Source of the DNA: Neelides folsomi
Taxonomy: Eukaryota; Arthropoda; Collembola; Neelipleona; Neelidae
Assembly (NCBI GenBank): GCA_034687125.1
Contig: JAQGBZ010000054.1
Span: 186,001-250,000, forward strand
Direction of reading: 5' to 3'
Length of the DNA stretch: 64,000 nucleotides
Of the stretch, positions 1 through 64,000 are shown piece after piece (positions within the stretch are counted from its first letter, which is position 1; every line of letters begins with the position of its first letter). The position numbers and the translations under genes were made by a program. The notes beneath the pieces were generated by a model. That model had not been told where the DNA came from, did no database searches, and saw nothing but the letters and a program-made list of their open reading frames with translations.

Positions 1-268
1 ATTTACAGTCCTATTGAAGATTTCAACCCACGAAGGTTGAACTATTGAACTATAAGAAGATTTGATATACTCCATAGATAGTAAATTGAGGTTTAAAAGG
101 TCTCAAATACCTAAAGGTATAATATGAGTATTTATATCTCTATTTTTTTATTTTTGATTATAAATCATTAAATTACAAAAGTTCCCTGTTTGAACATTTG
201 AACCCGACTTGTAAATAATACTTAACGGGACATAGGGGTATTGTTAAAGGGGCGTAAGTTGAACTTAC

Positions 269-1469
269 GGAGAAATTCTTTGTGTCAGTTGTAAGTTTGA
301 GATGACTGCGGAAACCATACGGAGGAACGCATTTATCGCAAGGCTCTGTAATTCTTTAAGTCCCTTCAACTCTTGTTAACCAGTTCAATATAAAAAGGTT
401 TAAAATGGTTCGCTACTAGGAGTGAGGATTAAAACCAATTACTTTTTCTCCAATGTCGACACGAACGGCATTACAACTTTGTCCACAAAGGATCCAAAGC
501 CGAGTCGAAAGTTGGACGTCAGTCGCTGCATCGTTTCCGCCAATTTGTCACCGAGATTCGAGAGTTCTTCCTAAAACAAACATTTCCCATTGTTCAACCT
601 CAATTCCCCACCAACGAAATAAGGAAAAGACAACTGAACCAGGCGTTTGAGTAAAAAAAAGTCATTGTTTCTCGCCTTATCGTCTTCCATGGATTTGGAG
701 AGATCCATCAAGTAGTACAGATCAACGGGGTAATCTTCAGCTTGAGCATATTGCATCTCAATTTTATACTCCTTCCCGACCCGAAGCTTCAACGATACAT
801 GTTGGGGTCGAATTTGAACAGCTGCCCTCGCTTCACTCCCCTTCGAAATCGCCTCATCCCTAACACGAAATGATTGTAATAACATACATCACCACATCTC
901 CTCCTACACCTTCCCACACGCCCAACGACATGCAAATGTCTATTGAAGTCTACTATATTTATATGTAATGCTAATGATGCTCAGAGTTTAAAAATCGTTT
1001 TACTTGATTAAATGATATTGATGATGAGGACTGATGAGATATTCCGATTCGCATTTGTGTTCGAAGGGAATTCCTTGATGGCGAGTCATTGTGTTGCATC
1101 TCGGAAAAGGGCTTCTGTCCGGTCTCTCATAATGCTACAATGATTAAACAAATTAATAATAATTAATTATTTAAAATCATTATGAGCAAAATGAAATACA
1201 CAAATATATTATTTATAAAAATTAATAATGTTTGATATGAAGAACTTCAAATAAACTATAACTAATTTAATATTTTTGATTTATTTATTACATTTATTAA
1301 ATTTTTAAATTTTTACCGGCTGAGAACACCAAACACAGTCAGGACTTCTGATACAATCGCCGCATGACTTCTTTGAAATACATCCGGATGAATTTGACTG
1401 CCCGCTACAACTCGAAGCAGCGATGAGAAGGATAAGGGATAAAATGTAAACAAGTGTTTTTCCCTCCAT
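269..1469 (-). CDS. Integrin beta subunit, 5' part (runs off left edge)
   Basis: Integrin beta chain: the beta half of a heterodimeric cell-adhesion receptor at the plasma membrane. Exons in transcript order are 1469-1317, 1134-1004, 859-676, 570-443 and 353-269; phases join without a break. Exon 1 gives a signal peptide (hydrophobic [12 protein letters not shown]) and a Cys-rich PSI start ([15 protein letters not shown]). Exon 3 holds the hybrid-domain lead-in (AVQIRPQ) and the beta-I MIDAS motif DLSKSM. Exon 4 has [12 protein letters not shown] and exon 5 [11 protein letters not shown], all hallmarks of the family. Intron positions match those of the complete paralogue at 3167-7266, and exon 3 is 184 nt in both. 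The intron after DDK starts with GC (AAG|GCGAGA) where the paralogue has GT. No later exon was recognised in positions 1-268; the rest, including the transmembrane part, lies outside the window. The family call is secure; the ortholog class is not. Confidence 0.9.
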
Positions 1470-3166
1470 TTTAATTATAATTTTAAGTCTCTTGGACTTT
1501 GATTTGAGAAAATGTGAATCAAAAAGTATGTCAGTGTCAATTGACCAAATAAGTCTTCCTTCTCTTCTTGGCGTCGCTGACTAGTGAGAGAGAGTTAAAG
1601 TAGTTGAAGAAATCCCTCCCAATTTGCGTGGGATCAATTTTTAATCTCCTAAACTTTTGTAGAATCTCTTTAAACTAATTTCTTAATTTCATAGTCCATT
1701 TAAAATCCACACTCTTTTTAAATATTAAAAATGTCACTCACTTTAAAAATTTTTAAATGAGTTTTTACCAAAACCCGTATAAATTTCGATGAAAATAACT
1801 CTCTTGCATGAGGTTTAAGGATCCCTTTCGGGTAAACCCAATTTGGTGATTCGATGAAATAAAGGACTCTTAGGTTTTAATAATAAAAGTAATCACTTTG
1901 ATATCTCTCCCAACTCACATCATCCTCGTGGAGGTTCGAGGCGAGGTTGAAGAAGTTGTAATATGGAATCAACCACACCTACGCCCACAGACCCAAGAAA
2001 CTCCCAACTCGCACACTCAGAGTGAATGTTTTCAACTCGCACCGTAGAGATTTCAATACCGGAAGATGAGCCACCTGGTGAAGTGTCGGGTTGAAAAGAG
2101 GGTAAATCGTTGACCTCGGGACTAATTCCTTTTCTCCTCTTCCTCCTGGGGTCGAAAGGAATAAGGTGATCTTGGGGTCACCGCGGTTGTTTCAGGGATT
2201 TCGACGGAGTGAGCAGGATCCGCTGTCTCTAAGAGTTCAACTCCCACTTACGGGGAATGAATAGAAGAAGGTTTGGAAGAGGGGGAGGGTTAACTTGAGG
2301 GACGACGTCTCTTTTGCTCCCTCCACCAACTCACTCTCACTCTCTCTATATTCGGCCCTACGTAAATCTCGGACCTATTTGTGTCTTCTCTCCGACCAAG
2401 GGAGGGTGTCTGTACATGTCTCTTATAAACCTTATTCTCACTTGGCCAAAGGCCAATCCCCCTTTCGAATACTGGAATATTTACCTAGGCCTATCCCATA
2501 TAACTACGTTCATAGTGTGCATTACAAGCTAAGACCTAAGAGCATTGGAGAAATGAGGAGATCTTTTTGGGAAACAAACACCACGGAACCCTTTCTGTCC
2601 AGAGAGATTAACATTATGGATTCCAATATACACTTTGAGCAAACAGGGATCAAAAAAGATGTGTGTACAAATATTCTGTGGAATGGAAAATGCATTATAG
2701 AATGCACTGTCTATTATGGCTATGGCATTGCTTAATGTCAGGTAGAATAGTAATACTTATAAAACAGGATAATAGGAGGTTTTAATATAGGGATCTAAAA
2801 TGGAACTCATAAAATAAGCTTTCATGTTCATAGAGCTATTAGGAAGATCATTCTCTGCTCAAAGTGCTTTCTAAGCCACATTGAATCAATCCTATTAATC
2901 CTTTGTTTAATGAACCGGAGTCATGCTATAAAGCCTAAATTAATTTTACATCAGCGAAATCCTTTTAACAACTCAAGAGGGATTTTAATGTCTTTTGTAA
3001 ATATCAAATTCTTCTTCTGTTAAAATAACAAGTATAAACTACAGAACACTGTTTGAACACTTCCATTTCTTAATAATTAAAATATTAAAATTTGATCAAT
3101 TAATAAACTATCTATATTAAACTAGATTTAAAAGTATAATTTAAATATGTAATATAAAAGTAATTA
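1470..3166. other. Intergenic between the two integrin beta genes
   Basis: This holds the promoter of the partial integrin gene and the 3' flank of the complete one. Positions about 1900-2500 are clearly richer in G+C than the surroundings. Open frames exist there on both strands, including one of 146 codons at 2295-2735 (+), but none shows a recognisable domain or convincing splice context, so no gene is called. Confidence 0.5.
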
Positions 3167-6100
3167 TTAATTTAATTTGGCATAAAGTGGATTGCTGTGC
3201 TCGGTCGTGGCAGGAACGTAGAGGATATTTTCTTCCTGAAAATAAATGACAGTATATGTGTGAGATGATTTGGAAGAGGTGAAGGCGGCGATAAATTTAG
3301 AAGTGAGCTTATTGGGAAGGGAGTCATAAGAAGGATAGGGAGATGAGATGTTTAAAATCCGGTGTGGTTTGACTGTGTGAGCAAAAGGCTTTAAGAGCAA
3401 TATGCAACCACACAGATTCAATTCATCCTACACATTCCCTTATCTCGGATTATTTTGATATTGATTTAGAGGAAGGATTTGGAAGGTATATCAAAGTGAT
3501 GTTATTAATATTATTTATAAAAGATATTTCAAGGCTCACTTTCCATGAAGATTCTTGTGCTCTTTCTCTATTGAACCGGGCGACTTCTTTTTTATTATTC
3601 ACATAGACGCAGACTCTCCATATCAAAATTCCGACTAGGCCAATTAATACGGTTATTATCAGAGGGGCGGTGATGATCCAAAACAAAGGGGCGTCTTTTG
3701 GGCAATTCAACTCTTTTTGTATTTTCAAATGAACTCTCTTGTCGTCCGATTCTCTGTAGACGAAAGGCATGGTGCAGGTTTTCTTTTCTTTATTTACAAT
3801 CTTCACCTGGGAGCAATCAACCTCATCTTGGTCGGGGTCAGCTGGAAAATAAGAATTTATGTATTGAGAATCAACCCTCGTTTGTTCTCTTAAATGTTAC
3901 CTGTGACAAAATCCAATATTTGAATATTCGACTCCTCGTTCACACCATCCCGGGCACAAGTAGAGTTGCAATTAGGAGTCTTTTCAAACGCTTGACATTT
4001 GACACATGCAGATAATTCTTCACAGTGTGTCTCGCATCCCTTAAAATTTCAAAAGAAAATTTCCTTATTTGACCATGTTAAATTGACACATTACAAATAT
4101 TCTTACAATGCGTGTGTCAATTGTATGGTAATATTGATAAATATCTACTTTTTACGGTTTTAGGAATATACCATATTGTTAATGTGCATACATTCTTAAA
4201 CTTTGGGATGGTATATTATAATATCTGTACATAAATGTACATAATTATAGGTAAGTATGAACTATAACATAATGTTACTTACAATGCATTTTTGACAAAA
4301 TTGTCCTTCATATTTAGTTGGAGGTGTTGAATTAGGATTTGAAATGCATTTACAAACTCCACATTCGCATGTTCCAAATCCACCACAAATGAGACTGCTG
4401 CCGGGTTGAATGCATGTGCTCTGTTTTTAAAACAATCTATTATTCATTATATAAATTCAAAATGCAAATGTATACTTAATAAAGGTAATTGTAATTACCT
4501 TGTCTGTTGTGCATTCGCATGCTTCTCCCTCCCATCCTGGAGTGCATTTACACTTTTGACAAACGCATTTGCCTTGACTAGGCCCAGAACAAACATTACC
4601 ATTATGTCTTTTGCAATTGAAATTTGAGCATTCACAATATTTTCCGTAAAACATTTCCCCGGGTGTATCAGTCGTATCACAGACACATTGGCCGCAATCG
4701 CATTTTCCTCTATTTGAACAAATTTCTTCTGTATTTGGGAGTTTGCATCCTTGCTCCAGAACTTCATTTTTTCCCAAAATAGAGTATCCCTTGCATTGGC
4801 AAAAATTTCCGTAGTTTCCGTCTTTGCAATCGCAAACCCCACATTTAGAATCTGCTCCTTGACACATTTCATCATTTTCTTTATAGCCCTATTAATCCAT
4901 TTTTCATTAATTCTATTTTCAAGGAATTAAATAACAGATTAATTTATTATGTTTAACAATGTAGGCATTGATTAAAAATCATGTTTATGACTTACCGGAC
5001 GACCTTTAATTTCACATTCACAATCGCATATAATTTCCAGATGGACCGTAACACTTTCGTTTAATCCCAAAGGATAGATTTCAAATGTTCTCTTTCTTTG
5101 GCTTGGATCTTCTGGACATTCAGGAACATCGATATTCACGTCGAACCTTTAAAAAATACTTTTTATTCTATTGAATTTAGACCACAACTTGTAGTTCAAT
5201 CAGCACGAATTTCTGTTGAACCATACTGATTTTAATACATAGTATAAATGTATAATTTACTCGATAGTATCTCTAATATTGAATCCTGAGCATTTATTTG
5301 GAGGATTAAATCCCCCAGAATTATGCCATAGACATTGATAGGATATCTTCAAAGGAGCACTTGCTGTGTCTTTGAGCTCAACAGTTGACGTAATACGCTA
5401 AATTAAATTAATTCATTTAATCCCAGGTGATTCATGCAATACAAATGTCCTAAACTTATCAATATTCCATTTATCTAATTATAATTTATTTATTTGCGTA
5501 CGTAAATAGTCGTGCTTAATATTTCAATGATATTCGAGGAGTCGCTGGTGAGAACGGCCGTTCCGGAGCTTTCAATGAACCCATTCATAGTTTCATAGAC
5601 TTCCTTGTGATGCTCTGGAACCGCGAAGATGACAGAGACGGAGTGTTGTTTCGCTTTCGAGGCGATCTGCCCAATTGATGGATAGTCCAAGACATTCGAG
5701 TGCGTGTAGTATTTGGACGTCGGGTCGAGGTGACATTTCCCGTCATTCGGTCGAACGATCCCCAACAACTACGTTTTCATCTTTATTTACGGGATCCGAG
5801 GGAGATGAGCCGGAAATAGAGAATTTTATAAACGTACCTTCCCGTCACCCGCAATGTGAGGCAAGGCATCCGTTGAGAGGATGACGAGCTTCCGGGCAGC
5901 TTTATCTCTCCACCCTTCACAAGGAGCAAAAACACTTAATGAGTTCACAATTTTACTTTTTCGGCTCAATTCCTCAATTTACGACTTCGAATATTGAAGT
6001 TAAAAATGAAAGAGGGAAAGTTATTACCGATTTCGGGGCACACAATTGCTTGCATAAGGCCATCAAATGCTCCTTCGGGTGAGTCAGTGTTGCCGGAGAT

Positions 6101-7266
6101 GGGAGCCTTGCTCACGGCTTCCTAATTGACAGCCAATTAAATAAGATTAGAAAGTATTAAACAAAACAATTCTCCTAATCAATATTAATTGGAATCTTAC
6201 TGAAAAGCGTTCAGTGTCTTCAGTAAAAGATAAATGATGGCGGAATCCATAGGTTGGAACGCAAACTCGGCCCTCATTTATACATGGATTATCAAGCCTA
6301 TTTAAATGTTTAATTTGTGAATTAACCCCGATTAAGATAAATCAATGTTTGTAGTTTATTAATGTAGTTTGATATTTGAAATTTAATTGATTGTTTAATA
6401 TCAATTTATTTTGTAAAGTGAATGATGGGAATTTGCAGAGTTTTTTACGATCTGGTTTGGGAGAAAGGAGCAACGACTTTGTCTACAAAAGAACCAAGTC
6501 CTACTCGAAAGTTTGTTGTGAAATTTCCAAGAATTGTTGCAAGTTCTTTGCTCAGTTTTGACATATTTTCCTAAAGAGTATCCATAATTGGTAATTAGAT
6601 TACTATTCTGTTAAAAATAATTAAGTTGTGATGAATCATCTTAATTTATATTGAATTACTTTGTCATCCAACATCGAATCAGAGAAGTCGAGTAGATAAT
6701 ATAAATCAAGTGGATAATTCTCAGCTAAGGAATATTTAACACGAATTTTTTCTTGTTTTCCTGCTCTTACTTTCATTCTCAATTCTTGGGGACGAATTTG
6801 AATTGCAAGTTTGTCCAAAGTTCCACTTCGGAAGTTCTCATCTCTGTAAATTAAAGTTTTAATTTTGGATTGCTAAATTGTTATACACATTATATACAAT
6901 AATAGGAGAAAGTATTTTACCTTACAACTTGTACACTATTTTGTGGAAATTTTTCAAAGTTACATTCATTTGGTGAACTTAAATTTCGATTGCCTATACA
7001 TTGTGGTAATTTATTTTCATCTGCATTGCTATCAAATGACTAATTAAAAGAATTTAATTAGTTTAAGAATTAGTTCTTATTAAATTTTGTTTTTCAAATA
7101 CCTTCGGGTAACACCAATGACATTCATCCTTAGATTGCATACATTCTCCACAAGTTCTTTTAGTTTCACAAGTACTTTGACTATTTATTTGACATAAATG
7201 GACCAATAATAAAAATAAACTTAATTGAGATATTAAAGGGAGCTTTTTCTTATTTATTAACACCAT
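3167..7266 (-). CDS. Integrin beta subunit, complete, 15 exons
   Basis: Complete integrin beta chain of 816 residues, a single-pass plasma-membrane adhesion receptor subunit. Exons: 7266-7102, 7039-6921, 6843-6660, 6570-6449, 6297-6201, 6121-6028, 5914-5838, 5768-5502, 5397-5261, 5146-4996, 4888-4499, 4420-4283, 4039-3901, 3841-3540, 3235-3167; all phases agree. Domains: signal peptide (1-30), PSI (CGECMQSKDECHWC), hybrid, beta-I domain with MIDAS DFSDS at 147-151 and SGNTDSPEGAFDGLMQ, then GWRDKAARKLVILSTDA, Cys-rich EGF-like repeats in exons 11-12, a membrane-proximal tail domain, one transmembrane helix (about 746-772) and a short cytoplasmic tail of about 44 residues. The tail ends in NPLY, the distal NPxY-type talin/kindlin motif; the proximal site reads NILY. 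It is a tandem paralogue of the partial gene downstream on the same strand. Length and motif order are normal for the family. Confidence 0.95.
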
Positions 7267-8446
7267 TGTAATTGTCTTTGTTTTTTATTTTAAGTTTGAA
7301 ACTTTGAATAAAACAAAAAAATTGTAACAGTCTACTACAAGTGTTTGTTTAACGAACTTTATTTTTATCAGTTTTGTGCATAGACATTCTGAACAAACTT
7401 TGGTATAAATTCAACTAACAATAAATGAATATTTAAACATCCTTTACAATATGAGTCAATTTTCCTTTTCTGTGATAAAAATTCTCTCACAATCAGTATC
7501 GGCACAGGTATACAGGTACATGACATCATAAATATAATCATTATTATTATTATTCCAGTTCAGGTAAAGATTAATAGCCAAGTATATTATACATTAGTAT
7601 ACCTTTGTACAATATAAGTATTGTGAATTGTGACTTAAAAGTACTACCTATCTGTTTAAAAACGAAAAATATCAGTATGTCACCTTTCTATCTTAAGTTG
7701 TGTTAATTGAACAAATAACTACAGACTAGAAAATAGATAATTAGAGAGATAGTGCCCATTTATGTAGTATGCGTTGTATTAATAATTTATAATACATACA
7801 CGTCATATACCTTACCTTACTATCCTTGGATAATGCTTTAAAATGGAGTGTGTAATATTTATTAGTAAAATTCTAGTTTACGATAATAATTATATTAATC
7901 AGTATTTAAGTATTAAGCATTTTTATGTGCAGATAAGTATGATTCACGGTTATCCAAATATGTAAGATGTAGTTTTACTTCATCTCTGAATCTTAATTTT
8001 TAACAAACTAACCAATAATTATAATATCGGCATTATTGGAAATTATGTAGTTATCAATTACGTATTAATCAACTTCGATTATTTATTACTTACGCATAAT
8101 AATATAATTATTATCTACCTACTTATGTATTAATAATTATTTTATTTTATATAATGTCCATAAGCAAATGAGCCATCTAAGAATATTTCATAATTTGGCT
8201 TCACAAGAATTTCGATGAATAATAAATATTAATCATATTGATAAATAAATAAGTATAGATATAGTTTAGGTATCTCATTTTAATAACATAACATATACAT
8301 ATTTTACTTCTCATTGAAATAAACCGACACGTTGATTTTCTACTTACCCTTATAGTTAAACAAAAAGAGAAAACAATTTCCGAGATAAATTTTTATCGAT
8401 AGATTAAATTAGAAAGGGGTTTTTCTTAAACCACTTTAAACTGTAT
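7267..8446. other. AT-rich intergenic, upstream of integrin beta
   Basis: Presumed 5' flank of the complete integrin gene. The sequence is very AT-rich, with short simple repeats such as the ATT run near 7540. No coding exon or RNA gene was recognised. Confidence 0.5.
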
Positions 8447-9598
8447 GGGCGGAGACTATCTGGTTGGAGGGTTAAGGAGGTTTAAATGAGTTTAGCTAAA
8501 CCCACTTAAGCAAAAATTAAACCGCCTTAAGTCGAGAATAAAATTCTGGTCTGTGTGGTTTAGTCTTAAACCAAAAATTTGGTTTAACTTTGGTTTAACT
8601 TAAACCAGGCTTTACTTTATATGCGGATAAACGAAACCCAAATTCAAATTGTATCCATGTGTTTTCTCATATTTCTTGGCCGCCACCTCTTCTGTTTCTC
8701 TCCCATACACACTTCACACTCTCGACCTCGACTGTCACACTCATTCTCATTTACGCATCCCAATGCCAATACATTATGTTCAAATTCTTCCAAATTTCTA
8801 AATATGAGTAAATCACAAAAGTATTTTGCTAATAACAAACTGTAGTTTTAGGGAGACTTTGAATGGAGATTTTGCTTTTAGTAAATGATAAAAGTAAGTA
8901 ATAAAACACTTTAATGTACTTGTGACTTTGAGAGATTCCTCATTGATTGATGTTTCCTCTTGTATTTATAAGTACAGTGCGATGAAGTGGGAATCATAGG
9001 GTAAACGTGCAATGCATTAAAAATATATGAAAACATATTTAAAAAACCATACGGCTTTATAGAAAATTTTTGTGAATTCCAATAGAAGTCAGCCAAGTAT
9101 TTATATTTTAAAGAATTGAATGGACTGATTAAATTCTATTTAACTTCAAATGTATACTAAATTAATATTAATTGGCACGAAAAATAGTAAGCAGACTTTT
9201 ATGAAAGGATTGAATTTGTGAATTCTCGAGTTTTCACAGCAAACTGGAGTTTTCACAAAATAGAATTGGGCTCCCACGTTTATCACTTTTCGTTTAATAA
9301 TAGTTAAAATTGGTTAAAACACCTTTAAAAGATATAATTTGTAAATATGAACTGGTGTAGTAATATGGAAAAAAGAATTTAATCCTACTTAAACCTGCTC
9401 AGAAGCGAGAATAAGAAATCAGCTTAAATTTTATATTTAAGCCAGCTTAAACCGCACATAGACCAGAAATCAGCTAAACTCATCTTAACTCAAATTCTGG
9501 ACTATGTGGCTTGAACCAATTTTGACATAGTCTGAAATTGGTCTAGCTTTAAGCAAACTCTCTCTAAACCTCTCTAACTCTCCACATAGTTTCCACCC
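8447..9598. mobile_element. Long imperfect terminal-inverted-repeat element, about 1.15 kb
   Basis: The left end (8447 to about 8615) and the reverse complement of the right end (about 9375-9598) match imperfectly over about 170-220 bp. Outer ends read GGGCGGAGACTAT and GGGTGGAAACTAT. Further in, both arms carry AGGTTT, GAGTTTAGCT, TTCTGGTCTRTGTG (R = A/G) and many TTTAAGC/TTTAAAC words. The interior (8620-9370) has no transposase-like reading frame, so this looks like a non-autonomous MITE-type element. A clear target-site duplication was not found, so the superfamily is unresolved. Confidence 0.6.
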
Positions 9599-10157
9599 TA
9601 TGATGTAATAATACTTGTAGTACTCTATATCACAGTATATTATGGTATATCTGTATTCTGCTACATAATTCGACTATAGAGTATAAAACAATATGTTAAA
9701 ATGAACCGTAATAGGTTTATTGATAATGAATAATATATTATATTTTGACCTAAAAGCATAAATATTGTAATTCTTAAAAGTAATTTGAACAAGAGCCTTT
9801 TTTTTATTACTTTCAGAATATTCAAATAATTATAACTGCAAAAAATACATAGAATATTCATTTTCTTTTAAAAGTATAAAGATCGTCTGATATGTTAATG
9901 TAAAAAAATGGAATCAAATGTTTGACATTCTACCTACTTTTGTTGTAAGGTTACGTTAAGTCATTGATTATTGAGGGATGGGTGGATGAGTAAAAAGGTC
10001 ATACTTTATGTTTATAACTTATCAGTATGTGATTGTAACGATTATTAAATATTTATTTACCGATATACAGATGCTGAGATATCAGAATGTCAAACACGCA
10101 AATTAATTTGACTAAATGTCTCTATATTTTTTACATGAATTCTTTTATTCAATAATG
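9599..10157. other. AT-rich spacer between two repeat elements
   Basis: AT-rich sequence with no supported gene, RNA or repeat structure beyond short A/T runs. Confidence 0.45.
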
Positions 10158-10165
10158 GTAACAGG

Positions 10166-10740
10166 CAGAAATGGGCACCGGAACGGAATCGTAACTACCA
10201 GAACGGAATTTGGAAAAGTGAAGGGCCACCGGAATCGGAACGGAATTTGGAAAAGCGAAGGCCACCGGAATCGGAACGGAATTTGGAAAAGTAAAGGCCC
10301 ACCGGAATCGGTACGGAACGGAATTTGGAAAAATGAAGGCCACCGGAATCGGAACGGAATGGAAACTTGCATGTTAAAGGATAGGGACTTTCAATTCCGA
10401 AAGTCTATTGAGACCGAAACGGAATCGGAATAGGAATGAAAAGGTCGATCGGAATCGAAACGGAACGGAATTTGGAAAAGTGAAGGCCCACCAGAATCGG
10501 AACGGAACGGAATATGGAAAAGTAAAGGGCCACCGGAATCGGAACTGAACGGAATTTGAAAAAGAGAAGGCCATCGGAATCGAAACGGAACGAAATTTGG
10601 AAAAGTAATGTGCCACCGGAATCGGAACGGAATTTTCGAAAAGTGAAGTCCACCGGAACGAAACGGAATCGGAATTCCCGATTCCGTTCCGTTCCGTTTG
10701 CACGTTCCGGACTTGATCGGAACCAAAACGCCCGGGTCTG
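10166..10740. mobile_element. hAT-like non-autonomous element filled by a minisatellite
   Basis: Ends are CAGAAATGGGC on the left and, read inward on the other strand, CAGACCCGGGC on the right (8 of 11 match). The 8-bp flanks are GTAACAGG (10158-10165) and GTTGCAGG (10741-10748), 6 of 8 identical. Inverted ends starting CAG with an 8-bp target duplication are the layout of hAT transposons. The body is a degenerate tandem array (see the repeat entry). No transposase frame is present. Assignment to hAT rests on ends and flank length only. Confidence 0.6.
10175..10700. repeat. GGAAC-rich minisatellite, about 36-42 bp units
   Basis: About nine degenerate units share the words CACCGGAATCGGAACGGAA and TTTGGAAAAGTGAAGGCC. 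Successive copies of CGGAATTTGG start at 10204, 10241, 10277 and 10319, giving spacings of 37, 36 and 42. A divergent, non-repeat stretch of about 60 bp interrupts the array near 10370-10430. At about 10678 the sequence flips to the complementary strand through a palindrome (GGAATCGG AATTCCCGATTCC), forming part of the element's right inverted end. Long open frames run through it on both strands only because the array lacks stops; they are not genes. Confidence 0.85.
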
Positions 10741-10748
10741 GTTGCAGG

Positions 10749-12776
10749 AGACTGTTTTTACCACGCTTCCTGTGGGGGGATAAAAAACATTTTGAAATAT
10801 GAAAATGCGATCTCATTTCTTCTCATCCCACTAATAACGTGGTGGTGATTACGGGATAAGCAAAGCCTGACACAACAAGTGTTCCTCGGCTTAATATTCA
10901 CAATTGGAGACCTCTCGAAAATATGAATACGAGTTGAACACGAGATTCATAAATAATTCGTCAATGAGAGGCTGTGGAGGGGTCTATTCATATGCCATGA
11001 TAAAAGATGAAGGATTGAATACAGGGGACAAAGTGGGACCGCAAAAACACGCAGCCAGACTGAAAGACAAATTACTCTAATAAAAAACATTACCAAATGT
11101 CATGGGGCTCATTTGAGTAAACGACTCTCTTCGTGGTGGCATAGGGAAAGTTGACATGTCATATCTGCTCTGCTCTTTCCATTCATAGAATCATTAAATG
11201 CAGAAGGGAGAATCCCATAAAGATTTTTATCTCTTCAAATCAACACTCTGTTTTTCAGTCTTTCTATTTCGACAGCTCCACTCTATTACAAATATATTGT
11301 GTATTCAATCATATTACACTGTATTGTGTTTGCATACTTTATCTAAAATCATTTTATTAGTATTTAACAATAAAAATTTTCTATTTAATTATAAATCGAT
11401 TATGAATAATAAAATTATCAATCACAAAGTTTGAAAGGTTTTTAAGCATCAACCCTAAATAAAGCATAAACTTTTGCACATCATGGTAAATTTCATGTGT
11501 ATTAAAATATATTGAATTTTTTGAAATAGAAATAAAAATAAAAATATTGCATATAAAAATTATAGCTAACACCCTTTACCCAAAACTCCCAAAGCGTAAT
11601 TTGTTATTCAATAATAAACAAAGTTCGTTGATGTGCAAAAGTATCTATTATTATCCTCATGTGAAAAGTCAACGAGCGTTTAGAAAAAAGATATTTTAAA
11701 GGTTAAGAGACCAAGAAAAAAGCATTACGAGTACTCGTATTTGATAGCTATTCTGAAAAGGGTCCTCCTTCGATCGTGACTTTTCCATAACGCAAACCGA
11801 GCTGTATTTTTTGTGCTGAGGGAGTTGGGGGTTTCAAATCGCCCTAAGCGAGAATTCATTCTCCGAGACGGAATTTTGTTGAGTCTTGGAATCTGGCGAA
11901 CAAGTGTTGAGCCGAGTTATGCAAATGATTAGGCAGATCTTCCAATGAGAAGAGGTTTAGCTTTTTAGGAAACCCACCCACCCCCGCTCCTGTTGACTCA
12001 CTTTGCTTATTTCTTTCTACACTGCTCCGTCACATCCAAGTCTTCCAAGACCCCTTCCACACACTTCTGGACCCTCGTTGGCCTCATCCGCCCATTGATT
12101 GAAAAGGAAGTAGGAGATTGCTCTCAAAACACAGGTGACTCATTTTTTCATTATCTTCAATGATTACTAAGCGTTAGGAAGTGTGACGTCGGTGAAGGTA
12201 ACCTCCCAATGATGGTGAATGATAGAATATGCATTTTATAATAAGGTGAATCATCAGTGACAATAATAACTTGCTCTCCCCTCATCCTTACACTAACAAT
12301 CGCTGTATCAAAATACACATTTCCCCTTAAGAGTGAGCCATAAAAAGGTGACCAATTCCAGCCCATATTTATACCCAAAGGACCAAAGAGAAAATTCAGT
12401 CTACAATCAACCGTTCTGTGTTGAAGTCGGTCTTATAAGTAGTTTGGGTAAAAATATCGCAAAACATATACCAAAAGTTCTAGCTTTTCCAATCAATATC
12501 AACATAAAAAGGTAATGTCGTTCAACGTGTTGACAGTTTATCTTGTTTAAATAAACTTAGGAATATCACTCTGTTTTTTACAGTGTGAAAGTCAATAAAA
12601 AACTATCAATTAATCCAAATACAAATTGTACTACCCTGATAGTGACTTGAAACTTTAATATTATAAAATACTATAGTCAATTACTTGTTTGATATTCAGC
12701 CTCTCAGAAGTTTATTTTATTTTCGATTATTTATTTATCTGAAATCGTTATTCTAATTTATTATTTTTTTAGAAAA
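10749..12776. other. Intergenic, upstream of Pmp3-like gene
   Basis: Mostly AT-rich. Positions about 11700-12140 are less AT-rich and may hold the promoter and a 5' non-coding exon of the next gene: a possible donor (CACAG|GTGACT) lies near 12133 and an acceptor (TTTTTTTAG) ends at 12772. This 5' exon is a guess. Confidence 0.35.
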
Positions 12777-12950
12777 ATGGCGTGGACCTGTTCAGACATT
12801 TGCAAAATCATTCTTGCCGTCATCCTCCCACCAATCGGAGTGTTGGCTGAGCGTGGATGTGGAGTCGACTTTCTCATCAACATTGGGTTGACAATTTTGG
12901 GATTTATCCCTGGCATCATCCATGCCATTTACATCATTGGGAAATATTGA
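12777..12950 (+). CDS. Pmp3/UPF0057 family small membrane protein
   Basis: A single coding exon gives 57 residues, the usual size of the Pmp3 (plasma membrane proteolipid 3, UPF0057) family: two short transmembrane helices with a hairpin loop. The family signature is clear: [13 protein letters not shown] at residues 16-28, then [20 protein letters not shown] and a final IYIIGKY. In yeast and plants these proteins sit in the plasma membrane and affect cation tolerance and membrane potential; the role in animals is poorly known. A pyrimidine-rich acceptor (TTATTTTTTTAG) ends five nucleotides before the ATG, so a non-coding 5' exon probably lies upstream. The start is the only one that gives the family N-terminus. 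Confidence 0.95.
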
Positions 12951-14661
12951 AACACTTCTTAGTTCAAACATCAAACTCCATTATGCGAAACCCCATCTTC
13001 GGATAATGCATAATGGAAGAAGATCAAATTACAAACCTTTTTTTACTAATAACGACTGCCTTTATTTACTTAAGAATTTAAGAATCCTATTGTTTTAATT
13101 AATGAATTTATAAGTATCTATTATCCATTGTAATACCAATACCTAGTTTATGTAAGTTTTAAATATTATAAACGCATAAAACAGTCCGCATTTAAATTTC
13201 AAGTTGTTTCTTTTGTTCACCATTAATCTTTCACCATTTTAGCGTTTAATAACATTAATCGTTACAGTTCATAAATATACATAAATTGAATATAAAATGA
13301 ATTTTGGTATTCATCTAATATGTGCATACATATTTAGATAAAATCATCGTAGTACCTTCCTATATTTATGAATTTTGAATGTCTATGTATATACTTTATG
13401 TGTTATGTATTCATTTATGAGTAAACATTGCATTAGTGTGAAAATAATTATACATCATGCTAATTTGGATAGCAGTCTAAAATTAAGATAATTTGTTTTC
13501 TAATGCAATGAACACGCTATGAATATTTAACTCAAAGGTTTTCATACATAGTGTACAAGCATACACACTTGAAACTTAAAAATTACCTGTGAGCCTGTGA
13601 CAATGACTGATACACTGTTTATCTAAATATTTAACCACGAAAGACCAAAAACATATAAGCAACCCCCATTTAAAATAATATCAATTAGCTAGATATTCAT
13701 GAACTATTTAAATTGTAAAATATTAATGATTGATTGATTGGGTTGCAACTTAAAATTAAATAAAAGTAACATTAAATATTATATTAGCAATTTGAACACT
13801 TGTTGAAGTATTTTAATTACATTTAATAGGTATTATGTATACAAAAGTAAGGATACAGTGTAATTCTATTCTCTTTTGTGTATGATATACTAAATAAATT
13901 AATTTAAAATAAATATTACTATTTATATAAATATTATATTCAAAATGCCACCCCTGCATTCATTGAAATTGCGAAAAGGATAATCATTTTATTGTATAAA
14001 ATAATTCCATATAACTGTTTGTTTAAAAATATAATAATCAAATATTTAATGTCTTTTTAATATTTCATGTGTATTAAATTTAAATCTATTAAATGCCAAT
14101 AAACGTTTATATTTGAACCAATTTAATATTAAACTTTTGTCAAATAAAAGTGTTTACCTAATTACAAGCACCCTGATTCTAAACAAGCATATTACAAGGA
14201 TTATGCTCAATTATAAACTCAGATACATATACTTGGCTTTATTCAAACTTATGAACATTTTTATTTATTTTTAACTTTCAATATAATGTAATTTTTGATA
14301 ACATTTGTCAGATTGAGTAGATCAGGTACAGTATAAAATACTCTTATTATTTGTATTTTTGTCCAATAATATTTAAAATAAAATATAACCTTTGAAAAGA
14401 TTTTCGATTTAAGTAAAACAAACGGTCAAAACATTAATATATGTCACATACTAAATGCAAAAATCTAAATATCTTGGCAGATTGTGAACATCAAATTACA
14501 ATAAAACAAAAGTGGCATTTTATATAAATAAAATTACTAAAATAAACAAACATTATAATAACACAGTCTACCTTTAAATCTTTTTATCACATAAATCAGA
14601 ATATGATTTTATTATTTAGATTAGCATTTTTCACTCTTATAATTATAGTTTGGGCAATTTT
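12951..14661. other. AT-rich intergenic
   Basis: Very AT-rich sequence between two converging genes. No exon, RNA gene or structured repeat was recognised. Its right end contains the likely poly(A) region of the PRXL2-like gene. Confidence 0.5.
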
Positions 14662-14667
14662 TTTATT
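14662..14667 (-). terminator. Candidate poly(A) signal AATAAA for the Sec-type PRXL2 gene
   Basis: AATAAA on the minus strand, about 150 nt beyond the SECIS-like stem-loop. Use of this site would keep the stem-loop inside the transcript. Another AATAAA at 15078-15083 lies three nucleotides after the stop codon and would exclude it, so the choice matters. Confidence 0.35.
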
Positions 14668-14818
14668 TTTAAATGAAGTTCTGATATTCCTAAATAGGTA
14701 ATATAGTTTAACTCATAAAGATTTGAGAATCCCCCAAAATATATAATGGGACAATTCAAAAGTCTTTCTAAAATATTTACATACTAATTCTAAGTAATTA
14801 CATAAAACATTGTTTGAC

Positions 14819-14889
14819 TTTCATCATAAAGTCATCCGCATCTTGATTTGGCTATACCATTTGTTCGAGATGCTTCATAAAAGATGAAA
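14819..14889 (-). promoter_or_regulatory. SECIS-like stem-loop in presumed 3' UTR
   Basis: Read on the minus strand from 14889: helix I TTTCATC pairs with GATGAAA (7 bp); an internal loop follows; then ATGA (14878-14875) faces GGAT, which gives the U.U, G.A, A.G non-canonical quartet core (TGAA opposite GGAT). Helix II starts with GCATCT paired to AGATGC, then G-C and A-T pairs after one mismatch. Nine nucleotides after ATGA comes an AA at the apical side, and a small TGG/CCA hairpin closes the apex, as in form 2 SECIS elements. It lies about 200 nt after the stop codon of the gene with the in-frame TGA. Found by eye; no folding program was run. Confidence 0.7.
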
Positions 14890-15085
14890 TGCCAAATTAG
14901 TTTTAATTATCAACTATTGAACATTTAAATGTTATATTCACTTATTTCTAATACAGAATATGTAAAAATTATAATCATTAATTAATGACTGCCACTGAGC
15001 ATTAAAAAAGTTAAATGAAGAAAATGCCTACCTACAGATACATTATAAATGAATACGTGTTTAGACTATAAATTATCTTTATTAG

Positions 15086-16087
15086 TTAATCAACCTTGGG
15101 GAATATCTTCGTCTCATCCTCTGAAGATGTTTTTTTTATATCGTCGGAATCGGAAATCCTAAGAGCTTCAAGTATTTCGGAATTTGCAATATGTTCCGCT
15201 GGGCCTTCTTGCCTATATGATAAAAGAACTTCACCGCCGCCCCGTTTTATAATTAAAGTTCCCCCATTTTGTAATCCATCTCCTTTAAGATCACCATCAA
15301 GGTTCTCTGCTCTGGCCTTTAACAATAATTAAAAAAAGTAAGATATCATTAGTGAAAAAAATCTATATTACAAATAATTAGAATCGGATTTACTTTTGAA
15401 ATAGCTGCTCTTGACTTTGAATAAAAGAGAGACATGATTATTGTACAAATGTTGTAACGTCGATATCCGAGTGCACGGTAAGCTCTTTGTTTCACATCAA
15501 CGTACAAATCCCCTATACAAGACAATTCAAAATAATCAATATAAGCAAGTTGATTTAAAATCCTTGATCATTATTCAAATAATAAATAAATACAAATATG
15601 AAAAGGGTAAAAGTTAAATAATACCTTTGAAGTAGTCTCCTTTAACAAATTCATCCAATCCTAATTCTTCTAATCCAATTCCCACTAATTTAACATCATT
15701 CGCGTCGAGCAAGGGCTTCAGAGTTGAAATCTCCATCGCCGCTTGCCGACAGAATATTCATCCAAATCTTCTAAAAAATGTTATCACTACAGTCTTGTTT
15801 TCCCAAAGACTCCCCATCCTGACTTCCTAAAAATCAATTACTTTTAATATAATTTATTCATTCCAAAAACGTTTTAAACTTTAATATTTTAATGAATTAC
15901 AACAATTAGTATAATTAGCACAAATAGTAATAGCTTGATTAGAAATAAGAAATATTTCAGGGTAAAAGGTAAAACTTACCTCCATTGAAGGAACTTTCTT
16001 GACCATATTTTGGCTTATTTTATTGGCTTCCATTGCAATTATTGAACGTCGATTTGCGACGAGTCTTCGAGTTGTAATAAGAATCAT
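15086..16087 (-). CDS. PRXL2/SelU-like thioredoxin-fold protein with in-frame TGA (candidate selenocysteine)
   Basis: Peroxiredoxin-like 2 family (PRXL2, also called FAM213 or SelU), nearest in pattern to PRXL2B (prostamide/prostaglandin F synthase), a thioredoxin-fold oxidoreductase. Exons: 16087-15980, 15826-15625, 15512-15394, 15316-15086; all phases agree and all splice sites are intact, giving 219 residues. Exon 2 reads ITFFRRFG-TGA-IFCRQAAMEIS: the TGA (15760-15758, residue 59) replaces the first Cys of the CxxC redox motif, which is CLFC in the paralogue at 19426-20645. Downstream sequence stays in frame and conserved (LVGIGLEELGLDEFVKGDYF, GDLKGDGLQNGGTLII, VLLSYRQEGPAEHIAN). With the SECIS-like element in the 3' flank this fits UxxC. 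The first ATG gives MILITTRRLVANRRS, a basic, possibly mitochondrial leader; a second Met at residue 19 matches the paralogue's start. Alternative: a Cys-to-stop null allele or sequencing error. Confidence 0.85.
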
Positions 16088-19000
16088 TCGAGTATTAACT
16101 TTTCGGGCGGTCGTGATACTGTTGGAAGACTAATTTCGTAATTGAATATTATAGGTAAGTTAGCTCACAATGCTGAAAAACAATCATAAATTGTTTAATG
16201 TTGATTAAATGAATTGATAAAGCTCTAAATATTTAATATTGCGATTAACCCACTTGTGGCTGAGGCCATTTGACCACTTGATCAAAATGAAGAGCTTAAA
16301 TTAGATAAATGATCGATATAGTAAAAATGCACAATAAACCCTAACCTATTGAATATTTTAGCAGTTAAATTGAAGAGTCGCGTGGTCCGAAGACTCCGAA
16401 GTTCGGGCTCTAAGCTCTGAACTTTTTCTTTTCGGCAAGCTTAATAAATTCATAAGATTCTTGAATTTGTGCGGTTGGGAATGAAGTGAAGGGTGAGGTT
16501 TGCCGTTTTTACATCTATGCCCCAAGTTTGATGAAAAATGAAAAATATAATTTTTAAAAATCAAAATTCCGGTTCATAAGAGAGAACGGAAAAATAAATG
16601 GGAGTTGCATTAAGTTATTGTAATCTTATAGAATAGTTTATGAGTTGAAGAGAATTGGACCAATCCTAGTTGAGTGTAAAGTCGAGTAAAAATTGATGGT
16701 GGGGATGGGGAGTTGATCTTTATCAAAGTGGAAGTTACAACTACGAGATCCAATTCTATTCTCTTTCTATAAGAGGTGAAAGATAAGGTGAACTTCATTT
16801 GAGACCTCAGACTTTTAAGTGTTTTTAAACTCCCCAGTTCTCTCAGAGTCCTTGAGATTTTCGTTAGCCCGAATTCTCACTCAAAGCCGTCCTTCTATTG
16901 AAGATAGTGTCTTTACATATTATGCACTTTCCTAATTAACTTCAATTTTCTGTTATGTTTACCTGCAAATAAAATATGTATATAACAGGGTTTAGGAGGA
17001 GAAACTGAAATCAAAGTAAATATGAATGATATATATTTTTTTTATTAGGTAATAATAGGTAGATTTCGGAACAATGTTTAATACTTTTATATATGATAAG
17101 TAATTCATATTTTTGGAATTTTGACATGACATGCATAGGTAAATGTTATGAAAGTATCAATGTAAGGTATATATTTATGATGCTTAATGTGTAGAAATAT
17201 AATACAAGTATTTAATATAAGGATGTTGCGTGTTTGAATTTATATTTCTTATAATTTTTAGGTACTTTTAGAGAATAAGTAAAATCAACTCTGGGTATAC
17301 TTGTTCTATGTATCTAAATTATTTATAAAATGTCCTTGCAAGGAAAGATATTCTTAACGAGGCGAGGCTCAAAACAAGAAAGTTTAATATATCACAATTA
17401 ATGCAAAATATAGCTTATTGTTAAGAGCCCACTTGGAATAAAAATAATTATAAAAATGTAACATACTAAGCACATAATATAATAGATTACACGTATGGTA
17501 TGTAATATTAGGTATGCATGGAATATTAACTTTAGTTATTCTTACATTTAGTATATGAATGTGTTTATTGATTTATTGACTGAATGTTTGGCCAATTTGT
17601 AATATTAAAGTAGGAAATGAGAAAAACTTGTTTCATTTGCAGAAAAAAAGTTTAATTCTTGCATTTTAGACGTTAGTTATTTGATCGTTTAACCTTTTTA
17701 CATAAAACGCATCTATTTCTAATATAAATACATTCTTATAAATGCACTTTAGTTAAAGATAAAACAAGAAGAGCAGAACAGACTACTACTCAAAAACTAC
17801 AGATGCTTTACAACGATCTATATAGTTATAATCACTCTATACATATTCAATAAAAATAAAATTACTTCCTTTTATAATTATTTATGGATTTAAAAACACA
17901 GATTATTTAATTTAGATAAAATTGGTATATTTTACGTCAATAATTACTTGTATACCTATACTTCATTTTATAAACAAATGATGAAATATCTAACATTAAG
18001 ATATCATAATAAATCGCTACAAACCAAAACTATTGAAACATTAAAAGTAATAAGGTAATAACTACAGAAAGTAGCACATATTGGCAAATATAAATTTTTT
18101 TCGATAAATACAATATTTGGGAACTAAATACAACCAGGTAATTGATCTTTTAAACATTAAAACTTAATATAAAATTTTTCAAGGCCATAATAATAAGACA
18201 ATTTATATTCATATACAATACAAGAGTATAAAAAAGTGCAATAATTCATTTTAAGTATAAATCACATAAAAATACGTAACAATTTATTAATTTTTTAAAC
18301 AAAAATAATAATCTGTATTTTAATTATTCGATAATCAAGTTGATAAATTTACATAGTATATCAGTAATTACAAGTACGTTTGTTCTATACTATCTATCTA
18401 CTCTATTTCTTGAATTTTATCGCATTAATACATATAGGTATATTATATATTACATGTTAGATGTAATGAACACTTTTAATTATTTAGTTTTTGTAAAATG
18501 TAAGATTAATACTTTTTTGGGTAGACACACATTAAATCACACTTATAATACGAAGGGTAAAATTAGAAAATTTTGTAATTTTCATAGATTAAATAAAGGA
18601 TAGGAACATTTCAATTTGAATTGGTTGAAAAGCTGTCAAAGTAAACATTTGGACAAAGATATTTGTTAAATGTTGCATTTTGGTATAAATTATATTTACT
18701 ATACAATTAAATGATCCATCCAAGTTGTATGATAGGACGAATTATGTTTTTTTAAATATGCGCAATTCATAATTACTTCTAGTACAATACAATATATACA
18801 CTTTTATCTAAAATTCTAGAGTACATTGTAATAGTACTATTACAATTTTTCGTTATCCACTATGTCAATATTTCATTTTCCATCCTAAGATTTAATCTAT
18901 ATTTTTATTAGTAATGATTTTGATTTCTACATTACCATCTTGGTGTTGATAAATGGGTATTTTAATGTGCAATTTAGAGATAAATAAAAACATTAATTAA

Positions 19001-19425
19001 ACCCAATAATACAAAGTAGACAATCTCTTTGTTCAAGCACATATATTCTATCAATCCAGACATAAGATTATTTTATATTTTTAATAGTAAATGAAATGAA
19101 TGAAATAAGCACCTAATTACATATACATAATTAATAAATGAAAAATTAAATAAAAAGTATGACAAATAAGATCAGTCTTTAAATGATCATTTATGTAGAA
19201 GTCATTTAAGATATGAAATGCTTACCTGTTAAAATCTCAATTTATAACATAGAGCATAAATTAATTAGTCACAACGCGATTGGTTTCAAACTCGGATCGG
19301 AAAGAGTAAGGTCATAGAAAACACAAATTGTACAGATAGAGACTTTGAAGAGTTAAATTTTAAATTGATGTCTACATGAGGGGATTATTGTCTCCCTTGA
19401 ATGGCTTATTTTTTTCACTCTATTT
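16088..19425. other. AT-rich intergenic between the PRXL2 paralogues
   Basis: The first 800 bases form the 5' flank of the Sec-type gene; the rest is strongly AT-rich. Several open frames of 60-90 codons occur but none has domain content or splice support. No RNA gene was seen. Confidence 0.45.
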
Positions 19426-20645
19426 TCAATTTAATCCTTCATGATCTTCCATTCCCAATGCAGAGAGAATTGCTGAATTTGGCAGCAAATCTGCTGGATT
19501 CTCTTGTTTGTAACAGAGAAAAGTTTCGTGTCCTCCTTGGTCGACAATTAAAGTTCCACCTAAAATTTGCAATAAATTTCAAAATTCCAATGAATATTTT
19601 AAAAACGTTTAAATGCTAGTTTAAATAAATTTACCAGTAGAGTAATTCATTTAATATTTATATTAAAAAGATTTAGGTTATGATAGGTTAGGTTTATATG
19701 TTTTTGTTATGTTTATATTGAAAAAGTTTATTTATATTAATTACCATTTTGAAACCCATCGCCTTTAAAATCTCCACCAAGTCCATCGGCACGGCTCTAA
19801 TGAATTAAAAAAAACCCATTAAGTTTCCTATATAGACATTAAAAATGAATGTGATTAATTGGTAAAAGTTTACCTTTGACAAAGCATCCTTCGTCTGCCT
19901 GTTGAATAGGGAAGTGACCATATTGAGATAACCCAGTCGCTTGAACCCCATTTGTTTGTACGTCTCCTTGTTCTCGTCCTACAAATCAATAAGATAGCAT
20001 GAGTTGAAACCACCATCACATGCATGCAAGAATGGAAAGAATGTAAATTTTTGATTACAATGTAGAGATCTCCTGCGAAATATCCAGCTTTTACAAAGTC
20101 ATCCAGACCAATGTCGTCCATTCCGATTCCAATGAGACGGACGTTTCGTGCAGCAAGCTGTGGTGCAATTGTGCTGATTTCTTTTGCTGATTGTCGACAA
20201 AAGAGACAACCAAATCTTCGGAAAAATATTATGACACATGGCTGGTCAATCCAGAAACTTTCCATTTTCACATTCTAAAATGAACAAATTGTTGAATTTT
20301 ATCAATTTTCTCCACTTTCCCTACCTGTATAACTATAATTGTAAAAATTGAAACTTTTTCTAAATAATAGTTAATAAGATGTTTGAATAAAGCATTAATC
20401 AAGATCATAGATTGATAATTTGATGAAATATAATTTTAAAAGTTACAAATCTCTTAAGATCGAAACAGCTGCTGTCAATTCCATACAAGGATATAAATCA
20501 TAAGTGGATTTAAATTCAATCTGTTTAATCTTTTTATCTTGTTCAAAAGCTGAAGATTAAATAAGTTGAGTAAAAACCCCAAAGCTACCTCCATATTTGG
20601 AACTTTTTTGACAATCGTCTGTCCGATCTTCTCAGCCTCAGACAT
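19426..20645 (-). CDS. PRXL2B-like thioredoxin-fold oxidoreductase (Cys form)
   Basis: Peroxiredoxin-like 2 family, closest in motif order to PRXL2B (prostamide/prostaglandin F synthase, an NADPH/thioredoxin-linked reductase in mammals); the substrate here is unknown. Exons: 20645-20589, 20274-20059, 19978-19874, 19796-19745, 19559-19426, phases consistent, 187 residues. Visible motifs: FFRRFGCLFCRQSAKEIS with the redox CxxC at Cys42 and Cys45, VRLIGIGMDDIGLDDFV, AGYFAGDLYI, YKQMGFKRLGY, GDFKGDGFQNGGTLIV, and a C-terminal CYKQENPADLLPNS-AIL helix. No mitochondrial-type leader: it starts MSEAEKIGQTIVKKVPNME, parallel to the internal Met of the Sec-type paralogue. The exon layout is shared at the first junction but this copy has one more intron in the C-terminal half. 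Family assignment is firm; enzymatic role is inferred. Confidence 0.92.
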
Positions 20646-22584
20646 GTTAAAGTGAGAGATTTGAACAACGGCTGTGTGCAGTTGGGCGGACCGGAGAAAT
20701 CTGTGAATCGGAGACGAAGAAATTCTCTGGTGGTGGTGAAGTGCCTTAATCCAATTACTGCTGATGTTCTATGGTTTATAGAACTTATGGGGAAGGAGTA
20801 TGCCGATCAAGAAGTCGGTTTCTGCTCATGTCAGCAAAATCCCTCGTCGGAGACTCCCGAGAAAGGGCGAGGAGAAAGGAGAGAAAGCGCAAAGGGCTTT
20901 TTAATGTATGTGAATTGAAGAGATGAACAGCTTCCTCATCTTCTTCATGTCTATTCCCATTTAGAGCAGAGAAGCCAATTTAATGCTCAACCTCTAATGT
21001 CCAAATTGAATCTTGAGTCATTTTAATGGACTTCTACCTGAGGTTCACGTCTTTTCACAGACGATATTCCAGGATTTTAGTAATGTAATTCCTCCCGTCG
21101 AAGCGAGCCAAACCTTTATGGGGAATTTCCTTATTTGAAATTTAATTATTTTCCCCTAAAGGGCTTAACTTCACTCTGTATTCAAAATGACGAATTGACG
21201 TCAAAGGAAGAACTCTCTATAAATAAACTTAAAGAGGAAAAGGAAATTAACTCCCAATTTTGTAATATTCCATTTCTTAATATTTTGACCCGAACATGCA
21301 TTGTTAAAATTTTAAAAAGTAGAGTCTGGAAATCTCAAGATTGTTTTGTCCGACTCTTTAACTGTTATTATCTCACCCATAAACAAACGTTTAAGCGTAG
21401 ATAGTAGACTATAAGTTATTTTTTACATTAAATTGAACAATTTAATAAGATTACGAATAAAAATAAATAATTATAAATAATTATAATAATTAATAATAGG
21501 TAGACTCAAATGTGTGTAAAATTTTGATGAATATAATTTATTTTGTTAACCTCTTAGAGTCACTTCGTTTGTTTTCCGCATGAAAAAAATATTAGAAAAT
21601 TCTCACGATCGCGACCCTCTCGTCTCTCATGAACAATATGTAAATATTATAAATCATATGAGGGACTCCTTATTTCCCTCTCATATAATGAAGTTCACGA
21701 GACTTATAATTAAATATGGTATTTAGATTTTCATCATTTGATGCATCCTTGTAATAAGGAAAACGTATCAATATTCGAGAAATTCTGAGAAAATAAGATT
21801 TTTCAATATCAATCTGGGCTCATAATACCATCTTATTACAAAGAGGAATAGTGAATCAAAAATATTTATCGAATATTAATAATCGAAAATAATTATTTCA
21901 TATTACTAAAAATAGGTATCATTATATTGAGTAATCCTTTATTAAATATGTACATAATAAAAACGTTAAATGAGTTTACTTTACTCGAGTATGAAATGAT
22001 TATCCTTGAACCTTTCCTTCAGTTAAAATAAAGAAGGAAAAACTGGAAATATTTATGGCCTTAACCAGAGGATGAACAATTATGCATGCAATATATAAAA
22101 ATTGATACAACATAATAGAAAATATTTAGTCTTCATTTGTGTATAGTTACAATCTTAAAGTTTACTTAGCCAGATGATCCAACATTCTAATTAATGTATA
22201 AGAATATGTTAAGAAGCACCTTACATTATTTAGCACAGTGAAACCACAAGGTAAATAGGGAGTTAATTTCAACTTGTCAGCCAAAGTGACCTAAACGTGA
22301 ATGAATTATACATTCCCAGACGAATAAATGGATAAAAGTAGGAGCTTTCGTAATTTCCTCAACCAGAGTCTGAGAACCTTTTGAAAGGAGTGAGGAGCTG
22401 AAAGGTGTGTGTATTTTTCTCCACCGTGGTTTATCTCGCAAATCCAACATCTTTTTATCTCTCTGCTAATACAATAATTAGTAATACGATCAAAGCCAGT
22501 TTGCCGGTTTTTTTATCTCATTTCTCTCCTTCTACAGTTGTCGATCGGCTAAAAGTAGAGAACTACAAAAATTAACGGTGGAAA
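20646..22584. other. Intergenic between divergent PRXL2B-like and ACLY-like genes
   Basis: Shared 5' flank of two divergently transcribed genes. Positions 20650-21120 are richer in G+C than the rest and form the likely promoter of the minus-strand gene; the open frame at 20652-20918 (+) is antisense to it and has no protein features. About 22300-22584 is the likely promoter and 5' UTR of the ACLY-like gene. Confidence 0.45.
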
Positions 22585-25500
22585 ATGTCAACAGCTATTC
22601 GGGAAGGGACCGTGAAAGGGATTTTGAACGAATTCTTCAAAAAAGACTCTTCAGTTCAACAGTCGCAAGTGGTCGAAAACGTTTATCAGAATACTCATTG
22701 GAACTCTTTGGTTTATTCAAACCCGTGGTTGAAAACCGAATCCCTTGTTGTCAAACCAGATCAATTGATAGTTGGAAGAGGAAAGCTAGGGCTCACATTA
22801 CTCAATGCTCCACTCGATGAAGTTAAAGCTTGGGTAAAAGAAAGGATCAATAAAGAAGTCCAGGTAAATGATTAAAATTGTGTAAAAATTAATATAAAAT
22901 TAATATTAATTAGTGGTTATTTATTAAATTAATGGGTCAATATTGGTCTATATGTGAGTTGCACCGTGTTATGTAATGCAAGAGCAATCCTAGAAAACAA
23001 CAATAACAACAACGCTATTAAATTAAGAGATAAATTAAACGACTAAATTCGGAAAATTCGTGATATTCTTTAAATAAGTAGGGTTATCTTTGTTAGTTAG
23101 TTATTTAACTTATTTAAGACAGGAAGTTAATTTCCAAGTATAATTTCATGCATTTTGTATTGCACATTGTAAGCATAAATAGTTATCCTTTCACATTCAC
23201 ACATACTATTTATTTATATACAAATTAAGTTGCATTGCATGAATAAGTAATATAGTCTAATATGTATGGTAGTTATGCTTATAAATATGAAACTCCACTC
23301 TTACTTTTTTGCATATTGTTAGCTACAGACACAGTTCATATAAATAGATAATCATAATATAATTTATATGCTACTGTAAAATTTTAATTCAATTTAATTA
23401 ATATAAAACGTCAATTAGTGAGCTTAACAAAAACATAAAAACTTATTGAAGTAAGTAAGGTATATTGAAAAGTTATTCAGAGCCACTTATATTTTACGAG
23501 AGTGCAATTTTATTAATAAGATAAATGAATAGATATGTTTTTGCTCAGTCACATGCATGCATATTACATACATGTATTGGTGTATTCATATAAGAGAAGT
23601 TTGTAAACCAATTAAATTTATTGTGTATATTTATAAGAAATTATCAAGCGAGGAATCTCGGAGAATGTGAAGTGAACTCTGCGAGAACGTGAAGAATTTC
23701 ACCTTCTCAAGTTATAATTTATAATGCATGATAAATTATATATTTCACCGCTCATCAGATTGAGTTAAAAAACCAGCTAATTAGCAGAAAAGTTCTCTTC
23801 GTTTTTAACAATATCTAACCTACCTTTTGACACTTAACATGAGAATTCGTAGATAAAAATTTCGAAATGGAACAATAGAAAATGCCAGTTTATAATGCAT
23901 TATATGAGATTAATCTTATTACGGCGTTTAAGCGTAATATACTGATTATGCCCATTGACTTCACAAAATCTCCCTTATACATAAATGGTAAATAATATTT
24001 GGTAAAAGGATACATAATATATTTACATTGTTCATTTTAAAAAATAAATACCTACATATCATACAGTATACATGTATGTACATTGTTTATTATTTATATA
24101 CGAAGAATATAATGAAACCCTATAATAGGCAGGCACGTTACACTACAATACAACTAGGTAAACATTTATTTGAATTTTGGAGAATGCCACGGGAAGGAAT
24201 TTAAGAAAAATTACAAAGGAAGTTCTTCAATATTTAACTCTTTTAATCACATTATCTTTACATTTGTGATAACTCTGATAACTGATTCTTTTAATTGCAT
24301 TTCCTATTCAAGTTAGGTAAATGTGTTTATTTATTGGTGGAAAAATGGTTAAATAAGTACACGTTAAATAATAATATAAGTACAATATAAACCCAAACAA
24401 ATATAGTATAATTTAATAGAACAAGAAAACTTTATGAATTTTGACTTTTGTCGTAATGCATAAAATCTATACATTTAATGACTACCTCTTTGAACTATAA
24501 TATAATATTCGTGTTTTCATTATCAGGCTTTTTTTACTAAAAAAGATAATAATTAAAAATTTTGTACATGATTTTGGAATTAGTAACAGGAAAAACAAAA
24601 GAACCATAAAACTAAATTGGCGAATTCAGTGACGCATTCCGGTTTTGATTCTCAAATTAAGATTCAAGTATTATGTATTATTCTCATTCTATTTAATTTG
24701 TAAGAAACAATCTACCTATTTAAGAAGAAGAATGATACAATATATTATGAAAAAATTTAAAAAAACAACGAGAAAAATTAATTTTGAAACTTCATTTGTT
24801 TGTCAATTTTATTTCATGTTTTTAAATTGCAATTGTTTACCTTCTAGTCAAATATTTTAGACATACATAATGCATATTGTTTAAAAGAATAAATATTAAT
24901 AATAAATAAGTAACAATATTTGATATTATGACATAAATATTACATGTATGTTAAGTACATGTAATATCTCAAAAAGTTTAGTAGTTATATAATATAGTTA
25001 GTATAGTGTATCTTAATATGTATTTGCTATTACTCTGTTGTTTAAATCATACTTGCAGGTAGGAAAAGCTAAAGGACTCCTTAAATATTTCTTAGTTGAA
25101 AATTTCTTCGAGAAAAACAAAGAAGTAAGTAATATTGCTATTCTTTACATTGTTTACATCTACCATATTTGTATTTTGGACAATTCAATTTAATGAATTA
25201 TTAGTTTAGCTATTATACTTGTAAAAATAGTAAAATTATAGTAATTATATGATCATACAATATTTATTTGTAAAAAATAATGTTAATAGAATGAAATATT
25301 AATTCTTATTTAGGATGAAGAATATTACATTAGAATTCACTCTGAGCGAAAAGGAGATGAAATATCTTTTAGAATCTACGATCCCAACAACACTGAAATT
25401 ATTACACAAAAGCTGTTCATTCCACTCGAGACATTTCCTTCAGTTGAGACCATTGAGAAAAGTCTTCTAGAGAAAATACCAAAGAAAAACTATGAGTAAA

Positions 25501-28156
25501 TCCACCTTCATTTTTAATCAATATTCATATACATTATATTTCAAACACAGAGTATCTTATTTAGAAATAACGCAATGATATATTGATTCATCTGATTTAT
25601 TGTGACAGAATTATTGGAACTTTTTTGCAAAATCTTTACAAAGCCTATGAAGAACTTTACTTTACATTTCTCGAGCTGAAACCATTCCGAGTCCACAATG
25701 GTAAAATCTACATTCTTAATGCCTCAGCCAAGCTCGACTCTACGGCCGAGTATCTTTGTAAAGAACGGTGGGGAGAAGTTGAATATCCTCCGCCATTCGG
25801 TCGGGAAGCTCACCCCGAAGAAGGATACATTGCATATTTGGACTCAAAGTCTGGGGCTTGTCTCAAGCTCAAAGTTTTGAATCCCAATGGACGAATTTGG
25901 ACCATGATTGCTGGAGGAGGAGCGTCGATAATTTACGCTGACACGATATGCGAAATGGGTGGAGCGAATGAATTGGCGAATCATGGAGAATATTCCGGAG
26001 CTCCTTCTGAACAACAATCTTACGAATATGCCAAAACTGTCATTTCCCTCATGACCAAGACGAAGCATCCGGATGGGAAAGTTCTCCTCATTGGTGGAGG
26101 AATCGCCAATTTTACGAATGTTTCATTAACGTTTAAAGGAATTGTGACCGCCCTTGAAGAATCCAAAGTTAAGCTAGTCGAGTACAAAATCTCAATTTTT
26201 GTGAGGAGAGCTGGACCGAATTATTTGGAAGGATTGCAAGTAATTCGGGATGTTGCAAAAAACCTAGAGATTCCTCTCCATGTCTTTGGACCTGAAACGT
26301 ACATGACAGCTATTGTGGCCATGGCCCTTGGCAATAAACCTCTCAAGTATGAAGATAGTAATAATGAGATGCAAAATTCAAGTTATCTGCTTCCTGGAGG
26401 TTTGAAAAACTTAAATAATTACTACATTAAATAACTTTATCCATTTATTAATCAAATTAATATTTAATAACATTTTTAAAACAGAAAGGGCCATTGGAGA
26501 TGAAAAAGTTTTCCGAATTGCTCTATTCGGAATAAAGAGACTTTCCGTTGACCAAATGGCCGAGATGAACATTTTTGATGCAAGTAAAAGCAAGCTTTTC
26601 TCAAAATCAAGCAAAGCGATTATTTGGGGAATGCAAAGCAGAGCTGTACAGGGAATGTTGGATTTTGACTATGTTTGCAGAAGAAAAGAACCTTCGGTAA
26701 ATAAATCAATTTACGTAAAATTAAGTATTTTACAATTTACAATGTAATGATGTCCATTGATAATTATTCAAAAGTTCAATTTTTTGTTTCTGACATTTTA
26801 ATAACCACACACCTAATTCAGTGACTTATTAATTTTAATTATAACATAATAAAATTATTTATTTTCAGGTGGTGGCAATGGCATATCCTCTAATAACCGG
26901 AGACCACAAGCAAAAGTTCTATTGGGGTCATAAAGAAATTTTAATTCCAGTATTCAAAAACATGGTTGATGCATTTGAGAGACATCCAGAGGCAACGATC
27001 CTTGTGAATTTCTCTTCAATCCGTTCCGCCTTCCAGTCAACAATGGACACTTTGGAACACGGAAAGAACATTAAAACAATTGCTGTCATTGCAGAAGGAA
27101 TCCCAGAAAATCTCACAAGGAGAATCATTAAAAAAGCAGATGAGAAAGGAGTTTTGTTAATTGGCCCTTCAACAATTGGAGGAATTAAACCTGGAGCGTT
27201 TAAGATTGGAAATACTGGAGGGATGTTGGACAACATTTTGTATACCAAATTGTATAGACCTGGAAGCGTTGCTTATGTGAGCAAGTCTGGTGCGATGACA
27301 AATGAACTCAACAATATCATTTCAAAAACTTCTGATGGGGTTTGTGAAGGAATTTCTCTAGGAGGTGATCGATACCCAGGATCTTCTTTTATGGACTTTA
27401 TTTCAAGGTTTCAAGAGAATCCTGAAGTAATTAACCAATCTTGATTCGCTAAAAATTTATTGAAATAGGATAATTAAAATGCATAATTAGTCTCTTTGTT
27501 TAATGAAAATAATTCAAATTATTATGATTAATTTTTTATTTAAGATAAAAATGATTGTTTTACTCGGAGAAGTTGGAGGAACTCAAGAACTCGAAGTTTG
27601 TGCTGCATTGAAAGAAAGAAGAATTACGAAGCCAATCATTGCTTGGTGTATTGGTAATTAATTATTTAATATAAATTAAATTATTTAATACAAAGATAAT
27701 AATTAAGTACTTTCAATTTAATATTATACAGGAACTTGTTATAACGAACTATCTGTTGATATCCAATTTAATCACGCTGGAGCATATGCGGTGTGTAAAG
27801 AAGAAACGGCTGTCTTCAAAAATAAAGCGCTCCAAGAAGCTGGAGCTTTTGTGCCGGGGTCCTTTGACGAGCTCGGAAACACAATCCAAAGAGTATACGA
27901 GGGTTTGTGAAAAATGTCCTAATAACACTCAATGATATAATGAATTCATAAATTATACATTCAAATAACATGCTTATCAATCATTTTGCTCAATTAAATT
28001 CTAGATTTGGTTAAGAATGGTGTAATCGACCTTCAAGAAGAAGCCCCTCCGCCAACAGTACCAATTGACTTCTCAAGAGCACGGGAATTGGGATTGATAA
28101 GAAAACCAGCGTCGTTTGATGAAGAAGATGTTCAATCTTTTGGCCAACCACTATGA
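22585..28156 (+). CDS. ATP-citrate lyase-like protein lacking the citrate-synthase domain (probable pseudoenzyme)
   Basis: 839-residue ACLY paralogue. Exons: 22585-22863, 25059-25124, 25314-25495, 25609-26399, 26485-26696, 26869-27426, 27545-27653, 27732-27902, 28005-28156; phases consistent. It keeps the ATP-grasp N-terminus, the citrate-binding/CoA-ligase modules ([66 protein letters not shown]) and the phospho-His loop (FNHAG, His747). After GLIRKPASF the protein diverges from ACLY and stops 17 codons later ([12 protein letters not shown]), so the C-terminal citryl-CoA lyase domain and tetramer core are absent. In the ATP-grasp site the family motif EINP is ELKP (Lys200) and DLAAK is NASAK (Asn213), replacing both Mg ligands; RRGKLG is GRGKLG, and the HHEGGVD motif is gone. 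Splice sites and frame are intact, so it is expressed-looking rather than a pseudogene. Intron 1 is 2.2 kb. Confidence 0.9.
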
Positions 28157-30005
28157 ATGAAATTAAAGGTTTAATCAATTAGACGACAATAACGTACGAT
28201 GGTTATATCAAGCTCATTGTTAGTAAAAATATATAAAAAATTCATTATTTGACACTTCAATAAAATGCTAAGGAAGGGGAGTTGATTGGGAGAGGTATTA
28301 CTTAAATACTGATACAATGTGTGTACCATATATTGTTACATAGGTCATAAACGATATTACTTTTTATATGAAAATTCGCGTTTTAAAGATAAACAATATT
28401 TTATATATTATAAATACTTTTTATTATTAGTTCGAATAGTCAAATGAATGTAATTTTTTCCTTAATCGTTTCGTTCTAGTATAGTACGTATAAGTAGGTA
28501 ATGCATAAATTGTAAATACCTATTTAATATCTTCAATATGTCAAAGTTATCAAACTATCCAAAAATCTTTTCATCTTAAATTTCTTTGTTTTGGTCTACT
28601 AAATGTATGAAAATATATAATATTATAAGCATACATCAATAATCTAACATTTAGTTGTAATTTAAGTAAATGTCCAATAAACTGTAAATGATTTTTTCCA
28701 CATTTTCTACTTCATTTATCATACAATTATAATATTTTGATTTTTATTCCCTCGCGTTTTATACCTTTACTATACTCACCTAATTGATTATGTATATCGT
28801 GTCAAATTAAAGACAAAAATATTAACATCCGTACTCATCGATTTATGATTATTATATCAAATTTTGCCTACAAAATGACAACAAAGTCATCATATGAAAT
28901 TTGCTATCAGTATTGCAGCGTTTTTAAATGCGTATCAATGAATAACCAACATTGTATTGGTATGAGTTCATACCATACAATTGACGCAGTTTATTTGGTA
29001 TTATCTTGTTTGTTATTGTCACTTGATCATACCATCGTTCCAAATAAATAATATTAAACTTTTGGCAAAATTACAAAATAAGTTATTATGTAAAAATACC
29101 ACTCACAATCTAAGTCAGCCTTATGTAAATATATCAAACTTATTCGATACTTATCTTTCTTTGTCACAAAAATAATTACAGGTCCGTTGGATATTTGATC
29201 AACAAATAAATTTTACATAATGTAACATAATTTTATGAAATATTATTTGCGGCTAAGTTAATTGAATTCAATGTCATTAACACTAAATGTAAATATTTAA
29301 TTATTGTAATACATTGTCCATAATACATAGCTTATAGCACCAGTTCCAATTTCTTCATAAACCTACCCTGATTAAAAAAATAATTAGAAGATCTGCGATC
29401 AAATGATGTGTATGCAACCCATCTCATACACGTGAGATCGAGATTTTTAACTCTGACGTAAACAAAGGTCATTGCGTCACTGGTCTTTCAGCCTAGGCTC
29501 ACGAAGTAAATATGCGTCAATAGGGAAAAATTGATAGGGAATTGTTGCAAATACTTGGTAGAACAAGCGGCAATTTTATTTATCCAGTTTATCTGATCGT
29601 CACTACTTCAAAGAATTTAACTATTCTTTATTAATATTCAGTGCATCCTCATAATAGATGTATAATTAAATCCTTTCCAATGAGTTAAAGGAGGTTTAAA
29701 GGGGATTTGCTTATTGGGGTCTCCTGCGAGTCTCGTGTTGGCGAACTTGGGTTTTGCCTATGAGAAAAAAGTTATAAAAGGGAGAAGGCGCATGTGTGTG
29801 GAGAGATCGAACCATTCTTCTGACAGCAGTCAGTCCTTCCTGAGGTGTCAACGTGTTCTCCCAATTCCTCCTGTTTAGGAAATTATACAATTATAGTTAG
29901 CTAATTATTGAGCTCAGGTCCATCCCATTCCATTGCCACGAGTAGTGAGTCAACTCATTTTCTCATTATTTTAACCTTTAAAGACGAGCGGACGAAGCGT
30001 GAAGA
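28157..30005. other. Intergenic between the two ACLY genes
   Basis: A poly(A) signal candidate AATAAA lies at 28259-28264. The rest is AT-rich up to about 29400; 29700-30005 is less AT-rich and forms the likely promoter and 5' UTR of the complete ACLY gene. No remnant of citrate-synthase-like exons was recognised here on the plus strand. Confidence 0.5.
28259..28264 (+). terminator. Candidate poly(A) signal of the ACLY-like gene
   Basis: AATAAA about 100 nt after the stop codon, in an A/T-rich stretch. It supports the view that transcription ends here and that the short C-terminus is genuine. Confidence 0.5.
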
Positions 30006-33000
30006 ATGTCAGCGAAAGCGATCCGCGAAGCAACCGGGAAAGCTATTCTCAATAAGTATTTTGCAAACAAGCCGACCATCCACCAAAGCCAATTTGCAAG
30101 CATCGAACCCGACTCGGACTGGGACGTTTTAATCAATGCGAACCCATGGATGAAAAATTCGCTCGTCGTCAAGCCCGACCAGCTGATCAAGCGACGAGGA
30201 AAACTCGGGCTCATCAAGGTCAACTCCGACGTCCAAACTGTCAAGAAATGGGTTGAGGAACGGATGAACAAAGACGTGAAAGTATGGACATTTTTATTTA
30301 GTTCCATTTTATAATAATTATAAGTTCCACAATAATTATAAGTATTGGTCTTTGAAAACTTTTAGTTGAACAAAGAGAAATTTAATTATATTTAGAATGT
30401 CTCAGCTCCCATTGTGAAATTCCCACTTGGGCATAATATGAGAAAAGTCTTAATGAAATTCCGATTTTAAATGTTGAAATCCCAGGGATTGTACAGAAGT
30501 TGTTGGAAAATAGTTAAGCGTCGTTGTAATAAGGATTAGACATAGTGTTTTATTTCTCCATTTTCCCAGCGTAATCTTTTCCCCTACATCTAGAATCGTA
30601 ATATCGTAAATTGTAAGTACGCGTATTAAATATCAACCATTGTGCCTTTACACTAAAAAGTATTTAACGTTCTTCCTCTGCCTCGTGAGAACCTGGGAAC
30701 GAACGGAGACTGATTGGTGCGACTTATTATGCAACAATTCCTAATATATGGATTAATTCTTTAAATGTAAAACTATTTTTATAAGGCTCATTCAAAGTCG
30801 GAAGGCTTTAATAGGAAAATGAGTTTAGATTTTAGTTAATCTACATTTAGCATGTATTTTGTTAACGACTCATCTTTTAAATCGCCTATTATGTAAAATG
30901 TAATTGACGGCCAATATTTATTCCACTATATTGAAGACAAGGTGAATGATGTACGTGGATGGACACGCCATAAAATCTTTTGAACCCGTCGAGCGAAAAG
31001 TCTAGAATCTCTCTATACATTACATAAATCCAAGTGATGATACTCGAACGAGTAATATGAAGGAGTAAGAAGTAATAAGAAGTCATATCGTATCGTAGTC
31101 AGGATATGAAATTGCAACACACACCCCTTTTGCCCTCAGCAAACTCCCATCGTCCTCATTCTTCAAAATGAACTCGTCTTTGGGAACTGAGAGAACTTGA
31201 AATCCGCTCTTGAGCCTCTTCATTATTCACACATTTTACTCCATTCCCTTATTGTTCTCCCTATCCCTCCATCGGAATTTGCTCTCAGAGATAATCAGCA
31301 TTGTATTGATTGCGCACTTGGGCAGTTGGGCTTTGTAGGAGAGACTATATGGGATTTATAAAATCAATAATCTCTTTCCGAGGCGAAGAAACGATAAAAG
31401 CGTATAAAAATAAGAAATTTTTATGTATGAATAGGTCGAAAAAGCCACTGGGAAGCTGAGACGATTCATTGTGGAACCATTCCTCCCCCATGCGCAGGTA
31501 AGGGTCGAAGGGAGAGTTTCCTTAAAAGATACCCGGGTCGGAGCGACCTTGAGCCGGTGTCCCACTTATCGATCCATTTTGGAATAGGATGAGGAGGCGT
31601 ATGTGTGCATCTACTCGCACCGCCAAGGGGACACGATCCTCTTCCACCATGAAGGAGGCGTCGACATTGGTGACGTGGACAGCAAGGCGAGTTCCCTCCT
31701 CGTTGCGATTGACACGTTCCCAACCGTTGATGAAGTCCGAACCGCACTTCTCGGCCAAGTTCAGAAGGAGAAGCAAGAGTGAGATTAAAAATGAATGAAA
31801 TGATTTATATTGCACTTTCCTTTTAAACTCTTTTCTTATGACCTTTACCCTTTATCACCGATATATACCTTTATCGTCATTTCTTTCCATTAATGCAGAC
31901 TCATCGCGGACTTCATCGTGACTCTTTTCAAGGCATACTCCGAGTTGTATTTCACTTACTTGGAGATCAACCCACTTGTGATTACTAATGGAAAAGTTCA
32001 CGTTCTTGATCTGGCTGCGAAGCTCGACGCAACGGCGGATTATCTATGTAGAACCATGTGGGGAGAGATTGAGTATCCTCCACCGTTCGGACGAGACGCA
32101 TATCCTGAAGAGGCCTACATTGCGGATCTTGATGCGAAGTCAGGAGCGAGTCTCAAACTTACGATTTTGAACCCAAAGGGACGGATATGGACGATGGTTG
32201 CTGGTGGTGGTGCTTCTGTTATTTACTCAGACACGATCTGTGAAATGGGAGGAGCGAGCGAATTGGCAAATTATGGAGAATACTCTGGAGCTCCGTCGGA
32301 GCAGCAAACTTATGAATATGCCAAGACGCTTTTGTCGCTCATGACCAAAGAGAAACATGCCGATGGAAAAGTTCTGATCATTGGAGGAGGAATTGCAAAT
32401 TTTACGAATGTTGCAGCAACTTTCAAGGGAATTGTCACGGCTCTTCAGGAATTTCAACCAAAATTGGTTGAGTTTGGAATCTCCATTTTTGTGCGGCGAG
32501 CTGGACCTAATTATCAAGAAGGTCTCAGAGTCATCCGTGACATTGGAGTCAGCTTGGGAATTCCTCTTCATGTATTTGGGCCTGAAACCCACATGACGGC
32601 AATTGTTGGAATGGCTCTTGGGAAAAAGCCCATTTCTTATAACACAGATTGTCCATCCACCACAGCAAATTTCCTTTTACCAGCTGGACAAAACAACATT
32701 GTAAGTTTCAGATTTTAATTCCATTTTTGCAAAAGTTTTTATTACATATCTTTGTTTTATAGATATCATGCCTTTGAATGTTTAAAAAATGATTTTATTT
32801 TCAATTTAGAAAAGTCCATCGGTGACCAGAAAATCTTCTGAACTTGTGCCATCACCAGTTGACTCTACTGATGGTGTCGGTGCTATTTCTACTGCTGTGA
32901 ATAACAACTCCAGTGGTCATACTTCACTTTTTAGCAAAAATACGAAAGCAATTGTGTGGGGCATGCAAACCAGGGCAGTTCAAGGAATGCTCGACTTTGA

Positions 33001-35769
33001 CTTTGTCTGTCGAAGAAGTTCTCCATCGGTAAATTAAAAAGCTGATTAATATTTTAACAGTTCATTTTATATACTTTTAAATTCCATTTGTTAAATGTTA
33101 AAATTTATAATTTAAAATCAGGTCGTTGGAATGGTTTATCCATTCACTGGAGATCACAAGCAGAAGTTCTACTGGGGACACAAAGAGATTCTCATTCCAG
33201 TGTACAAAAATATGGATGATGCGTTCAAGAAGCATCACGATGCGACAGTCATGGTCAATTTTGCTTCTCTTCGTTCCGCATATGATTCAACCATGGAGGC
33301 ATTGAGCTACCCGCAAATCAAAACGATTGCTATCATTGCAGAAGGCATTCCAGAAAACATGACAAGAAAGATTATCAAGAAAGCCCAAAGTAATAATGTG
33401 GCCATTATTGGGCCTGCAACTGTCGGAGGAATTAAGCCAGGATGTTTCAAGATTGGAAACACTGGTGGAATGATGGACAACATTCTTTATTCGAAATTAT
33501 ACAGACCGGGAAGCGTGGCTTATGTCAGTCGCTCTGGTGGAATGAGTAATGAATTGAACAATATCATTTCCAAAGCCTCTGATGGAGTCTTTGAAGGAGT
33601 TGCTATTGGTGGGGATAGATATCCAGGAACGACTTTCATGGATTTCATCATCAGATATCAAAATGATCCTCAGGTTCTTAAATAACTAACAATATAAAAT
33701 AATTAGGAAATAAGAATAAAATCAAAACATAACTTTAACCCAATGATAATTATAATAATAATAATTAATTAAAAAATTGTTTGTATCTTTAGATCAAAAT
33801 GATTGTTCTTCTTGGTGAAGTTGGAGGAATTGAAGAATACGAAGTTTGTGAGGCTTTAAAGGACAAGAGAATCACGAAGCCTCTTGTCGCCTGGTGCATT
33901 GGAACTTGTGCTGGAATGTTCAACTCAGAAGTTCAATTTGGTCATGCTGGGTCGTGTGCAAACTCTGATCGCGAAACTGCCGTGACAAAGAACAAATCTC
34001 TCAGGGAGGCTGGAGCCTTCGTTCCAAACACTTTTGACGATCTCGGAACTCAAATTCAATCAGTGTTTGAGAGCCTGGTGGAAGAAGGCGTCATTGAAGT
34101 GAGGGAAGAACTTCCTCCTCCTACAGTACCAATGGACTTTTCATGGGCAAGGTATTTAAAATTCTAATATCTCTCTAAATATATTCCACAAATTGTATTT
34201 ATTCTTAAATCAAAATTCATTAAGAATTCTTGACTGTTTTCAAATTATTTACTAAAATGTAATTTTATAATTTTTAGAGAGTTGGGGCTGATCAGGAAAC
34301 CAGCCTCGTTCATGACCTCAATTTGCGATGAACGAGGACAAGAATTGCTCTACGCTGGAATGCCCATTTCTGATGTGAGTTGCTTACTGCGACCCTGACT
34401 TACTTTATTGTTAGTTTTTGAAGAAATGGATTAATTTGTTGATTTATTGTAGGTGTTAAAGCAAGATTTGGGTATTGGTGGAGTTATTTCCTTATTGTGG
34501 TTCCAACGACCACTTCCCATTCACGCATGCAAGTTCATTGAGATGTGTTTAATGGTGACGGCTGACCACGGGCCTGCCGTGTCAGGGGCACATAATACCA
34601 TCGTCTGTGCACGTGCTGGAAAAGATCTTGTCTCATCACTCGTCTCTGGCCTTCTCACTATTGTAAGCTCGAATTTTGCAATATTTTATTATGCAATTCC
34701 AGTTTTTATGTTCACATGAGCTTTTTAAACTCATCTGTTCTTTTATCTAATAATTGCATTGAAATTAAAACTCGGTTGCATCAACGAATCTATTAATTCA
34801 TTCACCTTGTGTTTGGAATATAAAATTTTTGAGCAACTTTTCTTACTCAATTACTTTTATTGTTATTTGAAAAATGATTTCACGTGTACTTTATATCGTT
34901 ATTTACTATAATACGAGGTTAATGTTAGAATTAAAGTTTAAATGACATTTTTATATGAATTACCGACAGTAATATAATATTAATTAATAATTTTTTATTT
35001 TAGGGCGACAGATTTGGGGGAGCCTTGAATGGTGCTGCGCTTCAATTCAGTGAAGCTTATGATGCTGGACTTCATCCAATGGAATTTGTGAACTCAATGA
35101 GGAAAAAGGGTCAGTTGATCATGGGAATTGGCCATCGTGTCAAGTCAATCAATAATCCCGACATGAGAGTGAAAATCATTAAGGAATATGTCAACACACA
35201 CTTCCCCACAACACCTCTTCTCAATTACGCTCTTGAGGTAATTAAATTATTTTATATCTAACATTAAGTTGATTTGATGTATTTTCACCAATTATTGAGC
35301 GATTTTTATTAAATACCAATAAACATCTGTTATTGTTGTAGGTTGAGAAAATTACAACCTCAAAGAAGCCTAATTTGATTCTCAATGTTGATGGTATTAT
35401 TGCCGTCGCTTTCGTCGACTTCCTTCGTCATTCCGGGTGCTTCACAATGTAAGTCATTTCTATATTATATGTACAGAATTGTAATTTCGACGACCGGATA
35501 CATGAGAAAATAAAATACTGATATTATAATATAATATTTTTATCTACGTATAATTACTAAATGAAAAGTATTTAATTGACAATGTTTTTTAATAAAGGGA
35601 GGAAGCCCAAGAGTACATTGAAATGGGTTCGATCAACGGATTGTTTGTCCTTGGGCGCAGTGTCGGTTTCATTGGTCATTTCATGGATCAGAAGAGACTG
35701 AAGCAAGGATTGTACCGACATCCGTGGGATGACATTTCATACGTCTTGCCTGAACAGTATAATCAGTGA
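30006..35769 (+). CDS. ACLY: ATP-citrate lyase, complete
   Basis: Cytosolic ATP-citrate synthase: citrate + CoA + ATP gives acetyl-CoA + oxaloacetate + ADP + Pi, feeding lipid synthesis. Exons: 30006-30281, 31435-31497, 31588-31778, 31899-32700, 32810-33028, 33122-33673, 33793-34151, 34278-34374, 34453-34662, 35004-35237, 35342-35448, 35598-35769; 1093 residues, close to the 1101 of the human enzyme. ATP-grasp part: [34 protein letters not shown] (Asn201) and DLAAK (Asp214), the metal ligands. Phospho-His loop FGHAG (His752). C-terminal citryl-CoA lyase domain: [62 protein letters not shown]. The Ser-rich linker in exon 5 ([11 protein letters not shown]) could be phosphorylated like the vertebrate linker. 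All catalytic motifs are present. Tandem paralogue of the truncated copy upstream. Confidence 0.97.
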
Positions 35770-35824
35770 ACAATCCAATTCACACTTACTCTCTACTTAC
35801 CTTTTCTGTTACTCTTAAAACATG

Positions 35825-35830
35825 AATAAA
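35825..35830 (+). terminator. Candidate poly(A) signal of ACLY
   Basis: AATAAA 56 nt after the ACLY stop codon. Confidence 0.5.
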
Positions 35831-37226
35831 TGAAATCCCCTTTCCATCCTTAAAAAGTCAGAGAGAGATATAAAGAAAGTCTATGATTGAAATATAGTTG
35901 GGGAAAAATACTCCTATGAAAAATGTAAACTACTATTTAGGGTATAATGTAATAATCACATTCTCAATGCTGATCTGAACATACTTAATCCGTCAGGAAA
36001 CGAGGAATGTGAAAATATTTCTCAAAGTGAAATGGAGACTTGATGTCTGATGAAACTGATGATGTTAGTGATGGAACGAGTACATATCAAAAATCACATA
36101 TCAAAAATACAAAGTAGTGTTGAAAATATATCTATATTATTAGTCAATAAATTAAAAACAAACGACAATTAAAAGATAAATAAATATAAATAATATGTAA
36201 TATGTTGAATCATTAAATGTATTACAATAATACAAGAAGATTGATTCTTTATTTTAAAAATATTTTATTTCATTGGACCACCCAAATCAAAGGGAAGAAA
36301 TTCTAAAGGGGTGAGGAAATATATAAAATACTTTAATTGTCAGATATTCTGATATAAAGAAGATATATATTATATATTTGAGTTATAATATGTAAATATT
36401 TCATTTAGTAATAATGTATTAATTGTGTTATTATTAATGTGTATACTATAATAGTGAGATTAACTGAAAACATTTATTCATTTGTGGAGTAGGAATAGAA
36501 TATTTTGTGTCTATATATTTCTAATTAAAAAGCTAGGTTTAATAAATGTGGGAAATTATGTTATCTGAAATGAATGATTGTGTAGGTAAACTGAATGTTT
36601 TGTGTAGGCAGAATGAAACTCATAAAAATTGTTCGTGGAGCGATAATAAATGGATATTAGATCCTCGATCAATCACAAATGTAACCTAATTGGTCTATTT
36701 TATTTAACTTGCATCCTTTTAATAACTCACTGGAGAAAAAATCAATTGAAGTTCATTCATTTCCTTTTTACGATTTTCATATTACTCTGCTCACTTTTAG
36801 CATGTGAACACTCGAAGGTTTTATTTCTGAGCCATTTATTATTTCTAAGCATTTAACTCTTCATCCATCATAAATTTTATCTTTTTAGACTTAAATTATT
36901 GAGTCGACGTCAAGACAAAACTCATTTTGACCTACGAGTCAATTTCTCCTATTTGAATATTAAAAAACCCTTGGGAAAATGGCAATTTTTCCTCAAGCCT
37001 CATATTCGCTATAATTTAGAATAATTTACCCCTAAAATACCATTCGTATGTAGTTTTTAGGTGTAGGGTTTTGAATGAGTATTAAGAATTGTGCTGAACA
37101 AACTTTTTGCCCTTTCATAAATTTAGGAAAATTGAAAAAGTGTATCATGCACTTTAGTATTAAATGGTTTAATGAATTAAAGGAATTTCCATATATTTTA
37201 AAATTACAAAAGTTGGCAAGTAGCGT

Positions 37227-37232
37227 TTTATT
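37227..37232 (-). terminator. Candidate poly(A) signal of the Gly/His-rich gene
   Basis: AATAAA on the minus strand about 60 nt after the stop codon. Confidence 0.5.
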
Positions 37233-37290
37233 ACATTTTCTTAAAAAAATAATATAAAAACATATTTGGCTTTTCGTTTCTTTTTGACTT

Positions 37291-38387
37291 TTAGCCATGA
37301 TACCCTCCATGTCCTCCGAAACCCCCGAATCCTCCTCCGAATCCACCGAATCCTCCTCCACCATGCCCATGGCCGTATCCTCCATGTCCATGACCATATC
37401 CTCCACTGCCATGTGAGTAACCTCCGTGGTGTCCTCCGTGACCGTGTCCATGTCCACCATGTCCGTGTCCATAGCCTCCGTGACCTCCATGACCTCCATG
37501 ACCATGACCATAACCTGAAAATTTTAATTTTGTAAATAATTGAATCAAACCCAAATTAATAAAAAAGGAACATAAAATAAGAATTCAAACCTCCAGCTCT
37601 GAATCCGTATCCAGACGAATAATGACCACCATGACCATGCCCGTAGCCACCTCCATGTCCGTGACCATGTCCTCCATGCCCATGTCCATGATGACCATAA
37701 GACGGGTAAATAACATATGATTGTGAGTGTCCATATCCTCCATGTCCACCGTGCCCATGTCCACCATGACCATGTCCATGACCACCATGTCCGTGGCCGT
37801 ATCCGCCACCGTGCCCATGTCCATGCCCGTGCCCATGTCCATGTCCATGCCCATGCCCATGTCCATGACCATATCCATGAGCTCCTCGTTTAGCCACTGA
37901 AAAATACAAAAATTTAAAAATTTTAATCCTTTCTTTTAATAATTTTGTGCTTACTATTACATGCTAATTTAATGTGTAAAACATTAAAAATATTAATGTT
38001 TGAAATAAACTTTTTAACCATGAAGTATAAATATAACTATCAATACGTATGTATTATATGTATAGAGTGGATTCGATGCAAATCAAATATTGTTACACAT
38101 TACAAATTATAAAAGGATTGACTGACAATAATGAGATATTGAGAAAAAAACTAACTCTGATAAAACTTTTGTGCTAAAATTGGTAAAATATAAAACGTAC
38201 CGTTTGTGCTATCTTCTTCATATTCTGCTGTTGTTTCCTTCTTTTCGTCCTTCTCGGCGAAGGAGATGGCAAGGAATGCCATGAGGCAGGCGAGGATCTA
38301 AACAAACACAAAACAAACTTTTTAATCAAATATTACTATTTCCAAATTGGGAAATTCGGAAACGCAACTTACAAAGAACTTATTCAT
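37291..38387 (-). CDS. Secreted Gly/His/Tyr-rich repeat protein with dibasic processing site
   Basis: 213-residue precursor. Exons: 38387-38373, 38297-38201, 37896-37591, 37514-37291; phases consistent. The first exon codes only five residues (MNKFF); the signal peptide continues FFILACLMAFLAISFAE. A short acidic pro-segment (EKDEKKETTAEYEEDSTN) is followed by AKR, then a long low-complexity region of GHGHGG, GYGHGHGG and HGGYGH repeats, a short unique insert (SQSYVIYPSYG), and a C-terminal GGFGG segment. Cleavage after KR would leave an N-terminal Gly-Ala-His, a possible ATCUN copper/nickel site, ahead of dozens of His. Such compositions occur in cuticle proteins, in metal-binding secreted proteins and in glycine-rich antimicrobial peptides; the sequence does not decide between them. 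A TATA box lies upstream, as in highly expressed genes. Confidence 0.88.
37300..37890 (-). repeat. In-gene GGHGHGH-coding tandem repeat
   Basis: Degenerate repeats of a codon pair for Gly-His (plus strand words CCATGTCC and CCGTGTCC), interrupted by one intron. The near-perfect GH run encoded at about 37800-37870 is the most homogeneous part and likely to vary in length between individuals. Alternative frames of this repeat are open by composition only. Confidence 0.8.
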
Positions 38388-38458
38388 TGTGAGTTTTGTT
38401 CTCTCTTCGTTTCTTGAGAGGTTCGTTATTTGAGTGACGAGAAATATGAGACATTCCT

Positions 38459-38470
38459 TTATATATATAG
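38459..38470 (-). promoter_or_regulatory. TATA box of the Gly/His-rich gene
   Basis: Minus-strand CTATATATATAAA lies about 75-85 nt before the start codon, a normal distance for a short 5' UTR. Other genes in the window show no equally clear TATA element. Confidence 0.6.
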
Positions 38471-40593
38471 GGAAATGCCCGTCATTGTTGGGTGATCAAT
38501 AGGGGATAAAAACTTTCTTCTGTACTGTGAGTGGGGTTAATTGAACTACGGTAAAGGTGTTGGCTGTGGGTGGGTCCAAATGTCCATTATGTAACTTCCA
38601 ACTTTAGTTATAATAAAAGTCGAGTAGCGAGGGATTCGGCGAGCGTTTGAGGTAGGAATTCTCACATGTGTGTCTTCATCCATTTCTTCCTTCGGGACGG
38701 TGTTGGACAGGACAAGGAAGACAATAATTCTCTGGGTCTAGTTAAAAAGTAAATGAGAGCCAAATTATGATATTCAGATCACTCGGCGAAGCTATGCAAA
38801 TTAAACCATTTTTAACTTCTTCTTGCATAATTTTTCCCTTTTAGATCGGAACGTGTCATATCATTGTTGTGTGAACAAGGGAAGGAGCCGCCAGTGTGGA
38901 TTACCACTATAATAACCATAAGTTTTTTTTGGCCAAAAATTCGCTATTGCTAAACAGTTCAATTACAAAAGTCGACATGCGGAATTCGAGCGTGGAGTTG
39001 GGAATGTTTTAGCTCAAGATCATCGATTCCTCAAGTCATGGGTCGACCCTCTCGCTGTACATTAGCAATTAACACTTTAGAATGTTCGAGTAAAAAGAAA
39101 GCGAAAAGTGCTTTTTTTGCCAAAACGTGTAAAATCCTGTACTCATTCTGATGTTCGAAGCTGTTTGATACAAATTAAATTTTGTAGATTATGTACCATC
39201 TTGGTAGTCTGATAATGTAAGATTAACTAATAAAGTAGGATACTTCTGCATGTACGGATGCATTACAGTTACAGTATACTCTAAGTATACCATATATGGA
39301 CAGTAATTTAGATTCGATTACGCCCATATCAAATAGTGTATTTTTAAAGCAAAGCTGATGTTTAATTACTTGTACAATATGATATAAAACAATAGCACCT
39401 TAGCCTTAGATATGAAACTTGAGTTTTTGGTTCTTAAAAGTTTTGATTTTACGTGTCTAGTTATATACGAGCATGTATTATTTTGTATGAGAAAGCATAT
39501 AGGCAATGTCGAACCACTCACTTCCAAACTGCTGAACCTCGTACTCTACATAGGTAACGTTTAATTCTTATTTAATTTTAAAACTTGATAACTCCCACGT
39601 GAAATAATTACTCCACTCTTTGTTCATTTGAGTTAAGGAATTAAAGTTATTAAAATGTATATATCTTTACCAGAGCTTTTAATCTCCTTCAATTACCTTC
39701 AATTTCTCTTTTTCTTTGTGTGGAATGATGCACTTCCTCCTTTCAGCCGTGCGGATGCCGATTGCTAAAAGCCCATTTGATGACTATTGACGTTGCAGTT
39801 TGGAATTAAAAATGTGGTTTGTTCGTCTGTCAATCTCAAAATACTTAAGACATGAATGCACCTAATATCACTGACCCACATGTGCACAATGATACAGATT
39901 ATATAGTCATCATTGCATTTTTTGTGGTCAAATTAAACTATTAGACATTCGCATATGTAGTAAAGTATTTACATGTTTATTGTGATCTTATACCATATAA
40001 TGCTTTTGTTGTGTTTCTGTTACTCAATATTTTGATGGTAAAATTGAGTTTTTTTAAGAATTTTTGTGTAGATAATATTTTCGGAATAAATCATTAATTT
40101 TTTAAATGTACTAATATGTACTTACATTGGTATTTGAGTATTATACTCAAATACCAATGTATTGTATTATACTTTATGCTACTTTATCATGTAAGATGTG
40201 TGGTACATAAAATTGACAAACAAAAGTGCAAACATAATAATTTTATTAGCAAATTGACATATTTCCATTCTTATTTACCAAAACGTAAAAATATTGTTTT
40301 ATCTTATTTGGTTTATAGCGTCTTGCACAGAATTCCCAAACTTGTAGAGTCACCTCTGTACATTCATTTAATTAAGGTATATTACAATTACTGAAACTTA
40401 ACGAGTTACCCAACGATCATGTTTAAATGATTAGGTGATATATTTTAATTGCAATTTTTACATTTCTCAAAATCTTTTTAATCCCTAAAGTTTTATGCAA
40501 TTATTATAAATGTCCAATCAGACTAAAGAATACATGTTAATTACGTGCTTTGAATCGCAATAGGTTCATACTTTTAAATATACAATGGAAAGG
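38471..40593. other. Intergenic
   Basis: The first few hundred bases are the upstream region of the Gly/His-rich gene. The remainder is AT-rich, with a small palindrome of TTGGTATTTGAGTATTATACTCAAATACCAA type near 40125-40160 (arms given only in part by position). No gene is supported. Confidence 0.4.
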
Positions 40594-40601
40594 GAATCTA
40601 G

Positions 40602-41311
40602 CAGAGCCGTAGCGTGAGATGGTCCGGCCCGGGGTAGGGTGGCCTAGTACGGCCCCTCATTTTAGTAAAAATGTAATAGTTATCGTCCCGATAACTATTA
40701 CAGAATAATTTTCATTCGGGTTGAAATTTTTTGAATTTCAACCCCCAATTTCAAAGGAATTTAGAGGTTCTGAAGTTTTTTAAGATATAAAAGGGTCAAA
40801 TGTTATATGAAATTTTAGGTCTGAAGAATATTTTTGAAATCAGCTATTTGTTTTATGAAATTTTATAAAACGAAATCAGAATTCGGAAATGTATTTTGAA
40901 ATTGGATGTCGGGACCTCCAGGTCCCAATTTTATTTAAAATTCAGCGCAAAATTTTATTTAAGAACCATTAGATAATGCGAAATTTTTTCGATTTTGTTT
41001 CAATTTATATTTAGTCTTAACTTTCAAGCCCCCTTATACACAGGTATTAATATTGGTGCATTTTTAACAGGATCTTAATTTCCGTACAGTTTCATATTTA
41101 TCGGATGTATTAGAACAGCAATTTCAAATATTGAATTTTTACTTAAAGTTAGCATAAAAGAGATATCTGAGACCTATTAAAACTTGATTATTTTTAATTA
41201 AATCGGTCAAAGTCAATTAAATCTAGTGCAAATTGGGTTCGAGGTACGGCCCTCTTGACCGTCCTGCCTGGAGGGCTCGTCTCCTCGGATCTCCCTGGCG
41301 CTACGCTACTG
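40602..41311. mobile_element. hAT-like non-autonomous element (MITE), 710 bp
   Basis: Left end CAGAGCCGTAGCG and right end, read inward on the other strand, CAGTAGCGTAGCG match at 10 of 13 positions. They are flanked by 8-bp direct repeats GAATCTAG (40594-40601) and GAGTCTAG (41312-41319), 7 of 8 identical. CAG-starting ends with GTAGCG and an 8-bp duplication are typical of hAT elements. The ends are GC-rich while the interior is AT-rich and lacks any transposase frame. The one mismatch in the duplication and in the ends suggests an old insertion. Confidence 0.75.
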
Positions 41312-41319
41312 GAGTCTAG

Positions 41320-44300
41320 TAGGTATACAAAAGAAAAGTTCAAATAAAACTCGTAATCATGTTTAAACTGGGATGTGGGTGGGGTACATTTATAAGTCAT
41401 ATGTCGCATTATTAATGTGATTTATCACCTGTATCGATTAATGCAAAACATTTACCCTTTATGAAAATTTATTGGGTTATTGCTCCATAAGAATTAATAT
41501 ATCTGCATGCATTATACTAATATTATATGATATGATATAACGTAATATATTAAAAAGTGCCCAATTTACACTTGATCGATTGACAGGAATTACTCAAGTA
41601 ATCCTATTTTTACATACATAATAAAGTCACTCCTCATTAAAGATGCGTGAACTATGTCAAGTTAAAATAGAAGTCGTTGTACTAAAGCCATTTGTTAGAC
41701 CTTGCTCTTAAAGGATAATAAAAAACGAAATTGTTCTTTGTCTTAACTCATCCATACAAATTGAATCTTATTACGGCTTCTTCTCATAGCGTAAACCAAA
41801 AATTAGATTGGTAAGATTTGCCTTATTAAAGGTAATGTGTGTGTATAATTTTCAGAAAATGGTCATTATGGCGTAAAGAAATAATGGAGTTGATTAGTCA
41901 TACACGTTCTGGTTCTGCGGATAAGCTATTGGCGAAAGAGAATTTGAGAAAAATTGAAAGTTTATATTGAGAATACACACCATCACCTTTTCCCAAACCT
42001 TTAACACCCCTTTTTACTAACATTAAGATCAATAAATCTTTGCGTCTACGGACTTCACACTTTTTATTAGAAAACTTTTTAATTGAATGAATGCCACAAT
42101 AAATACTTTCTTGTTTACAGTAATTTACAACATATTTTATATATAACATTAACTTAAAGGTAAAAATATAATTATTGACATAATAAGGCACAATGAATAA
42201 TGTTTATTTTACATAGAACATACCATGTAAGAATCTGTATATACTTGGTTTGCCTAATAAATTCATGCATTTCTGAATAATGAACTTAAATAATGCTACA
42301 CGATGTTATAATAATTTTATAATAAGTTTTATCTTTAAGACGCATTTAGTTGAGGTCAACCTCAAAAGAAGATGGGAAGAATGCATTCGGCTTAATGGGG
42401 AATATAATAAATAATAAATTACTTTTATAAATTGACTTTATCATAAATGCACGAATTTATTGGGAAAACTGATACTAGCATTATATAAATAAATGGTAAG
42501 TGTAGTTTATTTAATTAATTTAAAATCTCATGAATTTTTGGTAGCTTTATACTAAATTAATTACCTTAAAAAACACAAGATACCACACAATCTACCCAAT
42601 AATCTTTTCATTTATTGGCAAAATCTCTCTGAAGCACTTTTCAGTCACTCAAATTATTCAGACTTCGGATTCTAAAGAATTAGTATGCCCATCTTTTAGA
42701 ATATGTACCTATGTAGGTAATCAATCAACTGGGCTTAAACCTGCAGATTGAATTATCTAAAGATACACATACTATATGGTATATTGATATTGTATTTAAT
42801 ATTTTTATTATTGTATCACGAGAAAATCTTACAAGATCAGTAAGGAAGCATTTAAATGATTAAATTGAATATGAATGTATACGTACTCACCTGAATATAA
42901 GATTTATCTTAAATATCTAACATATAGTATACGATAATAATTCAATTATTATATACCTAAAAAGTAATATAATATCTTTAGTATTTAATATTACATATAA
43001 ATATTAAATACAATATCAAAAAGATTAAGTTATAAAAGGTAAACATAAGTAATTCAAGATCTGTCAGATAGAATAACAAGGGGTTTTCTACCGTTAAATT
43101 GGACACGTACTCACGGCTCAGGAGTTCACTCATAATGTTGCGGATCTTAAATCCGGATGTGCGTATTCTCTTCCTAACATTTTCAACTCATTTTAGATGA
43201 ACAGAAAATGGTAAGTATAATATGAATAGTATATACATTCTTCATGTCTAGAGTGTATATGGTATATGTCTTAATATTTATAAAAGCACATCCAAAGGGA
43301 GATCAAATGAATAATATTTATCGTTCATCCTTCGTATCCACATTAAGGATGTGAGGAGTGAAAAGAAAGGGAGTTAATAAAGTAAGGTTCGCTGAACAAA
43401 TTAGAAAATGGCTTCAATTTTTATTTACCCTTTCCGCATTTCACTCTCACACACACCACAATGTCGGTAGGTAGAGTGAAACGAGAAACAACTACTGGAA
43501 TCCTTATGACTTTTTATATGCTCAATGAAGAGGAAGCAACCGAACCAACCCCAATGTTCCTTACATACAGATGCATGTATATTAATGTAGGTATGTGTGC
43601 ATATAACAGATACATTTTGATTGTGGTCAATGTAGAGATGCAGATTGTCCGTTAACTCAACAACCATTAACCATTGACAATTTATGTACTTTTTGGCTTT
43701 TGGTAAAAGTTTAAACAAACCGACCATTGTTAGACTCATTTGAGGTTATTAAGATAACACGCACAAATTTATTTGATGTATGGAAAAAATATTTATTTAA
43801 AAGAGATTAGTTTTAGCTTGTTTTAGCATAAAAAAGTATTATTTCTATCATTTTCATTTATTTAGAAAACATTAATTTAAAATAGAAACACTACTAAATA
43901 TTTATTATAGTTCATTTTCCATTTTACAAAATTTTTTTCATAGGTATGATTTAACATTTAACCAAAGAAATTTAGGGGCTTTTGGTCTTGTTATGAAACT
44001 TCATATACAATCCTGGTGAATGGCGGTTTAAGATGGTGCATGGTGCAATTTAATAGTTTTATCAGAAATATAGTACTTATATATATTCGATTTCAAAAAA
44101 TGATCTTATACAAGTGAAAATCTTATAAAAATTGAGTGGGCGATAAAGTAGAGTTTTGTTTCGCTGTCTTGGGTCAGAATTTTCCAAAAATGAACCTGTC
44201 ATTCTCCCCATTGAGAAAATATTTCATCGTCGCCTGTCAAGCCCATATGTCAAACACTCAAAAAGAAACCCCTTAACATCATATTTATTAAAGTTTCAAT

Positions 44301-45148
44301 TTCACCTTGCATCACTTGTTATTCATCATATTATGGTTGTGCTACATAAATTGAAATAGTTTGTTAATAAAGTAGGATAATAAGCAAAAGTTCTTTAATT
44401 TAATAAATTAAATTATATATGTAGAAAATTGAGTAATTTGAATAACATATAAAATTGAGGGTTTAATTGGAGAATCCCTCAACCCTTCTTGAGCACACTG
44501 CTGGGCAAAAAAGGAAAAGTTGATCCTTTGAACTTTTCGAGTGAGTTGGTGGCTGTGACGAAGGAGAATTCTTCAGGTCTTGGATATTCCACTCGGGCAT
44601 TTAGGCGACAAGACGGGGGCGCAAGGCAGTTTTATCCCGAATGGATTAAGCTTCGAATAAAAGAACCGTTCCTTTCCTTCGCTTCGCTAGAACGGAATTC
44701 TTGGATGAACGTGTCAACTGTTGAACTAATCAAGACAAAGGAATTTTGAAAACAGCTCTTTAAACTTAATTGACCTTCAATTTTCTCTCATTCTTCTTCG
44801 TCAATTCTCAACAAAATTTTAACGTAAAGGATATAAAATAACAATTACATTTTTCATTAAATATAATTATCATATATTTTCTATCATTCAGAGAAATGTT
44901 CTCAAATACGAGAGAATATTTGTATATAATTTTTATTTCAAACTTATACTACAAAGAAATATTGTATTTTCTATTCAAATTTTATTTAAATTATTTTAAA
45001 ATGACTGGCAATAATATTTATAATATTAATTATTATAATGTTGAATGCCTATATATTTTTTGTAATTCATAAATCTATTGATCTTTTATTATAAAACGAA
45101 AAATTGTGCACACCAATTTGTAACAAAACAAAAATTATTGAACAGGCA
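41320..45148. other. Intergenic, upstream of the AST-CCC gene
   Basis: AT-rich. Positions about 44490-44760 are less AT-rich and could be regulatory or a non-coding 5' exon of the neuropeptide gene; an acceptor (TTGAACAG) ends at 45145, just before its ATG. No other exon could be supported. Confidence 0.4.
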
Positions 45149-48100
45149 ATGATTCGCATGATTTCTGCAATTCTCCTCGCCATCATTTGCTTCAATCTCC
45201 ACGTTTGTGCTGATGGGCTGGCGATTGGCAAAGGCGATATGGTTTCAAATGGGAATATGGCAGACTCGGAGTTTCAGCAACAGCCGGTTCCGATGCAGTA
45301 CCCTGTTTACGTGAGTTCTCAAACGATCATTATATGCTTATATGTCTATCATTAATTTCATTAAGCTATAAAGTAAATGAAGCATAAACTCGCCCCATTC
45401 ACCTTACCATATTAAGCCCCAGGTGATAATCTCCCCTAATTGTTTATTTTAAGTCATAAAGGTTTCGAATGGGACTTAGTTAATCTTATTAATAATTCAC
45501 CGAGCTGCGTCTCATATTAAGAAATGACAAAATAGGTTGGTTGGGTCCATGGTGGAATTTTGGTACTTTTCCCTTGAAGGTCTCAATGGGGAGGTTAAGC
45601 CAGCAAATTAAGTGCCTGGAAAAATTCAAAATTTCACCAGTTGAAGGGTAAAATTTAATTTATCTAGTTGTGAATTCCAAGCTGTAAAATCATAAAATTT
45701 ATTACAACGATTCACCACGAGTCTCGTTAGAGTTAGAGAAGTGAGGGAGTGGGAACGGAAGGCTTTTCACATTTCTCAAAACTCAGTCTCTTCCTATCTT
45801 TTTATCCCTTACTTACTATTTGGAAAAGATATGCGACCCAAGTGGTCATGTTGTAAAAGCACATTATGTATTTTATATTAGCTAATGAATTTAAAGACGA
45901 GACTTTTAGGAAGGTACGCCCGGACATGAAACACACTCACATGAAATAAACATGAAGTACGGAAGCTTCGCAAGTGGTCCTTTTTATGGTCATAAACATT
46001 TTAGCTAATTTTGGGATATGCCATTATGTGAATATTTTATATCGTATGTCAAGATAATAAGTTTACTACTTGAGTATCATTTTTTGTCATAAAATGACAC
46101 AATGCATTATTACTTATTATGCTACATATAAGAAAATCTACAAAGATAATACATTCCACCACAGTCGAAATATCCCCATTCCATTTATGGTATCTTCTTT
46201 TTTTGACCTTTATTTGAAATTATTGACTACATTACCAAAATCCGAATTAATAAAGGAATTCTGTATGCTACATAATATTTTGCATTTTTATACAGATGGC
46301 ATTTGATAAAATAACATTTGAGAGATGAGAGGACGTTAACATCATAAAATTGAAATTAATAAAAATTGAATTTTATTTTTACATATAAAGTACACACCAT
46401 AAATCAATACCTTTGTACGTGTCTTAGTTCAGGATAATAAGATAATAAGTATAGTACGAATCCCTCTTATAAAGTAAAATATAATATTACGTTTGCCTAT
46501 TACTTATTAAAAGTATGTATTGCACGTGTGTAAATACTCTACATTACCAGTAAAAAGAATATTAGCGTCTAGTAGACAATGCGGTAATGCAATTTAGACC
46601 AAATGGAAAGGATGATCACCTCATTTACACAAACTCAAGGGTGTCTCTTATTCAAGTATAATGTTACAACCCAGGAACGATCTATCTTGGACCTCTTGAG
46701 AGTGTAAGAGGCTTTCTCTCCCTGTGATTGCCCAAGTTGGTGAGACAGTGGAGGATATTTTGTTTGCCTAAAAGACGTCTCCTCCAAGGCGAATAAGATT
46801 TTGTCTTTATTAAGTAGATTCCTCTGAAATCCGACCTTCCCGCATCAATTTTCTACATGATAAGCGAAAACTGGTAAAGGGTTAGGAAAATAACGTGAAT
46901 GGATAGAGACACTTTGAAGAGAAAACCAATTTAATTTTCTCTTTATTTACGAGGAAATCCGAGAGGAATCTTCTTGGCTCTTTTTTCCTCTGGATATTGC
47001 CAATTGGTTCAATTCGCATCTCACCACTAATACACATTTCAAGATTATCTTACACTCAGGGTTATCTACGACAATTCTCACATCGTTCACGATCCTTATA
47101 AACACATTCGATTCCTTAAACCTGCATTTGCCCATTATCTCCAATACTTATTTATTAAAGTCCAAATAATTGTAACAAGAACTCTATATAAAAGATCCAA
47201 CAAATACGAGAGCGGAATATGGATCATGTTCTTCAACAAAGACAATTACTTCCACAGGATTCAAATGTTAAATTGAGAAGAACATGGAAGATCGTGTTTT
47301 GTATCTTTTATTTCTTGTATTTATAAGGACGTAGTGTAAGAAGAAGGTTCAAATACTTTAGTTTAAAAAATGTCCACTTGAATAGTGAGATATAAAATTT
47401 AGATTTTGGAGAGAAATTATCCTTGAGGATTGTTTTGAATTTAATATCCTGCGTTAAACGTTTATTTTTAATTAATTCACAAAAAGCCACTGAATAAATA
47501 CCATGATGTAAAGTAATTTTCTCCAAATTACGCAGATAAACAGATTCTGGCGTTTCTTACTTTAGAAATGAGAGTGTGAGAAATCACGCGTTATTATCAT
47601 TGCGATTCATTATCATTTATAATCTATCATTAGTAGAAGGTTATAAAAGTTATAATAAATAAGTACCTAACATTTTAAATAACAAAATTTCGTTACTTAT
47701 TTTTTAAGAGTTTAATGAAATATGGAATGGTCAAATTCAAATGTCACAGTTTAGTGGATTATTTAAGTTAAACTGTATAAAAAGCCTTTTCGATGAAACA
47801 TTTTTTATTGTATTAGTTTATGGCACGCATTCTTTAAGGTTTTATATGCTCACAATATTATGTAAAGTTTATAAGATCCGGATAATGGATTCCGATCGAC
47901 GATTCCTTATACATATACTATTACTCTTATCTCAAGATATATTGAAATAAGCATATCTAATTTGATATTCAACTGAAGAATTCTAAATACGTACAAGTAC
48001 GTCTTGACGTCGTAAAGACAATATGAAATGTATAATAATAAAATGTCAACTCAATTAAAATTTTAATGAAAATGAACACGTAACAATTTTAGAATTTCAG

Positions 48101-49548
48101 GCTTTGAGCGTTGTAAGTAAGATATATGCCTAATAATAATAATCCTTTATGGAAAATTTAACAATGAATTTGGATTTAATTTATTCATTCTCACTTCTCA
48201 CAGCGGAATTTAATCATGATTAGGTAGCATAAGACCAATGCGAAAGCTGAATTTAATACATGTATATTTACAATAATGTATTATACATTAAATTGAAATT
48301 TGCATTAATTGAATGTTGAAAGGTTGAACCATAATACAGTTAAAGTTTGTTACATATTATAGATACATATTATACATACTACATAAACTTCTTTGGGGGA
48401 AAAATAACAATTAATTATTATTATTAATTAATTATTATTTGCCTCATAATAATGTGTCCTAAAAGTTCCTGAATTATGGTTTTAAATAGTAAAGGCCTCA
48501 AGGGTCTAAAAGACTTAATAAGACGAAATGTAATGAGCTTGGCTGGAGAAAGCAAAGAACTTTCGTCTCAAAGAAGCTTAAAGCTTGATTCATATTTGGA
48601 AAATTCAATTAGAAAATTGGGCTATCTTTTATAACATATAACTTATTTCTGCCTACTCTACTGACGTATTTGTCACATAGTCTTTATACGTGTTTAATTG
48701 TAATGATGAATAGTTCTTAATAGTTCTTTGGTTTGTGTATAGCCATTGTGTTATAAATTGCATTGTTTTGGTTGAGGAGTTGAGACTTTATAAATAATAC
48801 TCTGACTTTATAAATATAAGAAAAATATAATAATATACCTATATAATATAATCTTTAAACAACATGGAAGATATAAGTAAAGTTTATATGTATGGTATAT
48901 GAGGACAATATTGTCCTCATTGCGAGAGCTATTTGTATTTATGAGGGATTTATGAATGTTATGATAAATGTGTTTTGGGATCAGGCTGCTCCTGAGGATG
49001 AGAATGGGTCTTCTTTTGAAAACGCTTTTGCCCTTTTCAAGTATCTTTACTTGAACCCAAGGAGAGTTATGGTGTCAAGAGCTCGAGATGAGATGCAAAG
49101 GAAGCGATCCTCCATTTGGAAACAATGCGGTAAGAATCGATTTTTATTTCATTCATTCCCAAATCTTTTTTGTCAGTTCAAATTAATTATCTTTTCAGAC
49201 TACAATATAATATCAGTATTTTGTTCATTCAAATGGAGAAAAGACAGCATTTTATTTATTTATGTATTATGCCTTTTCTTGATATTTTTTAACTTGAGCT
49301 TTCTCCAAGACCCCTTATAATATTAATATAAAAATTGCACACTCAATAATATTTATTAAGTTTCGTATCAACCTATTATAATAGTTTATTAAAGATCATT
49401 TTATTCTAAAGAGATTAAGGGTATAGGTATTCACTGTGTTGATGGCATTTAATATATTTACAAGTATAAAATTAGCATGTATAAGTGTAAATTAAAAATG
49501 TATTGTGTTTCAGCATTCAATGCCGTGTCTTGCTTTGGAAAAAAGTAA
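45149..49548 (+). CDS. AST-CCC: Allatostatin CCC (AST-CCC) neuropeptide precursor
   Basis: Prepropeptide of 113 residues. Exons: 45149-45310, 48985-49129, 49514-49548; phases 0 and 1 agree. Signal peptide: MIRMISAILLAIICFNLHVCA. The mature peptide is at the C-terminus: after QRKR comes SSIWKQCAFNAVSCF, then Gly-Lys-Lys and stop. The Cys-6-residue-Cys ring (C-AFNAVS-C) and final CFG-KK predict a disulfide-bridged, C-terminally amidated peptide, which distinguishes AST-CCC from the non-amidated AST-C. The upstream part holds a propeptide helix (FENAFALFKYLYLNPRRV) of the kind found in AST-C precursors. The last intron splits the codon immediately after the first ring Cys. Intron 1 is 3.7 kb. 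Known peptides of this family act through somatostatin-type GPCRs on nerve, gut and endocrine tissue. A poly(A) signal lies 42 nt after the stop. Confidence 0.93.
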
Positions 49549-49589
49549 AATTCTGAGAACGACGTTCTCCCTCTGGCTCTTCTTCAAAT

Positions 49590-49595
49590 AATAAA
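49590..49595 (+). terminator. Candidate poly(A) signal of the AST-CCC gene
   Basis: AATAAA 42 nt after the stop codon. Confidence 0.5.
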
Positions 49596-52500
49596 ATTGG
49601 GTTTTAAGTGAAAACAATATTTCCTTCGCTTTCATTTCTTTAACTTTCAAATTACGTTTCTTCTCTCCCCCGGCACTGGAAATGACAGAAGGTTAATTAA
49701 ATAAAAGGAAACCAACTCATGCTATTCTCAAATTTAACTCAACATTGTTTACCATATTTTAACGCATTTTCTCATTCAATTTTAAGTCAAAACACACACT
49801 ATTATTTGTAATTTGATTATTTATTAGATTTCACTATTCGAAGGTTGTTCTTTATTGTGAATACTTTAAGCCAATCGTTGAGTCTGGGTAAATATAACAA
49901 TTAATTATGTTTAAAGATGAATAGGTTTTAAATTTTAAATATAACTTAATTGTAATAAATATATTACATATAATGTATGAATAAGGTATGTAAAAAGATT
50001 GTTAAGTGCTTATAAGATAAATACAGTAAATCTTAAGTAAGCATTACCATTTATAAGTAAATGAAGATAATAAGAAAATCGTAATAACTTCTACTATAAT
50101 AAATTAATAGTAAGTAGATAGTAATAGAATTACCTATAATTATTTAAATTTTAGGCAAGAGCATATTTAATATAGGTAATATACTTCTAAGAGAATCAAA
50201 AAATACATAAAAAAGCTAGTGTACCAACGATAAGATGTAAGTATATTATAAAACTATAATAATGAGGGTAAATAGTAAAATAATGTAAAGGCTAAATAAT
50301 TCAGACATCTTATCTTTATTGACAAATTTTAAAAAAATTGGTATTTGTTTTATTATAATATTTTGTCAAATTATAACAATGTTTAGTTTGAAAAAATAAA
50401 AAATTGTTGTATTGTAGTGTTTGAACCCTTTTCTGTGACTATTGAAAAACATCGTTTATTCTAACTAAAAACTATTTACAAACTTTAAAATTAGGTAAAT
50501 ATTATGTATTATTTATATATGATAAGTACATTAGCTGCAATTTCAAGTCCACATGTAGGCAAGTAATCATGTGATAGTTTATGTTTGTAATATAGTACAA
50601 TGCAAATAAAACATGTTGAAGATGATTGTTACGATCTGGAAAATATGTTATTCAAGAGTGTCAACTTCAAGTCAAAGCCAGTCAATTGGGAGGTCAACAT
50701 TGTTTAAAACTTTGTTAATGCATATTTTATGTATTTGTCTTGCTGAAGTGTAATTAGTTAAATGTCAATTGTTTTATATTTAATAGGAAGAATATTATTA
50801 AAAGTATCTGTAAAATATGAGTGATGAACATATAGTAGTTAGTTGTAGTTAGTATAAGGCATTTAGTATACTACTTATGTATTTATTTATTTAGATTACA
50901 TAATGATATACTTATCCGAGTAAAAGTACTTAATGTGTATAGTGTAAACAAGAACAGGAAAAATGTTAAATTGTATTACAGAGATATCAGAGATTGTATT
51001 GTATAGTAATTCTGAAAGCCAAAGCCTGAATAAAGTACTACATTTTATTTTATTCTCAATGCATTCATTGACTTTATAATGGATTTCACTGCAAAAAACT
51101 GACACACTAACTTAATACACTTACGTTAAATGCAAATGTATGAATCAAAAAGAGAGCAAAGAATCAAAATTTAAAATTCGCAACTCGGCATATTCTTGCC
51201 ATTCACATTCATTTGAAAACAATAGAATTACATTTTATATAAAACCTCGTGCATTTGATTACATTTTTGATGGAACAGATTGGGAAGTAAAGATGGAATG
51301 TTGCTGACGCGCATTGACTCCAAGTAAAAACAACAAACTCAAACTTTTGACTTATCGTTTGACATTTAATTCTCAAATCATGTCACATGAAAATGAAGTG
51401 AACTTAAAAGAGCTAATCATTACTTTAGAATCATAAAGCCACAAAATGTCACATAAAGGTGTATGCAAAATACTAGTATTACTGTATGTAGGACATACTC
51501 TAGTTTGTATAATATAATATATAATATAAATGCTCGTATAATGTATATATTATTAGAGTATCTGATCTTACATTATTTTTCATATTTGTTTTACAAACAT
51601 ACAAGTACCTAAACATCATTAATATTTGTTTTTATATTATAAATACAGGGTGCGTCAAAAGTTGCTTTCTTTATTAAGTGATTGTTGATTTATAGCCTTA
51701 TTCATTTCATAATTCAATTTCAACTTGTTGTTGTTCACTTTGCACATATTGAGATTGACAAGACAGAAGAATTCGCCACAGGGAATTATTAATAAATGCT
51801 TTATGGAACGGGTTTGAAAAACGAAGCGGATGCGGATTGGACCAGAATCGGATTGTGCGGTTTAAGAACATATTATATTCTTGAACAACCTCAACCACCC
51901 ACTCAATTCACTCAACAGCAAAAGGTTCGGAGCAAAAGATGAAAGGGGAAAGCAATAGCATTTACGTTCTCCTGATCCGCCCTCAATTTCTTTTCCTTCA
52001 GAAGGATTTATGGAAAGAGTTTAGGGATAAAATTGTCATCTTGATAACAAAAAAACTTCGGACTTAAACGATTTCAAATGAATGTTATTTCCTAAATTGA
52101 GGGGTTTACAAAATTAGAAGGAAACGGCTTTCATTCAACCAGTTCCAATTTGTCCTCTTTATTCCATTACAACTTTTTATTACTCGATAAAATGAGGATA
52201 TGAGTAGGAATGGAGTAATTTGATGGAAAAAATTACTTAATTTACTACCTTTGCTCCTAATAAGGATTTATGAACGTATACAATATTATGTGTGCATATT
52301 TATACCTACTATATTTTTTGTATACTGATTGTGATTATGTATGTATTTATTTTAATGCTTAATTTTCAATATTATTCACAAATATCGGTTTATGGAACGA
52401 ATGTAAAAAATATTTAGTTGTTTTTTCATAAAATGGTCAATTTCATTTATTTGTCAAATTGTCACCGACTGTGAGTTGAAGCGTGGTTCAACAAATACAA

Positions 52501-55500
52501 AATCAATATAAACTTTTATTAAACTTGTTGCCTGTCCAAAATAGGGATTAACTTTCAAAACCATCTTTTTGTGGGAATGTCAAATTAAAATAACCAAATG
52601 AAGTTTCCAGGATTAGATATGTGAATATGAGATGTATTGTTATCATTTTATACGGGATATTTACCTATTATGTACCATATACCATACTTAGAGTACATAA
52701 TGTGCTCTAAAGTACATTTTGTAAGGGTGGGGGCATGTAAATGTCAATATCACATAGTAATTATGTACATCGTTTGAATTTTAAGCTGAATTCAACGAAT
52801 TCCAAACCACCAGCACCACCCACACAAAAATTTGAAAATTTCAGATTGTTCATTTGACTTATTCGAGCTCAACAAAGATGAATTGCCTTTGTCAGAAAAT
52901 TCCGAGTGTCCGAGCATTACAACTTTTACCTTTTAAACATTTACTCCAGCCTAATCAAATGAAAACAAATGGTAACTCTTAAAAGGAAGGTCTAGTGATT
53001 TTAAAGTGGCTTCACAGTTTTATTAATTAAAACGCTATTTCAACTTCCATTCATTAATTGATGAGATGGTTGGAAAGTCAAAATGATTTGTTAAGGCTGT
53101 TGAAGGAGAATTTGAGGAAAGTGAATTCATATCTACTACAATATAAATGCTTTTAAGCTTCCATTGATTTAATATACATTACATTATTACTTATTACACA
53201 TTAATGTATGTATGCTAGCAAAGCTCATGATTTAAACATTGCACTTACACTTAGAATTAATACTAAAGCAAAGCTCTGTAAGCTTCATTCAAACCTCTAA
53301 TTGAATACACGTCATAGTCTAATAGTAAATACAAATATGTACAAAGGTACGAAATGCATTTAGATTAAATGCTTTTAACTTTTAACCCATTGTGAATTAT
53401 GCTTTTAAAATGAAAAGAAATAAATATTATCTATATATCTGTATATATAAGACACATTTCAGTTTAGACAATATATTTGTATTACAATATATGTACTTAA
53501 TTTTTAGATAGTAGAGTATAAATTCCAGTGTGAAAGTTGAATTTACTTTTGTAATCTTTAAACTTTGGCTTTAATTTAAATATCATTATGGCGTTAGAGA
53601 CATCCATTCAAGATAAAATGATTTATTTGAAAGTTTATAAGATTATATACATCTTTATATTACTTTATATACTAATTATGTATGTTAGAGATACATTTAG
53701 AAAGTGAAACTAATTTTGAATAAGATTTAACTATTGACTCGTATAATGAAATAAGTAACTAAAATATATGAATACAATATTCTAAACTCGAATGACACCA
53801 GGATATGATTTACAACATTAAACTTGTAATTTAATAATTTTCTAAAAAATGAACAAGTTGATTAGTGCGTTCATTATAGGTATTTCTACATATTTTCTAC
53901 TTTAAACTATGAAATTAAAAATGTAAAGTTAATTTCATTTATACGATAAATAAGTATGTTACATATTAAATACATTCTGATATTTATAGGTGTAAACTTG
54001 AAAACATCATCGCTTAAGGCTATAATCTTGACCTAATGAGCACGAGGAAAAGGCCAGGGAATTTTCTTGATTTTAATCGTTCCACATGCCAAAATAGTTA
54101 TGTAGTTAGTTCTAAGCTCTCACTCACTTCAGTTATGCATCAAACCTTCAAGGACTAACCTCCATTTACCTGTATCATACATCTTGTTTCTGGCTAGTTC
54201 TCACTTTTAATCATAAATTAATAATAATTAATACATAATGTATGCAGCTCATGTTCCATACTTATAGGAAATTTTTAATAATTAAATCATTTAATGTATT
54301 TAATAATTTCCTTACATTCTAATAACATATATTTAATAGTTAGAAATACAAAATATGAAAATATTCCAATGGTACATATAAAATTAAAACGATTAAAATA
54401 AAAGTACTAAAGATCCAATCTTGTAACAATTATTTATCATCTTGAGCATCCCGATATTCCTCGTTTTAAAATTTTGGCACCGCTTTGGTTATTAGTCTTT
54501 AAGAATAATCCCCCACAGGTGGTTTTTTTGCATATTGTTATTCCATTGGATTCATACTTACATAGTTGGGGTAGGGCAAGGGGTTGAGAAGGACCAAGAA
54601 TGTAAATGTTAAGAATGCTGCATGCAGATGGTCGAGAGAGGTATTTTCTTATAAACTCTCGGCAAGGTTTGTTCATTATAATCATTATATGTGAATGGTT
54701 GAATTGAGTGACGTGCAAATGAGCAACAATGGAGTGAAACGAGGAGCTTCCCTATGTTTCAATAGACGAGCCCTATTTAACCATAATGGTTAGGAGGGTC
54801 GTGAATCTCATGAAGGAAAATCAACCCCATAAAGAATCTTCACCATCAGTCTCTTTTCAATCTCGATCCTCTGCACGTCATTGTCTCCTTTGGTACTTCA
54901 ATTGTTACGACCATCCCACCCACACATTTTACAAAACCAAACGAGATTTTCCTCATACTTGATCAAATAGAGGCTCTATTATAGAACTTTCCTATTTGCT
55001 GCTTTTGTAGTGTTGTGCATTGAGATAGATAGACCTAAAAGTGAAACGAACAAGTTTTTTGTAAAATTAGTTTAATATTAAATATTGTTCTGCATCCAAA
55101 TAATCCCCAAACTCAAGAGGAAATTGAATGAATTTATTAATATTTCGCAAATGCCAGTTTTGATTATATAAATTATTCATTTGATATTTAATTTATGTGC
55201 GGAAGAGTGCTTAGACAGATACTAAGGAGGAGTCGGATAGGAAAGCTATTGAATAATTTTCAAGTTCGTTGAGAAGATTGCGGTTCGGAATAATATTAAA
55301 TTACATCTAGATCAGGAGGTTGAGAACAGTTTCTTAAACAAGCACACGTCTACCCGCGATATAGATTTCATTTAAACTGGATTTGAAATAAAAATGAACT
55401 AAATTGAATTCTCAATCTCAATCCAGATCCTTTTTATTGTTTTTATGCATAGTTATAATATTGAATCAACTTATTATATAAGGAACGAGCATAAGAATAC

Positions 55501-55978
55501 GAAATTCTTAAAATATGGAATGAAAGTCTAAGCACGAAGGATTTTTCTTCTGTCTGTTTTTATGTGATCCAACCAAATAAAGTACTTTGTATTCATTATA
55601 TTTTTCATGATTGTTTAATATTGTCAATTCCCTTATTTTGTTAAACCATTACTCCGAAAATTCTAAAAGTTAATCAATAATTAATTATTTAAATATTAAG
55701 TAGGCGTACTATCATAGTTTATTCATATTGTAATAAATCATTGCATAAGATACAAAGAAAGTCATTTGACTCTTCCTGTGTTGTTTCATATAAATACCAA
55801 TTTTATTGTTTGTGATATTATACCATACAATGGAATAATTAGTGGATTAACCAATCTCTTTCGTCATCAAGTTCTCCGTTGGGATTGAAGTTGGGTTGAT
55901 TGGAATCTGTGATTGGGGAATTGGTCCTTCTGTCTTTTGTTTCCCAGTGTTATCTTTCCACATCCAATAAATATCACA
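49596..55978. other. Large AT-rich intergenic region
   Basis: The longest gene-free stretch (6.4 kb). It is strongly AT-rich with scattered less AT-rich islands (about 51700-52000, 54400-54950). Open frames there, such as 54437-54718 (-), show no domain, signal peptide or splice context. At 51648 the words ACAGGGTGCGTCAAAAGT resemble a transposon end but no partner end was found. The last 150 bases are the likely promoter/5' UTR of the SLC5 gene. Confidence 0.45.
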
Positions 55979-58900
55979 ATGAATGAAAATCTTGCTGCCC
56001 GGTTCCAGTGGCCGGAATATGTCGTTTTCTCTATTATGCTCCTCATTTCGGCTGGAATTGGAGTTTTCTATGGATGCTTTGGAGGAAAGCAAAAAACCAC
56101 TTCTGAGTTTCTCATGGCCAATCGATCTATGGGTATTTAATTGCTTTTTTCCCTTCTGCTCAAAATATAATTTTTACAAGTATTCTAATATAAATAAAAA
56201 TAATGCTAATGATGTTTAAGTGATATTTAAATGATTCAATTGCGCTAAATGACTTTTTATGGTTTTAGGAGTCTTTCCAATGGCCATGTCACTTATTGCC
56301 AGGTACGAATTTATTTTTATAAATAATCTTTTATTATTTAAATACACACCTGACTGTAACTTGTAATGGACATGGCATGTCATTGAACAAACGCTTAATT
56401 TCTTAAAAATTAACGCTTGGATGTAGAGTTATATTTATTATGCATTAAATATTATAAAAACAAAAACTATATATTATAGGTACATAAATTGATTTATTAT
56501 TATGATATGAAATGGAAAAAATTGCAAAATGTAACAAAATTTTAATATTTCAGTTTTATGTCTGCCATCACATTATTAGGTAAGTTTGGATTAGATGTGA
56601 ATGGAGAGGAAGCAACAATAAATTGAATTTTTGCAAAAAGGAACTCCTGTGGAAATGTACCAGTTTGGAACACAGTACTGGGTCGTGGGGATCAGCTATT
56701 TCTTTGTTATGGCGAGCACTTCGTACCTTTACTTGCCAGTCTTCTTCAATTTACAGATCACTTCCGCCTATGAGGTGAATCAAATTCTCCTCCCGCATCT
56801 ACTCCATAAACATAATACGCTTCTTTTCACATCCAATAATTTCCAAATCCTCGATTCTTCCAAGTCTTTTTCCGAATAGCTTTATTCACTTCCAGACTCG
56901 AAACTCGTAAAGTAGGGTTTAAGAACGAAGGCAAAAAACGATATAGAAAGAAGGTTAGATTCAACAATAAAACCAGATTTAAATACTCAGGAGAAGCATC
57001 AAGTCCCTCATTATTATTCTAATTCTAAACATTCATCTCACAGAGCTTCCAACATTTAACATTTCCCATTTAATGTTAACCTATAAATTCCGCTTAATCT
57101 CTCGATCTAAAAAGCACGTTAACTTTAAATACATTTCCAAGTAGCAGCAGACGACTCGAAAAATGAAAGTACTTGAACCATCGAATTGACCTTAAAATTT
57201 CAAATGTCTTATAATTAAACATTTATTAGTTGATTAATGAATTTTTCTCATTTTATCACTTTTGTTAATGAACAAAATGATTCTAAAAGAAACTAAATGT
57301 GCACATTTATCAAATGACTTGGAGCTCGCATGCAGTTTTGAACTCTTTGAGATAATATTACGGTTCTTATCATAAGATTAGAGATTTTAAAGGTTCATTT
57401 AGTTTTAACGTTTTCTCCAATATCTAAACTGGTATTAGTTGCTTCATTTTCAAACTGGTTCATTTTGGATGGTGATGATGTTCTTTATCAGTTAACTCGC
57501 ATCATTGCAATATTAAGCATACGTTGAAGATTCAATAATGATCTTTAAATTAATTGTATCTACAAACTGTTTTCCATTTGTCGATAATGATACCTTATCA
57601 GAAATCAGATTGAGAATCATTCCCATTTGATAGTTAAATCAACATACGGTACGGTACTATTAATTCTGAAAACTTTTATAAAGAGTGTATTGGTATTTAC
57701 TACACCAAAAAGACGATGAACCCAGTTCACATTTTTTAGTAAATAAAAATACCTGTTAATTAAGATACAAACATATTAGTAGCTCGTATTTTCACATATA
57801 CAGGTATATTTTCAATAATTGATCGAGGCACGCAAAAGTAGAGAAACTGAAAATCTCTCACGCTATTGTGTTTAATACAAACTTATTAATTGGGATTTCA
57901 TGATCTTATTTGACAGTCATATCATTATGTAGTGGTTTTAACCTAAAATGATATAATCTAAATGATAATTTAATAAAATTTAACAAATGAACTTGTTCCC
58001 AGTATCTCGAAAAACGATTTTCTAAGTCGCTACGTCTTTTGGGCTCTGGAATTTTCACACTTCAAATGGTATTTTTATATCACATACCTAAAACCTACTG
58101 TAAAGACCTAAAAACCACAATATTAATAACTTTAAAGGTTTTTTTCTATAAAATGATTCCTTATTTTGTTTGATATATAATATAACTACAATAATATTTA
58201 TAGTGCATCTACATGGCCATTGTGGTTTATGCTCCAGCGTTAGCTCTTCAACAAGGTTAATTTTTACTGAACATTATTGGATCATTTTTAAAATATTACA
58301 ATATTTACATTTCTTATAATTTAAAATTATAAAGCTATAAAAATATTATTATATAATATTTATATATTAGTTGTAATCTGCAATAAGCACTGATCATTTC
58401 ATTCATATAAATATTTTATGATCGTAGTGACTGGAATAAATGTATACGGGGCCGTTGCAGCAATCTTCGTCGTTTGTATCTTTTATACTGCACTTGTAAG
58501 AGAATTACATTACAACATTACATTGTGTAATTTATTCCTTACCTAAAATTATCGTGTTGTCTAAAGTGTTGAAAATAATTTTTAATTTTAATTTGATTTC
58601 AGGGAGGGATGAAGGCAGGTGTGTGTCAAATTTCAAACATTTGACAGAATACAGTAAAAGAAGGAGGATTAACCAAAATGTTATTATTTGCTTGTTTTTA
58701 GTTATGTGGACTGACACGTTTCAAGTTTTCATCATGTTCGGTAGGAACCAAAGCCGCAAATTAAACTGTCTGAATCAACCAGTTTTATTCTTTTAGGGGC
58801 AATGCTCGCCGTGATCATCAAGGGGGCCATTGACGCAGGAGGGCCGACGGAGATCTGGAACGCAGCACTTGAAGGAAATCGCGTTGAATTTTTAAAGTAA

Positions 58901-61900
58901 CTTTTTTACAAAAACACTATATTTATGCAACGCATAACTGATATCAAACACACATAGAATTTAAAATAATTATTGATTTATTTTTTCATTTTTCTTAGTT
59001 TTGATCCTGATCCAAGAGTGAGACATACAGTCTGGGGACTTATTATTGGTAAGTACAAAATTGATTATTCAAATTAATTTATTTTGGCAATAATCAAGCC
59101 ATCTGTAAATAATATGGAATATTTAAATTTAATCATAATAAAAATAATAAATGATATGACTCTATACTATAACCCATTACTCATTACAATATTAAACTGA
59201 TATTTACAATTGTTCCTTCCTTTATTTTCAGGCGGTTACTTCACATGGGTTACAATATATGGGACAAATCAAGGCAAGCCTACATTAACAATGCAATGTT
59301 CATTAATATTAATGATAATGTATTAACGAGCTTAAATAATGTTTATCCACTTATTAGAATTATACAAAACAAAAAAGCACAATGCATGCAAAAGAGTTCA
59401 AAGTAAAAATTAATGAACTAATTTACTCTTACTTTAGCTCAAGTGCAGAGATACCTGACCGTTCCTACAAAAGGAAAAGCTCAATGGTTCGTGATTCCAT
59501 TAAACTAACTTTAATACCTAGTTTTTAATTACTTACCTTCATCAATATGATTTTATTGTGTTTAGCATTCCAGTATTAGAATCAACTGAAACAAACTTTA
59601 AAACTGAACAATAACAATAAACGAACAAATCATAATATTTTGCATATTTATGCCATTCTCTTTAATATCAAACATTATTAGTTGGTGGAAAATAAGATAT
59701 TTAGGAATATCAAGATTTCGCATATTTGTATTTCTGCATCTGCATTATATATTAATTAACGATATTTTGGATTTTAGCGCAATTTGGATAAATTGCTTTG
59801 GACTATTTTTCCTCCTAACGATATGCTGTTATGGTGGACTTGTCATTTACGCAACATACAAAGACTGTCATCCACTTTACACAGGGGTATACAAAAAATA
59901 GCCGATTTTTTAAGATAATTCCAATGAATAATCTCAGATTTTAATTATACAATTCTAAATGTCAAGCGATGGTTTTAAAATAATGAGAAGAATTCCATGG
60001 TCATTTCAATCCTGTCACTCAAGTCATGACACAATTCTTTTTTCCAGAGAGCACAAAGGCCTGATCAACTATTTCCTCTCTTTGTAATGGACACGCTGGG
60101 AGACTTCCCAGGTACTTTGCACGGAATTCCACTTAAAATCTCCATTGTGATACTTGACCTAGACATCTCATTTTTTAAGGTTTGCCTGGACTATTTGTTG
60201 CTGGAATCTTCAGTGGAGCTCTCAGGTACATTTATTCAAATACTTCCAGCTTTGCGTGTCACTTTCACCCGACTCCATTTTTATACGATTACGATTATGG
60301 ATGCAAAAACACTTTTTGTTCCATATTGCATGAATTCATGTATTGCTTGTTTACTTTAATTGCATCCAATTATTAAATTTGCATTCAGCTCTATAAAACT
60401 TAACGAATTTTTAGTGTTAATTGAACTATTAAACATACAATTCAATGTACACAATATTTACGAGTTGATAACTATACTAATAGGTATTCAGAGTGCTTTG
60501 CTTTTAAAGCCATTTCTGGCCATTTTTAATAAAAATATGAAAATTGCAGTACGGTGTCGAGTGGACTCAATTCACTTGCAGCAATTTCTCTTGGTAAGTG
60601 GTTTTTTATACATAAAAAATATAATGTCAATGATGTGAAATCGCATGACGTGATTAAGTCATTGGACCTTAATGCAATGATGAGACTTCCCTATTTAATC
60701 ACAGAAAAAGGAAATTACAAAAATGAGTTGGAATTAATTTGATTTTAGAGGACTTCATTCGCGGAACTTGCTTTCCCAATATCACAGACGAAAAAGCAAC
60801 ATTTGTATCCAAATGTCTCGCTGTTGGTTTTGGTGTCGTTTGCTTCGGTTTGGTCTTTGTGGCAGAACAATTGGGTGGAGTTCTTCAAGCTGCTCTGAGC
60901 ATTTTCGGTATGAAATGACTCAACAAAATGAGGATAATGAAATTACATCATATCAAACGTTGTTGAATAATTCGGATATTTACATAAACGAATTTCCACA
61001 TGTTGCAAATAAACTTGTGTATTTATCTCGTCAATTATACAAATTATGTTTTCGCTATTTGCAATACAGGAATGATCGGTGGACCACTTTTGGGTGTTTT
61101 CACACTTGGGATGTTCTTCCCGTATGCAAATTCAATTGTAAGTTTATTTTCAGTGAATTTACCCAAACTAATCCTTATTGAGCATGAAAGAGATATAATC
61201 CAGTATCCCTGGCTAAACATTACAAATTACTTATCCTAACATTTGGATTTGTCTAAGGGGGCGTTTATCGGAACTCTCTGCTCACTCGGATTTATGTTTT
61301 GGTTGGGTTTGGGAACCAACTTTGCTCTTGCATCCGGAGAATTGCAAGTCCCCAAATTGAACTTTAGCACAGATGGCTGCTCTCCGAATGATACGATCAC
61401 AATTCCTTTACCCAAACCTGGAATCGAGTGAGAGATTAAACTATAATTAAAACATACATATAAACATTTAATCTATAATACTGCACTACTGTACATAGCA
61501 TGAAAGATGAAACATTTAAACAAAATATTGTATCAGAAATGTGTTTTGCTATATTTTACTTACTTTCTTTGTATGAATTAGACTTAAAATCAAATCAAAC
61601 AACTTTAATACTCGTATATGGTATGTATGTTATATAATTATTAAGACTGTATTTGTTTTATTATAGGGGTGGAATGATTGAATTTTATCGGATCTCATAC
61701 ATGTGGTATAGCATGATCGGATGTTTATTAACGATCAGCGTCGGTCTCCTCGTTTCTGTTCTTACTTCAAATGTGAAAAAAACTGCGAGGCAAATTGATC
61801 CGGATCTCTTAAGCCCACCGGTCTACAAATTATACATGTACTTAGGATGGGATGTCGGGACCGAGTTTAAGCTTAAAGTACGTAAATATTCTTAAATGTT

Positions 61901-62259
61901 CTATACATACAATCGTCATCATAAATATACAAAAATATAAGGTTATATTTAAGTACTTATATTATTTTCCCATTACATATATCAATCAATAATATATGGG
62001 GTTTTCAAGTAGTGTCTTTCCTTCTTAAAATTCAAAGAAATTTTCATCGCGTGTCTCATACATTATTCAACCCTCATAAGAATTATGAACATTTTCTCCA
62101 AACTCGTTTTACACATCAAATGATATACATAAGTAGTTTTATAAGTATGAATGTTAAAAATTGCAGAAGCAAGCCTTGAAGTGCGGACTGGATAATCCGA
62201 CATTCCAGAGGGACATGATGATGAACGGGAACAAAAAGAAAAGCGAAACAAAGTTTTGA
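55979..62259 (+). CDS. SLC5 (SSS) family sodium-coupled solute symporter, SMCT/SMVT-like
   Basis: 597-residue plasma-membrane sodium/solute symporter, nearest in motifs to the monocarboxylate/iodide/multivitamin branch (SLC5A5/6/8/12). 22 exons: 55979-56132, 56269-56302, 56554-56579, 56641-56774, 58003-58068, 58204-58255, 58428-58495, 58603-58618, 58702-58740, 58797-58896, 58999-59048, 59232-59273, 59438-59486, 59778-59886, 60048-60111, 60180-60225, 60550-60593, 60749-60907, 61070-61137, 61258-61427, 61667-61877, 62167-62259; all phases agree. Motifs: EFLMANRSMG, GTPVEMYQFGTQYW, YLPVFFNLQITSAYE, VTGINVYGAVAAIF, MWTDTFQ, TNQAQVQRYL, PGLFVAGIFSGALS, STVSSGLNSLAAI (sodium site segment), GGPLLGVFTLGMFFP. 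Exons of 16, 26 and 34 nt are true microexons. The intron after exon 12 is GC-AG (CAAG|GCAAGC). The tail ends TKF, fitting a class I PDZ ligand as in SMCT1. The substrate cannot be read from sequence. Confidence 0.95.
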
Positions 62260-62500
62260 CCTAAATTCAATTTTGGATGACGAAAGAACCCAATTAGCTT
62301 ATATGATGAGATCCCGAACAACTTATGACATTTCAATTACGATTGTTCTATAAATGGCTTATAATGTATACCATATATCAAATGTTGTAAAAACCATATA
62401 AAAATATTACATAACATGCAAAACCAATATTTTTTCAATTTAATTATAATATAACTTTCTAAATATTTTGATTAGAAATAATATGAATCTGTTGTAAACA

Positions 62501-62506
62501 AATAAA
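62501..62506 (+). terminator. Candidate poly(A) signal of the SLC5 gene
   Basis: AATAAA about 240 nt after the stop codon, between the two convergent genes. Confidence 0.4.
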
Positions 62507-62597
62507 ATATTAGAACATGATATATAAAATAAAAGTATAATAATGTTTATCTATATTAGTATATTATTAATTATCAAATATTAAATAAATATGCGTT

Positions 62598-62603
62598 TTT
62601 ATT
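62598..62603 (-). terminator. Candidate poly(A) signal of the multi-pass protein gene
   Basis: Minus-strand AATAAA about 210 nt after the stop codon of the gene at 62811-63627; the two convergent 3' UTRs would then not overlap. Confidence 0.35.
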
Positions 62604-62810
62604 TTGAAATCGTCATTAATTACATTTGTTATCTGTATCTGTACATACAAACTTCACTAACTCACTACCATACATACATTAAAAGTCATTTTGACCATAA
62701 AAGTATTCACGTTTATGATATTTATCAAAAATTTTAAATATGATAATACTACTGTAAATAATGCTATTTAACATTTTGTAAAAATGGGCTTAAAGGAAAG
62801 CAGTCTTAAG

Positions 62811-63627
62811 TCATGCAATGACTTCTTCTCTCACTAATTCAAAATGCGCTCTCATCTTTTTAATCTTCCTTATCTTAATGAGAGCTCTCGCATAAGGAAT
62901 TAGAATAGGAACAACAATGAAAAGAACGAGAGCCACACCAAGGTAAATAACAACCATTGGAACATCAACACATCCAGTCGTTACTGCTACAGCAGAACCA
63001 AAGATGAGGAACAAAGCCGTTTCTCCCCAAACGTACCAAAAGACCCAAAGAGGATCTCCAACTGGAAAATAACTCGTGGCCAAAAATCCAAAGAATATCT
63101 TCATACAAGTCTGAGACATTTTCTCCTCATTGGGATTTCTTTTTTGAAGAGATTTGCTAAACTCGATGATTGAAAAAAGCATCCTGGGTAAAAGAATGGC
63201 TCCAATTCCTAATAAAAACGCAAGCATCCCTTCGTCCTTCCCAACCAGACACCGAGCTCCGACCATAAGAAAAGATACTGACATTACTCTTGAACCTGTT
63301 AAATCGAAAAATCGTTAATTCAGTCTAAAATCCAATATAAACTCAATAAATAAAAATCTCATATCCTTGTTGGATTAAGAAAATATTCAAATAATGTGTA
63401 CGATACATACCAATAAGATAGGAATATTTAGTATGAGCAGATAAAGGCAAATTTTATGTTTAGAAAAGTTGAACCATAAAGATTTTTATAAATTGCATTA
63501 TTGATTTCTTACCAAAACTTGAAAACATCCTTATGCTTATGAAAATTTTTGAAGCTGGGCTGTAATGAGCTTTTCTTATTGAGCCCTCGTACAAATCAGT
63601 TCTCGAAGGAAGATTCCCATTTGTCAT
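62811..63627 (-). CDS. Unrecognised multi-pass membrane protein, 199 aa
   Basis: Two exons, 63627-63513 and 63295-62811, join at phase 1 (TTT G|GT TCA) with a good donor (GTAAGA) and acceptor (TTTAACAG). I do not recognise the family. The protein begins MTNGNLPSRTDLYEGSIRK, then shows hydrophobic segments at about 47-56 (MSVSFLMVGA), 64-82 (GMLAFLLGIGAILLPRMLF), 104-114, 121-141 (LWVFWYVWGETALFLIFGSAV) and 149-172 (VPMVVIYLGVALVLFIVVPILI), so four or five membrane passes are likely, ending in a basic cytosolic-type tail (KIRKIKKMRAHFELVREEVIA). The charged loop FSKSLQKRNPNEEKMSQ separates helices two and three. An upstream exon cannot be excluded, because the flank at 63628-64000 was not resolved. 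It converges with the SLC5 gene. Confidence 0.75.
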
Positions 63628-64000
63628 CACAATTAAATTCAGTATTACGTTTAAGATAGTAAAAACACCTTAAAAATATTCAAAATTAATAAAAAATTTA
63701 AAAATATTTTGTTTGAATATTATGTTTATGTTTGTTGAGTAAGAATATTTTAATAATATTTAAATTCTCTGTATTTATATTCTCTGTTATTTTAGTCGAA
63801 AGCCACTGAATAAGATGAAAGAGGGTTAGGATGAAAGATGTTACGTTTTATTTTTATAAATTACTTTCCTAATTTGTATAAAGTGAAACAAGTCAAGAAA
63901 ATATAAGTAGGAAGATGAAGAATGTGAAAATCTTTTTATTATGTTTTTGAGGTTTTTAAAGTCCAACTCTTGTGAGAAATGCGAAAGAGATTTGTGCTTT
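63628..64000. other. 5' flank of the multi-pass protein gene
   Basis: AT-rich; no further exon was recognised before the window edge. Confidence 0.4.

Follow-up and report, generated by a model that had tools for sequence, protein, structure and literature searches.

The question raised by this locus is whether a TGA codon lying within an otherwise open gene acts as a stop or is read as selenocysteine (Sec). The DNA analysed, referred to below as the window, is a stretch of 64,000 nucleotides from the collembolan Neelides folsomi, and all positions not attributed to another contig are window positions. On its minus strand, a gene designated here as gene A carries the TGA at the place where a neighbouring paralogue, gene B, encodes the first Cys of a CxxC motif. 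A candidate selenoprotein was seen in gene A by the original prediction and, on the evidence presented below, gene A very probably encodes a functional selenoprotein belonging to the PRXL2B family. Standard annotation is expected to call it a truncated protein of 40 residues or a pseudogene.

Structure of gene A and position of the TGA codon

Direct reading of the minus strand identifies codon 15760..15758 as an in-frame TGA. The gene holding it comprises four exons, with the TGA in the second, and is organized as follows.

15980..16033, minus strand: gene A exon 1, open reading frame and GTAAGT donor
15625..15826, minus strand: gene A exon 2, site of the putative Sec codon and of the motif's second redox Cys (UIFC)
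15758..15760, minus strand: putative Sec codon TGA, opposite the first CxxC Cys of 9us9_A and of gene B in the alignments
15394..15512, minus strand: gene A exon 3
15086..15316, minus strand: gene A exon 4, ending in the TAA stop (15088-15086)

The exon borders are of the GT..AG type and, in the spliced frame, the TGA is the sole stop ahead of the TAA. It constitutes codon 41 and is followed by 160 residues. The surrounding residues read RRFG-TGA-IFCRQ in gene A versus RRFG-TGT-LFCRQ in gene B. A second in-frame ATG for gene A is present at 16087 and would add 18 residues (window 16034-16087), of sequence MILITTRRLVANRRSIIA. This leader is rich in Arg and could, as a guess, represent a candidate mitochondrial signal.

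Elsewhere in the window, two tandem ATP-citrate lyase genes, both displaying the citrate-binding domain, are located on the plus strand (25571-27444 and 31894-34167), and a Pmp3-family proteolipid of 57 residues is encoded at 12777-12950 (PF01679, 82.7 bits). At 10170-10700, visual inspection shows a degenerate array of repeats in which CGGAATCGGAACGGAA units abound. In the genome as a whole, the cuticle domain PF00379, which is largely confined to arthropods, gives at least 39 matches, as befits an arthropod.

Assignment to the PRXL2B family

The gene A protein matches the thioredoxin-like model PF13911 (AhpC-TSA_2) with 73.1 bits for a cut-off of 27 (E 3e-20). Comparison to the PDB at E values up to 0.001 returned two matches, 9us9_A (E 2.1e-41) and 9usa_A (E 4.2e-40), both named prostamide/prostaglandin F synthase and both of which we take to be human PRXL2B. 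Residues 10-180 of the 201 of gene A align to 9us9_A, and the TGA is aligned with the first Cys of the CxxC motif of this chain (RRFG-C-xxC vs RRFG-U-xxC); 9usa_A displays Ser at both Cys of the motif. Gene B, with a CxxC after RRFG, matches 9us9_A with an E value of 2.9e-42. Since the PDB matches are to prostamide/PGF synthase, gene A and gene B are classified as PRXL2B-like, an assignment based on the PDB match and the motif. The SelU-like family originally proposed is thus retained at the level of the SelU/PRXL2 family, but the subfamily is PRXL2B ('SelU3') and not the SelU1 of fish. The NCBIfam model of the SelL-related redox protein (NF040769) also matches gene A (E 1.7e-17), its 63.6 bits falling short of the cut-off of 120.

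Comparison with the tandem cysteine paralogue

Gene B is located on the same strand, at the following positions.

19426..20645, minus strand: gene B, tandem Cys paralogue, five exons
20645-20589, 20274-20059, 19978-19874, 19796-19745 and 19559-19426, minus strand: gene B exons

The first Cys of its CxxC motif is encoded by a TGT at 20208..20206, aligned with the TGA of gene A. The two proteins share 96 identical residues among 186 aligned, Sec being counted as Cys, with 24/40 identities ahead of the TGA and 71/145 past it. At the nucleotide level, pN amounts to 0.32 overall and 0.34 downstream of the TGA, while pS reaches 0.83 and 0.82, respectively, the synonymous sites being saturated; third codon positions hold 100 of the 194 differences observed downstream of the TGA. 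As pN is well under the saturated pS past the TGA, selection has preserved the gene A protein downstream of this codon. Gene A is under purifying selection on both sides of the TGA, as opposed to chance or neutral decay.

These data, together with the GT..AG borders and the open frame, agree with the earlier claim that frame, splicing and conservation continue unbroken for about 160 residues after the TGA. The placement of this codon at the first Cys of the CxxC motif is likewise borne out, by the codon reading and by the alignments to gene B and 9us9_A.

Comparison of exon lengths and residues indicates that two of the three introns of gene A share their position with introns of gene B and that the third does not; gene B possesses a fourth intron. 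When gene B is used as a query against its own genome, eight matches are obtained, all within the gene A and gene B loci, and a PF13911 search of the genome adds one further, more distant member on contig C98. The open frame 5' of the gene B ATG contains no other Met.

A SECIS-like element downstream of gene A

The script used for SECIS scanning follows the plan of a TGA quartet, helix II, an unpaired AA, a GA quartet and helix I. Past the gene A stop, it ranked the site at 14877 first.

14808..14901, minus strand: predicted SECIS-like structure located 3' of gene A

The TGA of the element starts at 14877, 208 bases past the stop codon; absent from the original prediction, this element is the decisive piece of evidence gained here. 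Its core reads ATGAA, the AA lies 11 bases after the quartet and the 3' quartet is GGAT (14837-14834). The apical part contains a mini-stem GGT/GCC, type II-like, and the helices are long. According to this modelling, the 3' region of gene A carries a predicted SECIS on the coding strand.

A loose scan of both strands of the window produced 108 hit rows, among which the gene A site comes second, at -23.9 (-22.2 in another register). The plus-strand sites at 2079 (-27.4, first), 16714 (-23.6, third) and 16418 (-22.2) are unlike SECIS in that their apical arms span 70-72 bases. Another plus-strand site, at 10924, scores -20.5 with a 37-base arm, a weak helix II (-4.2) and the AA at offset 9; it is more SECIS-like than the sites with arms of 70-72 bases and has no known Sec gene adjoining. 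When the 1 kb following the gene A stop was submitted to dinucleotide shuffling (n=2000), 29 shuffles reached -15, three reached -20 and none reached -22, compared to -23.9 for the real sequence.

Folded as a single strand, the 94-base element yields a z of -2.72, with 3/200 shuffles equally good, and its minimum-energy fold pairs the quartet region unlike the SECIS plan; non-standard pairs are not modelled by the folding programs. Rfam in permissive mode gave no SECIS match near gene A; as it equally gave none for four other Sec genes at their loci, the miss at gene A carries no weight. The MAFFT alignments of the SECIS elements were too poor to serve for a covariance model. Poly(A)-type signals are found after the gene A stop at +2 (AATAAA), +178 (ATTAAA), +418 and +472 (both AATAAA); poly(A) addition at either of the first two would omit or cut the SECIS-like element.

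Selenocysteine machinery in the genome

The verification of Sec machinery suggested by the original prediction retrieved tRNA-Sec, SepSecS, EFSec and SPS2, the identity of EFSec being qualified below. The tRNA-Sec scores 76.1 bits for an Rfam cut-off of 47, is the only one of five matches above this cut-off and displays a TCA anticodon according to ARAGORN. The same Rfam search gave matches in 14/14 control genomes, above cut-off in 5, and only the cut-off is therefore informative. SepSecS is represented by five matches on one contig, all above cut-off, and SPS2 by four exon matches on contig C206, below the model cut-off of 125. The EFSec candidate, a GTPase on contig C307 with a GTP_EFTU match and the sequence MVNVNIGVTGHVDSGKTSLCKAL, is the best of 14 SelB-like matches; the cut-off of this model (242) applies to the whole protein and 0/14 matches exceed it. 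Its probable identity as EFSec follows from the best SelB match and from a reading of its sequence. SBP2 was not found in the genome using a human fragment, itself without a positive control, nor with PF01248, used without an SBP2 positive control, whose five matches correspond to other L7Ae genes; the three L7Ae loci, read by eye, presumably encode other L7Ae proteins.

Other genes with in-frame TGA codons

Five further genes of this genome contain an in-frame TGA together with a SECIS-like element, in which the AA is located at offset 11 as in gene A. In SPS2 (C206), the TGA lies in DLKG-TGA-GCKVPQE and the element in the 3' region. SelH (contig C827) reads S-TGA-RVFG with an element at +198 from the stop, and a GPx gene (contig C168) reads NVASK-TGA-G with an element in its 3' region; two GPx genes, located on C389 (NTASKC) and C80 (NVASQC), are Cys forms. 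The SECIS-like cores are found at positions 3955 (SPS2), 6482 (SelH, minus strand) and 2384 (GPx) within the respective pieces. The two remaining genes are located as follows.

C98:9500-17500: SelL-like gene, TGA codons from 2921 and 2930, SECIS-like core at 3643 (positions within the piece)
C102:36000-42500, minus strand: TrxR, end motif from 2850, SECIS-like core at 2733 (positions within the piece)

The SelL-like gene matches PF13911, as well as NF040769 with 93.5 bits (below the cut-off of 120), and both of its redox residues are encoded by TGA (RHFA-TGA-SP-TGA-R, a UxxU motif), the SECIS-like element being at +221. A first motif search for TrxR with a GCUG-type end gave no match. The last exon of the gene ends GAC TGC TGA AAT TAA, that is SIEPDC-TGA-N-stop, with a SECIS-like element at +90; this reading of the end and of the SECIS was made once the results of the first scan were known. 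The TrxR described here thus ends in CUN, in contrast with the usual CUG.

A strict version of the SECIS scan requires A or G before the TGA, the AA 10-12 bases in, an arm of 30-42 bases and energy limits for both helices, criteria that were fixed after the results of the first scan had been seen. Applied to both strands of 150,216 bases, it returned 13 rows corresponding to 11 distinct sites. Six of these follow the TGA genes (SPS2, PRXL2B, GPx, SelL-like, TrxR and SelH), the gene A site being second of the 11, behind SPS2. None of the remaining five scores better than -14.5, and one is located 155 bases beyond the SPS2 SECIS; the sites of TrxR (-13.7) and SelH (-13.4) do not outscore this background.

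The SECIS-like cores read GTGA in SPS2, SelH and the SelL-like gene, and ATGA in PRXL2B, GPx and TrxR. Cores of the GUGA type are described as belonging mainly to algae and sponges in PMC3473315; with three of six cores reading GTGA, the present arthropod falls outside that pattern.

Interpretation of the TGA codon

The selenoprotein reading of gene A accounts by far the best for the data because the SECIS-like element is accompanied in the same genome by tRNA-Sec, the putative EFSec, SepSecS, an SPS2 that itself contains a TGA, and further Sec genes. The original prediction of a candidate selenoprotein is supported on the same grounds.

Three other explanations were weighed. Gene A might be a pseudogene or a dying copy, its TGT or TGC having mutated to a true stop while the Cys paralogue does the work, and such a paralogue does adjoin it. 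This is nevertheless very unlikely, as the 201 codons show no other disablement, the introns are kept and purifying selection is observed ahead of and past the TGA. In addition, a well-formed SECIS-like element at +208 would not be expected for the pseudogene of a Cys enzyme. A rough neutral simulation yields about 5 stops downstream, with P(0)=0.009, a value that counts only if the TGA is old.

Stop-codon readthrough is known to occur in arthropods, and the TGA might be read through, or reassigned, without involving Sec. The coincidence with the catalytic Cys position and the SECIS-like element are accounted for by Sec and not by plain readthrough, which makes this explanation even less probable than a pseudogene. 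The sequence rests on one assembly, and the true codon could be TGT or TGC following an assembly or sequencing error. Chance would however have to strike the single position predicted to encode Sec, and this ahead of a SECIS-like element and in a Sec-using genome; such an error is the least credible of the three.

For gene A read as a selenoprotein gene, we infer transcription, Sec insertion, a catalytic role and a substrate. The proposed mechanism derives from the thioredoxin-like family and from the function of the human enzyme stated in PMC3473315. In the mRNA, the UxxC motif of the thioredoxin fold would open with a UGA in frame, and the SECIS hairpin of the 3'UTR would direct EFSec and Sec-tRNA(Sec) so that the UGA is read as Sec, resulting in a full-length protein of about 201 residues. 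The selenol of UxxC would then attack the oxidised substrate, and resolution would fall to the Cys located three residues further. A peroxide or endoperoxide, for example prostaglandin or prostamide H2, would be reduced in this manner, and the enzyme would be re-reduced by thioredoxin or by a like donor.

Origin of the pair and comparison with known systems

Gene B, the old tandem duplicate of gene A, would perform related chemistry via cysteine. No relic of the gene A SECIS was found by local alignment in the 2.5 kb after gene B (score 20.0; 200 shuffles, mean 21.4, maximum 30.0), and the sole match of the SECIS scanner in the 2.9 kb after gene B is weak (-13.7) and 2.5 kb distant. A tentative scenario, which we regard as possible rather than probable, has the Sec and Cys forms of PRXL2B standing side by side, gene B descending from an ancestor with Sec once the tandem duplication had occurred, with loss of its SECIS. 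The two would be split by compartment, the selenoenzyme being mitochondrial, provided that translation of gene A begins at the upstream ATG as well, and gene A might be the first arthropod Sec-PRXL2B described. A Sec enzyme and its Cys sister within one genome offer a natural control for the contribution of selenium to the reaction, and this tandem pair is the part of the case most deserving follow-up.

The Sec-PRXL2B pair had been put forward as notable in arthropods, a view that is only partly maintained. The presence of Sec in a non-insect arthropod is by itself unsurprising (PMC5330540) and Sec forms of the subfamily are already published (PMC3473315), but the adjoining Sec/Cys pair is of moderate interest. 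Among crustaceans, 17 selenoproteins are predicted in Lepeophtheirus salmonis and 16 in Daphnia pulex (PMC5330540, Table 3). In addition, 20 are reported in a centipede (PMC4244043) and many, as unpublished data, in shrimp (PMC2375036), and selenoprotein loss is reported in two mites (PMC5330540). No earlier arthropod Sec-PRXL2B appears among the matches listed in the open-licence literature; table S26 of the centipede study (PMC4244043), outside this scope, may list the family.

Human PRXL2B and gene A share a nearly full-length match and the RRFG-x-xxC motif, the human protein having Cys where gene A would have Sec. SelL, with its UxxU motif, is a distant relative of the UxxC protein of gene A, and a separate SelL-like gene is present in the same genome. 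The Sec of vertebrate SelU1 occupies the same UxxC position as the TGA of gene A. Vertebrate SelU1 (PRXL2A) belongs with gene A to the common SelU/PRXL2 family but to a different subfamily (PMC3316567, PMC3473315). All vertebrate Sec-containing SelU proteins fall in SelU1 (PMC3316567), human SelU proteins are all Cys forms (PMC3473315, section 8; PMC3316567) and SelU3 is named prostamide/PGF synthase (PMC3473315).

Sec forms of SelU2 and SelU3 were reported in invertebrates in 2012 (PMC3473315). Section 8 of that article describes eight SelU3 proteins in seven species, three of them being Cys forms (sea urchin, amphioxus and sea squirt). The six species of its Table 1 are a sponge, a placozoan, a sea anemone, a limpet, an annelid and amphioxus, with no arthropod among them, and the word 'arthropod' is absent from the text of the article. 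Gene A would extend Sec-PRXL2B, published from other invertebrates, to an arthropod genome: the invertebrate Sec-SelU3 proteins and gene A belong to the same subfamily, with Sec in the former and very probably in the latter, and the Table 1 hosts of the former are non-arthropod (PMC3473315).
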